Below, piece after piece: positions 1-64,000 of a stretch of DNA of 64,000 nt. Origin of the DNA: Candidatus Zixiibacteriota bacterium (GTDB lineage Bacteria > Zixibacteria > MSB-5A5 > GN15 > FEB-12); the NCBI GenBank assembly GCA_022571845.1, contig JACZXB010000006.1, positions 62,001-126,000 of the forward strand. Reading direction: 5' to 3'. A program made the position numbers and the translations under genes. Each line of letters starts with the position of its first letter. Position 1 is the stretch's first letter. A model generated the notes under the pieces. It searched no databases. It was not told the DNA's origin and saw nothing but the letters and a program-made list of their open reading frames with translations.

Positions 1-78
1 TACCTTAGCGCCGGTTTTGAACTGGTAGGAGCGGCCAATTACACTACCGGACTAAAAATGGTGCGGATGATAAAATAG
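1..78 (+). CDS. C-terminal end of an unidentified protein (5' end outside window)
   Basis: An open frame enters from the left edge and stops at TAG 76-78, giving 25 residues that end in GLKMVRMIK. The motif AGFELVGAANYTTGLKM resembles the last strand and tail of GNAT acetyltransferases, but 25 residues are too few for a firm family call. The next gene starts 27 bases downstream on the same strand, so the two may be co-transcribed. The frame is open without interruption, and the likeliest reading is the true 3' end of a gene. Confidence 0.45.
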   Translation, partial: YLSAGFELVGAANYTTGLKMVRMIK

Positions 79-105
79 ATTCAGGAATTTTCGGAAGGGA
101 TAAAG

Positions 106-891
106 ATGACAGACTACAATAATATCATAGTTGAAAAAAACAAGAGCACGCTTTTGGTGACAATCAATCGTGAACAGGCGCTGAATTCTCTAAACAAAGA
201 AACAATAGCGGAACTTCAGAGCGCTTTCGATGCCTACCAAAGCGACAGCGATATCCGTTGTGTCATAGTCACCGGCGCCGGGAGTAAATCATTTGTGGCC
301 GGTGCCGATATCGCCGAGCTTTCTGAACTTGATCAGGCCGGTGGCGAAATTCTGTCCCGAAACGGCCTGCAACTGATGCAGACAATTCAGGATTTCCCCT
401 GGCCTGTTATTGCAGCTATAAACGGTTTTGCTCTGGGCGGAGGTTGCGAATTAGCTTTGGCCTGTGATATCAGGCTGGCCTCGACAAAAGCAAAGCTGGG
501 CCAGCCCGAAGTCAGCCTCGGTCTTATTCCCGGCTATGGCGGCACCCAGAGATTAGCCCGCTTAGTTGGCAGGGGCAAAGCGGCGCAGCTTATTATGACC
601 GGTGCCATGATAAGAGCCGATGAAGCTTATCGCATTGGTTTAGTCGACGAACTTTGCGAACCGGAAGAGCTAATGGACAAAGCTCAGGCTATGGCCGACG
701 AGATAGCTTCCAAAGGACCTCTGGCTATCAAGAAAGCCAAAGAATGTATAAACGGCGGCCTTGAGATGACTCTTGCTGAGGGCTGCCAGCTCGAGATGAA
801 AAAATTTGGTGAAGTTTGCGGAAGCAGCGACAAAACCGAAGGCACCAAAGCTTTCATGGAGAAACGAAAACCTGATTTCAAAGGCAATTAG
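106..891 (+). CDS. Enoyl-CoA hydratase / crotonase family protein
   Basis: A 261-residue protein of normal length for single-domain crotonases. These cytoplasmic enzymes hydrate trans-2-enoyl-CoA to 3-hydroxyacyl-CoA in fatty-acid oxidation or butanoate metabolism. The oxyanion-hole segment SFVAGADIAE lies at 62-71. Both catalytic glutamates of true hydratases are present: Glu115 in GGGCELAL and Glu135 in GQPEVSLGLIPGYGG. This favours a hydratase or 3-hydroxybutyryl-CoA dehydratase over an isomerase or decarboxylase. The start at 106 follows a GGAAGGGA Shine-Dalgarno. The LysE-type gene follows after 14 bases. No other beta-oxidation gene is nearby, so the physiological substrate cannot be assigned. 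Confidence 0.9.
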   Translation: MTDYNNIIVEKNKSTLLVTINREQALNSLNKETIAELQSAFDAYQSDSDIRCVIVTGAGSKSFVAGADIAELSELDQAGGEILSRNGLQLMQTIQDFPWPVIAAINGFALGGGCELALACDIRLASTKAKLGQPEVSLGLIPGYGGTQRLARLVGRGKAAQLIMTGAMIRADEAYRIGLVDELCEPEELMDKAQAMADEIASKGPLAIKKAKECINGGLEMTLAEGCQLEMKKFGEVCGSSDKTEGTKAFMEKRKPDFKGN

Positions 892-905
892 TCAGGTCAG
901 TTCTA

Positions 906-1547
906 ATGGATTTAGGCTGGGTATTTTTTAACTCATTTATAGTCGGCTTTTCAGGGGCAATGATGCCCGGACCGTTATTGGTAGTCGGTATTTCTGAAAC
1001 ACCCCGCCATGGCTGGCGCACCGGTGTAATTATATCTGTGGGTCATGCTATAGCAGAAATAGGCGTGGTGTTAGTGCTGGTGCTGGGCATTGCCGCCTTC
1101 GCCAAAGACGAAGTGGTTACTCAAGTCATAGGAATTGTTGGCGGCGCGGCATTAATCCTGATGGGACTGACCATGGGCCGGGATATTTTGAAAAATAGAG
1201 TGAGTTATGATTCAATCGACAGTTCACAAAAAGGCAGCCGGCGGCTACTGGCCGGCAAGGGAATCTCCGCCACTCTTTCAAATCCGTTCTGGTTTGTCTG
1301 GTGGGGAACGGTCGGACTTAGTCTGCTGGTAGATTCTCAGCGTCTCGGAACCCAAGGACCGATTGTGTTTTATTTTGGGCACATCTTGTCGGATTTTGTC
1401 TGGTACACGGCAGTCAGCATTGTCTTATGGAGCGGTAGAAAATTATTTGTGGGGAAAGTTCTCAAGTCATTGATTCTAGCCTGTGCTGCTTTTTTAGTTT
1501 ATTTGGGTGTAACTTTTCTGATAACTGGACTATCGAGTATTACGTAA
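906..1547 (+). CDS. LysE/RhtB family amino-acid exporter
   Basis: A 213-residue, very hydrophobic protein with about six predicted membrane spans, the usual size for the LysE/RhtB translocator family. These are inner-membrane secondary exporters of amino acids or related small molecules. The N-terminal span is followed by the family signature around PGPLLVVGISETPRHGW (residues 19-35), and a second conserved stretch SATLSNPFWFVWWGTVG lies mid-protein. It follows the crotonase closely on the same strand. Its 3' end overlaps the 3' end of the convergent thpR gene by 8 bases. The exported compound cannot be told from the sequence. The Shine-Dalgarno is weak, which fits translation coupled to the gene upstream. 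Confidence 0.85.
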   Translation: MDLGWVFFNSFIVGFSGAMMPGPLLVVGISETPRHGWRTGVIISVGHAIAEIGVVLVLVLGIAAFAKDEVVTQVIGIVGGAALILMGLTMGRDILKNRVSYDSIDSSQKGSRRLLAGKGISATLSNPFWFVWWGTVGLSLLVDSQRLGTQGPIVFYFGHILSDFVWYTAVSIVLWSGRKLFVGKVLKSLILACAAFLVYLGVTFLITGLSSIT

Positions 1548-2094
1548 ACAAAGCTTCATGAAGCCTCTCATATATCGGACCCCGCGGCGTCAGGGTAGAT
1601 TTAAACAGGGTCAGTCTGTCAATTTGAAAAGGCATTGCTTCGATTTTATAACTCTCAATAAAATGAGCGAGTTGCGGCAGCGCCTGCGGTTTTTTGACTC
1701 GGCCCAGAGTAAGATGCGGCCGGAACTTTCTGGTTTCTTTGGCATAGCCTAACTTATGAACCCGCTCGTCAAGGCTGCCGGCCAGCCTTTCCAGTTCAAT
1801 ATGGTCTCCTTTAAGACCGGCCCATAAAGCTCTGGGGCGAATCAGATTGGGGAAGCCGCCAATTTTGGAAATTTTGAAATCCAGGATATTGGTTTCCCGA
1901 GAAGTTTCGTTTAGTATTTCCGAGATAGGTTCGACTAATGAATCGTCGGTCTCGCCCAGGAATTTAATAGTCAGGTGAATGTTTTCCGGTTTTACCCATT
2001 TGACATTGCCGGCTACGCTCTTTAGCTGATAAATTATATTGGCCAGTTCAGTCTCAACTTGCCGGCTAATTGGTGTGGCGATAAATAAGCGCAT
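1540..2094 (-). CDS. thpR: RNA 2',3'-cyclic phosphodiesterase (2H family)
   Basis: A 184-residue 2H phosphoesterase, the expected size for ThpR (formerly called 2'-5' RNA ligase). Both catalytic HxTx motifs are visible: HLTIKFLG at residues 40-47 and HLTLGRV at 127-133. The family opens 2',3'-cyclic phosphate ends of RNA to 2'-phosphomonoesters, for example after tRNA cleavage. It is the last gene of a tight minus-strand cluster pgsA-pgpA-cinA-thpR, 9 bases after cinA; thpR next to cinA is a common bacterial arrangement. Its 3' end overlaps the LysE gene tail to tail. Confidence 0.92.
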   Translation of the reverse strand: MRLFIATPISRQVETELANIIYQLKSVAGNVKWVKPENIHLTIKFLGETDDSLVEPISEILNETSRETNILDFKISKIGGFPNLIRPRALWAGLKGDHIELERLAGSLDERVHKLGYAKETRKFRPHLTLGRVKKPQALPQLAHFIESYKIEAMPFQIDRLTLFKSTLTPRGPIYERLHEALFT

Positions 2095-2103
2095 CTTTTT
2101 ATG

Positions 2104-3354
2104 CTATTCTATTGCTAAATCCAGAATATCTCTACGGAGTATTTCCAAAGCCGCATAGCAAGCGCGGGTGCGGTTTGTTTCACGGTCTCGTCCAAAATTG
2201 AATTCCTTTGAATATGATTTATGGGCGGAAGCGAGGCCAATAAAAGTCAGGCCGACCGGCTTTTCATCGGTACCGCCTTCGGGACCTGCCACGCCGGTTA
2301 TCGACAAGGCAAAATCAGAAGAGAACCGTTTTCTGGCACCAAGTGCCATCTCTATGGCGGTCTCTGCTGATACTGCTCCGTACTTATTTAGAGTAGTTTT
2401 CTTTACTCCCAGTTCAGATATTTTGACCTCATTAGAATAGGCAATAATGCCTCCGGCAAAATATTTTGATGATCCCGACACTGAAGTTATAATCTCGCCA
2501 AGTTTTCCGCCGGTGCAGGATTCTGCTGCTGCCAGAGATTTGTCATTGTCACTTAAGAGCTGCCCTACTACAGACTGCAGCCTGTCGCTGTCATAGCCGT
2601 AAATAAATCTGCCGACTTTCTTTTCAATCTGCTTGACAAGTTTTTGCGCTTTGTTTTCGGCTCTTTCTTTGCTGTCAGCTGTAGCTACTATGCGCAAATC
2701 TACGCCGCTCTCCGATGGCAGATAGGCCAGTTTGACTCCCGGCTCTATTTCTAAATCAGCTGAGATAATCTCCGCCAGAGACGATTCCACAATACCGTTT
2801 AAGCGCAGGGTTGTAATCTTTATGGCCTGGCCAAAATTTTGTTTCGCCAGAAACGGGATTACTTCATTATCCAGAATATGGCGCATCTCTGTGGGTACCC
2901 CGGGCAGTGAAATAAAATAATAATCATTTTCAATGATACCGATGCCGGCAGCCGAACCGATTTCATTTTTGAAAATAGTAGAATTGTTTGGCAGTAAGGC
3001 CTGATCTTCGTTGATGGCTGGCATTTCTAGGCCGCGTCTGTGGTAGCGCTCACGTATTTCTTCAAGAAGCTGCTCGTTGAGAACCAGCTGCCTCTTAAAA
3101 AATTTGACTAATACTTTTTTGGTAAGGTCATCAGCGGTTGGCCCCAGACCGCCGGTAGTGATAATTACCTGCGCCCGCTTCAAGGCCTGTCTGAATGTTT
3201 CTTCGATTCTCTCGACTGAGTCGCCGACCGTACTCTTAAACTGAACAGACAGACCAATGCCGCTGAGCTTTCTGGCTATGTAGCCGGCATTGGTGTCGGT
3301 AGTTTCTCCCAGCAGCAGTTCATCGCCGATGGTTATAATCTCAGCAATTATCAT
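2104..3354 (-). CDS. cinA: CinA-family nicotinamide-nucleotide amidohydrolase / pyrophosphatase
   Basis: A 416-residue two-domain protein of standard CinA length. The N-terminal molybdopterin-binding-like (COG1058) domain spans about residues 3-170, with TTGGLGPTADDLTKK at 66-80 and SLPGVPTEMRHI at 149-160; in characterised relatives it hydrolyses ADP-ribose. The C-terminal PncC-type amidase domain spans about 262-412, with the AAESCTGG active-site segment at 276-283 and YSNEVK at 306-311, and it deamidates nicotinamide mononucleotide in pyridine-nucleotide salvage. Both domains look intact, so a bifunctional NAD-salvage or house-cleaning role is likely. The start codon overlaps the pgpA stop by 4 bases, so translation is probably coupled. 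Confidence 0.93.
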   Translation of the reverse strand: MIIAEIITIGDELLLGETTDTNAGYIARKLSGIGLSVQFKSTVGDSVERIEETFRQALKRAQVIITTGGLGPTADDLTKKVLVKFFKRQLVLNEQLLEEIRERYHRRGLEMPAINEDQALLPNNSTIFKNEIGSAAGIGIIENDYYFISLPGVPTEMRHILDNEVIPFLAKQNFGQAIKITTLRLNGIVESSLAEIISADLEIEPGVKLAYLPSESGVDLRIVATADSKERAENKAQKLVKQIEKKVGRFIYGYDSDRLQSVVGQLLSDNDKSLAAAESCTGGKLGEIITSVSGSSKYFAGGIIAYSNEVKISELGVKKTTLNKYGAVSAETAIEMALGARKRFSSDFALSITGVAGPEGGTDEKPVGLTFIGLASAHKSYSKEFNFGRDRETNRTRACYAALEILRRDILDLAIE

Positions 3355-3815
3355 ATTAAACCCGAGCGGTTAATCAGCCAGATTATGAGATGTGTGACCA
3401 GATTTGACTGAACTCCGGCTACGACATCATCCATGGTTACTCCCCAGCCTCCAGGCAGCTGTTCGGCCTGTCTGGCAGGATAAATTTTTACGACATCCAA
3501 CGCTCTGAAAATAAAGAAGGCGATGGCATAGTTAATAAGAGAATAAGGCACAAACAACAGCGTGATAAACATTCCGGCCCATTCGTCGATGACTATTTTG
3601 CGGGCATCATGCCCCAACTCTTTTTCAGCTTCTCCGGCCGACCAGACCGAAACAATAGTTGCCACTGTCGCCGCCATAGTCAGCCCAAGCTGATTATTTT
3701 GAATAAGAAAAAAAGCTATCAGCCAGGGAGGAATAGAACCAAATGTGCCCGGTGTAATCGGGAAATAGCCGGACCAAAAACCAGTGGCAAGCATTTTAGC
3801 TGCGAATTTTTTCAT
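3351..3815 (-). CDS. pgpA: Phosphatidylglycerophosphatase A
   Basis: A 154-residue membrane protein matching PgpA, which dephosphorylates phosphatidylglycerol-phosphate in the inner membrane. Recognisable parts are the N-terminal ATGFWSGYFPITPGTFGS (10-27), the central VIDEWAGM acidic motif, and the C-terminal MDDVVAGV with conserved aspartates. It lies 7 bases after pgsA, which makes its substrate, and overlaps cinA by 4 bases. The neighbourhood therefore gives two consecutive steps of phosphatidylglycerol synthesis in one operon. Confidence 0.93.
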   Translation of the reverse strand: MKKFAAKMLATGFWSGYFPITPGTFGSIPPWLIAFFLIQNNQLGLTMAATVATIVSVWSAGEAEKELGHDARKIVIDEWAGMFITLLFVPYSLINYAIAFFIFRALDVVKIYPARQAEQLPGGWGVTMDDVVAGVQSNLVTHLIIWLINRSGLI

Positions 3816-3822
3816 ATTAATT

Positions 3823-4410
3823 CTATTTTAGCGCTTTCTTAATCATGTAAGAATATTTTACGATATAGTCGATGCCGGTACCAACAGTAATGGCAGCCGT
3901 CAGCCATAGCATCAAATTAAAATAATAGCGGTAATCAAATGAAAAGAACTCCAGTACCGGGCTGTCAAAATACTCAAGCGACTTCACGAAATTTATATAA
4001 AGAAGAACCACTCCTACCAGGCTTATCTGGATAAAAGTTTTCACTTTGGCCCACCAGGTCGGAGGAATGACCACGCTGCTGTATGCTGCCAGAAGCCTCA
4101 GCCCTGTAATCAAAAACTCACGTCCGATTATCAGCATAACAGGCAGCGGTGAAACATAGCCCAGAGCAATAAATGATATCAAAGCGCTTGATACCAAAAT
4201 CTTATCAGCCAGAGGGTCCATAAACCGCCCAAAACCGGTTATTATTCCAAACTTGCGGGCGTAGTAGCCATCAATCATATCAGTCAGAGCTGCTACTATG
4301 AAAAGCCCCAGTGAGAGCAGCCTCCAGTAAAAGCTGTCCAAAAGGAAGAAGTACATGAAGAAGGGAGCAATTATAATCCGCAGCAAAGTCAGCTTATTGG
4401 GCAGGTTCAT
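3823..4410 (-). CDS. pgsA: CDP-diacylglycerol-glycerol-3-phosphate 3-phosphatidyltransferase
   Basis: A 195-residue polytopic membrane protein with the full CDP-alcohol phosphatidyltransferase signature. Asp44, Asp47-Gly48, Ala51-Arg52, Gly61, Asp65 and Asp69 are spaced as D-x2-DG-x2-AR-x8-G-x3-D-x3-D. It transfers a phosphatidyl group from CDP-diacylglycerol to glycerol 3-phosphate, giving phosphatidylglycerol phosphate. The start MNLPNKLTLLRI is typical of PgsA. It heads the operon pgsA-pgpA-cinA-thpR. PgsA rather than another CDP-alcohol transferase is supported by the adjacent pgpA. Confidence 0.92.
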   Translation of the reverse strand: MNLPNKLTLLRIIIAPFFMYFFLLDSFYWRLLSLGLFIVAALTDMIDGYYARKFGIITGFGRFMDPLADKILVSSALISFIALGYVSPLPVMLIIGREFLITGLRLLAAYSSVVIPPTWWAKVKTFIQISLVGVVLLYINFVKSLEYFDSPVLEFFSFDYRYYFNLMLWLTAAITVGTGIDYIVKYSYMIKKALK

Positions 4411-4486
4411 AGGCCTAAAAAGGTATCAGCAATCGGACTGACTGTCAATCTCCATTGCGGGACTACCTAGACAGTCAATATTCTTA

Positions 4487-4750
4487 TCAGTTATTTGCCA
4501 GAAGATATATAGTAATTCGGTCGATCTGTTCGCCTGTAAGTTTTGCCTGTTCACCATACTTTCTTACCAGAGGAGGCCACTCTTCGTCACTTTTATCTGT
4601 AGGTTTGGGAAGAGTGTGACAGCTCTGACAGGAAGCTGCAAACAGGCGGCTGTTTTGGGTAGACTCTTCATCTACGATTGCACCGCCGCAGCCAAGCGAA
4701 AGAGCAATAATCAGACCGAGAAGAAGTGCGCTGAAAACGTTTGATATCAC
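4487..4750 (-). CDS. Small c-type cytochrome lipoprotein
   Basis: An 87-residue protein with an N-terminal hydrophobic segment ending in a lipobox-like LSLGC (Cys21), which predicts a lipid-anchored periplasmic protein. One heme c site, CQSCH, lies at residues 41-45, followed by LPKP and a conserved EWPPLV stretch. The region resembles small monoheme cytochromes that often carry a Met (RM..A) after EW..V as the distal heme ligand. Here that position reads RKYGEQA, and there is no Met or His downstream of His45, so the sixth ligand is unusual or absent. The gene overlaps the upstream outer-membrane protein gene by 4 bases and so shares its Fur-box promoter. Confidence 0.75.
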   Translation of the reverse strand: MISNVFSALLLGLIIALSLGCGGAIVDEESTQNSRLFAASCQSCHTLPKPTDKSDEEWPPLVRKYGEQAKLTGEQIDRITIYLLANN

Positions 4751-5463
4751 AGTCCGATTCCCATCAGGAAGCGGGCTCTGGCATCGTCGCTGTCGTCAGT
4801 AATCCCCCAGGCGTAGCCGAAGCTATACCAGACAGGGCCTGAAGCAAAGGAGCAGGTCGGTCCCAGATACGAAGCTGTTTCGTTTTCGGCGTTTTTGATA
4901 ATCTCGTATCTACTGGTAGACTCTACTCCTATTGACCATTTGTAGCTGAGCTCATAGCCCAAGCCAATATCCAGCCCATATTCGTGTCGCGGGTCGCCCG
5001 GCGCCCAGAAGAATTCATAGACCGGGTTTAAGGCGATTGAAATTTTATCAAAGTCACGCCCAAAAATCAATTTGGTTTCAAGTTTATTTTGTGCTTTGAG
5101 ATCTATTTTCCTTTTGTATTCAAGATAGAAAACAGGGGCAAATTTTTGACTGCCCGTACTACTAAACCTGAACCTGGTGCGCAGCTGAAAAGCGTCCCAC
5201 TTGAGCGCTTCGTTTTCGTTCTGGCTGAAAATCTGATAAATAGACATATCCCAATTAGGAGCCAGACCGTGTTCAATCTCCAGACGGTACTCCCAGCTGT
5301 CTTTAGTGCTCAGTTTAGTTGTCTGATAAAACTCAAGGTCTACACCGTCAGGCTGCTGCAAAATTGGCTGATAGGTCCAGACAAACTTTCTGCGGTCAGC
5401 GTTAGCTGTAGATACTGCCACCAGAATTATCAAAGCCGCCAGGAAAATTTTTCTAAAGCACAT
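4747..5463 (-). CDS. Predicted outer-membrane beta-barrel protein, iron-regulated
   Basis: A secreted protein of about 238 residues. The frame opens at 5487, but I prefer the ATG at 5463 (MCFRKIFLAALIILVAV), because a GGAGAG Shine-Dalgarno lies 7 bases upstream and the signal peptide then starts at residue 1. The mature part has alternating polar/aromatic strands (SWEYRLEIEHG, FAPVFYLEYKRKIDL, YGLDIGLGYELSYKW) and many Gly/Tyr/Trp, and it ends RFLMGIGL. This is typical of a small outer-membrane barrel. I do not recognise a named family. It overlaps the cytochrome lipoprotein gene by 4 bases, and a near-perfect Fur box lies just upstream. A role in iron or electron transfer is inference from this context. 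Confidence 0.65.
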   Translation of the reverse strand: MCFRKIFLAALIILVAVSTANADRRKFVWTYQPILQQPDGVDLEFYQTTKLSTKDSWEYRLEIEHGLAPNWDMSIYQIFSQNENEALKWDAFQLRTRFRFSSTGSQKFAPVFYLEYKRKIDLKAQNKLETKLIFGRDFDKISIALNPVYEFFWAPGDPRHEYGLDIGLGYELSYKWSIGVESTSRYEIIKNAENETASYLGPTCSFASGPVWYSFGYAWGITDDSDDARARFLMGIGL

Positions 5464-5497
5464 TTGTATACTCTCCACTGTTTTCAATTACAATAGC

Positions 5498-5520
5498 TAA
5501 ATGAAAATCATTTTCATTTA
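5498..5520. promoter_or_regulatory. Fur-type operator
   Basis: A 23-base palindrome, perfect except for the central base, with core TGAAAATCATTTTCA (5502-5516). It matches the 7-1-7 inverted repeat of Fur boxes (E. coli-type core TGATAATNATTATCA) with few differences. It lies 35 bases upstream of the preferred start of the outer-membrane protein gene and would overlap that promoter, so iron-dependent repression of the two-gene operon is the simplest reading. A Zur, Mur or PerR paralogue could also bind such a site. Confidence 0.75.
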
Positions 5521-5653
5521 GTTTTTTGGTTGATGCCATTATAAGATAAGATCAGCTGTGATGTCAACGGAAAAGAACACAAAATTGTAATGTTTTAGAT
5601 CGTGACTTATTATGCCTGCCACAATCATCTCAATAATATAGGGGGAATAAAAA

Positions 5654-5682
5654 ACCCAAGCAGGAATAGTTCCTGCCTGGGT
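5654..5682 (-). terminator. Intrinsic terminator-like hairpin, minus strand
   Basis: A 13-base-pair stem with one mismatch (5654-5666 with 5670-5682) and a 3-base loop. Read on the minus strand it is followed by a T-rich tail. No minus-strand gene lies directly upstream of it, so it may end an unrecognised small RNA or short transcript. Confidence 0.55.
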
Positions 5683-5840
5683 GGACGATATTAGGTAATC
5701 CACAGAAAGAGTAACACTTTCCGATTGCACAGTAAATTTAACAATAATCATTTTTTTGTCAAGGGGAAAATGCGAAAAAAGTGATTTATTTTCCAGGCTT
5801 TTATGCCTATTTTAAGACTAGAATGTGTCATTATTATCAA

Positions 5841-6024
5841 AAAAATAGAGGCCGAAAAGGAGGTTTTTCTAATATAATCACTCCAGCAAATAGCCCAGAA
5901 TGTGGATAGCCCGTAGATGGTATGTGGGTAACTCTGTAATCTCTTATCAGGAAATTGGTTACAAATCGTGTAAATCAAAAATAAGGGTTCTGAAACAACT
6001 GCAATAAGTTAGGCCTCTATTTTT
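5841..6024. repeat. 184-base segment bounded by 13-base inverted repeats
   Basis: AAAAATAGAGGCC at 5841-5853 is repeated in exact inverted orientation at 6012-6024. No target-site duplication is visible and no transposase is encoded. It could be a very small non-autonomous element or the base of a long RNA stem. Confidence 0.4.
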
Positions 6025-6372
6025 CTGAAACTCACAAACTTACGGGTTTAGCCGAATGGACTAAGCCGTCAATGTTAATAAAATCGAACCTTTCCGTCTG
6101 TCTGGCTTTGTCGTAACTTGCTGTGAGACAACCGATTTTAATTTTAATGAAAAATTGTCTGAATTTTATTAGTACCCCGATTTACTCAGGCTATATTGGC
6201 TACCCCGCTGAAGATTAGGAAAGACATCAGTAGTGAGTGAGTGATTACTTCTTCAGTAATGGTAAATCATAAATTGAAACTTTTGGAGAGTTGTGATTGC
6301 ATCAAGTAGAAATGCCGAAGGCCATTTTTTCTTAAGCCTGCTCTTTAGAATTGATTTTGTAGGAGGGAAAAG

Positions 6373-9300
6373 TTGAAGATAAATCGTTTATTTACCAAAG
6401 AGAGCAAGTCGCCTTATGATGAAATAGAGTTCACTCAGAGGTCTTCAGAAATAAAAAATCCTGATGGCTCAGTAGTTTTTAAGCAGGACGACATTCAAGT
6501 TCCGAGTGAGTGGTCGCAGGTAGCAGTTGATATTTTAGCACAGAAATATTTTCGTCGTGCCGGAGTGCCTCAGAGTGATGAGAAAGGACAGCCAATACTG
6601 GATGAATCCGGAGAGCAGCTCAAAGGCAGAGAGACAGATGCCAGACAGATTTTTGGGCGCCTGGCCGGCTGCTGGAAACATTGGGGAGAAAAATACGAAT
6701 ATTTTGATTCAGCCCAGGATGCACAAGCATTTGAAGATGAACTATGTTACATGCTGGCGGCTCAGATTGCCGCTCCTAACTCACCGCAATGGTTTAACAC
6801 CGGACTGTATCATTCTTATGGCATTACCGGCAAAGCTCAGGGACATTATTTTGTCGATCCTGAGACTCACAATCTGACAACTGCTCAAAACGCCTACGAA
6901 CACCCTCAGCCGCATGCCTGCTTTATTCAGTCGGTAAGTGATGACTTGGTCAACAAAGGCGGCATAATGGATTTGTGGGTGCGAGAGGCTCGTCTTTTTA
7001 AATACGGCTCAGGTACCGGCACAAACTTTTCCAATTTACGTGGAGAAAAAGAACCTCTTTCGGGGGGAGGTAATTCATCAGGCTTAATGTCGTTCTTGAA
7101 AATTGGAGACCGTGCTGCCGGTGCCATAAAATCAGGCGGCACCACCCGGCGCGCGGCAAAAATGGTCTGTCTCGATCTGGACCACCCCGATATAATAGAT
7201 TTTATCTCCTGGAAAGTTGTCGAAGAACAAAAAGTAGCCGCTTTAGTCACCGGCTCCGCAATTATAAAACAGCAACTCAAGAATATTTTTGAGTCCACCA
7301 ATATAGCCGGTGAAGATAAAGTCACCGCTGTTGAAACTGACCCGGGTAAAAATTCAAAATTAAAATTGGCGCTTAAGACAGCCAGGCAGCTTTCAGTGCC
7401 GACTGCCTATATTCAAAAAATAATAGGTCTGGCAAATCAAGGCATAGCAGAAATTGACTTTATTGAACTTGATACAAACTGGGACAGCGATGCCTATCTG
7501 ACAGTATCCGGTCAGAATTCCAATAATTCTATTCGAGTTCCCAATGAATTCTTTAAAACGTTACAGGAAGGCGGTGAATGGAATTTAATTCGCCGTACTG
7601 ATGGCGCTGTTCATGAATCAATCCCGGCCGCAGAGTTATGGGAGAAAATATGTTATTCGGCTTGGGCCTGCGCCGATCCCGGAATTCAGTTTGACACCAC
7701 CATAAACGAGTGGCACACCTGCCCGCACGAAGGGCGTATCAATGCCTCCAATCCCTGCTCGGAATATATGTTTCTTGATGATACCGCCTGCAACTTAGCT
7801 TCGATTAACTTAATCAAGTTTCTCAAAAGTGACGGCAAGTTTGATATTGAGGGCTATTTGCATGCGATTTCGCTCTGGACAATAGTTCTGGAAATCTCAG
7901 TTCTCATGGCCTCATTTCCTTCGGCAGCTATTGCCCAAAGAAGCTTTGACTACCGCACGCTTGGACTTGGATTTGCCAATCTTGGTACTCTTTTGATGCG
8001 TATGGGCATTCCCTATGATTCTTCCGAGGGTTATGCCTGGTGCGGAGCGCTGAGTTCTATGCTGACCGGTCAGTCCTATGTCGTTTCGGCGGATATGGCC
8101 AAACAGCTGGGACCATTTCCGGCTTATTTTAAGAATCGTGAATCTATGCTGAAAGTGATGCGTAATCATCGGCGGGCTGCCTATAACGCTGAAAAGTCTG
8201 AATTTGAAGATCTGACAATCAAACCTACAGGAATCAATCAGAATTATATTCCGGAGGAAATAATAGAGACAGCTCGCCGGGTCTGGGACAAAGCCATCGA
8301 ACAGGGAGAAATCTACGGTTTCCGCAATGCCCAGGCGACTGTAATTGCCCCTACCGGCACCATTGGTCTTTTGATGGATTGCGATACCACCGGAATTGAG
8401 CCTGATTTTTCACTGGTGAAATTTAAGAAACTGGCTGGCGGCGGTTATTTTAAGATTATCAATCAGTCGGTACCGGTAGCGCTTGCTAAGCTTGGCTACA
8501 CCGAAGAAGAAAACAGCAAGATTATTTTGTATGCTACCGGACGAAAGACTCTCAAGGGCGCTCCGTTTATTAATCATGAATCGCTGACCGCTAAAGGATT
8601 TGAAGGAGAGCAGCTGGATAAGATAGAAAAGACCCTGGCAAATGTTTTTGATGTTTCATTTGCGTTTAACAAGTTTTCACTGGGTGAGGAGTTTCTCCGG
8701 GATACCCTTGGATTCAGCGAAGAGGTCACGGAAGACTGGCATTTTAATCTGCTGCGGGAGCTGGGTTTTACTCGTGAGCAGATTGAAGCAGCAAATGAAT
8801 TCTGCTGCGGCACTATGACGCTCGAGAGTGCTCCTCACTTAAAAGAGGAACATCTGCCGATATTTGACTGTGCCAACAAGTGCGGCCGCAAAGGTATCAG
8901 ATATATCAGGTACCAGGCTCATATCAAAATGATGGCAGCATCGCAGCCATTTATCTCCGGAGCAATCTCTAAGACCATTAATATGCCGTCTGAGGCGACA
9001 ATTGATGATGTCAAAAAGGCTTACCGCATGTCCTGGGAAACAATGAACAAAGCTATCGCGCTGTATCGTGACGGCTCCAAGCTCAGTCAGCCACTTAGTT
9101 CCAAACTCTTTGAAGAAGACGAAGCCGAACAACCGCTGACAGTTGAAAAAGTATCTGAGCAGATGGCCGAGAAAATTATATACCGCTATATAGCCAAGCG
9201 TCGCCGTATGCCGCAAAGACGGGCTGGCTATACTCAAAAAGCAGTTATTGGCGGGCACAAACTTTATCTGCGGACCGGCGAATACAGCGACGGTACTCTG

Positions 9301-10059
9301 GGAGAGATTTTTCTGGATATGCATCGCGAGGGAGCAGCCTTCCGCTCCATGATGAACTGCTTTGCTATTGCAGTTTCGCTGGGTCTTCAGCATGGTGTTC
9401 CCTTAGAAGAATTCGTCGACGCTTTTTTGTTTTCCCGCTTTGAACCCAACGGCCTGGTTCAGGGAAATAAGTCCATCAAGCGCTCAACTTCAATAATAGA
9501 TTATATCTTCCGTGAGCTGGCTATCTCTTATCTGGAACGCAATGATCTGGCGCAGGTATCCGAAGAGGATCTGCGCAGCGATACTCTGGGTGAGCCGATG
9601 GGCGAAGCCATGGACTTTGAAGAAGAAGAGGAAATTAAGCTGGTTGCCAACAGAAAAGTTCCGACCGGAAAACGGACCGAAAATGATATTCGCACCCGCC
9701 ATCTGGTACAGGATTTGTCAAACGGTGATGCAGGCGGCGGCAGCAACGGGTCTGATAAAGAATCTATTAACCGCATTGATATCGATAAAGATAAGGGAGT
9801 AGAGGCCAATGCTACACAGAAGGAGAGTTCGATTGCTGATGAACAAATTGAAAGCGCCTCGGCGCATTTTGAGTTTACCCAAACAACAGTTACCTCTACT
9901 TCAACTTCGACCGAAGGACGACGTATCCTTGAAATTAGAGAAGCACGACTAAAAGGCTACGAAGGTGACATGTGCAGTGAGTGCGGGCAGTTCACCATGA
10001 TACGCAACGGCACCTGCCTCAAATGTGATACCTGCGGCGCTACCTCGGGCTGCAGCTGA
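6373..10059 (+). CDS. nrdJ: Adenosylcobalamin-dependent (class II) ribonucleotide reductase
   Basis: A 1,228-residue protein of the long NrdJ type. It converts ribonucleotides to deoxyribonucleotides using a B12-generated thiyl radical, independently of oxygen. Visible hallmarks are [12 protein letters not shown], the glycine-rich [33 protein letters not shown] with a conserved active-site Cys, APTGTIG, and [15 protein letters not shown]. The C-terminal third has [27 protein letters not shown] and FEPNGLV, and the last 28 residues form a Cys-rich tail (Cys1201, 1204, 1215, 1218, 1221, 1227) expected for redox shuttling or zinc binding. Translation starts at TTG 6373 with AGGAGGG spaced 5 bases upstream. 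It is monocistronic, with its own terminator. Confidence 0.95.
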
Positions 10060-10090
10060 TATTTTAGGCCATAACACTTCTAATATATTA

Positions 10091-10125
10091 CCCGGCCGCT
10101 ACTAGTGCGGTCGGGTTTTCTTTTT
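10091..10125 (+). terminator. Intrinsic terminator of nrdJ
   Basis: CCCGGCCGC (10091-10099) pairs with GCGGTCGGG (10107-10115), nine pairs including one G-U, with a 7-base loop and a T-rich tail 10116-10125. It starts 31 bases after the nrdJ stop. Confidence 0.9.
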
Positions 10126-10185
10126 ACTGTTAGCATAGCTTAAAAAAGTTTTGTTTCTTATAAAAGAACCCGGAGTTTTTCTATT

Positions 10186-11670
10186 TTGAGAATTTCTATA
10201 AGAATTATTAACGCTCTGACTTTTGTAGTTATCTCTTACCTGTCAATTACGGGCATTCGTCTGCTGCTGTTTGGCAACCGCCTGTCGCTGCCCGAATGGC
10301 TGGTCTGGCTGCAAACTATAGAGTTCGGTTATAATACTCAGCTGCTTCACTTTTATGCCGGGCTAGCGCTGGCAGGGTTGTTGACAATAAGAATAGCTTT
10401 AAACATTATTTCTGCTAAAGAAAAACATTCGGTAAAGCTGAATTCAAATATTGCCGAAATGTGGCGGAGCAATATCGCTCTTGTAATAAATTTGCTGCTA
10501 TTTTTGGCTATCATATCGGGACTGCTTGTTTATTCAGGAAAGATAACAGGCGCCCTTTCTTATGCTTCACTTAAAAATATGCATTTGATCAGCTTTTGGG
10601 GAGTACTGCTGTTTTCTGTCATTTACGGGATGGTTAAAATTCTTCAAAGAGACAGATATGAAAACAGATTTACTTACAGATCAAAAGAGGGCAAGAGAAC
10701 TTGGGCTGCTCTTTTAGCTTTGTTTCCTATCTGCGCTATAGTTGCCTGGGGAGTAGCTGAATTTGTGAACACTCCCATGACCTTAAGCAGTCGAAGGATG
10801 AATCGAAATATCGTGCTCGATGGTCATGCCCACACAATTGAATGGCATGGTGTAGACTCTGTAGTTGTACCGGTAACTGGCGGAGACAATTTTGATAACG
10901 GTTCTACTAATGTTCTGGTTAAGAGTTTTAGAAACAGGCGGCATATTTTCTTTTTATTTCAATGGCAGGATAACAGCAGGTCATTCAATCGCCGGCTTGT
11001 TAAAACAGACAGCGGCTGGATAGAACAAAAATCGGACAGTTCTATTTTTGGAGAGTCAGTCTATTTTGAGGACCAGTTAGCGGTTTCTTTTCACAGGAGC
11101 AGTTCGGGCTGTCTAGAGAGCTGTCACCTGGGTAATAGCAAACAAGCCGGCAGACATTATACAAGTGGAGACAGGTCCGACGTCTGGGTTTGGAGAGCGC
11201 TTAGCACCAATCCGGTTGGCGAGGCAGATGATGGCTGGTGGGCAGCAGCCAGTGATTCAAGCAGGGGCATCCGCTTTGATAACTCAGCCGGCGGTGGTTA
11301 TGCCTCGAACTTAAATCGCGAATGGGATGAGCCTTATTTTTTGAGTTATCATCCGGCCTTCAGATACTGGATAGATATGAATTCAAAATATTTTCTGTCA
11401 TATCGTCCCGGGCTGGACATTTTTGAAATCGGTGCAATTCAGCCGGCTGTGGTCACTTCGCCGTTTATGGGAGACCGGGGAGATATCCGCGTCCGGGGAA
11501 ACTGGGCTAACGGTTTATGGACAGTGGAATTAAGCAGGTCCTTAAATACTGGATCACCATTTGATATTGCTTTGCTGGGAACTGTCTGGATGAGTCTGGC
11601 GCCATTTGATAACAGTGAAAAAATGCACAGTTATCATTTCAAAACGATTAAGCTCATTGTTGAAAAATGA
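10186..11670 (+). CDS. Membrane cytochrome b fused to an ethylbenzene-dehydrogenase-type heme domain
   Basis: A 494-residue protein starting at TTG 10186, with CGGAG at 10171-10175. Residues 1-195 contain about five hydrophobic spans resembling a cytochrome b561/DUF4405-type module, with candidate heme histidines at 55 and 133. The soluble remainder resembles the ethylbenzene-dehydrogenase heme-binding domain (EB_dh): IEWHGVDSVVVPV, FFLFQWQDNSRSFNR, and the atypical heme-c-like site CLESCH (Cys309, Cys313, His314; CX3CH rather than CX2CH). It probably moves electrons between the quinone pool and a periplasmic partner. No molybdoenzyme or oxidase subunit is adjacent. Its 3' end faces the vWA gene across a shared terminator. 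Confidence 0.75.
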   Translation: MRISIRIINALTFVVISYLSITGIRLLLFGNRLSLPEWLVWLQTIEFGYNTQLLHFYAGLALAGLLTIRIALNIISAKEKHSVKLNSNIAEMWRSNIALVINLLLFLAIISGLLVYSGKITGALSYASLKNMHLISFWGVLLFSVIYGMVKILQRDRYENRFTYRSKEGKRTWAALLALFPICAIVAWGVAEFVNTPMTLSSRRMNRNIVLDGHAHTIEWHGVDSVVVPVTGGDNFDNGSTNVLVKSFRNRRHIFFLFQWQDNSRSFNRRLVKTDSGWIEQKSDSSIFGESVYFEDQLAVSFHRSSSGCLESCHLGNSKQAGRHYTSGDRSDVWVWRALSTNPVGEADDGWWAAASDSSRGIRFDNSAGGGYASNLNREWDEPYFLSYHPAFRYWIDMNSKYFLSYRPGLDIFEIGAIQPAVVTSPFMGDRGDIRVRGNWANGLWTVELSRSLNTGSPFDIALLGTVWMSLAPFDNSEKMHSYHFKTIKLIVEK

Positions 11671-11688
11671 TATAAACTGATTTGAGAA

Positions 11689-11716
11689 AAAGGACCGGTT
11701 TTGAATCCGGTCCTTT
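11689..11716. terminator. Bidirectional terminator between convergent genes
   Basis: AAAGGACCGG (11689-11698) pairs perfectly with CCGGTCCTTT (11707-11716) across an 8-base loop. The T-run is better on the minus strand, where it serves the vWA gene whose stop is at 11726; it also lies just after the cytochrome gene. Confidence 0.85.
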
Positions 11717-11725
11717 CATCATAAA

Positions 11726-13774
11726 CTACTCTTGAAAATCATTACTGGCAAGTTCCTGTTTGAGCTGTCTGGCTTTGGTGACTAAGTTCATCAGTTCCAG
11801 CACATCGTCCTGGCCGGTTTGATTGTAAACATCACCCGCCAAAGAAAGCACATCGCCCAAATCCGAGCCTCTGGCCCAATAAGATTGGCGCATAATTTCA
11901 GAAAACTCGGCAGCGGCCGCAGCCAGTTTGTAGTCTGGGCTACAGAAAGCAAAGTTGCGGTCGAATATGCTGGTAGTGATCGGCCGGCTGATCTCTTCGA
12001 CAAAACCTGTTTCCGGGTTTTTGTAACGAATATAGATTTTGCCAATCTGCTTTTTGTGGGCGTCTTTATTGAACTTAATTTCGTACAAAGCAGTGACACT
12101 ATGGCCGGAGCCGACTTCGCCGCCGTCCTCGTTATCATCGCGAAACTTGTTGTCCTCAACGTTGCGGTTCTCGTAACCCAAGAGACGATAGCTGCGGACA
12201 ACTTCAGGATCAAAATCTACCTGAATTTTAACATCGCGGGCTATTACCTGCAGTGCGCCTGAGAGGTTATCGGTGAAGACTCTTCTGGCTTCGGCGATAT
12301 CATCGACATAAGCATAATAGCCATTGCCTTTGTTACCGAGTTTCTCCATCAGCACGTCATTATAGTTGCCCATGCCGAAACCAATGGCAGAAAGAGTGAT
12401 ACCCCGGTTGGCCTGTTTTTTTATTCTTTCAAGTAATTCATCCGCAGCGGTAATGCCAACATTGGCGACACCGTCGGAGCACAGGATGATGCGGTTAATT
12501 TTGTTTTTTTGGAAATGACGCGATGACATATCGTAGGCCAGTCGCAATCCGGCCTCGCAATTGGTCGAGCCGCTCGTACCAAGGGTCATTATTGCGTATA
12601 AAATTCTTTCTTTGTTTCTTATCGATGTTGGTTGCAGATGTACTCTTGCAGTTGAGCCATAGACTACGATTCCGACTTGGTCATTATAGTTTAGTTTGTT
12701 GACCAAAAGTCTCAGCGCTTTTCTGACAAGACCGATTCTGTTCTCCCTTGCCATTGAACCGGAGACATCTACTAGGAAAACCAGATTGGCAGCTTTGCGG
12801 TTTTCCTCGCCTATTTTTTTGCCTTTGATACCTATGCGCAGCATCTGGCTGTTCTGACCAAACGGCGACCGGGAGCCCTCGAGATAAACTGCAAAAGTTT
12901 CTTCTTCAGGCGCGTTATAATTGTAATTGAAGTGATTGATGAACTCCTCGGTCCTGACGGCATCTTTTTCCGGCAGGTTGCCTCGTTCAAGATAAGCGCG
13001 CGCCAGAATGTATGAAGCGTCGTCGATATCTACTGCAAAAGTAGAGAAATGGTCGTCTTCGGTATCGACAAACGGATTAACGCCATAGTTTTCAAAAAAC
13101 ATAGCGTCATAAGGCTTGCCATTGACAATGGCCGTGCCGCCATGAGCGGGAGGGAAGGGCTGTACTGACTTTAGTCTGGGCACTTTATTTAGGTTAGCCG
13201 TAGCGCTGTTTTTTGGAACGCCATCCATGATGTATGAAGTTTCAGAAGCTCTGCCGCCTCTGATAAATACTTCACCCTCACTATTAGTGACAACTTCGGC
13301 CACTTGCTCAATGAGATCATCTACTGAAGGCATAGTTTTTTGTTCCATCATTTTTTTTGTAATGATAGTCTGGTTAGAAGTCTCAAACTTGTCCATGATA
13401 TCAATCTCGGCCTCGACAACTATTTTTTCTTCAAGTCCGTCTGGTCCCTGAGTCAGAGAGTTATTTATTTCGACTGTTAGGTCAGCTTCCACTATTACGT
13501 TTTTTACCTCAAGTGTTTGAAAACCAATACTTGAAATTCGAAGGGTGTAGGTACCGGGTGCGATTCTCGGAATAACAAACTTGCCGTCAAGGTCTGTATT
13601 AGCCCCTCTATTGGTTCCGACTACCAGAACTGTCGCCCCTACGATGGGCAGGCCGGTATGGCTGTCTATTATCCGACCGGAGATTTGGCCGGTGGCATCA
13701 GCCAGTATAATAGCGGCGGCCATTAGCGATACTAAGGCGAGGACTGCCAGGGTTAATTTGATGTTGTGGCGCAT
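11726..13774 (-). CDS. Secreted vWA-domain protein with carboxypeptidase-regulatory and TonB-plug-like N-terminus
   Basis: A 682-residue secreted protein (signal peptide about 1-26). Residues 28-105 form a carboxypeptidase-regulatory-like beta-sandwich (GQISGRIIDSHTGLPIVGATV). Residues 145-190 resemble a TonB-receptor plug (SVDDLIEQVAEVVTNSEG, FIRGGRASETSYIMDGV), but no 22-strand barrel follows. Instead comes a YfbK-type vWA protein: N-terminal FSTFAVDIDDASYILARAYL at about 243-262, a vWA domain with intact MIDAS DVSGS at 336-340, and a C-terminal DUF3520-like region with ALQVIARDVKIQVDFDP. Such proteins bind protein ligands at the cell surface through a metal ion. It lies 130 bases downstream of glutamate dehydrogenase on the same strand. 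The function is unknown. Confidence 0.85.
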   Translation of the reverse strand: MRHNIKLTLAVLALVSLMAAAIILADATGQISGRIIDSHTGLPIVGATVLVVGTNRGANTDLDGKFVIPRIAPGTYTLRISSIGFQTLEVKNVIVEADLTVEINNSLTQGPDGLEEKIVVEAEIDIMDKFETSNQTIITKKMMEQKTMPSVDDLIEQVAEVVTNSEGEVFIRGGRASETSYIMDGVPKNSATANLNKVPRLKSVQPFPPAHGGTAIVNGKPYDAMFFENYGVNPFVDTEDDHFSTFAVDIDDASYILARAYLERGNLPEKDAVRTEEFINHFNYNYNAPEEETFAVYLEGSRSPFGQNSQMLRIGIKGKKIGEENRKAANLVFLVDVSGSMARENRIGLVRKALRLLVNKLNYNDQVGIVVYGSTARVHLQPTSIRNKERILYAIMTLGTSGSTNCEAGLRLAYDMSSRHFQKNKINRIILCSDGVANVGITAADELLERIKKQANRGITLSAIGFGMGNYNDVLMEKLGNKGNGYYAYVDDIAEARRVFTDNLSGALQVIARDVKIQVDFDPEVVRSYRLLGYENRNVEDNKFRDDNEDGGEVGSGHSVTALYEIKFNKDAHKKQIGKIYIRYKNPETGFVEEISRPITTSIFDRNFAFCSPDYKLAAAAAEFSEIMRQSYWARGSDLGDVLSLAGDVYNQTGQDDVLELMNLVTKARQLKQELASNDFQE

Positions 13775-13904
13775 AATCCACCTCCTGCGAAAGATTAATG
13801 TTTTCTACTTCTGAGGGGATTACAGCCAAGAGACGGGTTTCTTCCACTGGATGTGCAAAAAAATAAAATTTATTTGGTGATGAAGAATCAGGAAAGCGCA
13901 GGAA

Positions 13905-15341
13905 TTACGGAAAAATACCCAGCTCTTTATAAGAAACTGCTATTTTATCAATAGAATTCATGAAAGCAGCAGTTCTTAAATCGACTTTATTTATTCTGGC
14001 AGATTCATGTATCTGATTGTAGGCCTGAATCATAGTTTCTTCAAGTCCCGATCTTACCAGATCCAGTTCATCGGCTCCGGTGGCAACTTTGCTGATAAGA
14101 GATTGTTCGAATTTTTTCCCGGTAATACTTTCAACAGATTTCAATATGTTGGTGATCATTGACTGGTCAAATCGTTTTTCCATTCGTCCGAAACGTACGT
14201 GAGACAAGTTTTTTATCCACTCGAAATAAGAGACAGTAACACCGCCGGCGTTTAAGAACATGTCCGGTAAAATATAAACTCCTCTTTCAAGCAGAATTTC
14301 GCTGGCAAGAGCGGTGGTTGGTCCGTTGGCCGCTTCGGCAACGATTTTTGCCTTAATATTCGGTGCATTGATTCGGGTAATCTGGTTTTCTAATGCTGCC
14401 GGCACCAAAATGTCACAATCGAATTCAAGCGCCTGACTGGGGTCTTCATACCCTTCGGCTCCGGGAAAACCCTGCGTCTTGCCAGTCTCCTGACGGTAGC
14501 CCATAAGTTTTTCGATGTCAATGCCGTTTGAATCATAAAGTGAACCGTCGTATTCGGCTATTCCGACTATTATTGCGCCGGCTTCCAGCAAAAATTTGGC
14601 GCTATGATATCCGACATTTCCCAGTCCCTGTACTACCACCCGCTTGCCATCAATACCATTAGACAGTCCCAGCTTTTTCATCTCTTCAGTATGCTGACAG
14701 GCTTCACGTATACCGTAAAATACTCCAAGGCCGGTTGCTTCAGTTCTGCCCTGAACACCGCCCTGGGATACAGGCTTGCCGGTAACACAGCCGTAAGCGT
14801 TCATGTCATCCCCTTTCATAGCCAGATAAGTATCTAAGATCCAGGCCATTTCTTTTTGACCGGTGCCATAGTCAGGGGCGGGAACATCTATAGATGGTCC
14901 GATAAAATTTTTCTTAATCAGTTCATAAGCATAACGCCGGGTGAGTCTCTGCAGCTCCGGTTCTGAATACTTGTGGCGGGCAATTTTTACGCCGCCTTTT
15001 GAGCCTCCGAAAGGAACATCTACTATGGCGCATTTATAAGACATCAGCGCTGCCAGCGCCATAACTTCGTCTTCATTTACATTGGCGGCAAAGCGAATCC
15101 CTCCCTTGCCGGGAAGTTTATGATGGCTGTGCTCGGCCCGCCAGGCTTCGACGACTTCTATTTCGCCATTATCCAGCTGCACTGGAAATTTCATGTGATA
15201 GACGCTGTTGCAGGCTTTTATCTGTTTGAGAAGACCTTCGGGGTGTTTGGTGAGAGTGGCGGCTTTATCAAAATTCTTGTTTACCTGTTCAAGGAAACTT
15301 GGCTCTTGAAAAGATGTCTGTGGTTCGGCTACAGTTGTCAT
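13905..15341 (-). CDS. Glu/Leu/Phe/Val family glutamate dehydrogenase
   Basis: A protein of about 478 residues that interconverts glutamate and 2-oxoglutarate plus ammonia with NAD(P). The ATG at 15341 (MTTVAEPQTSF) is chosen over a TTG four codons upstream. Family hallmarks are KGGIRF near 79, VPFGGSKGG near 110 (catalytic-lysine region), PSIDVPAPDYGTG, the Rossmann fingerprint VVQGLGNVGYHSA, and VAEAANGPTT. The length and the mid-domain GVQGRTEATGLGVFYG fit the hexameric bacterial type. Leucine or phenylalanine dehydrogenase is less likely from the length. With the nearby metallopeptidases, a catabolic role on peptide-derived amino acids is plausible (inference). Confidence 0.93.
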   Translation of the reverse strand: MTTVAEPQTSFQEPSFLEQVNKNFDKAATLTKHPEGLLKQIKACNSVYHMKFPVQLDNGEIEVVEAWRAEHSHHKLPGKGGIRFAANVNEDEVMALAALMSYKCAIVDVPFGGSKGGVKIARHKYSEPELQRLTRRYAYELIKKNFIGPSIDVPAPDYGTGQKEMAWILDTYLAMKGDDMNAYGCVTGKPVSQGGVQGRTEATGLGVFYGIREACQHTEEMKKLGLSNGIDGKRVVVQGLGNVGYHSAKFLLEAGAIIVGIAEYDGSLYDSNGIDIEKLMGYRQETGKTQGFPGAEGYEDPSQALEFDCDILVPAALENQITRINAPNIKAKIVAEAANGPTTALASEILLERGVYILPDMFLNAGGVTVSYFEWIKNLSHVRFGRMEKRFDQSMITNILKSVESITGKKFEQSLISKVATGADELDLVRSGLEETMIQAYNQIHESARINKVDLRTAAFMNSIDKIAVSYKELGIFP

Positions 15342-15492
15342 AATTTTTCCCAACTTCAGAGGACAAACATATGTATGCTTATCGGTAAAACAAAGAGATA
15401 AATGACGAAAGATTAGAGAAAGTCAGGCTTTTGGCGCTGCGATAGCAGGAAGCAAGAACCCAGGTATTGCAAGGCTTTTGAGAGACAGGGTT

Positions 15493-18400
15493 TTACTGCT
15501 CCAGCCTCGGTTCTGCTGAAAGAGAGATTTCAGATAATCCCAGCAGAGAGCGGATTTTGGCCGTTATTTCAATGGCATAAGAAAATACCAAGGGCGTCAG
15601 CAGCAAGGTTATGACAGATGACAGAGCCAGCCCGCCAATTACTACTGCTCCCAGGCCGCGGTATAATTCCGACCCCGCTCCCGGCATAAGTACCAGGGGC
15701 AGCATTCCAAAGGCCGAAGTGGCTGTTGACATAAATATTGGGCGGACCCGGACTCTCACAGATTCTTTTACAGCTTCTCTTTGATCCATTCCTTCCCGTA
15801 TGAGCTGCAGAGCATGGTAGACTATTAGAATTGAGTTGTTTATAACAGTGCCGACTAATATCACAAAGCCCAGCATTGTCAAAATATCCAGCTGCAAGTT
15901 AGAATCAAAGAGCTGCACAATCCGAAGACCCAAGACACCGCCGAAAGTGGCCAGTGGTACGGTAACCATGATTACCAGGGGATAAGTAAACGATTGAAAC
16001 AGCGCTGCCAAAAGCAGATAGGTCAAAAGTATTGCTAATAAGAAATCGGTAACGAGTTCACTTCTGAGTTTTGATAAATCGTCGGCAGTCCCGGCCAGCT
16101 TAATATCATACAAGCCGCCAATCTGGCCTTCTTCTCTGAGGGGGTCAATAATCTGTGTTCGTACCGAGGCGATGGCGTCTTCTAAAGCAATATTATCGGG
16201 CAGAGTAGATTCGATTGAAACCGCTCTTTGTTTTTCTCTGTGATTTATCTGCACCGGCCCTTGGTGCATCTCTATTCTTGAAACATCGCCGACAGTTATA
16301 ATTCTACCGCCGGGAGTAGCCAGTGGCAATTGTGCAATATCCTGTGTATGGCGGACCCAGCTGTCGTCCCCTTTTAATATCAGATCAAGTTCGCGTCCCT
16401 GATGGTAGTACTCGCTTACTCTGGCGCCATCTACCAGCGCGTTTACCGCCTGTCCGATTTCACTGGCGCTAAAGCCGGCATCGGCAGCGCGTACCCGGTC
16501 GGGGTATATCCTTACTTCCGGATTTCCTAAATCCAAGCCTGGTATTGGCCGTGATTGTGCGCCCGGCACGACCTGCCCCATTTTCCTGAAAACCTGACCT
16601 GCAATAGCCAGAACTTTATTTAAGTCCGGTCCGGTGACATCAAGACGGATAGAGCGGGTACCGGCAAAACCACGTGAGAAAAGTGACCTCTGGTTGGCAA
16701 ATCCATAAGTGCCTGGAATTGAAAAAATAGCTTTGTTGGCAACCGGCACAAGTTCTGAGCCTTTGCTTTCATCTCTGGACCTCATGCCCATAAAGGCCAT
16801 GTTGGAAAGAGCAACGTAAAAGAAATTATCGATACCGCCTCCCGGCAGATCCTCAGCTTCAGCAGCATCTGTTTCCCAGAGATATTTCAGGTTAGATTCA
16901 ATATTTTTTCCAATTTCTGTCATTTCATCCATATTGTATCCGGGAGGAGGGATAATAACTCCAAAAACAAAATTCTGGTTGCCATTGGGGAGATATTCTG
17001 CCGGGGGCAGCAAAAGCCAGGAAAGCCCCAGTGAAAAGAATATGATACCTGAAGTTGTTAGCAGTCGTCGCATCGGCGCGGCGTTGATGAAATCAACAAA
17101 CCCGGCAATTTTATTGGCCAGCCGGCCAAGTCTGGTCTGGCTTGGATCTTTACTTTTCATGTCATCGGCAATTCTTAAAAATCTTGACGAAAACGAAGGA
17201 ATCACAGTCATTGAAACGACCAGCGAAACAGTAATGGCGCTGCAGAGAGCAATGGCAATATCTCGGAAAAGCTGCCCGGCACGCTCCTCGATAAACAGCA
17301 CCGGCAGGAAAACAGCAACGGTTGTAACAGTTGAAGCAAATATTGCTCCCCAGACTTCGGTGGTGCCATCACGCGCCGCTTGCCAGCGGTTTTTACCCAT
17401 TTGCATATGACGGTAAATATTTTCAAGCACCACAATGGCGGCATCGACCACCAAACCTACTGCAAAGGCCATCCCTGCCAGAGAAATGACATTGATTGTC
17501 CTGCCGAACAAGGCCATTGTCAAAAATGTAGTAATAATTGAAATCGGTATGGAAACGGCAACAACCATAATTGAACTAAAAGAGCGCAAAAACAGAAAGA
17601 GAACAAGAATAGCTAAAAAGCCGCCGAGAAATATATTGGTGAAGACTAAGTCGATAGCTGAGTTGATGTAAACAGATTCGCGGTATACGTTTTCAATCCT
17701 GAGTCCTCTCGGCTCCATAATTTCTTTGTTGATGAGTTCCATTTCTTCAATGAGGCCGCTTAGCACCTCCAGAACATTGGCACCGACCTGACGCTGAGCA
17801 TTGAAAGCCATTGAAGGTTTACCCAGATGCCGCACCAAGGCTCTCGGTTTTTCGTAAGCAAGTGTTACGCTGGCGATATCGCCGACCCTGATAGGTACGT
17901 TATTGCGAACGGTGATTACAGTCTGCTCGACATCTTCAACGCTGTCATAACGGGAAATAGTTCTGACAACATAGCGGCGCTTGCCTTCGCTAAAGTCTCC
18001 CGCAGATATATCTCTGTTTTCTGCTCTCAGGGCACTCTGCAGCTGCGATATGGTAATGCCGGATGAGGCCAGCTGTCCCGGGTCAAAGGTTACATGAAGT
18101 TCCCGCTCCAGTCCGCCAAACAGGTTTATCCGCGACACCCCGCTGACTCTTTCCATGCGCGGTTTGACCAGATCATCAATCATGCTGTAGAGTTGGGGGA
18201 CATAGACGCTGTCGTTCTCGGATTTAATTACGAACCAGGCTACTGCACCTTCGAACCTGCTTGAAGAGCTTACAATCGGCTGGTCAGCATTCTGCGGATA
18301 AGATGGCACTTCGTTGAGCTTATTGGTAACTCTTACCAATGCTGCTGAGATATCTGTGCCGACGGGGAATTCCATGGTTACGACACCGTTGCCGTCGCTT

Positions 18401-18651
18401 GATTCGGAATTCATCTGCAGAACACCCTCAATAGATTTGAGGTATTCTTCCTGCTTGTTGATAATCTCCTTTTCGATTTCTTCAGGGGAGGCACCGGACC
18501 AGTTAGATGTGACCGTTATAATCGGGCGTTCAACTTCGGGCGTAAGCTGTACCGGCACTTTACTCAGCGCCACAAATCCAGCCAGAACAGCTATGAGTAC
18601 TCCGACAATAACTGTTACAGGATATTTGATAGAAGAATTAATTAAGCTCAT
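15493..18651 (-). CDS. RND-family efflux pump, inner-membrane transporter
   Basis: A 1,052-residue HAE1-type RND permease with 12 expected membrane spans and two large periplasmic loops. It exports drugs or other hydrophobic compounds by proton exchange through a tripartite complex. Evidence includes the N-terminal SSIKYPVTVIVGVLIAVLAG, VPVQLTPEVERPIITVTSNW, and the TM4 motif GLVVDAAIVVLENIYRH. In TM4 only the first of the two AcrB-type aspartates is kept: Asp403 is followed by Ala404. The gene follows its adaptor by 24 bases in one operon. No TolC-type outer-membrane channel gene is present here, so the channel must be encoded elsewhere. Confidence 0.93.
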   Translation of the reverse strand: MSLINSSIKYPVTVIVGVLIAVLAGFVALSKVPVQLTPEVERPIITVTSNWSGASPEEIEKEIINKQEEYLKSIEGVLQMNSESSDGNGVVTMEFPVGTDISAALVRVTNKLNEVPSYPQNADQPIVSSSSRFEGAVAWFVIKSENDSVYVPQLYSMIDDLVKPRMERVSGVSRINLFGGLERELHVTFDPGQLASSGITISQLQSALRAENRDISAGDFSEGKRRYVVRTISRYDSVEDVEQTVITVRNNVPIRVGDIASVTLAYEKPRALVRHLGKPSMAFNAQRQVGANVLEVLSGLIEEMELINKEIMEPRGLRIENVYRESVYINSAIDLVFTNIFLGGFLAILVLFLFLRSFSSIMVVAVSIPISIITTFLTMALFGRTINVISLAGMAFAVGLVVDAAIVVLENIYRHMQMGKNRWQAARDGTTEVWGAIFASTVTTVAVFLPVLFIEERAGQLFRDIAIALCSAITVSLVVSMTVIPSFSSRFLRIADDMKSKDPSQTRLGRLANKIAGFVDFINAAPMRRLLTTSGIIFFSLGLSWLLLPPAEYLPNGNQNFVFGVIIPPPGYNMDEMTEIGKNIESNLKYLWETDAAEAEDLPGGGIDNFFYVALSNMAFMGMRSRDESKGSELVPVANKAIFSIPGTYGFANQRSLFSRGFAGTRSIRLDVTGPDLNKVLAIAGQVFRKMGQVVPGAQSRPIPGLDLGNPEVRIYPDRVRAADAGFSASEIGQAVNALVDGARVSEYYHQGRELDLILKGDDSWVRHTQDIAQLPLATPGGRIITVGDVSRIEMHQGPVQINHREKQRAVSIESTLPDNIALEDAIASVRTQIIDPLREEGQIGGLYDIKLAGTADDLSKLRSELVTDFLLAILLTYLLLAALFQSFTYPLVIMVTVPLATFGGVLGLRIVQLFDSNLQLDILTMLGFVILVGTVINNSILIVYHALQLIREGMDQREAVKESVRVRVRPIFMSTATSAFGMLPLVLMPGAGSELYRGLGAVVIGGLALSSVITLLLTPLVFSYAIEITAKIRSLLGLSEISLSAEPRLEQ

Positions 18652-18675
18652 CTAATTAGTTTCCGGATATAATAA

Positions 18676-19782
18676 TTATGAATCGTTTTCTTCCTGAGTG
18701 TTTTCAGGTGCAGATTGTGGCGGGGGACCATCGGAAGTCTTTACCGGGCTGCCGGGGAAAATTCTTTCATTGCCTCTGACTACTACCGTCATGCCCTCGG
18801 TCAAGCCGGGGCCTTCTACCGCGATTTTATGTCCCTTGGTCGACGATGTTGAGACAGAAATAGAGGCTGCTTTTCCCTCGTTGATGGTATATATCATAGT
18901 TTGATTGCCCTGCCTGACGATGGCATCTTTGGAAACAGCCAGACTTGAAAATGTTTTATTAAGCGAAAGGGTGGCGCGTACAAGCATGCCGGCACCAAGG
19001 CGCCCCTGGCTGTTGTCTACAGCTACAATAACCGGAAAAGTGTGTGTTGCCGAAGTAGCATTCGGAGCTATGCCTGTAACAATTCCTGTCATTGGAGTGC
19101 TTTCTTTGGCTGATGTATATATTGTAACCTGGGTTCCGGTCCGCAGGTGGCCAAAATATCGCTCTGGCAGGTCAAGGTTGATTTTAATTTTAGAAAGCTG
19201 AGTCATCTCAAAAACAGGTGAGCCTTCTTCGACCCATTCTCCAACTGCTGTCAGCTGATTGCCGGTGTAACCTGAAAACGGCGCCCGTATAGTGCAGTCG
19301 GCCAGGTCATGCGCCATTCTCTCTTGTTCTGATTTTAACTGATTATATTTTTCGTTGGCAATAGCGGCCATTGCCCGGGCAGAGTCAATTGCCAAATCAG
19401 AAAGCATTTTCTTGCTATAGAGGTCTTCCGCCCTCTTCGCAATTTTTGTAACCAGCGCCGCCCGTATTTTGGCCTGGTTAGCTTCGGCCGTTTTGGCTTT
19501 GTAGGAAAGCGCTATTCGGGTAGTATCAAGCTGTACCAGAGCCTCCCCTTTACTCAGACGGTTACCTTCGAGGGCACTTATTGAAACTACCTGTGCCGAT
19601 ACTTTTGAAACTACTCTGCTTTGAAAGAGAGCTTCAGTTCTGCCGACCAGAGTTATCTGGTCATGGAAATCAAGCCGTTCTACCTTTTCGGTGACTACCA
19701 GGGTTGGAGGCATTTGCTGGGCAGAGGCAATAGACTGAAGAACGAGAAATGCGATGGCTATTGTGAAACGTAATTTATTCAT
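18676..19782 (-). CDS. RND efflux periplasmic adaptor (membrane fusion protein)
   Basis: A 368-residue adaptor of the HlyD/AcrA type with a signal peptide (about 1-21, cut after IASA). The barrel/lipoyl part begins VTEKVERLDFHDQITLVGRTEA. A helical hairpin of about 60 residues (SYKAKTAEANQAKI ... KSEQERMAHDLADC) follows, then IRAPFSGYTGN, which marks the second lipoyl half, and a C-terminal beta-barrel/membrane-proximal region with GMLVRATL and VVVRGNERIFPGSPV. It links the adjacent inner-membrane RND pump to an outer-membrane channel. The last about 20 residues are a Pro/Glu/Asn-rich tail. It is first in the two-gene operon. The substrate cannot be told. Confidence 0.93.
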   Translation of the reverse strand: MNKLRFTIAIAFLVLQSIASAQQMPPTLVVTEKVERLDFHDQITLVGRTEALFQSRVVSKVSAQVVSISALEGNRLSKGEALVQLDTTRIALSYKAKTAEANQAKIRAALVTKIAKRAEDLYSKKMLSDLAIDSARAMAAIANEKYNQLKSEQERMAHDLADCTIRAPFSGYTGNQLTAVGEWVEEGSPVFEMTQLSKIKINLDLPERYFGHLRTGTQVTIYTSAKESTPMTGIVTGIAPNATSATHTFPVIVAVDNSQGRLGAGMLVRATLSLNKTFSSLAVSKDAIVRQGNQTMIYTINEGKAASISVSTSSTKGHKIAVEGPGLTEGMTVVVRGNERIFPGSPVKTSDGPPPQSAPENTQEENDS

Positions 19783-20028
19783 TTATTCAAAATCCCTTAT
19801 ACTTTCTGAAACTCTCTTATTATGAATCGGCATTAAATGTTTAAACGATAAAACTGTCAAATTGTTTTCAATATAATACTATTTCAGGCATAGAGGGTAT
19901 CACAGGATTAAGTATATTTCAAGAGACGCTGGAAATCTCTTCGGGAATTGCAACTACTGGCGGTTTGAAGGGTTCAATAATTTTACTGGACATATTTGAC
20001 AAAATATGGCAATTGCAAAGGACTTAGG

Positions 20029-20907
20029 ATGAAATTACAGGTATTGGAGAACCATAATATTCGATTTTCCATTCTATACATACTAGCAGCTTTACTCTTT
20101 TCCGGAAATTCTGCTCAGGCCAAGCCTGTCCTGGCCGGGCATGTGGAAGCTGAGCTAATATCTGAAATTAGCTCTATTGTCCCAGGTGAACCGTTTTGGG
20201 TGGCCTTGAAGCTCCGGATGGATAACGACTGGCATATTAACTGGTTAAATCCGGGTGATTTCGGACTGGCCCCGACTATTGCCTGGCAACTTCCAGAAGG
20301 ATTTAAGGCAGGAGAAATCGAGTGGCCTATTCCTGAACGCCTGATATTCTCTCCGTTTGTAGGTTTTGGTTATGAAGGCGAGAAAATTTTACCGGTAAAG
20401 ATCAGCCCGCCGAAATCTGTTTTACCAGGAACTGAGATCAGAATTGAAGCTGCCGCTGACTGGGTTGTCTGCGGTGAAGTCTGCATTCCGGGGGGGGCCA
20501 AATTGTCTCTGGAGCTAAATGTTATAAAGAGTTCTTCACTGCCGGATACAAATTGGGCTCAGTTGTTTGAAAACTTTAGAAACGAAGCGGCTCAAGTGGA
20601 CAGCTCGTACAGAGTCAGTTCTAAGCTGACCGAAAAAGCTTTGATTATTTCGGTTGCTGAAAATTCATCTAATAATATGCAGATAGACAGCCTCATTTTT
20701 TTTCCAGAATTCAACGGCTTAATCAAGAATGCTGCTTCTCAAAAACTGTCAAAAGATGAATTTGGTTACGTTCTTGAAATAGAACGCGACCCGCTGGGCG
20801 TTACTCCCCCAGAAAGACTTGAAGGAATATTGGTTTTGCGAAAATACAATGACTCAAAAATAATAAAAACGAATCTCAAATTTGATGTTCTCTTAAATAA
20901 GAACTAA
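20029..20907 (+). CDS. Secreted DsbD-alpha-like (disulfide reductase N-terminal domain) protein
   Basis: A protein of about 292 residues starting at ATG 20029 (AAAGGA upstream), preferred over the TTG at 19996 because the signal peptide then lies at 14-36 of the product. The mature part matches the N-terminal domain of DsbD/ScsB-type reductases: PGEPFWVALKLRMDNDWHINW, FGYEGEKILPVKI, and WVVCGEVCIPGGA with the redox Cys pair CGEVC. The transmembrane and thioredoxin-like parts of full DsbD are absent, so it needs a separate membrane electron donor. A redoxin gene follows 101 bases downstream on the same strand, which fits a periplasmic thiol-redox role. An 8-G run (20490-20497) lies right after the Cys pair. 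Confidence 0.8.
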   Translation: MKLQVLENHNIRFSILYILAALLFSGNSAQAKPVLAGHVEAELISEISSIVPGEPFWVALKLRMDNDWHINWLNPGDFGLAPTIAWQLPEGFKAGEIEWPIPERLIFSPFVGFGYEGEKILPVKISPPKSVLPGTEIRIEAAADWVVCGEVCIPGGAKLSLELNVIKSSSLPDTNWAQLFENFRNEAAQVDSSYRVSSKLTEKALIISVAENSSNNMQIDSLIFFPEFNGLIKNAASQKLSKDEFGYVLEIERDPLGVTPPERLEGILVLRKYNDSKIIKTNLKFDVLLNKN

Positions 20908-21008
20908 GTAAATAGAGTTTGATATAGACTTAGAATAAACTGCATAATTGAAACCCCGCAATCTATGTGGTTAAAATTTAATCGGGAATTGAAAAAGGGA
21001 AAAGAAGA

Positions 21009-21656
21009 ATGAAAAAGCTTTTAGGAATAGCGGCTCTGGCAGCGATGTTTTCGCTTGTTTTTGCGGTTTTTGCATCGTCCCAGGGCAGTGAAGACGAAAA
21101 AGTAGAAGTTACTATAACTGCAAAGATAGGTCAGCCTGCCCCAAATTTTAAGCTCAGAAGTGCCATTGGCAAAGAGCATTCGCTGTCTGGCTACAAAGGC
21201 CAGTGGGTTGTCTTAGAATGGATAAATCTGCAATGCCCATTTGTCCTCAAACATTATAATTCAAAAAACATGCAGACACTCCAGCAAACTTACTCCAAGA
21301 AAAAAGTTGTCTGGCTCTCCATCTGTTCGTCTGCTCCCGGTAAGCAGGGAAATTTTTCAGGTGACGAGCTGACCGCCAAAATAAAAGAAATTAGTACCAA
21401 CTCCACTGCCTACTTGATTGACGGAGATGGAAAAGTAGGCCACAGCTATGGCGCTAAAACGACGCCTCATATGTTCATTATCAATCCAAAAGGTGTCTTA
21501 GTTTATGCCGGAGCTATTGACGATATGCCATCGGTAAAACTGGAAGATGTTAAAGGTGCCACGAATTTTGTAGCGGCAGCACTTGATGCCGGACTGGCGC
21601 AAAAAGTGATAAAGGTGAGCAGTACGGTTTCATACGGTTGCAGTGTAAAATATTAA
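21009..21656 (+). CDS. Exported redoxin / thioredoxin-like peroxiredoxin-family protein
   Basis: A 215-residue protein with a signal peptide (about 1-23), hence periplasmic or extracytoplasmic. The redoxin fold starts at IGQPAPNFKLRSAIGKEHSL. The reactive position is Cys76 in NLQCPFVLKHY, a signature of the PRX-like subfamily in which a single Cys replaces the CxxC of thioredoxin. A C-terminal YGCSVKY, also conserved in this subfamily, offers a resolving cysteine. TTPHMFIINPKG carries the cis-proline loop. A GAAAAAGGGAAAAGAAG stretch precedes the ATG. It lies downstream of the DsbD-alpha-like gene and ends at a strong hairpin. Confidence 0.85.
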   Translation: MKKLLGIAALAAMFSLVFAVFASSQGSEDEKVEVTITAKIGQPAPNFKLRSAIGKEHSLSGYKGQWVVLEWINLQCPFVLKHYNSKNMQTLQQTYSKKKVVWLSICSSAPGKQGNFSGDELTAKIKEISTNSTAYLIDGDGKVGHSYGAKTTPHMFIINPKGVLVYAGAIDDMPSVKLEDVKGATNFVAAALDAGLAQKVIKVSSTVSYGCSVKY

Positions 21657-21668
21657 GAACCGTTCAAA

Positions 21669-21700
21669 AAAGCCGCCCTATTTTTCAAGAGGGCGGCTTT
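21669..21700. terminator. Bidirectional terminator
   Basis: AAAGCCGCCCT (21669-21679) and AGGGCGGCTTT (21690-21700) form a perfect 11-pair stem with a 10-base loop. It separates the convergent redoxin and M6 protease genes. The T-run is stronger on the minus strand. Confidence 0.92.
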
Positions 21701-21718
21701 AAACATCTGTAATTTCTT

Positions 21719-24700
21719 TTATTGGCAACCCGGGACTGGCGGCGGTCCTCCCCGGAAAATGAAGTCTACTATATATGTCAGATCTAAAATGTTTACGGGA
21801 CTGCAATCACCGTTCATGTCGCCGATGAATGCTGGTGTAACTCCCGGCCCGCCTCTGAATATAAAATCTACAAGATATGTCAAATCCAGAATATCCACAT
21901 TGTTGGAGTGATTGACGTCACCCGGTGTCCAGGTCCAAAATATCACAACATTAGAGGGTGGGCTGCTAAGATTTGTATTGTCTTTAGCAATTACCCTCCA
22001 GAAATATTCCTGTGCCAAATCCAGCGAGTCGGTCAAGGTGTAACTGCTTGATGGAATATTAAAATAGTTGGTTGCTGTCAAAAACAAGGCATCTTTTGCA
22101 ATAGTCAGTTTATATGTGATAGTGTCAAAGGGATTGGCATCAGTCGACGTAGTCCAGTCAAATGTCGGCATAAGATCAAACAAAGCGTATCCGCCTGTAT
22201 CGGCAGGTGTCAAAGCTATTGGAGCAGAGGGAGGAACAGGAGTATTTTGAACTTCAAAAGTTTCTACAGCAGAGTAATCAGAGAATTCAAAAAAGTCACT
22301 CGATTTTGAACGCCACCAATAAACAGTTTCGTAATTCAGGTTTATGCTAACTGTCCAGCCGGTAGAATCTTCAGACTCCGGGGTAGTGGAATCAGACGCC
22401 ACCAGAGTAGTAAGAGCAATGTCGGAGAACACTTCAAATATGTAAAAAAGCGGATCGCCTTCGCCATCAACAGAATTATTTACATATAAGGTTGGCTTTC
22501 TGGGTGTAATTTCGCCTCCGACCGGGTGTTTGAGAAGCGGAGCCAGGGGAGGCGAATTCATTCCAAAGGCATCATAGTACCAGTCTGACCAGTTAGTGCC
22601 ATTTTTGACTCTCACTCGTACGTAGTATATTGTTCCGTCAACCAAGGTGGCACCGGCATAAACCACAGAAGTATCGGAGCTGGCAACCTCACCGGGATCC
22701 CACATTTCGGCAGCGCCCCAGTCATTATCTGAGCCAATCTGTATTTGATACATGTTTTGAACGTCAAAGGGATAGCCCATGCTTGCAGACCAGCCCAGAG
22801 TTGGTGTATGATTAATAACGTTGTTTTGATTCTCACCAATTATAAAAAAAGACTGAACGATACGAGGAGTGGTACTGTCCGGAGAGTCAAATAGCCAGAA
22901 CATTATCCGGTTAATCAAAGTGTCTTTTGGCAGCCAGGTTCCGCCAACATTGTCCTGAATAGCCTCAAAAGGAAAGCTCAACAGGACAGATTTGTAGGAC
23001 CCGAAGTAACTGATAGCGGCTGAGGGTGTAGGACTTCCCGATGTAAAGCTCAAGAATGCCTCGCCATTATCTACTGGCGCCATAGTTTGTCTGATATCGG
23101 CGAAAGGAGCAGAGTGGGGAGCCTTATATTTTGAGTTATCGCCAAGCAGACTGCCAGTGACACCGCGTATATTTTGCTGGGTAATGGTGCCATCGTACGT
23201 GGCTTTGAAATAGTTGTGCATAAAAGCAGAGTCAAGATTATTCAGTTGAGAGATTCCAGAAGTAGTGGACAAGAACAGGTTCCCGCCGCCATCCATAAAC
23301 TGTTTCATTGCAAATATGTCGCCCGTAGTAAGTACATTGCTGGCATATTCGCCGGTGTGCCAGAAGACCATTGGATAGTTGCTTAAGTCAGAACCGCTGG
23401 GAGAGCCGCTGGTCGACTTGTTCCAAATCTTATAAGGCATACTAAAATGCTGAAAGACGTTGGTGAAGCTGGTGTCATGTGAATTACCGCGGTCATCGTC
23501 AACAATGAGAACCCGCGGAGTGCCTACGGCATATGTGAACTGGAAAGACTTGGTGAACTCAGAGCTTCCGGGAGTTGTTGACAATGAATCCGCTGTGATG
23601 GTTACCGTAAAACTATCAATAACAGCCTGAGCAGAGTCGTCTACTACGAACTTAATAGGATTAAGACTATTAGATACAACAGCAGACATCAAATCTCCGT
23701 CCATGGGGACATCGTTGTCAAGAAAAGTAATGTAGGGGTTGCTGGTAGAGAGTGTCAGAATTGGATTATAGGCAGATAACATCAGATTTGTAACTGCGGC
23801 AGTAAACAATATTGTATCACCGGGGTCGAGATCACCGTCATCATCCCCTAAGGGAAACGGGTCTTCAAAAAGTATTGAATCAGCTCCGGACAGTTCCAGA
23901 TATGGGCGCGACCATTCTATGTCCAAATCAGCGTAAATAATCGAATCATTATCAGTTATTTCCCAGACTGCAATGCCTGTCTCGCTATTAAAAGCATTGG
24001 TGTGACTGTTTGGAGTTGTTAGATCGTGGAATTCTCTGACATTTTCGCTGCCGGGGAAAGGATCACCCAAATCTCCGCCGTTGCCAGTATTGAGGTTTAA
24101 GTCAAAGTTACCGTCAGCCTGTTCTACATCGACGAAATATCTTTCGTGATTAAAGTTGGAGCCGTAAACAGCATAATCAACATGGTAGATAAGCAGGCCG
24201 GAGCCGGGCAGAGCTACATCAAAGCCATACTTTTGCCTGTTTTCTATAAACCAATACTCGTTGGGCAATGAGACGCCATTGCTGAGTCGGTATATCACTG
24301 GATTGTGTTCAACAGCAGGAATTGAGACGTTTTTTAGATTTGAGGTAACGTCGACCACGTTTACAAATCCCAGATCATATTTGCACCAGGCATCAAAATG
24401 TGCCGGTTGTATACCGGAATTATTCCAGCTGCCGCCTGCCATCATCGACCAGCTACCGATACCGAAAGCTGAGCCAGGGTCATTACTAACATCGTATAAA
24501 TCCGGTAATCCCAGAAAATGGCCGTATTCATGGCAGACCACACCTATTGTTGTCGGTCCGGTAGAGTACTCTTCGGGGTTTATGTTGTAATTCGAAATAA
24601 CCACTCCGTCCAAATTGAGAGACGGGCTGATTGTCCAGGCGTGAGACCAGATTCCAAAGGCTCCGGTTTCTGCTCCGGCACCGGCATGCATAACAATTAC

Positions 24701-25318
24701 GCCATCACAAAAGCCGTCATTATCGGAATCGTAATCAGAGAAGTCCGCACCTTCAGCATCTGCCATCAAGATAGCATCACGCACCATTCCCCGAACTCTG
24801 GTGTTTAAGCCGTCATTGCCTCCCTCGTAGTAAGTATAGGTTTGCGCCATTCTATACCAGCCAAAGATGTCTCCTTTAATATAGAACATGCCGTAGGAGT
24901 TTTCGAGATAGAAATCTGTCATTGAACCGAACGGCATGGTGACGGAATCTGTGTCACGATTTGAAAAAAGAATAGAGTCAAACATGCTGGGAGTTACCGC
25001 TACCGCCTGATCCTGCCATTGATGGTCGATAAAATCAACGAGTATAGTGATGACACTGATGGTATCTACTACTCTTTCTCCGGAGGCAAGTCGCTGACGC
25101 AATTCTTTGGGATTTACAATTCTATTGGCAGACGGGGCACAGCCCCCGGCTTTTTTAAAGGCCTGCCAGTTTTCGACTTTTTGCTCCCAGACTCCCTGTT
25201 TAATCCACTCTATTTTTGCGTCAGGGTGGGGAGGAATCGCCATTGATGTTGTTGCCGCAAACAAAGTGGACAAAAAAATACAAAGGGCAATTGTCAATCT
25301 GTTATTTTGTCTTGTCAT
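21719..25318 (-). CDS. M6-family (immune inhibitor A-like) secreted metalloprotease with dockerin-like tail
   Basis: A protein of about 1,199 residues. The start at 25318 (MTRQNNRLTIALCIFLSTLF) is chosen because AGGAAG lies 7 bases upstream and it opens directly into a signal peptide. The zinc site HEYGHFLGLPD (His263, Glu264, His267, Asp273) matches HExxHxxGxxD of M6 peptidases. The middle and C-terminal parts contain beta-sandwich and fibronectin-like segments (YFWRVIAKDN, PTFDWTTSTD). The last 67 residues are a duplicated dockerin-like tail: [20 protein letters not shown] and GDMNGDC..ILDLTYIVDF, each followed by IFRGG, ending PPPVPGCQ. It degrades extracellular protein (family knowledge); attachment through the tail is inference. 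Confidence 0.92.
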   Translation of the reverse strand: MTRQNNRLTIALCIFLSTLFAATTSMAIPPHPDAKIEWIKQGVWEQKVENWQAFKKAGGCAPSANRIVNPKELRQRLASGERVVDTISVITILVDFIDHQWQDQAVAVTPSMFDSILFSNRDTDSVTMPFGSMTDFYLENSYGMFYIKGDIFGWYRMAQTYTYYEGGNDGLNTRVRGMVRDAILMADAEGADFSDYDSDNDGFCDGVIVMHAGAGAETGAFGIWSHAWTISPSLNLDGVVISNYNINPEEYSTGPTTIGVVCHEYGHFLGLPDLYDVSNDPGSAFGIGSWSMMAGGSWNNSGIQPAHFDAWCKYDLGFVNVVDVTSNLKNVSIPAVEHNPVIYRLSNGVSLPNEYWFIENRQKYGFDVALPGSGLLIYHVDYAVYGSNFNHERYFVDVEQADGNFDLNLNTGNGGDLGDPFPGSENVREFHDLTTPNSHTNAFNSETGIAVWEITDNDSIIYADLDIEWSRPYLELSGADSILFEDPFPLGDDDGDLDPGDTILFTAAVTNLMLSAYNPILTLSTSNPYITFLDNDVPMDGDLMSAVVSNSLNPIKFVVDDSAQAVIDSFTVTITADSLSTTPGSSEFTKSFQFTYAVGTPRVLIVDDDRGNSHDTSFTNVFQHFSMPYKIWNKSTSGSPSGSDLSNYPMVFWHTGEYASNVLTTGDIFAMKQFMDGGGNLFLSTTSGISQLNNLDSAFMHNYFKATYDGTITQQNIRGVTGSLLGDNSKYKAPHSAPFADIRQTMAPVDNGEAFLSFTSGSPTPSAAISYFGSYKSVLLSFPFEAIQDNVGGTWLPKDTLINRIMFWLFDSPDSTTPRIVQSFFIIGENQNNVINHTPTLGWSASMGYPFDVQNMYQIQIGSDNDWGAAEMWDPGEVASSDTSVVYAGATLVDGTIYYVRVRVKNGTNWSDWYYDAFGMNSPPLAPLLKHPVGGEITPRKPTLYVNNSVDGEGDPLFYIFEVFSDIALTTLVASDSTTPESEDSTGWTVSINLNYETVYWWRSKSSDFFEFSDYSAVETFEVQNTPVPPSAPIALTPADTGGYALFDLMPTFDWTTSTDANPFDTITYKLTIAKDALFLTATNYFNIPSSSYTLTDSLDLAQEYFWRVIAKDNTNLSSPPSNVVIFWTWTPGDVNHSNNVDILDLTYLVDFIFRGGPGVTPAFIGDMNGDCSPVNILDLTYIVDFIFRGGPPPVPGCQ

Positions 25319-25669
25319 TTCCAGCTTCCTCAAATTCTTTTTTTAAATGTCACTTTTGAAGAGCATAGCATTGATATAATTGACATAAAGCAAAACAATG
25401 CCCCAGAGCTACAGTTTCTAAAGATGAAATAATTGCTGTAGTTGCTCATTTAATCAACTGTCTGCAAATTAATCGTTTGCGGAGACGATTACTGCAGTCC
25501 TTTACTTTAGAAGTATCTATCGGCGGTTAAATAAATACCAAATAATTCCAAGTTGAATATAACAATTTTTAGCTGTTCTCCAAACAGAGTTATTACAATT
25601 CACGGACAGGTTGACTTAAGCCCGGAATCCTCTGATATTAGCGATTCCAACGACAAATCAGGAGAAAAC

Positions 25670-27604
25670 TTGAAAATATCAAAGCTAAAATTATCAGGAC
25701 CCAAAAACGCCTGTTTCGGCTATCCACTATTTTTAGCCATAGGACTGCTGTTTCTGGCGTCTCCGAGCTCCAGAGCCGGCACTAAAATCAGCGTTTTGTT
25801 AGATGCCACTGATATCAGCCGTAAAATTGTTCACAGCAAGCTGATGATTGAAACAGACTTATTTACAAAATCACTTTTATATCCCAAATGGGTCCCCGGT
25901 ATACATGCCCCCAGAGGACCAATCCAGAATATTGCAGGGCTGACAATAGCTGACTCTAAAGGGAATCGATTAGAATGGAAAAGGGACCCCCATGAAGTTT
26001 ACAGGCTGTTTATTGAAAGTGAGACGACAAATCTGCCAATTTCAGTAAATTTAAGCTATATCTGCAATCAGCCTTCGACAAACTCCAGAGGAGTGGACAA
26101 CTATGGCACTCCGCAGCTGGGAGTGATAAACTGGAATACTGTTGTGGTTTATCCTGAAGGTTTGCCCGTAAGAGAAATAACTGTAATCCCCAGTATTGTT
26201 TTGCCGGAAAGCTGGGGGTTTGGGACGGCTCTCCCATTTGATAGGCGTATCGGAGATACGGTTTTATTCAAGCCGGTAACTCTCGAAGAATTTCTGGATA
26301 TGCCACTAATTTGCGGCAGGAATTTTCAGACTATAGAGCTTTTAGAAACTGACATGGCCACATATTTTCTGCATTTAGCTGCTGACGACCCGGCTGATCT
26401 GCCCCAAAACGATTCTATTTTTATTCCGTTCAAAAATTTGATTTTAGAGGCTGAAGCTTTATTCGGCAGGACTCATTTTAAGGAATATCACCTGCTTTTG
26501 ACTTTAAGCGAGGCCGTTCCAAGATTAGGATTGGAGCACCGCAACTCGAGTCTTAATGCCGTCAAAGCTAATGAACTGCGGGAAACCAAATGGAAAGATA
26601 AGAGAACGCCCTATCTAATTCCGCATGAATTTGCCCATGCCTGGTGCGGAAAATACCGCCGCCCCGAAGGAATGCTGACATCTGATTTCATGGAAGATAA
26701 GAACACAAATCTGCTTTGGGTTTACGAGGGACTGGATCAGTATCTTGGCTATGTGCTGGCTGTTCGCAGCGGATTTGTGCCGCTTGATGAATTCAAAGGT
26801 AAAATGGCAAGCACGCTGGGCGGATTCATAAATAAGAAGGGACGAAGTTGGAGACCCTTGCAGGATACGGAGGTTGCTGGCTATACCTTGCGCGGTGGCT
26901 CGAAAAGCTGGTCGTATTTAAGAAGAGGTCAGGACTACTACGCTGAGGGAGCAATGATCTGGATGGAGTTTGACTCTCGTATCCGCAATGCCACCAATAA
27001 CGAAAAGAGCCTCGATGATTTTTGCCGGGATTTCTTTTCTGCCGGAGACCCGCTGGAGCATGCCGTTCCCTTTGGTCTTGATGAAATAGTGGCCAGGCTT
27101 AACAATCTAGTGGAGCTTCCCTGGGACTCTTTGATTGATGCAAAAGTATATCAGGTCCAGGAGGAATATGAGCCGGAAGTTGCCCGCTATGTCGGTTACC
27201 GTCTGGAGTATACTGACAAAAAGTCCGACTACCTTAAACAGTACGAAAAACGGTACAAAACGACTCCGCTATATGAGTCGCTGGGTTTTGCTATAAACAG
27301 CAGTAAGAAGATATCTGATATAATTCCTGAAAGCCTGGCAGATAGCGCCGGGATGTATCCGGGAATGGAGATAGTCGGAGTCAGCGGAAAAAAATATACC
27401 AAAGAGAGACTTACTGATGCTGTTAAGCAGACCAAAGAAACAGGCTCAATTAAGTTTCTTACTTTGGCCGGCGATGAATTTAGAGAAATAGAGTTGGTCT
27501 ATGACAAAGGCCTGCAGTACTATATTTTGACTCCCTTAGAAGGGTTCCCGGACAGGATAAGCGATATCATGAAACCTGTTGTGACCGCTGAAATTGATGA
27601 ATAG
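25670..27604 (+). CDS. M61-family glycyl aminopeptidase-like protein with PDZ domain
   Basis: A 644-residue product from TTG 25670, which follows an AGGAG Shine-Dalgarno by 5 bases and opens a signal peptide (residues about 15-35). The frame extends 39 codons further upstream, but that part lacks a signal sequence. The N-terminal M61 beta domain reads YPKWVPGIHAPRGPI. The zinc motif HEFAHAWCGK starts at His319, and WVYEGLDQYLG supplies the third-ligand Glu. A PDZ domain near the C-terminus has SLADSAGMYPGMEIVGVSG. M61 enzymes release N-terminal residues from peptides. It lies 27 bases ahead of the M1 gene on the same strand, so the two are probably co-transcribed. Confidence 0.9.
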   Translation: MKISKLKLSGPKNACFGYPLFLAIGLLFLASPSSRAGTKISVLLDATDISRKIVHSKLMIETDLFTKSLLYPKWVPGIHAPRGPIQNIAGLTIADSKGNRLEWKRDPHEVYRLFIESETTNLPISVNLSYICNQPSTNSRGVDNYGTPQLGVINWNTVVVYPEGLPVREITVIPSIVLPESWGFGTALPFDRRIGDTVLFKPVTLEEFLDMPLICGRNFQTIELLETDMATYFLHLAADDPADLPQNDSIFIPFKNLILEAEALFGRTHFKEYHLLLTLSEAVPRLGLEHRNSSLNAVKANELRETKWKDKRTPYLIPHEFAHAWCGKYRRPEGMLTSDFMEDKNTNLLWVYEGLDQYLGYVLAVRSGFVPLDEFKGKMASTLGGFINKKGRSWRPLQDTEVAGYTLRGGSKSWSYLRRGQDYYAEGAMIWMEFDSRIRNATNNEKSLDDFCRDFFSAGDPLEHAVPFGLDEIVARLNNLVELPWDSLIDAKVYQVQEEYEPEVARYVGYRLEYTDKKSDYLKQYEKRYKTTPLYESLGFAINSSKKISDIIPESLADSAGMYPGMEIVGVSGKKYTKERLTDAVKQTKETGSIKFLTLAGDEFREIELVYDKGLQYYILTPLEGFPDRISDIMKPVVTAEIDE

Positions 27605-27631
27605 AATTTTTTTTACTTCCGTATATCCTAC

Positions 27632-30600
27632 GTGATAAATTACTACAGTAAATTATTGGTCTCACTTTTAGCGGTTCTACTTTTAACAGGGCTGGCAGAT
27701 TCATCAGAGCCGTATTGGCAGCAGGAAGTAAACTACTCAATAGATGTCACAGTTGAAAAAGATAGCCGCACTATTTTTGGCACGATAGAGATCGAGTATA
27801 TCAACAACTCACCGGATTCTCTTGACAGATTGTATCTTAAAGCTTTTCCCAATGCTATTCAGAAAGATTCCTACGCCGATATCAAGCGGCGTTCTATGAA
27901 TGATTACTCTTTTGCCGGACTGGACTGGTCTCAAGAAGGTTCTCTGGAGCTAATTGAAATTGGTTCAGAAAAATCAAAATATATTTCTCTCAAAAAAGAC
28001 AACACGATTTATACACTATATTTGACTAACAAGATTGCACCGGCTGATACCTTTAATATTTCATTCGAATTCAAAACGGTCCTGCCCAGTCCGCATAACC
28101 TTCGTATGGGTTACACTCAGAAGACTACCAAGGCAGCTTACTGGTATCCACAGGTATGTGTGTATGACAGGAAAATGGGCTGGGTGAATTCTCAGTATGT
28201 TGGCTGGGGTGAAACTTACGGCGATTTTGGGGATTTTGATGTCAGGATCAAAATTTCTGAAAACCAAGTAGTGGCTGCTTCCGGTCTTCTCATAAATGAA
28301 CAGGAAGTCCTGCCCGATTCTTTGCGCTCACTGCTGGACATAAAAAATTATTTTGGCAAAAAAAGTGAATGGCCCAAACTGAACTTTGATGGTAACAAGA
28401 CCAAGACCTGGCACTATTTGGCTGAAAATGTAAATGACTTTGCTTTTACTTTTTCTGACAGCTTTTGCATTGATTCTGATACTGTAAACGGCGTAGAAGT
28501 TGTCGCCTATCCTCTGAAGCACAAGGCAAAAAGCTGGGAGCGTGCTGTTGAAATAGGAAAACAGTCGATTGTTACATTTTCGGAACTTATTTATCCCTAC
28601 CAATGGCCGGTAATTCGAATTTGTGACGCCTTCTCCGGTATGGAATATCCTATGATTACCAATTGCAGCGGCGGCGGACCCTCGCCAAGGTTTGCGCTTT
28701 TATTGTATCATGAAATAGGCCATCAGTGGTTTATGGGCCAGGTCGGTTCCAACCAGCTCGATCGGCCATTTCTCGACGAGGGTTTTACCACCCATTTAGA
28801 GCACATTGCCATGGAAAAGTATCTGGGTCGTGAGGGAAACTACGACTATTTTACCAACTGGTATCAAAAGAAATTTTCACCGCCGACAGAAGACCGCCAC
28901 CAGCGCGGGTTCAGACAATTACTACTCTTGATGAAACTCGGTTTTGATAAGCAGATGGTCTTCTCCTATGACCGCGGTGAAGAATACTTCCCCTATCGCG
29001 TATCTGCTTATTACAAATCTGCTGCCATGCATTATTCTCTGCGCTCAATACTCGGTGATTCTGCTTACTACCAAGCCATGCAGCATTATTGCGCCGAATG
29101 GTTTTTCAAACATCCCTACGAAGAAGATTTTCTGGAATCAATGGAAGAGGCAACCGGTATTCAGCTGGATCATTATCTGCAGCAATGGTATCACAGTCGC
29201 TATCGCCTCGACTATGCTTTTGACAGCAAAAAAACCAGTCGAAAAGGCAACAGCTACCGTCATAGAATAAAACTGAAGCGGCCTGGCGATTTCGTAGCTC
29301 CCATAGATATGGCGGTCATCTGGGAGCAGGGCGACACTTCCTTTTATACTATACCGCCAGAAGGCATGGCTTATAAAAAGAAAGATTTTGCTCTGCTGCC
29401 GACCTGGAATCAGTTCAGAAGACTTTCCGACAGTTACGAAACGACTATTACTTCGCAGAGAGAGATAAAGAAAATAATCTTGGATCCATTTGAGTTGTTG
29501 ATGGATATTGACCGCACCAACAATTCCTCTGGTTTTCTGCCGCCGATTGAACTGAGATTAGACAATATGTTTTACGACCGCATTCCGGTAAACAAATATG
29601 CTCTGAGGTTGCGTCCGGATTTTTGGTACGACAATCCCAACGGCGTGCATCTGGGCTTTCATTCGCACGGTTCATATCTTGATATTGAAAAGAAGTTTTC
29701 CCTGGATTTCCGAATTGGTGCAAGCTCAGGTCGGCCACAAATCGATTTTGAATACTCAACTCCGTTTGAGCCTTTTGGCTATCAATCGACAATATCGAAC
29801 CGGATATTAAGAACAGACCGCAGGACTTTCACCTCATTTAGTTATGAAAAAAGATTTAAAAAGTATTATTCACGCCCCGATTTCAAACTGCTCAGACTGG
29901 AACTAAATTACATGAATCTCGACGGGGAGCAGCAGAACAGACTGGCGCCACTACAAAATGATGTTACAAAATATCTTAACGAAAAAAACTGGAATGCTGC
30001 CGGAGTCTGGTATACTACTGTCAAGAGTGGTATGCTGCGAACTTTTCGCTATGGTTCTTATAGTTTCTCGGGGCAGATAACAGTTGGGACATATTCTGAA
30101 GACAACCGCTTGCTGGGGTTTCAGGAAGGTGAGTATGCAGCAAATCTAAAATTGGAAAATAGCTCTAGGGAGTATTTTTCGTTAAGCCTGCATTATCTTG
30201 GAACCGATGGTGAACCTCCCTCACAATTCGTCAATCATTTGAGTAGAGGCAGCGCAGTCTCTGAATTTGTCAGCTCCAGAGTGTTTCGGTCTCCCGGCAC
30301 AATCCCCAATAGATGGAAAAATGATATCTATTTGTTTAACGGCAGAGTCCGCGGTTATCAGGAACGGAACATTTATTTGACAAAGTCATTCGGTTCTTCA
30401 TTAAGTATTACTCCGCCTGATCTGCTTCCATATCATTGGTTAAGAAAACTTCCAGTGATCGGCGGCTTCTTAAGTAAAATCGACCAGTCGATATTTTCAG
30501 GTGGTGCCTTTGTCTCTATGCAAGGCAAAGAGCTGTCTTATTCGGAACCTATAAGAAGCAGTGAAACTTTGACAAATCCGAGCGACGAGATATTTTACTT

Positions 30601-30751
30601 TTCAGCCGGGATATCCTTGGTTCTCCCTGCGGTCTGGTCTGAACACAGGGTCAGATTAGATTTTCCGCTTTACTTAAATAAACCGTTGGCGGGCGAAAAG
30701 GAGTTCGATTTCAGATTTTCTATAGCCTGGATTTTACCCACAGACTTTTAG
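27632..30751 (+). CDS. M1-family metallopeptidase with a large C-terminal beta-strand domain
   Basis: A 1,039-residue protein with GTG start and a signal peptide (about 1-24). The gluzincin site is complete: HEIGH at 360-364 and Glu383 in LDEGF, with the family spacing. The usual GAMEN segment is replaced by SGMEYPMI. Residues up to about 600 cover the M1 core. The remaining about 400 residues have repeated amphipathic strands rich in aromatic and Gly residues (YALRLRPDFWYDN, GVHLGFHSHGSYLDIE, FRYGSYSFSGQITVG), and the protein ends in Phe (FRFSIAWILPTDF), as many outer-membrane barrels do. A surface-tethered aminopeptidase is therefore likely (inference). It follows the M61 gene and faces the LVIVD/TSP3 gene end to end. 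Confidence 0.88.
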   Translation: MINYYSKLLVSLLAVLLLTGLADSSEPYWQQEVNYSIDVTVEKDSRTIFGTIEIEYINNSPDSLDRLYLKAFPNAIQKDSYADIKRRSMNDYSFAGLDWSQEGSLELIEIGSEKSKYISLKKDNTIYTLYLTNKIAPADTFNISFEFKTVLPSPHNLRMGYTQKTTKAAYWYPQVCVYDRKMGWVNSQYVGWGETYGDFGDFDVRIKISENQVVAASGLLINEQEVLPDSLRSLLDIKNYFGKKSEWPKLNFDGNKTKTWHYLAENVNDFAFTFSDSFCIDSDTVNGVEVVAYPLKHKAKSWERAVEIGKQSIVTFSELIYPYQWPVIRICDAFSGMEYPMITNCSGGGPSPRFALLLYHEIGHQWFMGQVGSNQLDRPFLDEGFTTHLEHIAMEKYLGREGNYDYFTNWYQKKFSPPTEDRHQRGFRQLLLLMKLGFDKQMVFSYDRGEEYFPYRVSAYYKSAAMHYSLRSILGDSAYYQAMQHYCAEWFFKHPYEEDFLESMEEATGIQLDHYLQQWYHSRYRLDYAFDSKKTSRKGNSYRHRIKLKRPGDFVAPIDMAVIWEQGDTSFYTIPPEGMAYKKKDFALLPTWNQFRRLSDSYETTITSQREIKKIILDPFELLMDIDRTNNSSGFLPPIELRLDNMFYDRIPVNKYALRLRPDFWYDNPNGVHLGFHSHGSYLDIEKKFSLDFRIGASSGRPQIDFEYSTPFEPFGYQSTISNRILRTDRRTFTSFSYEKRFKKYYSRPDFKLLRLELNYMNLDGEQQNRLAPLQNDVTKYLNEKNWNAAGVWYTTVKSGMLRTFRYGSYSFSGQITVGTYSEDNRLLGFQEGEYAANLKLENSSREYFSLSLHYLGTDGEPPSQFVNHLSRGSAVSEFVSSRVFRSPGTIPNRWKNDIYLFNGRVRGYQERNIYLTKSFGSSLSITPPDLLPYHWLRKLPVIGGFLSKIDQSIFSGGAFVSMQGKELSYSEPIRSSETLTNPSDEIFYFSAGISLVLPAVWSEHRVRLDFPLYLNKPLAGEKEFDFRFSIAWILPTDF

Positions 30752-30754
30752 CTG

Positions 30755-32728
30755 CTAGGGGCTTTGACATTCCAGTGGAAGAGCCCCGCCTCTAAAAATA
30801 TAATCAACCACAAATGTCAAATCGAGTATGTTGGCGCTGGCGCCGTCCTGATTGAGATCAGCTTCACCGGGACAGGGGGGGGCATCGCCGCCTCTGAATA
30901 TAAAATCGACCAGATAAGTCAGGTCCAGAATATCGGGAAACAGGCTGCCATCGCCGTTTACATCACCGCTTCGCCCTTGGCAACAGCAGGCCAGAGGATC
31001 TTGGTCGGGATTAAAATTATCCGGACAATTATCACAGGCATCACCAACATTGTCTGAGTCTGAATCATCCTGTGTTGCATTCGATAAAGACGGGCAATTA
31101 TCGCAGGCGTCTTGAATGCCATCACTATCGCTGTCAGTTTGACCGGGGTTAGCTATATCCGGGCAGCCATCGCAGCTGTCGGCAATGCCGTCGCTGTCCA
31201 TGTCGGCGTTATCGTCGAAACCGGGGCAGGTGTCACAGGCATCCGGGACGCCGTCGGAATCAGTATCAATACTGTCATCGCCTGCCGGACAGATATCGCA
31301 GCCATTGGGGACACCATCATTATCACTGTCCTGATTGTCATCAAAGCCAGGACAAATATCACAGGCATCGGGAACGTTGTCAGAATCAGCATCAATAGTG
31401 TCATCGAAACCGGGGCAGGCATCACAGGCATCGCCAACGCCGTCACCATCACTGTCCTGCTGGAGGCTGTTCGGATCATCGGGGCAGTTATCACAGGCAT
31501 CACCAATATTGTCTGTGTCTGAGTCTGTTTGGGAAGCGTTGGCAACCATCGGACAGTTATCGCAGATTGATTCTACGCCATCGTTATCAGGGTCATCGGC
31601 AATATAGTTGGGATTTTGTATTAGCTGAAAGATATAAAGTGTACCGTTTAGGTCCGAAGAAAAAACTAAACTGTCTTTGGTAAAGGGGAAAGTTCCCCAG
31701 ATGTTGTCTGATGGAGAATCAAAAAATGCCACTTCCCGGGGACAGCTTGGAATGCTAATATCTACAATTCTTGTGCCAGAATTGTAATGAGACAGGTAAA
31801 TATAGTCGCCGACTATATGCGCATTATGGGCTATATTATTGGGAGCAAGGTATTCACCTACAAGTTTGATATCCTGTAAATCCTGCTTATCCCAAATTTT
31901 AACTGTTTTCCCTACGGTTTCTTCGGTAGTAACGACATGTCTTCTATCAGCAGTCGGCCAGATATTATGTACATAGCCGCCATTGGGAATTGTTACAAAA
32001 GAGATTCTATGGGGGTTACTCTTGCTAGAGGCATTATAAATTGAAAAAGAATGCGAACTACCTTCGGCTACATAAACAGTATCGTTATGGGCGTATATGT
32101 CATGAATCGATGACGGGCTAAATCCGAATGAATTGACGTAAACAGGGATTTCGGGATTTGATAAATCATGGATGTATATATTATCGCTAAATCCACCCCC
32201 ACCTTCGAGGTAGATGAATCCTTTGACCGTATCTATGGCGAGGTTATGTGAAGAAAAGGTACCTGCATCAGAAGTAGGAAAGACTCCGACAAGATGAGCG
32301 CTATCGGGAAGATACTGCAGGTCAATTACTCTAAGGCCGGTACCGCATTCTGAAACAGCATAGCAGTAATGCCCCATAGTGGCCATATCCTGCCAGAGGC
32401 AGCCGCTGCCGGTGACCGTATCTACTATTTGCAGAGTAGATACATTGACTATTACAATGCCTGAAGATATTCCCATGATTGCATACTGCTGGCTGTCAGG
32501 TGCAAGATAGCCCCAGCAGTCGCTGCCATTTTCAGAACCGAACTGATAGGCCCAAACAGAGTCCAAGATAAATGGTAATTCGTCTTGTTCCTGAGCCTGC
32601 TGCTCCTGAGCAGGTTTATAACTTCTGGGGTCAAAATTATCGAGATTGTCGTTAGCTAATATCTGTAGAGAAGTAACAGAGATAATAGCCATTAATACAG
32701 TCAGCAAAATCAGTTTGTGTAAGCTCAA
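30755..32728 (-). CDS. Secreted LVIVD-repeat protein with thrombospondin type 3 repeats and dockerin-like tail
   Basis: A 657-residue protein starting at TTG 32728 (GGAG upstream), with signal peptide about 1-25. Residues about 50-375 are a beta-propeller-like LVIVD/choice-of-anchor B region ([46 protein letters not shown]). Residues about 378-568 hold roughly nine thrombospondin type 3 calcium repeats of the form CDxCPGFDDxxDxDxDGVPD. The C-terminus is the paired dockerin-like tail ([22 protein letters not shown], then [21 protein letters not shown]), preceded by [10 protein letters not shown] and ending LPLECQSP. It has no recognisable enzyme domain; a structural or adhesive surface role is likely. 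Confidence 0.85.
31027..31600 (-). repeat. Thrombospondin type 3 repeat tract (coding)
   Basis: Degenerate units of about 39-60 bases encode tandem CDxCPGxDD-type calcium-binding repeats inside the LVIVD-repeat gene. Open frames on the opposite strand here are by-products of this repetition. Confidence 0.8.
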
Positions 32729-32813
32729 AGAAAGAACTCCGGTTGGTAGTTTGCAGCAACTTTCTGCTTCAAGTTAACTGATTTTAATACTATGTCAAAT
32801 CTCTCTGACAATT

Positions 32814-32851
32814 GAAACAGCCTCTACGGATTTAAACGCAGAGGCTGTTTC
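32814..32851 (-). terminator. Hairpin downstream of the CHRD gene
   Basis: GAAACAGCCTCT (32814-32825) pairs perfectly with AGAGGCTGTTTC (32840-32851) across a 14-base loop. The following T-run is weak on both strands, so it may act as a factor-assisted terminator or RNA stabiliser for the gene ending at 32892. Confidence 0.6.
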
Positions 32852-32891
32852 TGAAAACTAATTCTATCTTCTAAAAAAATTCAATTCTGCC

Positions 32892-34859
32892 TTAGCAGGG
32901 GCCGGGAGCAGCACCTCCTCTGAAAATACGATCAACTAAGAATACCAAATCCAGTATGCTCGCTGAAGTGCCGTCGCCGTTAACGTCGGCTTCTTCTGAG
33001 CAACTGGGAGGGCCACCTCCTCGGAATATGCGATCAACTAAGAACACCAGGTCAAGTATACTGGCATCGGTTCCGTCGCCATTTACATCTCCTCTAATGC
33101 CCTGGCAGCAGGAACCCAATTGTCCCCTGATTTCACCTGCCGGAAATGGATCAGAGTGGATATTGACATACAGCTCGCCCTGAAGCAGGTCTATTACATC
33201 GGCTGTTGACAAATACCAGATATCTTCAATAGGACTGGCAAATCCTGAAAATGGAAAAACGATAGGACCGCTTACGCATTGGGAACCGCGGTGAATATGC
33301 GCACCATTAGGCATTGCGACATCATGGGTTACGAAAACTGTCAGTTCTTTGCTCCCCGGCTTAAGGGTAGCCGTAGCTTCTCCGGAGGCTCCTGTTTCGG
33401 TACCTGCACACTCGTTGGCAAGAGTGTCACTCAGGTCAAGACTATACTGTACTTGTTTCCTTTCGATTTGCCCGCGGATTTCACCTGCCGGAAATGCATC
33501 AGAATGAATATTTATGTAAAATAAAGAATCAAGCAGCTCGGAAATATCCGCAAACGAAAGGTTGTCCCAGGTATCGCTGATCGGGCTGGTGAAGCCTGAT
33601 AACGGAAAGACAATAGGCCCAATAATTCCCGGTAGCCCCAGATGGATGTGGGCACCATTTGGATTTGTTACGTCATGTTCCACATAGACACTCAGATGTC
33701 TCTGATCTTCACTCAAAGTGAACAATCCGAATCCTGTAGCCGTGCTGTTGTCTCCTCCATATACCGAGCTCTTGGCGATTTGAGCAATAAGTGAAAATTC
33801 CTGCCTTTCAATTTGCCCTCTGATTTCTCCAGCTGGAACAGAGTCAGAGTGTATGTTAACATAAAGGTCGCCCAAAAATAGGTCTTTGATATCGCTGGTA
33901 TCCAGCGTCCAGACTTCAGTAATAGGGCTATTGGCGCTAGCGAACGGGAAGACAATTGCTCCGGCTACCCCGGGCGCTGCCTTATGAATGTGACCGTTAT
34001 TAGTAGTTTCGACATCATGGCTGACTTCAACAGATAGCTCTAAGCCATCGCTGCTCAAAGTTAATACCGCACAGCCGGCCGCAAAACTGCCGGTACCGAC
34101 ACCAGCAGCAGCTTGTGCTTCATCTAAGGTGTGCACGAACCGAATTGGTTCAGGCACAATTTGTCCGCGGAGTTCTCCGCCCGGAAATGAAGATGAATGG
34201 ATATTAACATAGAGGCTTCCCGCGAAAAGAGCATTTACATCTGCTAATGAGAGCGCCCAGCCTTCGCTGATCGGGCTGGTCGGTGACGAGAAAGGAAAAA
34301 CGATTCCTCCCGATGCACAGGATACGGCTTTATGTATATGGGCACCAGTCACGGAACTCACATTGTGTGTTACAAAAAATGACAAATTTGAAGAATCCGG
34401 GCTAAGGATTGCCAAGCCAAAACCGCTCGCCCCGGTACCTGTTCCGGCGCAATCAGCGGCAAGTTCATCATCAAGGATGAACGGAAACAGAGTCGGTTCA
34501 GTTGGCGGAGGAGCCATGAATATGGTGTCAATCATAGTAAATGGGTGGACATTACAAACATAAGGGAAAGGACCCGGTCCATCGAAGGCAGTGAAAACGA
34601 CGTCAAATGGCGCCCCGGAAAGTATTCCTGAATCCCAAAATTTGGGTGAGCCGACTACAGATGACGTCGTATGAACTCCTGACACCAGGGTCCACCTGAC
34701 AGTATCACCGGGATTGACAACCGTTTTAGACGGAGAGAAAAAGAAACTTCCTACGTTAATACCGTGGATGGTAGCATTAAGCGGTCCGACTGTCAGCAGC
34801 ACTATTAATACTGTTAAGGAAAAAGTGAGGGTACTTTGAATTCGAGCTGTTTTTTTCAT
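32892..34859 (-). CDS. Secreted cupredoxin-like protein with four CHRD domains and dockerin-like tail
   Basis: A protein of about 655 residues. The start at 34859 (MKKTARIQSTLTFSLTVLIV) follows AAAGGG and opens a signal peptide; the frame's first 28 codons are rejected. The first mature domain is plastocyanin-like: SFFFSPSKTVVNPGDTVRW, GVHTTSSV, and YVCNVHPFTM with the Cys/His/Met pattern of a type 1 copper site. Four CHRD domains follow, each with HIH(K/R/L)..., IVFPFS and LYVNIHS..FP.GEIRGQ(I/L). The C-terminus has [13 protein letters not shown] and a double dockerin-like tail with the unit [15 protein letters not shown] (Arg replacing Phe), ending AAPGPC. Domain order and tail suggest a surface or matrix protein that may bind copper. 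No enzyme activity is evident. Confidence 0.85.
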   Translation of the reverse strand: MKKTARIQSTLTFSLTVLIVLLTVGPLNATIHGINVGSFFFSPSKTVVNPGDTVRWTLVSGVHTTSSVVGSPKFWDSGILSGAPFDVVFTAFDGPGPFPYVCNVHPFTMIDTIFMAPPPTEPTLFPFILDDELAADCAGTGTGASGFGLAILSPDSSNLSFFVTHNVSSVTGAHIHKAVSCASGGIVFPFSSPTSPISEGWALSLADVNALFAGSLYVNIHSSSFPGGELRGQIVPEPIRFVHTLDEAQAAAGVGTGSFAAGCAVLTLSSDGLELSVEVSHDVETTNNGHIHKAAPGVAGAIVFPFASANSPITEVWTLDTSDIKDLFLGDLYVNIHSDSVPAGEIRGQIERQEFSLIAQIAKSSVYGGDNSTATGFGLFTLSEDQRHLSVYVEHDVTNPNGAHIHLGLPGIIGPIVFPLSGFTSPISDTWDNLSFADISELLDSLFYINIHSDAFPAGEIRGQIERKQVQYSLDLSDTLANECAGTETGASGEATATLKPGSKELTVFVTHDVAMPNGAHIHRGSQCVSGPIVFPFSGFASPIEDIWYLSTADVIDLLQGELYVNIHSDPFPAGEIRGQLGSCCQGIRGDVNGDGTDASILDLVFLVDRIFRGGGPPSCSEEADVNGDGTSASILDLVFLVDRIFRGGAAPGPC

Positions 34860-35024
34860 TTCCAACCCTTTCTTTATAAGTAAATTAGCAAAAATTACTA
34901 ATTGAGTAGTGAGGTAGTAATCATTGAATAAATTCGACCTCAAGCTAATTGATTTCTCAATTTATGCAACACCGAAATTTGAAATATACCAATTTTTGCT
35001 CTCTATCAGGCCAAAGAAGCGTTT

Positions 35025-35954
35025 TCAAGGGCAAGCATCGGGTGCGGCTCCTCCTCTGTAAAGCACGTCTATAAGGATAGTTACGTCGAGTGCTGTAGAT
35101 ATCCGCCCGTCGTTATTAATATCTGCTTCTTCGGGGCAGGGGGGGACCGGCCCGCCTCGAAATATGTAATCAACCAGATAATCCAAATCGAGGAAAGTTG
35201 CGTTGTCACCGTCACCGTCAAAATCGCCACGCAGCCCTATACAGCAGGGAGGCGGGAGATAGGTAACCGATAGTTCCGGCCAACTGGTTTCATTTGCGTT
35301 ATCTTTAGAGGCAAATCGCTTGGCAGTAAGTGTAGTATCTTCACTGCCTATCAATATCCAACCATTGCTGTTGCCAGGGTTGTCCAGCCAGTCCTGCACA
35401 TCGGCAACCATTTGAGACGTTGAACCAAAATTATAAAAGGCAATCCCTCCGATTGTAGTCGAGGCACTGGCTGAGGGATTAAAATTTCCACCGGAAGTAG
35501 TCCAAAAGATTGAATCAAAAAATTGGTGCAGCCAGGTGGCATCGTTAGTCGTGGCAGGGGCGCCCATTCCTTCACCAAATGCTGCAATTGATGTCCCTTC
35601 ACCCCAATCGGCAGTAAGTTTATGCAAAGCTATATTTTCATTGGCTGCTACCGTTCTGGACATGTGGAGTGCCAGCGCAACGGATTGTACTGTAGCGCCG
35701 GTAGGGATATTTCCTGCTATGTCAAAAGCAATAACAGCTCGCCGAATCTTGCCTGTCGCTGTTTTGCCGGCAAAAAAGTAGCTGCCGGCGCCATTGCTAA
35801 TTGTCCCGGTAGTGGATTCATAGAGGGTGTTGTCTTTGGCTGCTCCTAATTGCACTGCGACTAATTCAGAAGTGTACCCCGTAGAGGAAAATGCAAGAAA
35901 AGTCAGCAGTGCTAGAGATGATAATTTCAGCTTGAAAAACAGGGCATTTGTCAT
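35025..35954 (-). CDS. Secreted DNRLRE-domain protein with dockerin-like tail
   Basis: A 309-residue protein with signal peptide about 1-29 (cut near GYTS). Residues about 30-230 match the DNRLRE carbohydrate/surface-protein domain, with AAKDNTLYESTTGTISNGAG, RRAVIAFDIAGNIPTGATV and a final TLTAKRFASKDNANETSWPELSVTY. This fold is widespread in secreted multi-domain proteins and gives no specific activity. After CCIGLRGDFDGDG comes the double dockerin-like tail ([15 protein letters not shown], then ALDVTILIDVLYRGG), ending AAPDACP. The second unit is the most diverged of the seven tails in the window. It is the third of three neighbouring minus-strand genes that encode tail-bearing proteins. 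Confidence 0.85.
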   Translation of the reverse strand: MTNALFFKLKLSSLALLTFLAFSSTGYTSELVAVQLGAAKDNTLYESTTGTISNGAGSYFFAGKTATGKIRRAVIAFDIAGNIPTGATVQSVALALHMSRTVAANENIALHKLTADWGEGTSIAAFGEGMGAPATTNDATWLHQFFDSIFWTTSGGNFNPSASASTTIGGIAFYNFGSTSQMVADVQDWLDNPGNSNGWILIGSEDTTLTAKRFASKDNANETSWPELSVTYLPPPCCIGLRGDFDGDGDNATFLDLDYLVDYIFRGGPVPPCPEEADINNDGRISTALDVTILIDVLYRGGAAPDACP

Positions 35955-36190
35955 CAGTAAAGTTTTCTGTTTATCTAAAAAGAAATCACGAAATACGAAA
36001 TACCTGATTTAGTCGGTATCTTAAGTTGCTAAACAATCCGGCTTATCAATTGTTCCCTCATATGGCTATCTTATAGCTAATTCTATGACAAAATCTGCGA
36101 TTATTGTCACCAGAATGTCATTCAATCGATAACGAATTCTGCCGATAATTAAAGAGAATCAGTCCCACAATAAAAAAAGGAGCAGCCAAG

Positions 36191-37714
36191 ATGAATTTTT
36201 CAGCCAAAAATACGGTATTATTGATAAGCGCTATATTGTTGATTTCAGGCAGTGCAGGAGCAGAAACTAACGCCTTTAATAACCTTTCGCAGCTGATGGA
36301 TTCTGCCCGGGTAGTGGGAGGTTCTACCTTTGCGCCCAAGGCGATGAAAAAGTCTGAACAAGAATTTATGAAAGCGCGGAAAGCGGTACAATCTAATCGC
36401 AGCCAAAAGACAATAAACAAGCATGTTGCCAAAGCAGCTGAGTTTGCAGAACACGCACTCAAGACAACTGAAGTAGCAAAACTTACCCTCAAAGAATATC
36501 TGCTGCCCAGAGAAAAAGCGATTGCCGCCAGAGCTGCATCGCTGGTTTCTGAACTCTATTTTAAGGCAGAGACTCAGTTTATAAAAGCTACTGCAAAAGT
36601 AGAAAAAGGAGACGTAAAGGGCGGGTTAAAAGAAGCCGCCAAATCTTCTTCGCTCTACGATAAGGCAGAAATAGAAGCTATTAGAAAATCCATAATCGGT
36701 AGTGCCGAGGCCCAGATTGCTAAGGCCAAACAAGACGGAGCCGACAAATTTGCATTAAGTACTTTTGATAAAGCCAAAACTGCCAGAGCAAAGGCAAACG
36801 CTATCATTTCTAATGACCGCTATGACAAAGAAACTGCCATAGCCGAGGCCAAGCGAAGCGAGTATGAAGCTCGTCACGCCTCAAACATTGCGCTTTCAGT
36901 CAGAGCTTTGAACCGCAATGATCAGGCCTGGGAAAAACTGATGCTCATTTACGAAATACAGATGAACAGAATCGGAGCATCAATCGGAGCAGTGCATTTG
37001 CCGTTTGATAATGGTCCCATGGCCGCCGCCGACAGCCTTATTCATTATATAAAAGCTATGCAGACAGATAACGATTTCTTAACTCGCTGGCTTTCGGCCA
37101 TGGTAACGAAATTTGGCGATGAGCCCGAAGTTGCCAGCTCCGAGCGACTAGTTGCCCAGCTGGATTCACACTTTGACAAACTCCTGACAAAACATGAAAA
37201 AGTATCAACCGAGCTGAAAAGCAAAAGGAAAAAGCTGAGCAGCCTTGAGACCGAAAATCAAAACATATCCGCTGAGCTAAGTGAAAGACAAAAGCACGAT
37301 GAAAAGTTCAGAAAAGCCAGGTCGCTCATTAGTCCATCCGAAGGAGAGGTGTTGTTTAATGCTTCAAACGACATAGTTTTGCGCTTAAGCGGCATTTCTT
37401 TTGATGTTGGCAAGGCTTATCTGAAAGACTCGCATGTCCCGCTTCTGGAAAAAGTAAATGAAATCGTCAAAATGTTTCCGGAGGCAAAGCTTATCATCGA
37501 AGGTCATACGGATGCTACCGGTAATACCAGCACAAACATGCTCCTGTCTGAAAAAAGAGCCTATGTCATTATGCAGTTCCTGAGACAGTCATTGATGATT
37601 TCTGCAGGAAGAATCCAGTCAATGGGGTTTGGCTCAGACAAGCCGGTAGCCTCTAACAAGACAAGAGACGGACGCGCCAAAAACCGGAGAATTGATATTA
37701 TCATAATGCAGTAA
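36191..37714 (+). CDS. OmpA-family cell-envelope protein with long helical N-terminal region
   Basis: A 507-residue protein with signal peptide about 1-24 (GSAGAET). Residues about 25-240 are Ala/Lys/Glu-rich helical repeats resembling DUF4398 regions (FMKARKAVQSN, TQFIKATAKVEKGDVKGGLKEA). A coiled coil follows at about 320-370 (KLSSLETENQNISAELSERQ). The C-terminal OmpA domain, about 390-507, has LSGISFDVGKAYL, IEGHTDATGN and the peptidoglycan-binding NRRIDI end. It probably links the outer membrane or a periplasmic filament to peptidoglycan. It is a single-gene unit with a strong terminator and a GGAGCAGCCAAG leader before the ATG. Confidence 0.88.
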   Translation: MNFSAKNTVLLISAILLISGSAGAETNAFNNLSQLMDSARVVGGSTFAPKAMKKSEQEFMKARKAVQSNRSQKTINKHVAKAAEFAEHALKTTEVAKLTLKEYLLPREKAIAARAASLVSELYFKAETQFIKATAKVEKGDVKGGLKEAAKSSSLYDKAEIEAIRKSIIGSAEAQIAKAKQDGADKFALSTFDKAKTARAKANAIISNDRYDKETAIAEAKRSEYEARHASNIALSVRALNRNDQAWEKLMLIYEIQMNRIGASIGAVHLPFDNGPMAAADSLIHYIKAMQTDNDFLTRWLSAMVTKFGDEPEVASSERLVAQLDSHFDKLLTKHEKVSTELKSKRKKLSSLETENQNISAELSERQKHDEKFRKARSLISPSEGEVLFNASNDIVLRLSGISFDVGKAYLKDSHVPLLEKVNEIVKMFPEAKLIIEGHTDATGNTSTNMLLSEKRAYVIMQFLRQSLMISAGRIQSMGFGSDKPVASNKTRDGRAKNRRIDIIIMQ

Positions 37715-37746
37715 ATTACTGCAGACTATTAGCAATATCCATTTAG

Positions 37747-37782
37747 CAGGAGGTGAAGTTTTTTCACCTCCTGAATTTTTTT
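37747..37782 (+). terminator. Intrinsic terminator of the OmpA-family gene
   Basis: CAGGAGGTGAA (37747-37757) pairs with TTCACCTCCTG (37763-37773) across a 5-base loop and is followed by AATTTTTTT. It is a textbook rho-independent terminator 33 bases after the stop. Confidence 0.95.
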
Positions 37783-37866
37783 CAAAGAATTATTGACTTA
37801 AAATGCCTAACACCTAAATTGAGAATTGAAACAATAATAAGCAATTGAAGGCAAAAGGAGGAAATT

Positions 37867-38505
37867 ATGTCCTTAAATTTGGGTAGTACTGCTCCTGACT
37901 TTGTTCAGGAAAGTACCGAAGGAACGATTAATTTTCACGAGTGGCTTGGGGATTCATGGGGAGTCCTGTTTTCGCATCCGGCAGATTTTACGCCGGTCTG
38001 CACTACCGAACTGGGTGCGGTTTCAAAACTCAAGAATGAGTTTGAAAAAAGAAATGTCAAAATCATAGCATTATCGGTTGATTCGTTAGATTCTCACAAG
38101 AAGTGGATTGAAGATATTAATCAGACTCAAGATACGAAAGTGAACTTTCCGCTAATCGCAGACGCTGACAGAAAAGTCGCCGTCTTATACGGCATGCTTC
38201 ATCCCGAAGCAAGCGAAACTGTTACCGTGCGTTCGGTATTTGTCATAGACCCCGATAAGAAAGTTCGATTAACACTTACTTATCCAGCGCCAACCGGTCG
38301 TGATTTTAATGAGATTCTGCGGGTTATCGATTCACTACAACTGACTTCGTATCATCAGGTGGCTACCCCGGCCAACTGGAAACAAGGCGGTGACTGCGTG
38401 ATTCTTCCGTCTATAACCGATCCTGATGAATTGAAGCAGAAATTTCCCAAAGGCTGGAAAGAACAACGTCCATATCTTCGCATAACACCGCAGCCAGACA
38501 TCTAA
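37867..38505 (+). CDS. 1-Cys peroxiredoxin (Prx6 family)
   Basis: A 212-residue cytoplasmic peroxiredoxin of the Prx6/1-Cys type. It reduces hydrogen peroxide and organic peroxides. The peroxidatic site is Cys45 in HPADFTPVCTTELG, and the long C-terminal dimerisation arm of this subfamily is present (SLQLTSYHQVATPANWKQGG). A second cysteine in GGDCVILPS lies where relatives usually have a non-Cys residue. An AAGGAGG Shine-Dalgarno lies 5 bases before the ATG. It stands alone between the OmpA terminator and convergent threonine synthase. No PerR or OxyR site is obvious upstream. Confidence 0.93.
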   Translation: MSLNLGSTAPDFVQESTEGTINFHEWLGDSWGVLFSHPADFTPVCTTELGAVSKLKNEFEKRNVKIIALSVDSLDSHKKWIEDINQTQDTKVNFPLIADADRKVAVLYGMLHPEASETVTVRSVFVIDPDKKVRLTLTYPAPTGRDFNEILRVIDSLQLTSYHQVATPANWKQGGDCVILPSITDPDELKQKFPKGWKEQRPYLRITPQPDI

Positions 38506-38539
38506 CCGATTTTGAAGTTTAAAATTGGGAGTTGATAGT

Positions 38540-39763
38540 TTACAAACTTGCTTCTATCATCTCCCAGTTTATTTCTTTGTTGATATTAATTTTAGGAAGC
38601 TCAACTTTTTTTGAATCTTTGTATTTTTGTCCCGAAGCAGTATTAAAGATCAGAATTCTATCATGTGGTTGAATCCAATTCTCGCTTTTCAAATGTTCCA
38701 GCGCACCCACGCAAGCGGCTGTCTCAGGACAAATTGACAGGCCGGTTTTCTCAGCTGAAATTTTCGTCCAATCGTCAATCATCTGTTCGTCAACGGCTAT
38801 CGCTGTGCCATTGCTTTCTTTGAGTGCATCCAAAATCATAAAGTCGCCAATCGCAGCAGGCACTCTTATACCCCAGGCTATTGTCTTTGCATTTTGAAAG
38901 GGCTGGGCGAATCGTTCTCCGCTTTTGAAAGCGTCTACTATCGGGCAGCAGCCATCTGACTGAACCGCTACCATTCTTGGCATTATATCAGATTCCAGCC
39001 AGCCTAATTCTCTAAGTTCTTTGAACGCTTTCCACATACCAATCAATCCGGTACCTCCTCCGGTAGGATAGAGAATGACATCAGGCAGTTTCCAGTCAAA
39101 CTGCTGGGCCAACTCCAGCCCCATAGTTTTTTTGCCTTCGATCCGATATGGTTCCTTTAGAGTGGACAGATCAAAGCAATTCAGCTTTTCTTTTGCCACG
39201 TCTGCTAATTTCCCGCAATCGTTAATCAGTCCGTTCACCAAAAAAGCCGAAGCACCATATAATTGTATCTCATATTGATTTGCGGTCGGCGTATCTTCCG
39301 GCATAAACACCAGGCATCTTATGTTAGCCTGCTGGGCATAGGCAGCGGCAGCTCCGCCTGCATTTCCTGCAGTGGGCAGAGCGATTCTCTTTACTCCAAA
39401 GTGCGCTGCCATGGTAATGGCCATTGCCATCCCGCGGCTCTTAAAACTTCCGGTAGGCAGTGTCGATTCATCTTTAATCCAAATGTTTCTGTGCCCAGTC
39501 TGCTTTTTGAGAGATTCTGTTTTTATTAGCCGGGTAGAGCGTTCATTAAGTGTGATTATTCTGGCGTTTTTTGGCACAGGCAAAAGTTCGCGCCAGCGCC
39601 AGATGTCGGCCGGTCTATCTAAGAGGTCGTCTTTGGTAACGGCAGAGGCAATTTTTTCCAGGTCATAGCGCACCCAGAGTGGTCTGTCTTGGTGGGTAGT
39701 CTGGAGTTCATTAGCCCGAAATTTGGTGCCGTCTAATGCGCTTTCGAGTTCTGTTACAAACAT
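38540..39763 (-). CDS. thrC: Threonine synthase
   Basis: A 407-residue PLP-dependent enzyme that converts O-phosphohomoserine to threonine. The PLP lysine is Lys108 in LPTGSFKSRGM. The substrate/cofactor loop PTAGNAGGAAAAYA and the phosphate-binding PTGGGTGLIGMWKAF are both present. The N-terminal LWVRYDLEKI...WRWRELLPV is typical of the thrC branch rather than threonine dehydratase or cysteate synthase, although cysteate synthases are close relatives. No hom or thrB gene is adjacent. It starts 28 bases after the GlpX-like gene ends, so the two are likely co-transcribed. Confidence 0.88.
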   Translation of the reverse strand: MFVTELESALDGTKFRANELQTTHQDRPLWVRYDLEKIASAVTKDDLLDRPADIWRWRELLPVPKNARIITLNERSTRLIKTESLKKQTGHRNIWIKDESTLPTGSFKSRGMAMAITMAAHFGVKRIALPTAGNAGGAAAAYAQQANIRCLVFMPEDTPTANQYEIQLYGASAFLVNGLINDCGKLADVAKEKLNCFDLSTLKEPYRIEGKKTMGLELAQQFDWKLPDVILYPTGGGTGLIGMWKAFKELRELGWLESDIMPRMVAVQSDGCCPIVDAFKSGERFAQPFQNAKTIAWGIRVPAAIGDFMILDALKESNGTAIAVDEQMIDDWTKISAEKTGLSICPETAACVGALEHLKSENWIQPHDRILIFNTASGQKYKDSKKVELPKININKEINWEMIEASL

Positions 39764-39791
39764 TATGGGACGGCAGCTTAGCCTGAGCTAC

Positions 39792-41468
39792 TCAGTCGCT
39801 GCTGACGAAAAAATCAGCCGCCAGCCGCTCGGTAATTTCGATAATTTTTCGATCAAGTTCGCCCAGCGCGCCGCGCTCGATTAAACCATCAACTGCTTTG
39901 TGGAGCAGCACATACTTATCTCTAATCGGTATCAGCGCGGGATAATATTCATTGATAAAAAACAGCCGAAAACTCTTAAATTCAACCGGGTCATTAAGCA
40001 TTCTGCCGATAGTTTTTTCCAGTTCGTCATCGCTAAGATTAAAAAGTAACTCTTTGGTAGAGCGCATCAGAAAGCGGGTCTTATCTACACCTTCGGTACA
40101 CCTAAAACTCATTTTCCACCAGGTCATAACGCCAAAGGAAGTTACAGCCAGGACATTAACATCGATTTTGTTTTCCTTTTCATTGATGGTGACGCCCTTC
40201 ATAAAAGAAAAATAGAGATTGTCGGTAATACAGCCAAAGGCAGCTATGCCTCCCGCAAATGGATCTTCGAGAATATCCTGAATTGTAAAATAGGGCTTCT
40301 GCTCGAACCGTGCGTCTTGAATCATTATGTATTCATCTTCGGTAAAGTGAAACCGTTCTTTCCAGACTTCTTCAGGAGTAATATCTTTTCGGGTTAATAC
40401 GGACTGGCTGGTGAGCATGCCAATAGCCTGTCCTCCCCGCCAGATAAGTGGAAGTGCACCAACAACCCATTCGGCAGAGCCTCCAATTTCCCCTATCATA
40501 GCGTTTAAGCCGCGCCCGTTGCCAAAATTTAATCCTTCGGCGCCAAGAATTATGGCCGGGAAAAGGTCGCCGTCTTTATCATAGGGTGTTGCAACGCCGG
40601 CTTTATTAAGGGTGTCCATAGCCAGGTGGTGTCTGGGGCGATCAAGAAAGAACGAACTGATTTTTTCTATAGAACTGTAACCATAGGCTTTGGCCATTAT
40701 TTCGGCTGATTCCACAAGATTCACAAAGCGCGGATTAAATTCTTCGAAATACGCACTGGCCATCCACCTTTGAACATATATATCCGGAAGGTGGCGTTTT
40801 ACGTTTGATTCTGTAATGAATAGTGCCGTAAAACTGGAGTGTAGCCCGCTGATAGATTTGGTAGTGCCATCGATTACATCATTTCCCATTGAAAGCAGTG
40901 CCACTGGCCGCGGCATCGGCAAACCGTAGCGCTGGCGATGTTCAGCTTTGCCAAAGAGCGTGCCAACAGCAATTGTAGGATTTCCGCCGACTTCTTTACC
41001 AGGCTTTACTCTGACACCCTCAGTAATGGTCGATTCAATCAGCACTTCTTCACCGACCGGTAAAGTTTCTGTAGTGCGCTGCAAGACATCGCCCATAACC
41101 TGTGCTGCTGTTCTGTCATTGGCGCGTTTCAAGGCGTTGGCGGCTTCTATGGTTCTCTGGTCTTTGGGGATTCTGTTCAGTCCGTCCCGCCCATGAAGCG
41201 AGACGGCGATGGCTGATAGGGCTGCTGAGACTATGATCGATTGCCTGAGCTGTCTGTTTCTTAGGGCGCTAAAGTTTGATTTGTTATTAAAGCTGTCATC
41301 AAGATGGACAATCGAGAGGTTGGCAACTTCGAGATGGTAGGCTTTCAAGCAGACGCTGTGGCGGTGGTTAAATTCCAGGATGCGGTCGTGATTAAAAATG
41401 TCCTCATCTCTTTGCCCGTTGTAAATTGGGGGGGAGTCTGAAATGTCAAATCTGAGGTTATTAGTCAT
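39792..41468 (-). CDS. Divergent GlpX-like (class II fructose-1,6-bisphosphatase family) protein with long extensions
   Basis: A 558-residue protein, far longer than the about 330 of GlpX. No close relative comes to mind, but residues about 75-355 keep the order of GlpX metal and substrate motifs: ANDRTAAQVMGDVL (about 116-129), NDVIDGTTKS (Asp197, Asp200-Gly-Thr-Thr), PDIYV (228-232), DKDGD (297-301) and GEIGGSAEWVVGA with Glu333 where GlpX has its metal-binding Glu in GG(A/S)PEG. The N-terminal about 70 residues and C-terminal about 200 (WKERFHFTEDEYIM to the end) have no counterpart in GlpX. A sugar bisphosphatase or other phosphatase is inferred. It lies 28 bases upstream of thrC in the same transcription unit. 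Confidence 0.6.
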   Translation of the reverse strand: MTNNLRFDISDSPPIYNGQRDEDIFNHDRILEFNHRHSVCLKAYHLEVANLSIVHLDDSFNNKSNFSALRNRQLRQSIIVSAALSAIAVSLHGRDGLNRIPKDQRTIEAANALKRANDRTAAQVMGDVLQRTTETLPVGEEVLIESTITEGVRVKPGKEVGGNPTIAVGTLFGKAEHRQRYGLPMPRPVALLSMGNDVIDGTTKSISGLHSSFTALFITESNVKRHLPDIYVQRWMASAYFEEFNPRFVNLVESAEIMAKAYGYSSIEKISSFFLDRPRHHLAMDTLNKAGVATPYDKDGDLFPAIILGAEGLNFGNGRGLNAMIGEIGGSAEWVVGALPLIWRGGQAIGMLTSQSVLTRKDITPEEVWKERFHFTEDEYIMIQDARFEQKPYFTIQDILEDPFAGGIAAFGCITDNLYFSFMKGVTINEKENKIDVNVLAVTSFGVMTWWKMSFRCTEGVDKTRFLMRSTKELLFNLSDDELEKTIGRMLNDPVEFKSFRLFFINEYYPALIPIRDKYVLLHKAVDGLIERGALGELDRKIIEITERLAADFFVSSD

Positions 41469-41570
41469 TTACAAATTGCCCGTCACAATAATTGATAAGT
41501 TATCAAAAAAAATCTTAACTGCAAGTATCGAAAACAGGGAATTGATAAGAATATTCGGCAAAAACAACTA

Positions 41571-44138
41571 CTACATTATAACAACAAATTTGCCGATTTG
41601 GGTGCTGCCGTCAGGCATTTCCACGCTCCAGTAGTACAAACTTGAGACAATCAGCTGTCTGTTGCGGGTGATTAAGTCCCACTGGGCATGGCTAAAAGTA
41701 GGGTCAGAGGGGCTGACATCGTGGAACAACTCCCGGATCAGGTCACCATCTAAAGAAAAAATTCGAATAGTGCACTTTGGCGGGAGATTGGCAAAATGAA
41801 TTGCCCGCACTTTGTCTCGGGGAAGAAAATCATCAGTGAGACCCTCGAATCCTTGTCCGCGGTAGTCAACATCATTCCGATACGGATTAGGATAGACGTA
41901 GATATCTTTGAATTCGCCGCTTAAGGCTTCGGCCGAACCTGATACGAATGCTTCTATTGTCCCCAGCGCTTTCGATGTTTCCAGGGGCTCAAGGCCGGCT
42001 TCGGGAGAACCAAAATCAAAAGCAGTCACATTCATATAGTAGGGCACAGTTGCCAGTAGATTATTTATTTCGAATTCGTACTCATAGTACTTGAAATAGC
42101 CGTCATCCGTATAGTCATCCGGGACAGGGGGAATAGAGGGCAATAGCTGATTGGGAAACTTTTTCACAATCGGCGTTGTCGACCCAAACTGGTCTGCGTT
42201 TGAACCATGTTTGGCAAAATAGAAAGCTGAGTCAGGATAAAGAGGATGAATGTAAGGGTTGCCTGGCCTGTAAATGAGCGGATCAAATAGCGAGTCTCCG
42301 CATGGATCAGGGAATTTTCCATAGGCGCATCGCAACTCTTCCAGAGTGTACGGCGCGCTGATTTCCATAATATAGCCGGGGCGCGGTTTCAGGTTTTGAT
42401 TATAGATAAATTTTCTGAAGTTTTCCCGGTCATATGATGCCACCCGGCTAAAACTGCTTTCTCGGTCGTCGCGGCCCAAGTAAACGTTGTAGCCTTCAAA
42501 ATCAATTATTCCGGAAAATATGTCTTTGGTTGTTTCCGACCTGCCACCGTTGAACCTGATTTTCAGCCCATTGACTGCCTGGCTTATCCATATTTTTGGT
42601 GCAGGAGGCGGTGAGGCTGCTTTCCAGTCAGGGACGCCATCTCCGGTATAATATGTAGTCTCAGCAACCGAAGTTACCCAAACGCTGTCAATTAAGACGG
42701 TATCCAAGACACAAACCGCGAAATCTCCGGAGTAGCCGTCGCCGTCTGTATCTACTCCCGGATTATCATATACCCAGCCGGCCCAGATGGCGTTATTCCC
42801 TAAGTCAGAGAAATCCAGGTAAGTATAGAATCTTGCCGGGTCGTTATTGGCAGCCAGGTATCTTTTCCAGACAAAGGCATTAGTATGTAATTGTTCGCCG
42901 CCAACATAAGCCAGAGGAAAGCTTACTTTGCTGCCCGGCTGCATCGTATACGGGCCGATTGACAAAAGCCATTGAATGTCACTTCCGCTGGACCAAATTC
43001 TTGCGATTGAAGGATCAGGTTGAACCCAGATACGATTGTATGGAGAGATTGAAGCGGCCCAGGCCTGGTCGTAGTCAATTTCACCGTTACTTAGCAAATG
43101 ATATTTGTTGCGATCGCCTATAGGTGTGCCAACGCCGTTTCCCATGTACCGGAAATTCTGTCTATGCTGCGGACCGAAATCAAAGCGGGAGTTGAGATTA
43201 AAAATCCACCAGTTAAACCCGAGTTTCTCATCAAAGCCGGGTTTGCCCAGGTAACGCAGGCCTACTACGTTCGGGGCAAACCAGTCTGGTCCCCAGGAAT
43301 CTCCGTTATTGTCTGCCGTCCAGGCCAGATTGAGAGCGTGAGTAATCTCACAGGCGCCTTCTTTTCTTGTGAAATTCCTGATAAATCCACCAAGGTCATC
43401 TAAGCCATCGGTCGGCTCTTTGACGGGAAGTTCCGGAGTCGGATTTACAAATTGGTAAAGGACATCCTCATGTACATCGCCGTCCATATAGATGCCGATG
43501 TAGACATTTTCAAGAATATTTTCACTAATGTTTTTGATAAAGTAATCTATCAGGACAAAATCTTCAGTATAGCCAAATGACCAGGCATAAGATGATTGGG
43601 TTACTTCTATTCCCAGAGGCCTGTGTCTCCGAAAATCTATAGCGTCAAATCCAAGGTCCGGTACACCCGATGTAAACGTGTCGGTATATATAGCGATAAA
43701 GTCCTGCTCAGAAACTGCTTCTTCGAAACCAGGAATAGACGGGTCTACGCTGCTACGATAGATTATATCTCCGAATGGAGGCACGTCGGGGTTAAATTCT
43801 CTGTTTGAAATATTTGATTCAGAGGCAGTAGAGACCAAAGTGTCACGACCAACTACAGCGCCAACCCACAGACCTGCTTTGTATAGGTGAACGGTTCTTG
43901 ACTTACGGGGGAATTCAGCCATCAGGATTTTCTTATTAGTAAAGCAATCCCTGAACGGCGGACGCCCCAGAGTGCCGAAATTAGTTATAGCAAATGACAG
44001 CTGGCCGACGCTATAAAGTCCTGAGCAGTAGACAGGTACCTCGGCCGCTAAAACGATGCTGCTTAATAATGTCATTGAAATAAAAATCAGGCGGGTTATC
44101 AAGACCATAGAACTGTTTTGTTTCGGGTTCAAGTTCAA
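41571..44138 (-). CDS. Large secreted protein with FlgD/T9SS-like C-terminal domain
   Basis: An 855-residue secreted protein; start uncertain between TTG 44138 and ATG 44108 (MVLITRLIFISMTLLSSIVLA). The signal peptide is at about 12-32 of the longer form. The body has few recognised motifs: LYKAGLWVGAVVGRDTLV near the N-terminus, FVLIDYFIKNISENILENVYIGIYMDGDV, and a long acidic beta-rich middle. The last about 110 residues (VYPNPYRNDVDYRGQG, IRIFSLDGDLIREL, LYYWSVEMPDG) resemble FlgD Ig-like or type IX secretion sorting domains. The type appears in many FCB genomes without known function (recall). It carries no dockerin-like tail. Confidence 0.75.
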   Translation of the reverse strand: MNLNPKQNSSMVLITRLIFISMTLLSSIVLAAEVPVYCSGLYSVGQLSFAITNFGTLGRPPFRDCFTNKKILMAEFPRKSRTVHLYKAGLWVGAVVGRDTLVSTASESNISNREFNPDVPPFGDIIYRSSVDPSIPGFEEAVSEQDFIAIYTDTFTSGVPDLGFDAIDFRRHRPLGIEVTQSSYAWSFGYTEDFVLIDYFIKNISENILENVYIGIYMDGDVHEDVLYQFVNPTPELPVKEPTDGLDDLGGFIRNFTRKEGACEITHALNLAWTADNNGDSWGPDWFAPNVVGLRYLGKPGFDEKLGFNWWIFNLNSRFDFGPQHRQNFRYMGNGVGTPIGDRNKYHLLSNGEIDYDQAWAASISPYNRIWVQPDPSIARIWSSGSDIQWLLSIGPYTMQPGSKVSFPLAYVGGEQLHTNAFVWKRYLAANNDPARFYTYLDFSDLGNNAIWAGWVYDNPGVDTDGDGYSGDFAVCVLDTVLIDSVWVTSVAETTYYTGDGVPDWKAASPPPAPKIWISQAVNGLKIRFNGGRSETTKDIFSGIIDFEGYNVYLGRDDRESSFSRVASYDRENFRKFIYNQNLKPRPGYIMEISAPYTLEELRCAYGKFPDPCGDSLFDPLIYRPGNPYIHPLYPDSAFYFAKHGSNADQFGSTTPIVKKFPNQLLPSIPPVPDDYTDDGYFKYYEYEFEINNLLATVPYYMNVTAFDFGSPEAGLEPLETSKALGTIEAFVSGSAEALSGEFKDIYVYPNPYRNDVDYRGQGFEGLTDDFLPRDKVRAIHFANLPPKCTIRIFSLDGDLIRELFHDVSPSDPTFSHAQWDLITRNRQLIVSSLYYWSVEMPDGSTQIGKFVVIM

Positions 44139-44220
44139 TTGAAGTTATTGGGTCAGATACGATTATTGCTGGCGAAAGTTGCGGTTATGGTACAGGTCAT
44201 CCCAAGTAATTCCGATAGCC

Positions 44221-44811
44221 TCAATTGTAATACGGGTTAGCGCCGGCGGCGTGGTCTGTTATATCATGAATTTCTGTTACTTCGGGAATGGCAGCTCTGA
44301 TAGCTTTTTCGATGCCTTGTTTTAGAGTCACCGAAGCTGAGGAGCAGCCCTGACAGCCTCCGCCCAAACGAAGATAGACTGAAGTTCCTTCTACATCTGC
44401 AAGCTCCACTTTTCCGCCATGCGAAGCGATAGCCGGATTAACTTCAGTTTCAAAAAGCTTTTCAATCGTCCGGCGGATATGCTCTTCAGACGGCAACTTC
44501 TTTTTTGCCTCAGGATCTATAAGGCGTTTACCGCTAGAAATAGCTGAGCGGATAGCCACGCCAACTTTTTTGCCTATGACGGGCCATGGCTCGCTGCCAT
44601 CTTTGGCGATGGTCAAAGTATTCCCGGACACCAAAATTTCCCTCACGCCGGAAATGTCATAGAGTAATTCCAAAAGCGGCGAGCCTTTGGCAGTTTCAAT
44701 ATTACGGCAGATAAGGCTGCCATCGTTTAGAATCGGATAATCGACAACAAACTTACAGACGAACGGGTCCAGAGTAGGCTGTCCGCTAATATTTATCTCT
44801 TTTGAATCCAT
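44221..44811 (-). CDS. nfu: NifU-like Fe-S scaffold/carrier protein (Nfu)
   Basis: A 196-residue two-domain Nfu. Residues about 15-95 form the Nfu N-terminal domain (GSLICRNIETAKGSPLLELLYD, VREILVSGNTLTIAKDG). Residues about 112-190 form the NifU C-terminal domain, with cluster-binding Cys153 and Cys156 in GGGCQGCSSASVTLK. It carries [4Fe-4S] clusters to apo-proteins. It lies 16 bases downstream of the Mrp/ApbC gene in one operon, giving two late-stage Fe-S carriers together. No SUF or ISC genes are in view. Confidence 0.92.
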   Translation of the reverse strand: MDSKEINISGQPTLDPFVCKFVVDYPILNDGSLICRNIETAKGSPLLELLYDISGVREILVSGNTLTIAKDGSEPWPVIGKKVGVAIRSAISSGKRLIDPEAKKKLPSEEHIRRTIEKLFETEVNPAIASHGGKVELADVEGTSVYLRLGGGCQGCSSASVTLKQGIEKAIRAAIPEVTEIHDITDHAAGANPYYN

Positions 44812-44827
44812 CAGTTTATCTAATTAC

Positions 44828-45967
44828 CTAAATAGAAAATGACTTTTGGTCAATTTTTTCCTTTTTGCAGTCTTCACATTCGCACAAATTTCTCAGCCTA
44901 TTAAACGCAAAAATTCCGGTATTGTGCCCGTCGGAAAATGCTACCGCTAAGCCGTATCTGCCTACCGGTGAGACCGAAGTAGCCTTGATGTCAAGCGGCA
45001 CTTTTTTAGAGTCTATTAACTTTCGGCCGCTATCTTCATCAACACACTGAGCGCAGGCACAATTAAGACGCAGATAGTAGCCGGAATGCTTACTCTGATG
45101 TCCGTCCGGCCAGGTCATAATCAAGTTATTTTCAGAATCAGTCTTTATGCTTAATGGCTCATTGGCAGATATCTTAGATTCTACCTCTTCCACTCTCTTG
45201 TGAAGGACTTCTGCTAATTTTGTGAAAGCCTTGGCACTCGGCGAGTCATTTCCCTCAGCTTCAGCTACAATGGGCGTGCCGCTGTCGCTGCTTTTCATAA
45301 TGGCCGGGTCTAAAGGCAGAGAGCCCAAGAGTGGTACGTCATATTCATCTGCCAGTTTTTTTCCCCCACCCGTATCAAAAATTGCTGTTTCTTCATTGCA
45401 ATGCGAGCAGATAAAAGCCGACATATTCTCGATCACGCCCAGAATAGGCACATTGACCTGCTGGAACATTCTCAAACCCTTGCGGGCCACACCCAAAGCT
45501 ACTTCTTGCGGTGTGGTTACGATAACTGCTCCGGAGAGCTGTGCCTGCTGGGCCAGTGTCAACTGGACATCACCGGTGCCGGGGGGGAGGTCAATCAACA
45601 GAAAATCCAGCTGGCCCCATGCGACCTGTCCCAGAAACTGATGAATCATTTTCATAGCCATTGGCGCCCGCCAGATAACCGGCGATTTTTTGTCTAATAA
45701 CAGCCCCATGGAGATAAAACTGACCCCGAACTTGTTAATAGGCTTCAGGTAACCGCCGCTGGTATCAGGCCTTTCGCCTCTGGAGCCAAGCATACCGGGC
45801 TGGCTGGGACCGTAGATATCGGCATCCAGCAGACCTACTTTGTTACCGGCTTTTTGAAGCGCTACGGCCAGGTTGGTGGCAATAGTAGATTTGCCCACGC
45901 CGCCTTTGCCGCTGGCAATGGCGATAATGTATTTTATCCGTTCAATTCCTAAATCCGGCGATTTCAT
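44828..45967 (-). CDS. Mrp/ApbC-type Fe-S carrier P-loop ATPase with C-terminal DUF971 domain
   Basis: A 379-residue Mrp/NBP35 family ATPase. The deviant Walker A motif GKGGVGKST is at 20-28, the Walker B-like [11 protein letters not shown] lies at about 125, and the cluster-binding CxxC is in FICSHC. The usual N-terminal MIP18/DUF59 domain is missing. Instead about 90 C-terminal residues form a DUF971 (GBBH-like N-terminal) domain with [16 protein letters not shown] and [10 protein letters not shown], rich in cysteine. It probably assembles or transfers Fe-S clusters with the Nfu protein encoded next to it. GGAGAG precedes the start. Confidence 0.9.
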
Positions 45968-46086
45968 CTACTCTCCATAATGTCGGTTCAATTAAGACCT
46001 GTTTACCAAAGCCCCTTAAGTTAATGAAAACTGAGAGGAAAACAACTGCTTGGGGAAAAATGTTTATCTTGTTGTTGTCCAATGAG

Positions 46087-46113
46087 AAAGGCCGCACAAT
46101 ATGCGCGGCCTTT
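46087..46113 (-). terminator. Hairpin downstream of the FG-GAP gene
   Basis: AAAGGCCGC (46087-46095) pairs with GCGGCCTTT (46105-46113) across a 9-base loop. It lies 26 bases after the minus-strand stop at 46139 and has a short pyrimidine tail. Confidence 0.75.
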
Positions 46114-46138
46114 ATGCATACATCTAATTTACAATCGT

Positions 46139-47617
46139 TTAGCACGGGCCCGGCGGAGGACCGCCACGGAAAATAAAATCAACAAGGAAAGTCAGATCAA
46201 GGATATTGGATGGCGTGCCGTCACTATTTATATCAGCTTCATCAATGCAGGTCGATTCAGTTCCGCCGCGAAAGATGAAATCAACTAAGCTCGTTAGGTC
46301 TAAAATATTGGCATCGTTGCCATCGCCGTTGACATCACCGCGGGTTCCCACACATAAAGTAGAGCTAAGAAAGACAACTGCTTGACCCTGTGGCCAAATG
46401 TAGGCATAATCACCAAGTATCACGTCCATTATACCGTCATTATTTATATCTCCTGCGGCTGAAATGGACTGACCTAGAATTTGGTTGTCACTTGTGCCGT
46501 TGTAGGTATTGATAAGCTCACCGCTTTTGCCCGATAACATATAGGCTCGACCATAAGGGTACCAGCTATCGGTACCAATTAACAAGTCATCATAGCTGTC
46601 ACCATCAATATCTCCTGCCGAAGCGACTCTATAGCCCAATTCTTCACTAAAGCCAGTGCCTGTAAAAGTGTAAAGATTACTGCCATCCATTCCGGAATAA
46701 ACATAGGCTCGCCCGACTCTAGGGAGGTCGGTGGTTCTATATCCCGGGGCCCCAATGATTACGTCGTTATAACCGTCTTTATTTATATCTCCGGCCGATG
46801 AAACTGAAGTTCCGAAGAAATCATAGTCGGACTCTCCGGTAAATGAATAGATAATTGCGCCGGTTTGACCGGAGAACAGGTAAGTTTTGCCAACACTTTC
46901 TCCAAGAATTGAATCGTCATATCTGGGAGCACCGATGATCAGATCATCATAGCCATCATTATCAACGTCGCCTGCTGACGCTACTTGACCGCCAACGAGT
47001 CCCCCCACAGGCTCGGGTATAAAAACGTGAATAGTATCACCTGTTTGACCGGAAAAGACATAGACTTTACTTTTAGAAAATATAATCAGGTCGTCAATAC
47101 CATCGTTGTTAACATCACCTGCTGAAGCAACCGAGTATCCAAAATCATCTAATTCGACCTGGCCTGTAAAAGTATGAAGGAGTGCCCCCGATTGCCCAGA
47201 AAATACATACGCTTTGCCGGAGTGAAATGCCACATCATCATTATGATAAGCGCCAACTAAAATATCAATGATACCGTCGCCATCAAAATCTCCCGCCGAA
47301 GATATACTACTACCGAAATGATCTCCCGGAGCTTCTCCAGTGAACACATACAATATTTCACCAGTTCTGCCTGAATAGACGTACACTTGTCCGGTGACAT
47401 CGCCCCCGTTTACTCTCTTATGATTAGCAGCGATAATAAAGTCGCCATATCCGTCATCGTTGATATCGCCAATAATTGCAACTTGCTCACCAAAGCCGTC
47501 ATAATAAGTAGGATCGCCCGTGAATGTATAAAGGGGAGGGCATTGTGAATAAGTCAATGGAGCAATGAGAAGAATAATAGCGAGAGACAGGGCATAGAGC
47601 GCTTTCTCATTTCGCAT
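46139..47617 (-). CDS. Secreted seven-repeat FG-GAP (integrin-alpha-like) protein with dockerin-like tail
   Basis: A 492-residue protein with signal peptide about 1-24 (LIAPLTYSQC). Residues about 30-420 contain seven FG-GAP repeats, each with a calcium loop (GDINDDGYGDF, GDFDGDGIIDI, GDVNNDGIDDL, GDVDNDGYDDL, GDINKDGYNDV, GDIDGDSYDDL, GDINNDGIMDV) and an intervening YVFSGQTG-type strand. Seven repeats fit one complete beta-propeller. The tail [27 protein letters not shown], then [21 protein letters not shown], ends PPPGPC. A ligand-binding surface protein is likely. It is not linked to an enzyme gene. Confidence 0.88.
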   Translation of the reverse strand: MRNEKALYALSLAIILLIAPLTYSQCPPLYTFTGDPTYYDGFGEQVAIIGDINDDGYGDFIIAANHKRVNGGDVTGQVYVYSGRTGEILYVFTGEAPGDHFGSSISSAGDFDGDGIIDILVGAYHNDDVAFHSGKAYVFSGQSGALLHTFTGQVELDDFGYSVASAGDVNNDGIDDLIIFSKSKVYVFSGQTGDTIHVFIPEPVGGLVGGQVASAGDVDNDGYDDLIIGAPRYDDSILGESVGKTYLFSGQTGAIIYSFTGESDYDFFGTSVSSAGDINKDGYNDVIIGAPGYRTTDLPRVGRAYVYSGMDGSNLYTFTGTGFSEELGYRVASAGDIDGDSYDDLLIGTDSWYPYGRAYMLSGKSGELINTYNGTSDNQILGQSISAAGDINNDGIMDVILGDYAYIWPQGQAVVFLSSTLCVGTRGDVNGDGNDANILDLTSLVDFIFRGGTESTCIDEADINSDGTPSNILDLTFLVDFIFRGGPPPGPC

Positions 47618-48123
47618 GTTTTACCTCCAGTCGTATATTGACTGAAAACGTTGAAATAGCGGTTCTTGAGGCGCTAAGGTATTCGATAAAGAATGAACTG
47701 ATCCACATTCGCCTCTTGTAAACGAAGTGCGATTATCCACACTACATTTAATTCTAACCAATGACTCCACTTGTTGCAAGCAAATTTATTGGACTGTTTA
47801 AAGAGTCTCATAAACCACAATTGAGCAAGACGCGCAACATCCCCCTAAGCTCCTCAGTATGTGTCACTTAGCACGGATCGCCGGGTGGCCCACCCCTCCG
47901 TTACACTCGGGACAATGCCTTTTAGGTGGGTTCCTGTGTAGTCCGTTCTAACTAGACCCATCACAAATTAACTCATAAATCACTACAAAAGACTTCCGTC
48001 CTCCCCTAATTATCATGGCTAAAGAACAATTCAATCCCGAACATTACATACAATCTCTTGTCTCATCTTTTTCTGTGTCTGCTGATTACAAAATCACTAC
48101 AAGTCCTGATAGTCGAAAAGTAA

Positions 48124-48207
48124 AATATGACAAAACGAACCCAATTCGAGCCGACCACTCGGAGGCAACTCAAAAAAAGATGTTAAATATAACAAAACGA
48201 ACCCAAT
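48124..48207. repeat. Direct repeat pair AAATATRACAAAACGAACCC
   Basis: A 22-base sequence at 48124-48145 recurs with one mismatch at 48186-48207, 62 bases apart. It translates to the KTNP/TKRTQ-like pieces seen in the spurious open frame. Confidence 0.85.
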
Positions 48208-48256
48208 CGCGCGAAGCGTCGAGGGTCCGTGGACCAATCGCGCGAAGCGTCGAGGG
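48204..48256. repeat. Tandem repeat CAATCGCGCGAAGCGTCGAG
   Basis: Two identical 22-base copies (48204-48225 and 48235-48256) with a 31-base period, each followed by a CCGTGG-containing spacer. Confidence 0.9.
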
Positions 48257-48276
48257 ACCGTGGTCCATTTTTCCAG

Positions 48277-48328
48277 TCATCCTGAGCGGACAAAGTCCCG
48301 AAGCTTGGTCGAGGGAGTCGAAGGATGA
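48277..48328. repeat. REP-like palindromic element
   Basis: TCATCCT (48277-48283) and AGGATGA (48322-48328) bound a 52-base element containing GAGCGGACAAAG and GTCGAGGGAGTCGA. It resembles widespread TCATCCTGAGC...GAAGGATGA intergenic repeats. Confidence 0.75.
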
Positions 48329-48620
48329 CAATCTTAGAAGATGGATTCCAGCCTCCGCTGGAAAGACAGAAAGAACGTAGGAATGACAGTTTGTGGGCGG
48401 CAGACGTCTCGTCTGCCCCAGCGTTCAAGTCGCCCACCCTTCGACCGTTTGGCTTTGCTCAGAGCAAGCGCGGACTCAGAGTGACCATAAATTGTGGCAA
48501 TTGTGCTATATTTGCAATAACCAGTTTTTTAGTTAAATTAAAATGGCAGTAGATTTGCTTTATTTTATAATAGGAAGGGTAGATCTGAACCAAAATCGTT
48601 AAAAGGACTTATCTGGACAT

Positions 48621-50390
48621 ATGATTTTAAGGCTAAAAAAATTAGGCACCCTGGGCGGAGAGAGTAAGGCTTTTGAAAAGGGGAAATTCAAAATTGGCCG
48701 AAGCACAGCTAGTGATCTGTTTCTAAAAGATGCCTCGGTATCCCGGCTGCATGCCGAGCTGGAAGTTATTGACTCTAAGAATATTTTCCTGACAGACCTT
48801 CGCAGCCGTAACGGCACCCTGGTCAACGGCAGGCCGATATTCGGCAAAGTTTCGCTGCAGCCTGATGATGAGATATCTTTTGGAGATGTCCGTTTCAGCG
48901 TCTCGCCCAGTAAAGCCGACAGCCCTACTACCGGAAGTATTACTGTTGTAGAAACTGCCGAATTTCTTGACTCTGCCACAGTTGTGCACGTTGATGAAGC
49001 CCGCCGTCTCAAAAAGGAGAATACGCTGTTTAATCAGGAGACTTTCCTGGCCCTGTCTGCTTTGGGCAAGATTCCTGTTGATCCTGATAATCTTGAACAA
49101 TCATTGAACAGTGCTCTGGATTTACTGAGAGAAACTATTAATGCCGACCGCCTGGCGCTTTTGTTTGTCGAGGATAAAGAAAAAAACCAGATTTCATTTG
49201 GAGCCTGCAGCGTCAGGGGCGCAGGACTATCCAGAGACTTTTCTGTTTCAAGGACTGTCATCAATGAAATACTGAAAAGCAACGTGGCGATTTTGACCAA
49301 AGAAATCGACAGCGATGACAGGTTTGCAGAAAGAACAATGGTCGGGGGGAGCATCAAGTCAATGATGAGTGCGCCGCTGATGGATGATAAAAAAATAATC
49401 GGGATACTATATGCCGAAACTGATTCAACAGGAATTACTCTTACCGAAGACCATTTGCGGGTGTTAACTACCTTTGGTGACATCCTTGCTTCAAAAATCT
49501 TAAACCACAGTCTGATTGCTGATCGTCAGGAGAAAGCTGTAATAGAAGCAGAACTTCGGGTCACCAAAAGCAAGCAGCTTGAACTCGAAGAAGCAAATCG
49601 GATTTTACGGGACACACAAGCCGAACTTGTGCAAACCCAGAAAATGGCTTCTTTGAGACATCTGGTAGCAGGCGTAGCCCACGAAGTCAACAATCCCCTG
49701 GGCGCTCTTCAGGCCGGTCTGGCGAATATTGAATATGCCTCCAAGATTATTATGGAGACTGTTAAGAGCGGAGATCTATCAGAGCTGGCCGATGAAACAT
49801 CAAAGCCGGGCAAAGCCTTAAATCTGGTTCTCAATTGCGCCGACGTCAATAAGAAGCCCTTAACCAGAATTGCCTCGGTAGTAAAGTCACTCAAGAATTT
49901 TGTATTACTGGATCAGGCTGAAATAAAAGAGGTAGATATACACGACGGCATCGATTCGGCGCTCGAGCTTTTGAGTTTCAAGCTGGGCGACAAAATAAAA
50001 ATAATCCGCGATTATGGGCAACTTCCGAAAGTAGAATGCTACGCCAGAGAAATCAATCAGGCTATTATGAACTTATTGTCCAACGCCATAGAGTCTATTG
50101 ATAATGAAGGAAGCATCACCATCAAATCGGAAGGCGACGGGAAAAACGTGACGATTTCGATTTCTGATACCGGGCGAGGTATTCCCCAGGACAACTTGCC
50201 GCGTATCTTTGACCCCGGCTTTACCACCAGAGGTGCAGGTATAGGTACCGGGCTGGGACTGGCCATCGTACACAGCATAATGGAAGCGCACTCCGGCAGA
50301 AGCGAAGTTCAAAGCCAAGTTGACAAAGGCTCTGTTTTCAAAATAATTTTTCCGATAAAACTAATTAAGAGAGCAGAAAGTACAGACTAA
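48621..50390 (+). CDS. FHA-GAF sensor histidine kinase
   Basis: A 589-residue cytoplasmic kinase without membrane spans. The N-terminal FHA domain, about 20-90, has FKIGRSTASDLFLKD, SVSRLHAEL and RSRNGTLVNG, so it should bind phosphothreonine peptides. A GAF domain spans about 150-300 (DADRLALLFVEDKEKN-like, SMMSAPLMDDKKIIGILYAE). After a coiled coil the H-box HLVAGVAHEVNNPLGAL places His354, followed by the N box NLLSNAIESI, the G1 box ISDTGRGIP and the G2 box GAGIGTGLGLAIVHSIM. No response regulator is adjacent, so it is an orphan kinase. It may couple Ser/Thr phosphorylation to a two-component pathway (inference from FHA). Confidence 0.92.
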   Translation: MILRLKKLGTLGGESKAFEKGKFKIGRSTASDLFLKDASVSRLHAELEVIDSKNIFLTDLRSRNGTLVNGRPIFGKVSLQPDDEISFGDVRFSVSPSKADSPTTGSITVVETAEFLDSATVVHVDEARRLKKENTLFNQETFLALSALGKIPVDPDNLEQSLNSALDLLRETINADRLALLFVEDKEKNQISFGACSVRGAGLSRDFSVSRTVINEILKSNVAILTKEIDSDDRFAERTMVGGSIKSMMSAPLMDDKKIIGILYAETDSTGITLTEDHLRVLTTFGDILASKILNHSLIADRQEKAVIEAELRVTKSKQLELEEANRILRDTQAELVQTQKMASLRHLVAGVAHEVNNPLGALQAGLANIEYASKIIMETVKSGDLSELADETSKPGKALNLVLNCADVNKKPLTRIASVVKSLKNFVLLDQAEIKEVDIHDGIDSALELLSFKLGDKIKIIRDYGQLPKVECYAREINQAIMNLLSNAIESIDNEGSITIKSEGDGKNVTISISDTGRGIPQDNLPRIFDPGFTTRGAGIGTGLGLAIVHSIMEAHSGRSEVQSQVDKGSVFKIIFPIKLIKRAESTD

Positions 50391-50403
50391 AGTTCTGATA
50401 CTA

Positions 50404-51693
50404 TCATAACTTGACCCAGTCTGTAATCCGCTGCATGGCTTCCTTGATCCGATAACACCAGGTATCTACAAAATCATCAGGCAGAGGTTTTTCAAGAGGT
50501 GTTGTCTGGCTGGCTGTTAAAGCCTGGGCGCCGTCAAAATCCACATAGGCGACACGCGCTGTAAGCTCATTTTCCAGTCTTCCAAAAGCGCACCCCGGTA
50601 AAATTGCCACGCCGGTTTCATCAAGAAGTCTCTGGCAGAGAGTTTTGCTGTCGCAAATGCCGCGCTCAGCCAGGCGCTCTTGGTATTTTGAAAAATCCAA
50701 AAAGAGATAAAAAGCCCCGGCAGGTTTGGGAACGAATATTTCAGACTGGCAAAGTATTTCCACAGATTCTTCAGCTATTGCCGCAAGTATTCTTCTGGTG
50801 TGCCACAAGTATTTTTCAATTTCTACGCCCCCCTCAAAAGCACGGATAGCTGCGCATTGAATAGGTGCGCAGACCGAAGTATAGGTTTCGCTGGCAACAG
50901 CGGCCATCTTTTCGAGGAGCCAGTCAAAGTCTGCTGGAAATGTAAACGTCCCCAGCCGCCAGCCGCCTGCCCCGCACCATTTAGAAAGGCCTGAACTTAT
51001 TATTGTTCCTTCGGGGTAGTAACGTGCTATTGACTGATGCTTGCCTTGGTGATGGAGTTGTCCGTAAATTTCATCTGATAAAAGTATAACGCGATATTTA
51101 CGGGCAACCTCAGCCAGATCCTGCAAGTGCTCCGGAGAATAAGAACAGCCTTCAGGATTTCCGGGGTAATTTAATATCAGGATTCTGGGCCGGTACATAT
51201 CATTTTCTTGATCGCAGTGCTTTTCGAATTTCTCTGCTGTCATCCGCCAGTTGTCTTTAGCCGAAGTATGAATCAGACTGACACTTCTGCCAAGGATTTT
51301 AGCTTGCGGTATGTATGAAACCCAGCAGGGGGTAGGCACAATAAGTTCACCATAGTATACCATCTGCAAAAGAAACATCAGTTCTTTTGAACCGGGTCCG
51401 ATTAAAACATCGTCTGAGCCGGCGTCAATTCCGTCATGGACTCTGTGGTAGTTTGCCACCTTTTCGCGCAAAACGGGGTGACCTTTAGCCGGCAGATAAT
51501 CTTTTTCATGAGCGTGCATTTTTAGCGCATCAACTACCGGAGTAGGTATCGGAAACGGGGACTGTCCCAGACCGAGCCGGTAAATAGTGCGGCCCTCGCT
51601 CTGCAGGGCGCGGCTGGTATCGTTGATTGCTATCGTAGCTGATTCAATCAGACTTCGAACATTTAAGTTTAAGCTAACCTGCTTAGATATCAT
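50404..51693 (-). CDS. Class I/II PLP-dependent aminotransferase
   Basis: A 429-residue fold-type I aminotransferase. Visible are LGLGQSPFPIPTPVVDALK, LNYPGNPEGCSYSPEHLQ (the NxP substrate loop), ILLSDEIYG (PLP Asp/Tyr) and SSGLSKWCGAGGWRLG with the Schiff-base lysine. The end AYVDFDGAQAL and FGRLENELTARVAY fit the aspartate/aromatic transaminase branch, but the substrate cannot be fixed. It is tail to tail with the kinase gene, 13 bases apart, and transcribed on its own. No biosynthetic operon surrounds it. Confidence 0.88.
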   Translation of the reverse strand: MISKQVSLNLNVRSLIESATIAINDTSRALQSEGRTIYRLGLGQSPFPIPTPVVDALKMHAHEKDYLPAKGHPVLREKVANYHRVHDGIDAGSDDVLIGPGSKELMFLLQMVYYGELIVPTPCWVSYIPQAKILGRSVSLIHTSAKDNWRMTAEKFEKHCDQENDMYRPRILILNYPGNPEGCSYSPEHLQDLAEVARKYRVILLSDEIYGQLHHQGKHQSIARYYPEGTIISSGLSKWCGAGGWRLGTFTFPADFDWLLEKMAAVASETYTSVCAPIQCAAIRAFEGGVEIEKYLWHTRRILAAIAEESVEILCQSEIFVPKPAGAFYLFLDFSKYQERLAERGICDSKTLCQRLLDETGVAILPGCAFGRLENELTARVAYVDFDGAQALTASQTTPLEKPLPDDFVDTWCYRIKEAMQRITDWVKL

Positions 51694-51846
51694 TGTGGCT
51701 TTGTCCCTATTAGAGCGGCCTAATAATGTGCCGGTCTATTATTTCTTAACGGCCTTTCAGGTCCAAATTTAATCTAATACTGACATGGAAACAGCAAAAA
51801 AATTCCCTCATTAGCAGCAGAAAGGGTTATCTGCCCGCCTTGCTAC

Positions 51847-51874
51847 TTGACTGAATCAGCAAATCTTGTATATT
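51847..51874 (+). promoter_or_regulatory. Sigma-70-like promoter for the MXAN_6640-like gene
   Basis: TTGACT (51847-51852), a 16-base spacer and TATATT (51869-51874) form a good -35/-10 pair, about 140 bases before the gene. It lies in the 318-base gap 51694-52011, in which I see no other element. Confidence 0.5.
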
Positions 51875-52011
51875 TTAGTACGTATTCAGATCCGTTAGAG
51901 GTCTAGTCACAGAATAGTGGATTTGAAGGGCAGAGAAATGAAAGCTGTTAGTTTTATAATCATCATTGGGACAGATTAGGCCAACTGCAGCCTGGAGAAC
52001 CGAGGTGAGAA

Positions 52012-53967
52012 TTGATAAAAATCAGAGTCGCTTTATTTTTCATACTGACAATATCACTTACCGGTGTTTTAGCAGTTGAGATTTCTGAACTGGAGAAGCA
52101 GTTAGAATTAATTGGCTACTATCAGCTCATAGTGCATGGAAAAGAGTATGTTTCTGCTGAAGCGCTATCGCAAATGGAATTCAGCGCAGCTATGCTTCCA
52201 ATTAAATGCGGCACACCAACTGTTGCCGCTTTCGCAATGGGATTTGACCAGTTCGACAAAGAGCTGATTTCCCGCCATAGTCTGTCGTTGTTTGACCGTC
52301 CGACCGAGACCGATGAAACCTACGACAGCCCGGGCGGGTTTTTCAAAGTGCACTTTACGCGATTTGGCTCTCATGCCGTTTATCAGCCAAGCATAACCAC
52401 AGGCGGCATACCAAACTATGTGCTGGGCGCGGCTCGGATTTTTGATTCAGTCTATACTCATATTATAAACACACTCGGCTATCCCTTGCCGCCATCGGAC
52501 GGAGGCTATGCCCAGGGAGTTGACAGTCTGTACGATGTCTATTTGACAAATCTGGGAGGGGTAGTTTTTGGCCTGACCTATCCTGACTCATTGCAATTCG
52601 ACAGTATAGGCTCATTGAGAGCAACATCGTTTATTGAATTAGACAACGACTATCAGGAATCGAGTTTCTCGACCTACAATAGCAGGCCGCTCGATGCTGT
52701 CAGAGTTACAGCGGCGCACGAATATTTTCATGCCGTGCATTTCGGAATTGACTTTACCGAAATGGAAGACTGGAACAATCCCCCTCTGCAAAGAAGATAT
52801 TGGTACGAGATGTCCGCAACCTGGATGGAAGAAGAAATTTATGACGACATAAACGACTATTATTCATACCTATCATTCTTTTTCAATAAGCCTCGTGAAT
52901 CAATTCAGCAGTTTAACGGACCGGCCGATTTTCATCCCTATGGGTCCATTGTTTTTCCGATATTCTTAACTGAAAGATACGGGGTGGATATTATCAAATC
53001 TATATGGCTGAAATGCGGTTCAATGGGAGTCGGCCCCAATTTTCTGGAAGCTTCACAGATTGCAATAGACTCAGCCAGTAGTGGTACCGAAAATTTCCGC
53101 TCTGCCTTTGGTGAGTTTGCTCTCTGGAATTTCTTTACCGGCTCCAGAGCTGCCAGTGCACCGGCAGGAGTCGGTTATTCTGAGAGAACATTTTACCCCG
53201 AAATCCCGGAAAGCTCATTTACCGTTGTAAGCAGTTACCCAGCTTCCTTACTTGGTAATTCCAACCCCAAAAATCCGATGCCCAATTCGGCAGCCTATTT
53301 GAAACTGGAGAACATGCGAGCTATAGATTACACAGCCGACTCAAATTTCCGTATATTTGTTTCGTTAGGGGACGGAATTGATTCTTCACTGGTCCAGGGC
53401 TGGGCTGTGGGTAGTGCCCTTCAGTCTGACACAATATCGTCAGAATATTTTAGTACGCTTTCATTCGCCAATGACGACGCGACAGCATTTATTCAAATCC
53501 CTCAGCCAAGACAGTACCGCTCGGTTACTTTGATTTTGGCTCCGGCTTCCTGGCGACGTGAGCCATTTAGCTCGATGGACTGGGAAACAAGTTTCGGTTA
53601 CTTTACCAATGAACTACTGGTAGACTCTTTGATTGATACACTGGGAGTAGCAACTGATGTTGAAGAGATAGAGTATCCTGTGTTGCCCGAGGGCTACAAG
53701 CTGGCTCAGAACTATCCGAATCCGTTCAATCCGGCAACAGTAATCGAATTCGATCTGCCACGACTATCAAATGTTTCCATCACGATTTTCAATCTGCTTG
53801 GGCAGAAGGTTAAAGAATTGGTGAACGAGGAGATTTCCGCCGGGAGTTATCGGGTCAGCTGGGATGGTATTTTGTCCAGCGGCCAGAGGGCGTCGAGCGG
53901 CATCTACTTCTACCGTTTGATAGCCGATGACTTCATCGACACGAAGAAAATGATCCTGCTAAAATAG
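52012..53967 (+). CDS. Secreted MXAN_6640-like putative metalloprotease with T9SS-type sorting domain
   Basis: A 651-residue protein starting at TTG 52012 behind GAGGTGAG. The signal peptide is at about 5-22 (FFILTISLTGVLA). The body resembles the MXAN_6640 family of putative metalloproteases: VTAAHEYFHAVHFGID with HEYFH at 236-240, and RYWYEMSATWMEEEIYDD supplying acidic candidates for the third ligand. The last about 90 residues, NYPNPFNPATVIEFDLP to YFYRLIADDFIDTKKMILLK, form a textbook type IX secretion/FlgD-like sorting domain. It is thus a secreted enzyme targeted by a different tail from its dockerin-bearing neighbours. The 3' end is duplicated downstream (see repeat 53948-54088). Confidence 0.85.
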   Translation: MIKIRVALFFILTISLTGVLAVEISELEKQLELIGYYQLIVHGKEYVSAEALSQMEFSAAMLPIKCGTPTVAAFAMGFDQFDKELISRHSLSLFDRPTETDETYDSPGGFFKVHFTRFGSHAVYQPSITTGGIPNYVLGAARIFDSVYTHIINTLGYPLPPSDGGYAQGVDSLYDVYLTNLGGVVFGLTYPDSLQFDSIGSLRATSFIELDNDYQESSFSTYNSRPLDAVRVTAAHEYFHAVHFGIDFTEMEDWNNPPLQRRYWYEMSATWMEEEIYDDINDYYSYLSFFFNKPRESIQQFNGPADFHPYGSIVFPIFLTERYGVDIIKSIWLKCGSMGVGPNFLEASQIAIDSASSGTENFRSAFGEFALWNFFTGSRAASAPAGVGYSERTFYPEIPESSFTVVSSYPASLLGNSNPKNPMPNSAAYLKLENMRAIDYTADSNFRIFVSLGDGIDSSLVQGWAVGSALQSDTISSEYFSTLSFANDDATAFIQIPQPRQYRSVTLILAPASWRREPFSSMDWETSFGYFTNELLVDSLIDTLGVATDVEEIEYPVLPEGYKLAQNYPNPFNPATVIEFDLPRLSNVSITIFNLLGQKVKELVNEEISAGSYRVSWDGILSSGQRASSGIYFYRLIADDFIDTKKMILLK

Positions 53968-54088
53968 GGAGAAAATTGGCAGAACCGCTAAAGAGTTCTG
54001 CTCTACGGGAACTAGAGCGCAGGGTTACATCCGGACATTAGTCGTGACAAGACCCTGCACAACTGGGGAAATGATCCTGCTAAAATAG
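53948..54088. repeat. Insertion flanked by 20-base direct repeats at the 3' end of a gene
   Basis: AAATGATCCTGCTAAAATAG, the last 20 bases of the upstream gene including its stop, recurs exactly at 54069-54088. The 101 bases between carry inverted pairs GCAGAAC/GTTCTGC and GCAGGGT/ACCCTGC. It looks like a small non-autonomous element or a local duplication. The rest of the gap to 54277 shows nothing clear. Confidence 0.7.
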
Positions 54089-54277
54089 CTCGATATTCTT
54101 TGAATATCAAAGGGCAGGTTTCAATTGATGCAGCGACTATTCAAGCAGCATTCTTAAAATCCAGTTGCGGAAGTCGTCTCGTAGAGCCTGGTTTAGGCAG
54201 GTAGGCTTGATTCCACTGACGCTAATATGTGTCCCTTAACTGTCGATTAATATAATTGTAGCGGGAGACTATAGCTT

Positions 54278-54667
54278 ATGGCTGAAAAAAGAAAACAAGT
54301 ACGCAAAATACCTCAGTTCTTCGTAGGGGTCTATGATAATGATCAGACCAAAAGTGTTGGTCGTGTTGCCAATATCAGCAGTGGTGGTCTGATGGTCATT
54401 GGTAAATACGAGCTTACCAGATACGCCAGTTATAAAATAAGCATGGACTTGCCCTATGCCATCAAAGAGAAATCACAAGTTTTCTTTGAGGCGCAGTGCC
54501 GGTGGTGCGAAAGAGGCGGCCGAACAAAGTTATACTCCAGCGGTCTGGAAATTACAAACATCTCTTCGGAAAATTCAGAGATTCTTGCAGAATTCCTTGA
54601 AGACCCGCAAATAGTCGACGAATCCGGGGTGTCAACAATTTCTGTCATCATAGAGACCGACACCTAG
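54278..54667 (+). CDS. PilZ-domain protein
   Basis: A 129-residue single PilZ domain, a cyclic-di-GMP receptor fold. Both binding motifs are present: RKQVR at 5-9 (RxxxR) and NISSGG at 32-37 ((D/N)x(S/A)xxG). The strand pattern ISMDLPYAIKEKSQVFFEAQCRW fits the barrel. It stands alone; no diguanylate cyclase, cellulose or flagellar gene is in the window, so its target is unknown. The GCGGGAGAC leader gives a usable Shine-Dalgarno. Confidence 0.85.
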   Translation: MAEKRKQVRKIPQFFVGVYDNDQTKSVGRVANISSGGLMVIGKYELTRYASYKISMDLPYAIKEKSQVFFEAQCRWCERGGRTKLYSSGLEITNISSENSEILAEFLEDPQIVDESGVSTISVIIETDT

Positions 54668-54719
54668 CTGCAAGAATTCCAGTTAGGTTTTACTCGTTAA
54701 TTGCTGAGTCCGGTTTTAA

Positions 54720-56153
54720 TTATTCCACATCTACCAAAGAACCTCCAGAGTCAATCCAGTCCATCATAACACCACGTACATTGGTCGCTTTGTAGCCATG
54801 CTTTTGAAGGAAGGCTACTGCAAAGGCAGACCTGTTGCCGCTGCGGCAATGCACATATATATGACGGTCTTTAGGGAGTTCCTTCAATCTGGCAAGAAGG
54901 CGGGTGTAGGCAATATGAGATGCGCCGTCTATCATGCCTTCTTCTTTTAATTCAGAAGCATTTCTAACATCCAGCACCAGCGGATTATCAGATTTTAATG
55001 TCTGATGAAGTTCTGACATCTGTATTTCAGTGGATTTCTCTAAAGTTCCTCCACTTGCAGCAAACTCTTCTAACTGTTCGGGTGTGCCAAAGCATTCTAT
55101 ATTATCAAGGCCAATTCTTATAAGAGCCATTACAGCATAGTTGAGCAAGCCTTCGGCAACAATCAGACATATAGAAGAGCCACCCTCTAAGTAGGAACCG
55201 GTGACCATTTCAAAGCGGTCGCTAAGAGGAGCAAATAAGGCGCCTTTTAGATGTCCCCGCATATAATCTTCCCATTCACGCGTATCCACTATTACGGACT
55301 TTTCGGACTTAGCCTGTTCAATCATTTCACCGGGAGAGATTTGTCTGGGCTGGGGGAGTTTATTTAAGATTGTCGGACCATTTTTGTTTTCGATTTTCAT
55401 CCGGCCAAAATAGTATGGAGGTTCCGGCTGACCGTCGAGTATCATTTCAACAAATTGTTTTTTGTCAGATGCCGCCAGTATAGCTGCATTGTAGTTTAGC
55501 TCCTGCTCAACCGATGTCATCGGAGCCGCTCCCATAGATTTTCCGCAGGCGCTGCCGGCGCCATGGCCCGGCCAAATCATCAGGTCAGGAGAAATCTCCT
55601 TGAAATTCTGAATAGAATCATAAAGAAGTTCAGCAGCATCGCGCATGGTACCTTCCTGGCCGGCAGCTGTCTCCAGCAAATCCGGGCGGCCAACATCGCC
55701 CACAAGAACAAAGTCACCCGAAACAATTCCCAGCTGTTTCATCTCGCCGTTTTCAAACTCAGAAACGATAAAAATTGTATGCTCAGGGGTGTGACCGGGC
55801 GTATGCATTACCTCAAATGAAATCTGTCCGACTGAAAACTTGTCTCCATCTTTTACCAATTGATAATTATAGTTGCTGCCGGATAGCCATTCAAATTTCC
55901 AGTCATCATCCCCTTCATCGGAAGCATAAATTTTCAGACCTGTTTCAGCAAACTGCCTTAAGCCGGATATATAGTCAGCGTGAATATGAGTATCGGCTGC
56001 TGCTACTATTTTGATTTTGTTTTGTTCAGCCAGGACAAGATACTTTTCAATATCTCTTTGGGGGTCAAATATGATTGCCTCACCGGCTTCCTTGTCTCCA
56101 ATAAGGTAGGCGTATTGTGCCAGCCCCGGGTCTTTTATCTGTTTAAAAAACAT
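54720..56153 (-). CDS. Metallo-beta-lactamase-fold hydrolase with two rhodanese domains
   Basis: A 477-residue protein; the start MFFKQIKDPGLAQYAYLIG at 56153 follows AGGGGAAAGA, and the upstream 15 codons are rejected. The MBL domain with THIHADYISGL (HxHxD), HTPGHTPEHTIF and GDVGRPDLL resembles persulfide dioxygenase/glyoxalase II-type proteins. The first rhodanese (about 285-375) reads CLIVAEGLLNY where the catalytic Cys loop should be, so it is probably inactive. The second (about 390-475) has HCRSGNRSAFAV with an intact Cys. It probably oxidises or transfers persulfide sulfur (family knowledge). It is a single gene. Confidence 0.88.
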   Translation of the reverse strand: MFFKQIKDPGLAQYAYLIGDKEAGEAIIFDPQRDIEKYLVLAEQNKIKIVAAADTHIHADYISGLRQFAETGLKIYASDEGDDDWKFEWLSGSNYNYQLVKDGDKFSVGQISFEVMHTPGHTPEHTIFIVSEFENGEMKQLGIVSGDFVLVGDVGRPDLLETAAGQEGTMRDAAELLYDSIQNFKEISPDLMIWPGHGAGSACGKSMGAAPMTSVEQELNYNAAILAASDKKQFVEMILDGQPEPPYYFGRMKIENKNGPTILNKLPQPRQISPGEMIEQAKSEKSVIVDTREWEDYMRGHLKGALFAPLSDRFEMVTGSYLEGGSSICLIVAEGLLNYAVMALIRIGLDNIECFGTPEQLEEFAASGGTLEKSTEIQMSELHQTLKSDNPLVLDVRNASELKEEGMIDGASHIAYTRLLARLKELPKDRHIYVHCRSGNRSAFAVAFLQKHGYKATNVRGVMMDWIDSGGSLVDVE

Positions 56154-56292
56154 TCTTTCCCCTTTCGGAAATTTCAACTGGTATATTACACTAATCAATA
56201 TTAAATGTTGGCTGTACAGAGCAGCTATGTCAAGAGCTTTTGCAATGCATAAATAATCAGCTGATATTCATAATTGGGAAGGCGCTTATTTG

Positions 56293-56478
56293 ATGGACAA
56301 GAAACTTTACAGATCATCAGAACACTATATACTCGGCGGAGTCTGCGGCGGCATAGCCGAATATTTTGATACCAGCCCTACATTGGTTAGAATAATAGCG
56401 GTAATTCTTTCGTTGCTGCCCGGAATAGGGATAATCAGTTATATCATAGCCTGGATAGTTATCCCCAGACGTTTCTGA
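56293..56478 (+). CDS. PspC-domain small membrane protein
   Basis: A 61-residue protein from ATG 56293, with GGGAAGG a little upstream. It is one PspC domain: LYRSSEHYILGGVCGGIAEYFDTSP and a membrane span VRIIAVILSLLPGIGIISYIIAWIVIP. Members take part in envelope-stress or phage-shock responses at the inner membrane. No pspA, pspB or pspF is nearby. Confidence 0.88.
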   Translation: MDKKLYRSSEHYILGGVCGGIAEYFDTSPTLVRIIAVILSLLPGIGIISYIIAWIVIPRRF

Positions 56479-56824
56479 GAAACTTGTCAAGCTTTCTCAC
56501 TGGTGTCTGCTGGCAGATGATATGTACAGCATCTGGTCACAATGCATGCGCGATGATGAACCCGAACCGTCACCGAAGCGAGAAGAAGTTACTTCATAAC
56601 ACTCACTAGTCCAATCACTTAAATCCATTTCAGGTCAAGCTAAAAATTGATCTCCCCTAGCTGAGTGGCATGGAAGTGCCGCTATCATCCAAATAATCAT
56701 TGACAGTAATCGCTTTATTTTCCATCTTTTATGAAGTATCAACTATAAGATGAGCCTGATATCCAAGAGCCTTTATCAAGAAGGCTAACAGGCTAGCGAA
56801 TATCACTGAACGGGAGGTCCTGTT
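56479..56824. other. Intergenic region, 346 bases
   Basis: No gene is apparent. A consensus TTGACA at 56700-56705 could be a -35 box for the following gene, but no convincing -10 stands at the right distance. GGGAGGT just before 56825 is a good Shine-Dalgarno. Confidence 0.5.
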
Positions 56825-58840
56825 ATGACCAAATCAAAATTTGCAGGCGTAGTTTTTGCATTACTTCTGGCTACGATTTTTTTATCAGCAAACGTTCAAG
56901 CAGAATCAAATGAGGACGTAAGCTTCAATATTGTGGCAGATGAATATGTTGACATGATGTATCTCGTTGCAGGAGACCTCGACCTTGATAACAAAGTTGA
57001 TTTGGTTTTCTCCGGCTGGATAAGCGGTGGATTTATCGCTTTTGGTGAAGGTAATGGTATGTTTGAAGAACCAACCAGCATATCCGTATCAGGGTCTTCT
57101 AATCTGACTTTAGGTTATGTTAACACAGATGCACTATTGGACATTATTGCAGTGTCCAATAACACTATCTATATACTTCTTAACAATGGCGACAGGACGT
57201 TCACTACTGTTTCCTGGGCCAACGCAGCGCCCTCTTTAACATTTATCGCCACCGGCTATTTCAATAATGATGTGTTCCTGGATTTCGTGGCCAGTCCCAA
57301 CAAGGTATATTTTGGTGATGGCACCGGGGCATTCCCTTCCAATAATACGCTGCCGTTTAGCACTTTGTTCGGCGCCGATGTGAGTGATTTTAATAAAGAT
57401 GGATATGATGACTTGGTAGTTTTAGAGGGCTCAGGTACCAGCACAAGTCGAATACTTCTAAATGATGGAAATGGCAATTTCAGTGAATCAAGTAGCCTTA
57501 GTTTAGGTGCCCTTTCTATCTCTGTTTCGACAAGCAATGCTCTGGCTGATTTCAATAATGATGGCAATCCCGATTTTGCCCTGATATCACCTTTAATAGG
57601 GACAACTTGCTCGTCTGGTTTTTTCTTAAGCCTTGGTACTATAGGTCTCGGAGATGGGAACGGTGGCATACTGGCTACAGAGAATTTCGAAGTTTGCGGC
57701 ACTTCCTATAATATGACTACCGCCGATGTAAACCGCGACAATGAGTTGGATATTATAGTAGCAAATGGAAGTTTTAAGAGACTCGAAGTTCTACTTGGAA
57801 ATGGTGATGGCACCTTTCAGCTTCCAACGTCAGTTCCACTTGGAGCCGAGGAGATAACTTTTGTACTGGCTCAGGGAGATTATAATCGAGACGGTAATCC
57901 GGACTTTTCATCAGGAGGAGGGTTAATTGATTATGATAGCATCTACTCGGCGATAAACATGCAGCCAGGTAGACCGATCCTTCCTGAACCAATGGTAACT
58001 ACGGGATTTTCTTCGGTAGCTTTTGAAGTGATAAATCCTGAAGGGTTTAAAATATCCAGACTTAGAAATACTGTGGCGGGGGGCAGGTATGATAGATTTG
58101 ACATAGATAATGACGGCCAGCTCGATGCACAAGCTTATGATTACAATCTTGAATACGGCGAATATACACTAGTTTTTAGAAGAAGAGCTGACATAACATC
58201 ACCTGCAACTTTTGATGCCAATATTAGAATAGGTGATTCCAGGCATTTGACTATTTTCAAGGATTACGAAACACCTGGGAGTGCTAAAGGAAGTTCAGCA
58301 AACGATAGTATTGTATTTCGAATTTCTATAGATGAATTTCCTCAAACTGATCCGCAGTCGGGAGAAAGCGAATTTGATAACAGTCCGAGCTTCAGCTGGA
58401 GCGGGTTGGCTCTAAATAAGTTTAGTTCGTCTATCAGTTATGATTTTCAGCTGGATTCAAAAGTGGATTTTTCGGCTCCTCTAATTAGTGAAACTGGTTT
58501 GACAGGTCCCAGTTTTACAACATCGACTTCGCTTACCCGTGACAAAGTCTATTATTGGCGGGTCCGAAGTTTTGATGGCGCTGTTTACTCAGATTGGTCA
58601 AACGAAATGGCTGTATATATCGGACCCTTTTTCTGTGGAGATATTAATGATGATGGTAATGGTTCCAACATACTGGACCTGACTTATATGGTTGACTTCA
58701 TTTTCCGGGGGGGGGATCCGTATGCGTTCCCTGAATATGCAGATTTGAATGGAGACGGGGTTTCCGGAGACATGCTGGATTTAATTGTTCTGGTCGATTT
58801 CATCTTCCGTGGCGGCACAAATCCCGCTTGTGGTATTTGA
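56825..58840 (+). CDS. Secreted FG-GAP/VCBS-repeat protein with dockerin-like tail
   Basis: A 671-residue protein with signal peptide about 1-27 (NVQAES). Residues about 40-370 hold degenerate FG-GAP/VCBS calcium repeats (GDLDLDNKVDLVFSGW, DFNKDGYDDLVVL, DFNNDGNPDFALI, DVNRDNELDIIVA, DYNRDGNPDFSSG). A beta-sandwich with FDNSPSFSWSGLALNKFSS and KVYYWRVRSFDGAVYSDWSN follows. The tail is [22 protein letters not shown], then [21 protein letters not shown], ending TNPACGI. A 9-G run (58707-58715) lies in the first FRGG codons. It is a clear paralogue of the protein at 60786-64000, with the same order of domains except for thrombospondin repeats. Function unknown; a surface role is likely. Confidence 0.85.
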   Translation: MTKSKFAGVVFALLLATIFLSANVQAESNEDVSFNIVADEYVDMMYLVAGDLDLDNKVDLVFSGWISGGFIAFGEGNGMFEEPTSISVSGSSNLTLGYVNTDALLDIIAVSNNTIYILLNNGDRTFTTVSWANAAPSLTFIATGYFNNDVFLDFVASPNKVYFGDGTGAFPSNNTLPFSTLFGADVSDFNKDGYDDLVVLEGSGTSTSRILLNDGNGNFSESSSLSLGALSISVSTSNALADFNNDGNPDFALISPLIGTTCSSGFFLSLGTIGLGDGNGGILATENFEVCGTSYNMTTADVNRDNELDIIVANGSFKRLEVLLGNGDGTFQLPTSVPLGAEEITFVLAQGDYNRDGNPDFSSGGGLIDYDSIYSAINMQPGRPILPEPMVTTGFSSVAFEVINPEGFKISRLRNTVAGGRYDRFDIDNDGQLDAQAYDYNLEYGEYTLVFRRRADITSPATFDANIRIGDSRHLTIFKDYETPGSAKGSSANDSIVFRISIDEFPQTDPQSGESEFDNSPSFSWSGLALNKFSSSISYDFQLDSKVDFSAPLISETGLTGPSFTTSTSLTRDKVYYWRVRSFDGAVYSDWSNEMAVYIGPFFCGDINDDGNGSNILDLTYMVDFIFRGGDPYAFPEYADLNGDGVSGDMLDLIVLVDFIFRGGTNPACGI

Positions 58841-58874
58841 TATCTGAATTCAACATATCAAACTTTCTGTATAT

Positions 58875-58907
58875 GCCCGATTTAGCTAAAGCTAAATCGG
58901 GCATCTT
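58875..58907 (+). terminator. Intrinsic terminator
   Basis: GCCCGATTTAGCT (58875-58887) is followed by its exact complement AGCTAAATCGGGC (58890-58902) and ATCTTTTT. It ends the FG-GAP gene. Confidence 0.93.
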
Positions 58908-58968
58908 TTTGCCTAATATTCGTATAATAATTCTATGCAACCAATCATGAAATAACTGTGTCCTAACT

Positions 58969-59538
58969 ATGAAGCATATGACGAAAGAACTGTTCTGGGA
59001 ATTATTAGAGCCGGAGCATAAGCAGGCAGAGGGTTTCTGCCGCAAACTCTGTGGCTCAAAAGACGATGGTGACGACCTGTATCAGGAGGCGCTGTTAGCA
59101 GCCTATCAGGGCATAGAATCTCTGCGTGATAAACTTGCCTTCAAATCGTGGCTTTACAGGATAATCATTACTCGTCATCGCAATATGGTCAGGCAGCCCT
59201 GGTGGAAAAGGCGTACGACTTTGACTACCAAACAGGCTGATACCAAGAGTTTTGACCCATCAGAGCAGTTTAGTTCTCGTCGCTGGCTGAAAAGGGCTTT
59301 TGAAGCTATTAAAACTGAAGAAAGGGCGCTGATTGTACTTTTTGAAATCGAAGGCTGGACAGTTACAGAACTTGCCGGACTTCTTAATAAACCGCAAGGC
59401 ACAATCAAAGCCAGATTATCGAGGTCACGTAAAAAAATGAGGAAGGCTATAATCGTCTATTTGCCGGATCGTGATAAAAAAAGTCAAACCAGTGAGGCTG
59501 GATATGCGTTGTCAAAGAGCACAGCAATTATTGAATAA
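58969..59538 (+). CDS. ECF-type RNA polymerase sigma factor
   Basis: A 189-residue sigma-70 family factor containing regions 2 and 4 only. Region 2 reads DDGDDLYQEALLAAYQGIE and FKSWLYRIIITRHRNM (the -10 recognition helix). Region 4 reads ERALIVLFEIEGWTVTELAGLLNKPQGTIKARLSRSRKKM, a helix-turn-helix for the -35 element. An ATG three codons in (58978) is also possible. It overlaps the anti-sigma gene by 35 bases, so the pair is translationally coupled. Its regulon is unknown; the flanking dockerin proteins are candidates by position only. Confidence 0.9.
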   Translation: MKHMTKELFWELLEPEHKQAEGFCRKLCGSKDDGDDLYQEALLAAYQGIESLRDKLAFKSWLYRIIITRHRNMVRQPWWKRRTTLTTKQADTKSFDPSEQFSSRRWLKRAFEAIKTEERALIVLFEIEGWTVTELAGLLNKPQGTIKARLSRSRKKMRKAIIVYLPDRDKKSQTSEAGYALSKSTAIIE

Positions 59539-60556
59539 TAAAACATATAGAAACGAAGCGATAGATATTCAACTGGCGGACCATATCCGCAGCTGCAAAT
59601 CATGTTCTGTTCATGCCGCTGCCGGTCATATTCTGAGCCGGGCATTTAAGTTTGAACGGCTTAGGTCGGTTGAATCCGAAACGCCGTTGTCTTTTCTGAA
59701 AACCCGCATTGAAGCTCTTGCCTCACATAGAAATGTTAAGGAGCACAATGTCATGTCATCACTAAGAGATAGAATCGTAAACCATCCTATGATGAGCATT
59801 AGTTTTGCAGGGGCGTTTGTCATGTTACTTCTGGCAGCTACCGTACCTGTTTCATGTAGCCGGACTGTTGGCTATAGTGTCGGGGTTGCCGGCGACGACA
59901 GTCCAATCGCTGAAGCAATCACGTCAGATGCCGAAGGTACCGCGAGCATAACATTCCAGAAGGATTTTCAAGGGAACTTCGTCCGTTTTGATTCAAAAAG
60001 AATAGTCGAAGCGTTGCACACGTTGGGTATTTCCAATGTCACGCTTGACCTGAGTGCCTCGGAATTGGGGCAGACAGTTACTATTTCCGGGTTAGAAAGC
60101 CGGGAGCAGGCACGCGATGCACTTTTGGCTGTTGTTGAAGTTGCCGGGGTAGGGGATAAGGCAGAGTTACAGTCCCGTCAGGAATCGGTCCGCGGCACCT
60201 TACTGGAACACTGCCTTAACGGTATTCACGAAATACTTATCAATACTGACGGATTGTCTGATAAAGAAGTACATGCTCAAATAGTTGCTCAACTTGAAGC
60301 AGCAGGCATAACCGGTGCTGAGGTGCAATTCCTGAGCGGTGATGATGGCCACAAAGGAATTTTCATTGGACAGAGTGGTGCGAGTGATGGCTTGGTGACC
60401 AAGCAGGTTATTGAATGGAAAACCGAGGGAGGTGGTAGTGAGGGAATGTTCAATCTTGATGGTGCCGATTCTATGATGACTATTGAGTTAAGATCTGATG
60501 ACAACACTCAGACGATCGATGTCAAGAAAATTATTACAACAGACTCTGATAAATAG
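59504..60556 (+). CDS. Membrane-bound zinc-finger anti-sigma factor with unknown periplasmic domain
   Basis: A 350-residue protein from ATG 59504 behind GAGG; the frame opens 11 codons earlier. The N-terminal anti-sigma zinc domain has RCQRAQQLL and HIRSCKSC (HxxxCxxC), and it should hold the upstream sigma factor. A single membrane span lies at about 95-117 (SISFAGAFVMLLLAATVPVSC). The remaining about 230 residues are outside the cytoplasm and unrecognised: TASITFQKDFQGNFVRFDSK, and twice an alpha/beta pattern around NVTLDLSASELGQTVTISG and AEVQFLSGDDGHKGIFIG. That half is probably the sensor. A strong terminator follows. Confidence 0.82.
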   Translation: MRCQRAQQLLNNKTYRNEAIDIQLADHIRSCKSCSVHAAAGHILSRAFKFERLRSVESETPLSFLKTRIEALASHRNVKEHNVMSSLRDRIVNHPMMSISFAGAFVMLLLAATVPVSCSRTVGYSVGVAGDDSPIAEAITSDAEGTASITFQKDFQGNFVRFDSKRIVEALHTLGISNVTLDLSASELGQTVTISGLESREQARDALLAVVEVAGVGDKAELQSRQESVRGTLLEHCLNGIHEILINTDGLSDKEVHAQIVAQLEAAGITGAEVQFLSGDDGHKGIFIGQSGASDGLVTKQVIEWKTEGGGSEGMFNLDGADSMMTIELRSDDNTQTIDVKKIITTDSDK

Positions 60557-60570
60557 GAAAACGCCAGATT

Positions 60571-60609
60571 AATAGGGCCGGTGATTAGAATCGCCAGCCC
60601 TATTTTTTT
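60571..60609 (+). terminator. Intrinsic terminator of the sigma/anti-sigma operon
   Basis: AATAGGGC (60571-60578) plus GGTGATT (60580-60586) pair with AATCGCC (60589-60595) plus GCCCTATT (60597-60604), a 15-pair stem with one mismatch and a 2-base loop, followed by a run of T. Confidence 0.93.
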
Positions 60610-60785
60610 GTCTGTTAGTAGGGGAATAATTATAAGGTGTAAATTATTGGCAGTTTTATCACCGGTGATTTGTTTGGTAGCTAAGAGATACCTTAGTTGC
60701 GAACTAACAGCTCGAGAGTCCCATAGTCTGACACAGGCCAAGCGTCAACAGTAATACTACTGAACGAAATCGACGTTTCTGAAAT

Positions 60786-63700
60786 CTACGGACATGGCCC
60801 GGGCGGAGGGCCGCCACGGAATATATAATCAACCTGAGAGGTGAGATCCAATATATTGACAATGCAATCGGCGTTCATGTCTGCTTCTTCAAAGCAATCT
60901 GGCTCGGGTCCTCCACGGAAAATGAAGTCAACCAAGAACACAAGGTCTAAAATATTGGCCTCAGTTCCATCGCCGTTAACATCACCGCGCAAACCAACAC
61001 AGCAGGGCTCGCCAACTCCGATATAGGCAACCATAGTATTAGAGTAATTCGACCAGCTGATACCATCAAACAGGCGTGTCCTCCAATAATACAACCTGTC
61101 AGGTTCAATAATGCCTCTTAGCTCACCGTCACAAAGTGCGGGTCTGATCAGAGAAGAATCTTCAAATATCGGAGAGGCAAAATCAATCAATGAGTCAATC
61201 TGAAAATGGTATGATGTAACAAATCCACTCTTATTTAAATTTAGATCTTTCCAATCAAATCGTGGCAGGTAACTTTCTGTCTGGATACCAAATCTTGGTA
61301 GTAGAGTTGAGGTGCTGTCTACTATCAAAGGATTTATTATGAACACAACACTATCTGAGTAGCAGGCAATAGCCGAATAATTATCGAAGTTTTCAGATGT
61401 ACTAAAAGTATAACTATCAAATAACGTAGCCTGTTGGCTGCCGTCAATACGTACTGAGGCGGACAATGTACTTATTGCTCTGCTGTTGGCAGCGACAAAC
61501 TCTGGCCTTAAGTAAAAAGTCAAAACATAATTGCCATCTATCAGATTGTAGTCTACAATTTGTTCGTCCAATGTGTCGTCAAAGTTTGCGTCAAGTCTCC
61601 AAATATCTGCTCCCGCAACTGTTTGTATGTTTTCAGAAGTAGAGAATCCCAGCGGATTAGTTACCTGCATAGTGACGTTGGTAAATCCGGTCACTACCAG
61701 CTCCTGGGGCAATACTTCAACATCGGCAAGGCCGCTCGTTGTCAAAAGAAGAGTACCGCTATCCGCACTTCCAGACAAGAAATCAGGCTGGCCGTCTCTG
61801 TCAAAATCAGCTGTAGCCAGAGAAAATGCTGAACCCGCTGAAGCAGTACTGAAGAACTCCGGCGCCTGAAACGTGCGATCGCCGTTGCCGCGATAAATTT
61901 CTACACGCTGCTGAGTGCCGTTACTGGCCAGCAGGTCAAGATTATTATCCCTGTCAATGTCAATCACAAGAATATCAGAAACTATCCCGTCAATCATTAT
62001 TGTATCAACCTGGCTAAATGAACCTGTTCCGTCACCATAACCAAAAGTCATGAGACTCATTCCCGAAGAATCTACATCAGGGGTAATGATCACAAAGTCA
62101 AGGTTGCAGTCGCGGTCAAGATCCGCTACTGCATTATCAATTGGAGATGTAACTACTGCTGTGTCAGTAAAGACCGAAGATGAAGCTATGTAATTTCCGG
62201 TTCCGGTGCCATCGTTGAGCAGCAGAATAGCTGAATCTCCTTCGACAGTCAATAAATCTTCATAACCGTCGTTGTTGAAATCACCCTGAATTATGCTGGT
62301 GATGACCGCTGGAATTGTGGCCGTCGAATTTGCTCCTCCGGCACCATCACCGTAAATAATAGTATTAGGTGCGACGACAAAATCCAGATTTATGTCATCG
62401 TCAAAATAACCGGCAATAATTGATGGAATATCATGTGAGGTAGCGCCAAATCTTAGTGGAGGCGGAATCGGAATCTTTGTAACAGACCACATCGAGCAAT
62501 CATTAGTACCGTTGTTAAGAAATATAAATATTGTATCCAGGGTTGCTGCTAAAATGTCCGGCAGTGTATCAGAATTTACAAAGCCGATTTCCAAATCTGC
62601 GTCAAAAATATCAAAGCATTGAATCGGAAATTCAAAATCAATCCCATCGATGGAATAAATGATAAACAGCCCCGGATCGCTTGCTCCTCCTACGTATACA
62701 ATATCCGTAAAATTATCGCGATTCATATCAGTTGTCAGCATTGCAAAAACATCGGCTGAGTCCCCTTCCGTTTCGTCAAAGCTCAAGTCTGTCACTGAAT
62801 CACAGACGTCGCCGATGCCGTCAAGGTCAAGATCTTCCTGGCCGGGATTATATATATCCGGGCAGTTGTCATCGGGGCAGGTATTACCAAAGCCGGGATT
62901 GCCGAATCCGTCACCATCGGTATCAACACAGTCGTCACAAACATCACCTATGTCGTCATTATCTATATCTTCTTGTGCTGGGTTGGCGATGTTTAAACAG
63001 TTGTCACAGGAGTCCTGAACTCCGTCGTTATCTCCATCCAACTGGTCAGGGTTATAATCATCCGGGCAACCGTCGCAGCCATCCGGTACGCCGTCCCCGT
63101 CGGAATCGAGATTATCATCGAACCCAGGACAGATATCACAGCTATCAGGAACGCCATCACCATCATTATCTAAGTTATCATCGAACCCGGGACAGAGGTC
63201 ACAGTCATCAGGAACGCCGTCCCCATCGTTATCTAAGTTATCATCGAATCCAGGGCAGAGGTCACAGCCATCAGGAACACCGTCACCATCGCTATCAATA
63301 TTATCATTAAAACCGGGACAAATATCGCATGAATCTCCAACACCGTCTCCGTCGCTGTCTTCCTGCGCAGGATTGGCGATAATTAAACAGTTGTCGCACG
63401 AATCTCCAGCTCCGTCACCATCAAGGTCTTCCTGCAGTGGGTTTGCAACAAAAGGACAGTTGTCTACGATGTCTAGGAATCCATCGCCGTCAGTATCGTC
63501 GTAAGTCGAGTCAATAACAAAGCAGTAAGGTCCGCCCCAGTCAGGAAACACTGAAGAACCGTTTGTTAATGACCAAATCCAATCACCAGCTGTTCTGTAA
63601 AAACTGGAATCAACACAGATAGTATCTCCATGATTTATTTTTAGAATAGGACCAATGGTGATAGTCCAGGCATGCTCGCTGAACCCAATAGGTATTCCTG

Positions 63701-64000
63701 TTCCGAAAATAGAGAATCCCCCAATCCCGAGCGTATCGGCGCCAATACCGTCTACACTTCCCAAAGTATCAACGATAAATTGCGCGTCAAACATGCCATC
63801 TGTAATAGCACCAGTATAGCTAATTATTGATGTATCCCAATCAGCTACCGTGTTTGAATATATTCTGAAACCGTTTACGGTGGCGTTGAGATTGAAACTT
63901 TCCGCATTAGTTAATCTAAAATAAAATATGATCGGAACTTCAGTACCTATTACACCTGCAACAGGCTGATTGTCAACACTATCAACTATTATTTCACTGT
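60786..64000 (-). CDS. Large secreted protein with thrombospondin type 3 and FG-GAP repeats and dockerin-like tail (5' end outside window)
   Basis: At least 1,071 residues; the frame is open to the right edge, so the Met at 63794 is internal (upstream residues include [20 protein letters not shown] and [17 protein letters not shown]). In order: a beta domain, about ten thrombospondin type 3 repeats ([20 protein letters not shown]), degenerate FG-GAP/VCBS repeats ([54 protein letters not shown]), a beta-sandwich with [12 protein letters not shown] and [12 protein letters not shown], and the tail [28 protein letters not shown], then [21 protein letters not shown], ending PPPGPCP. It is a longer paralogue of the protein at 56825-58840. 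Surface structural or ligand-binding role (inference). Confidence 0.85.
63117..63298 (-). repeat. 60-base tandem repeat coding for thrombospondin type 3 units
   Basis: Three successive near-identical 60-base units (starting near 63119, 63179 and 63239) encode [20 protein letters not shown], with more diverged copies on both sides. Near-identity at the DNA level suggests recent expansion and possible length variation. Confidence 0.85.

Follow-up and report, generated by a model that had tools for sequence, protein, structure and literature searches.

A long-form GlpX-type protein as the probable fructose-1,6-bisphosphatase of many Zixibacteria

Introduction

A gene for a GlpX-like phosphatase with long extensions at both ends, set beside threonine synthase (thrC), raises a simple question: which phosphorylated substrate does its product act on? 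The gene lies in a 64,000-nucleotide stretch of DNA from a Candidatus Zixiibacteriota bacterium, called the window here. A sequence-only reading of this DNA had taken the coupling with thrC as a sign of a substrate other than the gluconeogenic one. Fructose-1,6-bisphosphatase (FBPase) catalyses the step at which carbon is committed to gluconeogenesis, and we conclude that the protein is probably a divergent, enlarged class II-type (GlpX-like) FBPase that replaces the standard enzyme; its catalytic activity and substrate, fructose 1,6-bisphosphate (F1,6BP), are what we infer. No paper on these long-form GlpX-type phosphatases, for which we coined the name GXL, came up in searches of the literature.

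Results

Fold, residue conservation, distribution and the exclusion of other FBPases were all computed. The 558-residue reading frame reported earlier is real, open from its ATG for 558 codons on the minus strand, and it divides as follows.

39792..41468, minus strand: GXL gene, 558-aa ORF with ATG start; PF03320 at 42 bits; in 64 of 132 Zixibacteria genomes
41268..41468, minus strand: N-terminal extension, residues 1-67, absent from canonical GlpX; the VIA alignment starts at model residue 67-76
40098..41267, minus strand: GlpX-fold catalytic domain, residues 68-457; Z 18.0, 285 residues aligned with 3big
39795..40097, minus strand: C-terminal extension, residues 458-558, a helical domain with a beta hairpin (AlphaFold2 of this part alone)

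GXL scores 42.1 bits against PF03320 (FBPase_glpX), above the gathering cut-off of 27, and all 29 relatives scanned match the same profile at E <= 0.001, so its GlpX motifs are not a product of chance. Against the TIGR00330 glpX equivalog it reaches 26.4 bits, far under the cut-off of 259.3 (NCBIfam), and we therefore do not file it as a member. Taking sequence, fold, active site and distribution together, GXL most likely carries out the FBPase reaction in the manner of a class II enzyme; it belongs to PF03320 and lies outside the glpX equivalog. A scan of genome contigs gave 40 GXL loci, nearly all in Zixibacteria metagenome-assembled genomes, with some labelled Deltaproteobacteria or Calditrichaeota; the gene is full length where contigs allow. 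One Zixibacteria chromosome (L038:8001-9674 and L055) carries a GXL gene interrupted by a single in-frame TAG stop, either an assembly error or a pseudogene.

The relatives are 53-95% identical to the window protein over 558 columns, almost without gaps. Both extensions are present in every member and are less conserved than the core: invariant columns number 3 of 67 in the N-terminal extension, the least conserved part, 10 of 98 in the C-terminal one and 60 of 160 across residues 201-360. The family is not of the single-domain class II type of about 320-350 aa, as it is 558 aa throughout and its C-terminal domain folds alone.

An AlphaFold2 model of GXL built from alignment A1 has a pTM of 0.84 and a mean pLDDT of 75.6, with pLDDT <50 at residues 149-164, 225-239, 326-360 and 372-401, active-site loops among them. 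The GlpX-like phosphatase fold proposed earlier is supported by this model. All 24 Foldseek matches at E <0.001 are class II FBPase chains (best 3e-11), and VIA-align places model residues 68-457 on residues 1-324 of E. coli GlpX, with a Z of 18.0 to 3big over 285 residues (rmsd 3.7). Only GlpX structures give Z 16-18; the next members of the superfamily, of SuhB type, reach 9.8.

The structural alignment also sets the size of the extensions. At the N-terminus it gives 67 residues, in keeping with the roughly 70 first counted. At the C-terminus the earlier figure of 200 is about twice too large, since the match extends to about residue 457, leaving a complete GlpX domain and an addition of about 101 residues. 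Modelled alone with AlphaFold2, this addition folds into helices with a beta hairpin (pLDDT 91.9, pTM 0.83). Searches of the PDB and Pfam with it gave no Foldseek E under 2, a best VIA Z of 4.2 and no consistent Pfam match; this lack of matches does not by itself establish a new fold. Oligomerisation or allosteric control is the probable role of the two extensions (67 and 101 residues), and the C-terminal domain is perhaps regulatory.

Within the catalytic domain, the predicted active site is made up of the following elements.

41115..41129, minus strand: K114...D118, predicted equivalents of E. coli Lys29 and Asp33 (metal site); invariant in 29 relatives; recovered by E-INS-i only
41019..41021, minus strand: E150, equivalent of E. 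coli Glu57 (M1 metal ligand); found by both MAFFT modes; invariant
40983..41015, minus strand: family-specific insertion, residues 152-162, after the Glu57 site; low model confidence
40863..40880, minus strand: D197-V-I-D200-G-T202, putative metal ligands and Thr nucleophile (roles from PMC10289334)
40776..40778, minus strand: Y231, equivalent of E. coli Tyr119 (PMC5892879)
40632..40640, minus strand: R277-P-R279, putative 6-phosphate anchor (role from PMC10289334); both Arg invariant
40566..40574, minus strand: D299-G300-D301, putative furanose hydroxyl binding (role from PMC10289334); invariant
40470..40484, minus strand: G329-G330-S331-A332-E333, E333 corresponding to E. coli Glu213; E333 invariant

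The GlpX motifs do occur in the order first described (D197-VIDGT-T202, P228-DIY231, DGD at 299-301 and GGSAE at 329-333), and RPR at 277-279 adds one more. Work on the M. tuberculosis and E. coli enzymes defines ten class II catalytic residues: D33, E57, D85, E88 (or D), T90, Y119, K/R164, R166, D188 and E213 (PMC5892879). GXL has an equivalent for each, namely D118, E150, D197, D/E200, T202, Y231, R277, R279, D301 and E333, with the pairing of D118 dependent on the aligner: MAFFT E-INS-i pairs it with Asp33 and L-INS-i does not. Nine of the ten positions are invariant in the 29 relatives, and position 200 is D or E. The Glu-to-Asp change at the nucleophile motif is real, as the sequence-only reading had it, but it is hardly a deviation, as Asp occupies position 200 in 25 of the 29 relatives (Glu in four) and the equivalent residue of M. 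tuberculosis GlpX is likewise Asp (PMC5892879); Asp200 therefore does not point to new chemistry. The class II F1,6BP signature consists of Arg-Pro-Arg (Lys-Pro-Arg in E. coli) and IxDGD (PMC10289334), and GXL keeps both Arg of R-x-R and the DGD, with a varying middle Pro.

Other differences near the site are particular to the family. The reported Pro-to-Ala change in GGxPEG was rightly called, and Gly to Trp accompanies it, so that GXL reads GGSAEW for GGAPEG; to these are added DGTxKS and the insertion at 152-162, in which R153, K155, P156, G157, E159, G161 and G162 are invariant. HHalign of GXL with canonical GlpX aligned only residues 197-354, and the N-terminal part of the site was therefore mapped by MAFFT. 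Around residues 84-200, the E. coli GlpX row of alignment A2 agrees with the PDB sequence.

The gene neighbourhood bears directly on the earlier proposal. Threonine synthase does stand next to GXL, on the same strand and 28 bp away:

38540..39763, minus strand: thrC (threonine synthase), 28 bp downstream of GXL; NF006050 at 538 bits, cut-off 303

This arrangement occurs only in the window's genus (three species, L002-L004, and duplicates) and at none of the other GXL loci, so a conserved thrC neighbourhood is lacking. GXL and thrC are probably co-transcribed in this genus only, not as part of a conserved system, and the adjacency is a local accident. Neighbours differ from genus to genus, with GXL itself 53-68% identical. 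L-glutamate gamma-semialdehyde dehydrogenase (P5C dehydrogenase, TIGR01236) lies near GXL at seven loci, in several lineages and in both orientations; at a deltaproteobacterial locus GXL adjoins the gene for pyruvate carboxylase subunit B. Proline degradation through P5C dehydrogenase and pyruvate carboxylase are routes that feed gluconeogenesis, and these neighbours weakly suggest growth on amino acids with gluconeogenesis. A scan for promoters and terminators found sites no more numerous than in shuffled sequence.

Other genes of the window deserve mention in their own right. Directly upstream of GXL, positions 41571-44138 encode an 855-aa protein that has no Pfam or NCBIfam match and is possibly secreted. 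Farther along, a Mrp/ApbC-type Fe-S carrier ATPase is fused to a C-terminal GBBH-like_N domain (44828-45967), and a gene for an Nfu-type scaffold (44221-44811) adjoins it.

The window's own genome (2.75 Mb, 99% complete) has GXL as its sole GlpX-family gene. Profile checks found no strong class I, no PF01950 and no class III FBPase in it; a search for a separate canonical FBPase thus came back empty, leaving GXL as the only strong candidate. The genome has a PPDK/PEP-synthase-type gene and a single phosphofructokinase (PFK; L062:576-1769, G000:C1) with GGDGT, which we take to mark the ATP-dependent type, and PKTIDND; their combination in a single PFK is a mixed ATP/PPi-type signature. It also encodes an IMPase/FBPase-like protein (L063:297-1166, G000:C1) with DPVDGSDNF and a sub-threshold PF00316 match, which is found in a few other genomes as well and is possibly a class IV enzyme.

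How GXL is distributed relative to other FBPases was scored in 132 Zixibacteria genomes, counting canonical GlpX, class I (PF00316), PF01950 and class III (PF06874). GXL alone is found in 59 genomes, another FBPase alone in 49, both in five and neither in 19 (Fisher P 7e-15; P 0.0001 by permutation within families, a scheme that takes out a large part of the effect of common descent). Within families f1, f2, f4 and f16, genera that carry GXL stand side by side with genera that carry another FBPase. In three of the five double genomes the other FBPase is a short, lower-scoring GlpX of the f1 kind. A recount without degenerate short GlpX paralogues gave three genomes with both, 61 with GXL only, 42 with another FBPase only and 26 with neither (permutation P 0.0004; genus-level P 0.0026). 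Three to five genomes have GXL together with a short GlpX. This recount left out nine f1 short GlpX, of which six were read directly as having lost Glu213 (G020, G023, G024, G061, G062, G063) and three were assumed to have done so, their motif not being recovered (G038, G040, G048); the f1 short GlpX of G017, with its Glu213 motif intact, was kept. Eight further GXL genomes were examined: in seven, four of them labelled outside Zixibacteria, no second member of the GlpX family turned up, and a class I FBPase scoring above the cut-off was absent from all eight.

Short GlpX paralogues also occur in family f1. They are about 320-330 aa long, were seen as a second GlpX in L064, L068, L069, L090, L091 and L093, and occur in some genomes with GXL and in others without. 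Their active site looks degenerate: Glu213 is lost (GGSVAGV, GGALAGV, GGAVPGV), and PDxY and DPLEGT are altered. Several nearly complete f1 genomes (G019, G050, G055 and others) have no recognised FBPase of any class. The canonical GlpX of Zixibacteria (L065-L067, L070-L072, L096-L100) reads DPLECT where E. coli has DPIEGT, with Cys for Gly before the nucleophilic Thr.

Discussion

GXL appears to be the main FBPase of about half of the Zixibacteria genomes. It would hydrolyse the 1-phosphate of F1,6BP, yielding fructose-6-phosphate (F6P) for gluconeogenesis and sugar synthesis, and would stand in for the standard enzyme across many Zixibacteria as well as in a few deltaproteobacteria. Homology suggests the following mechanism: E150, D197 and D200 would hold a divalent metal (Mn or Mg) together with D118; T202, located where a helix begins, or alternatively a metal-bound water, would attack the 1-phosphate; R277 and R279 would anchor the 6-phosphate; and the D299-G-D301 motif would hold the furanose hydroxyls. 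A more ambitious version, which we regard as possible but doubtful, makes GXL a distinct FBPase class whose own C-terminal sensor domain sets gluconeogenic flux across an uncultured phylum and which has repeatedly been swapped with canonical class II, class I and PF01950 enzymes.

Several other functions have to be weighed against this one. GXL may be a GlpX-fold phosphatase for another sugar bisphosphate, such as sedoheptulose-1,7-bisphosphate, alone or with F1,6BP; its top solved matches in both sequence and structure are the dual FBPase/SBPase of Synechocystis (3roj/3rpl), and GGSAEW, the insertion at 152-162 and DGTxKS lie near the site. Every reported F1,6BP-binding residue is kept, however, and mutual exclusion with class I, class II and PF01950 FBPases points to a shared FBPase step, which makes a different bisphosphate unlikely. 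The large extensions and the score far under the glpX equivalog cut-off would suit a regulator or structural protein that has lost FBPase activity, but such a role is very improbable for a family with invariant catalytic residues, unlike the f1 short GlpX that lose Glu213. A substrate from threonine or homoserine metabolism, as three species of the genus might suggest by having thrC 28 bp away and in the same orientation, is the least credible: thrC is not adjacent at other loci, where neighbours vary around a GXL that is 53-68% identical, and the sugar-binding residues are kept. We rejected the thrC link on the gene context in relatives; with GXL replacing the usual FBPases as well, the proposal of a different substrate tied to thrC is not supported.

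The 19-26 genomes without a recognised FBPase allow a further reading, in which GXL is a phosphatase of other function and F6P comes from a PFK running in reverse or from an IMPase-type class IV FBPase. An ATP-PFK working backwards is known in T. brucei (PMC12121924). The window's own genome has a PFK that combines GGDGT with PKTIDND, together with an IMPase/FBPase-like gene that matches PF00316 below threshold. This reading would leave the exclusion between GXL and recognised FBPases unexplained, and we consider it distinctly unlikely. Since at least 19 genomes have neither GXL nor a recognised FBPase, some different way to F6P may exist in these bacteria, such as a PFK that works reversibly or a class IV enzyme of the IMPase type.

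Read as an FBPase, GXL would account for a seemingly missing step of central metabolism: without it, about half of the Zixibacteria genomes would be scored as FBPase-less. It would also provide a clear example of one enzyme replacing another at a single metabolic step.

Among known systems, inositol monophosphatase/SuhB belongs to the same lithium-sensitive phosphatase superfamily as GXL (Z up to 9.8) and shares D-x-x-D-G-T, but only about 140 residues align, the C-terminal half of GlpX is absent from SuhB and, to our knowledge, the SuhB family lacks the R-x-R/DGD fingerprint. Class II GlpX (E. coli 3d1r, M. tuberculosis 6ayu/7txb, F. tularensis 7txg) has in common with GXL the fold of residues 68-457, the catalytic residues and the F1,6BP fingerprint; GXL differs in being about 15% identical in the structural alignment, in adding 67 N-terminal and 101 C-terminal residues and the insertion at 152-162, in reading GGSAEW for GGAPEG and in falling under the TIGR00330 cut-off. 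The cyanobacterial dual FBPase/SBPases (Synechocystis 3roj/3rpl, T. elongatus 5a5l) are its best Foldseek and sequence matches and share R-x-R and DGD. Their C-terminus is longer than that of the E. coli enzyme and forms an AMP site (PMC5892879), whereas the C-terminal part of GXL forms a folded domain of its own, about 100 residues in size.
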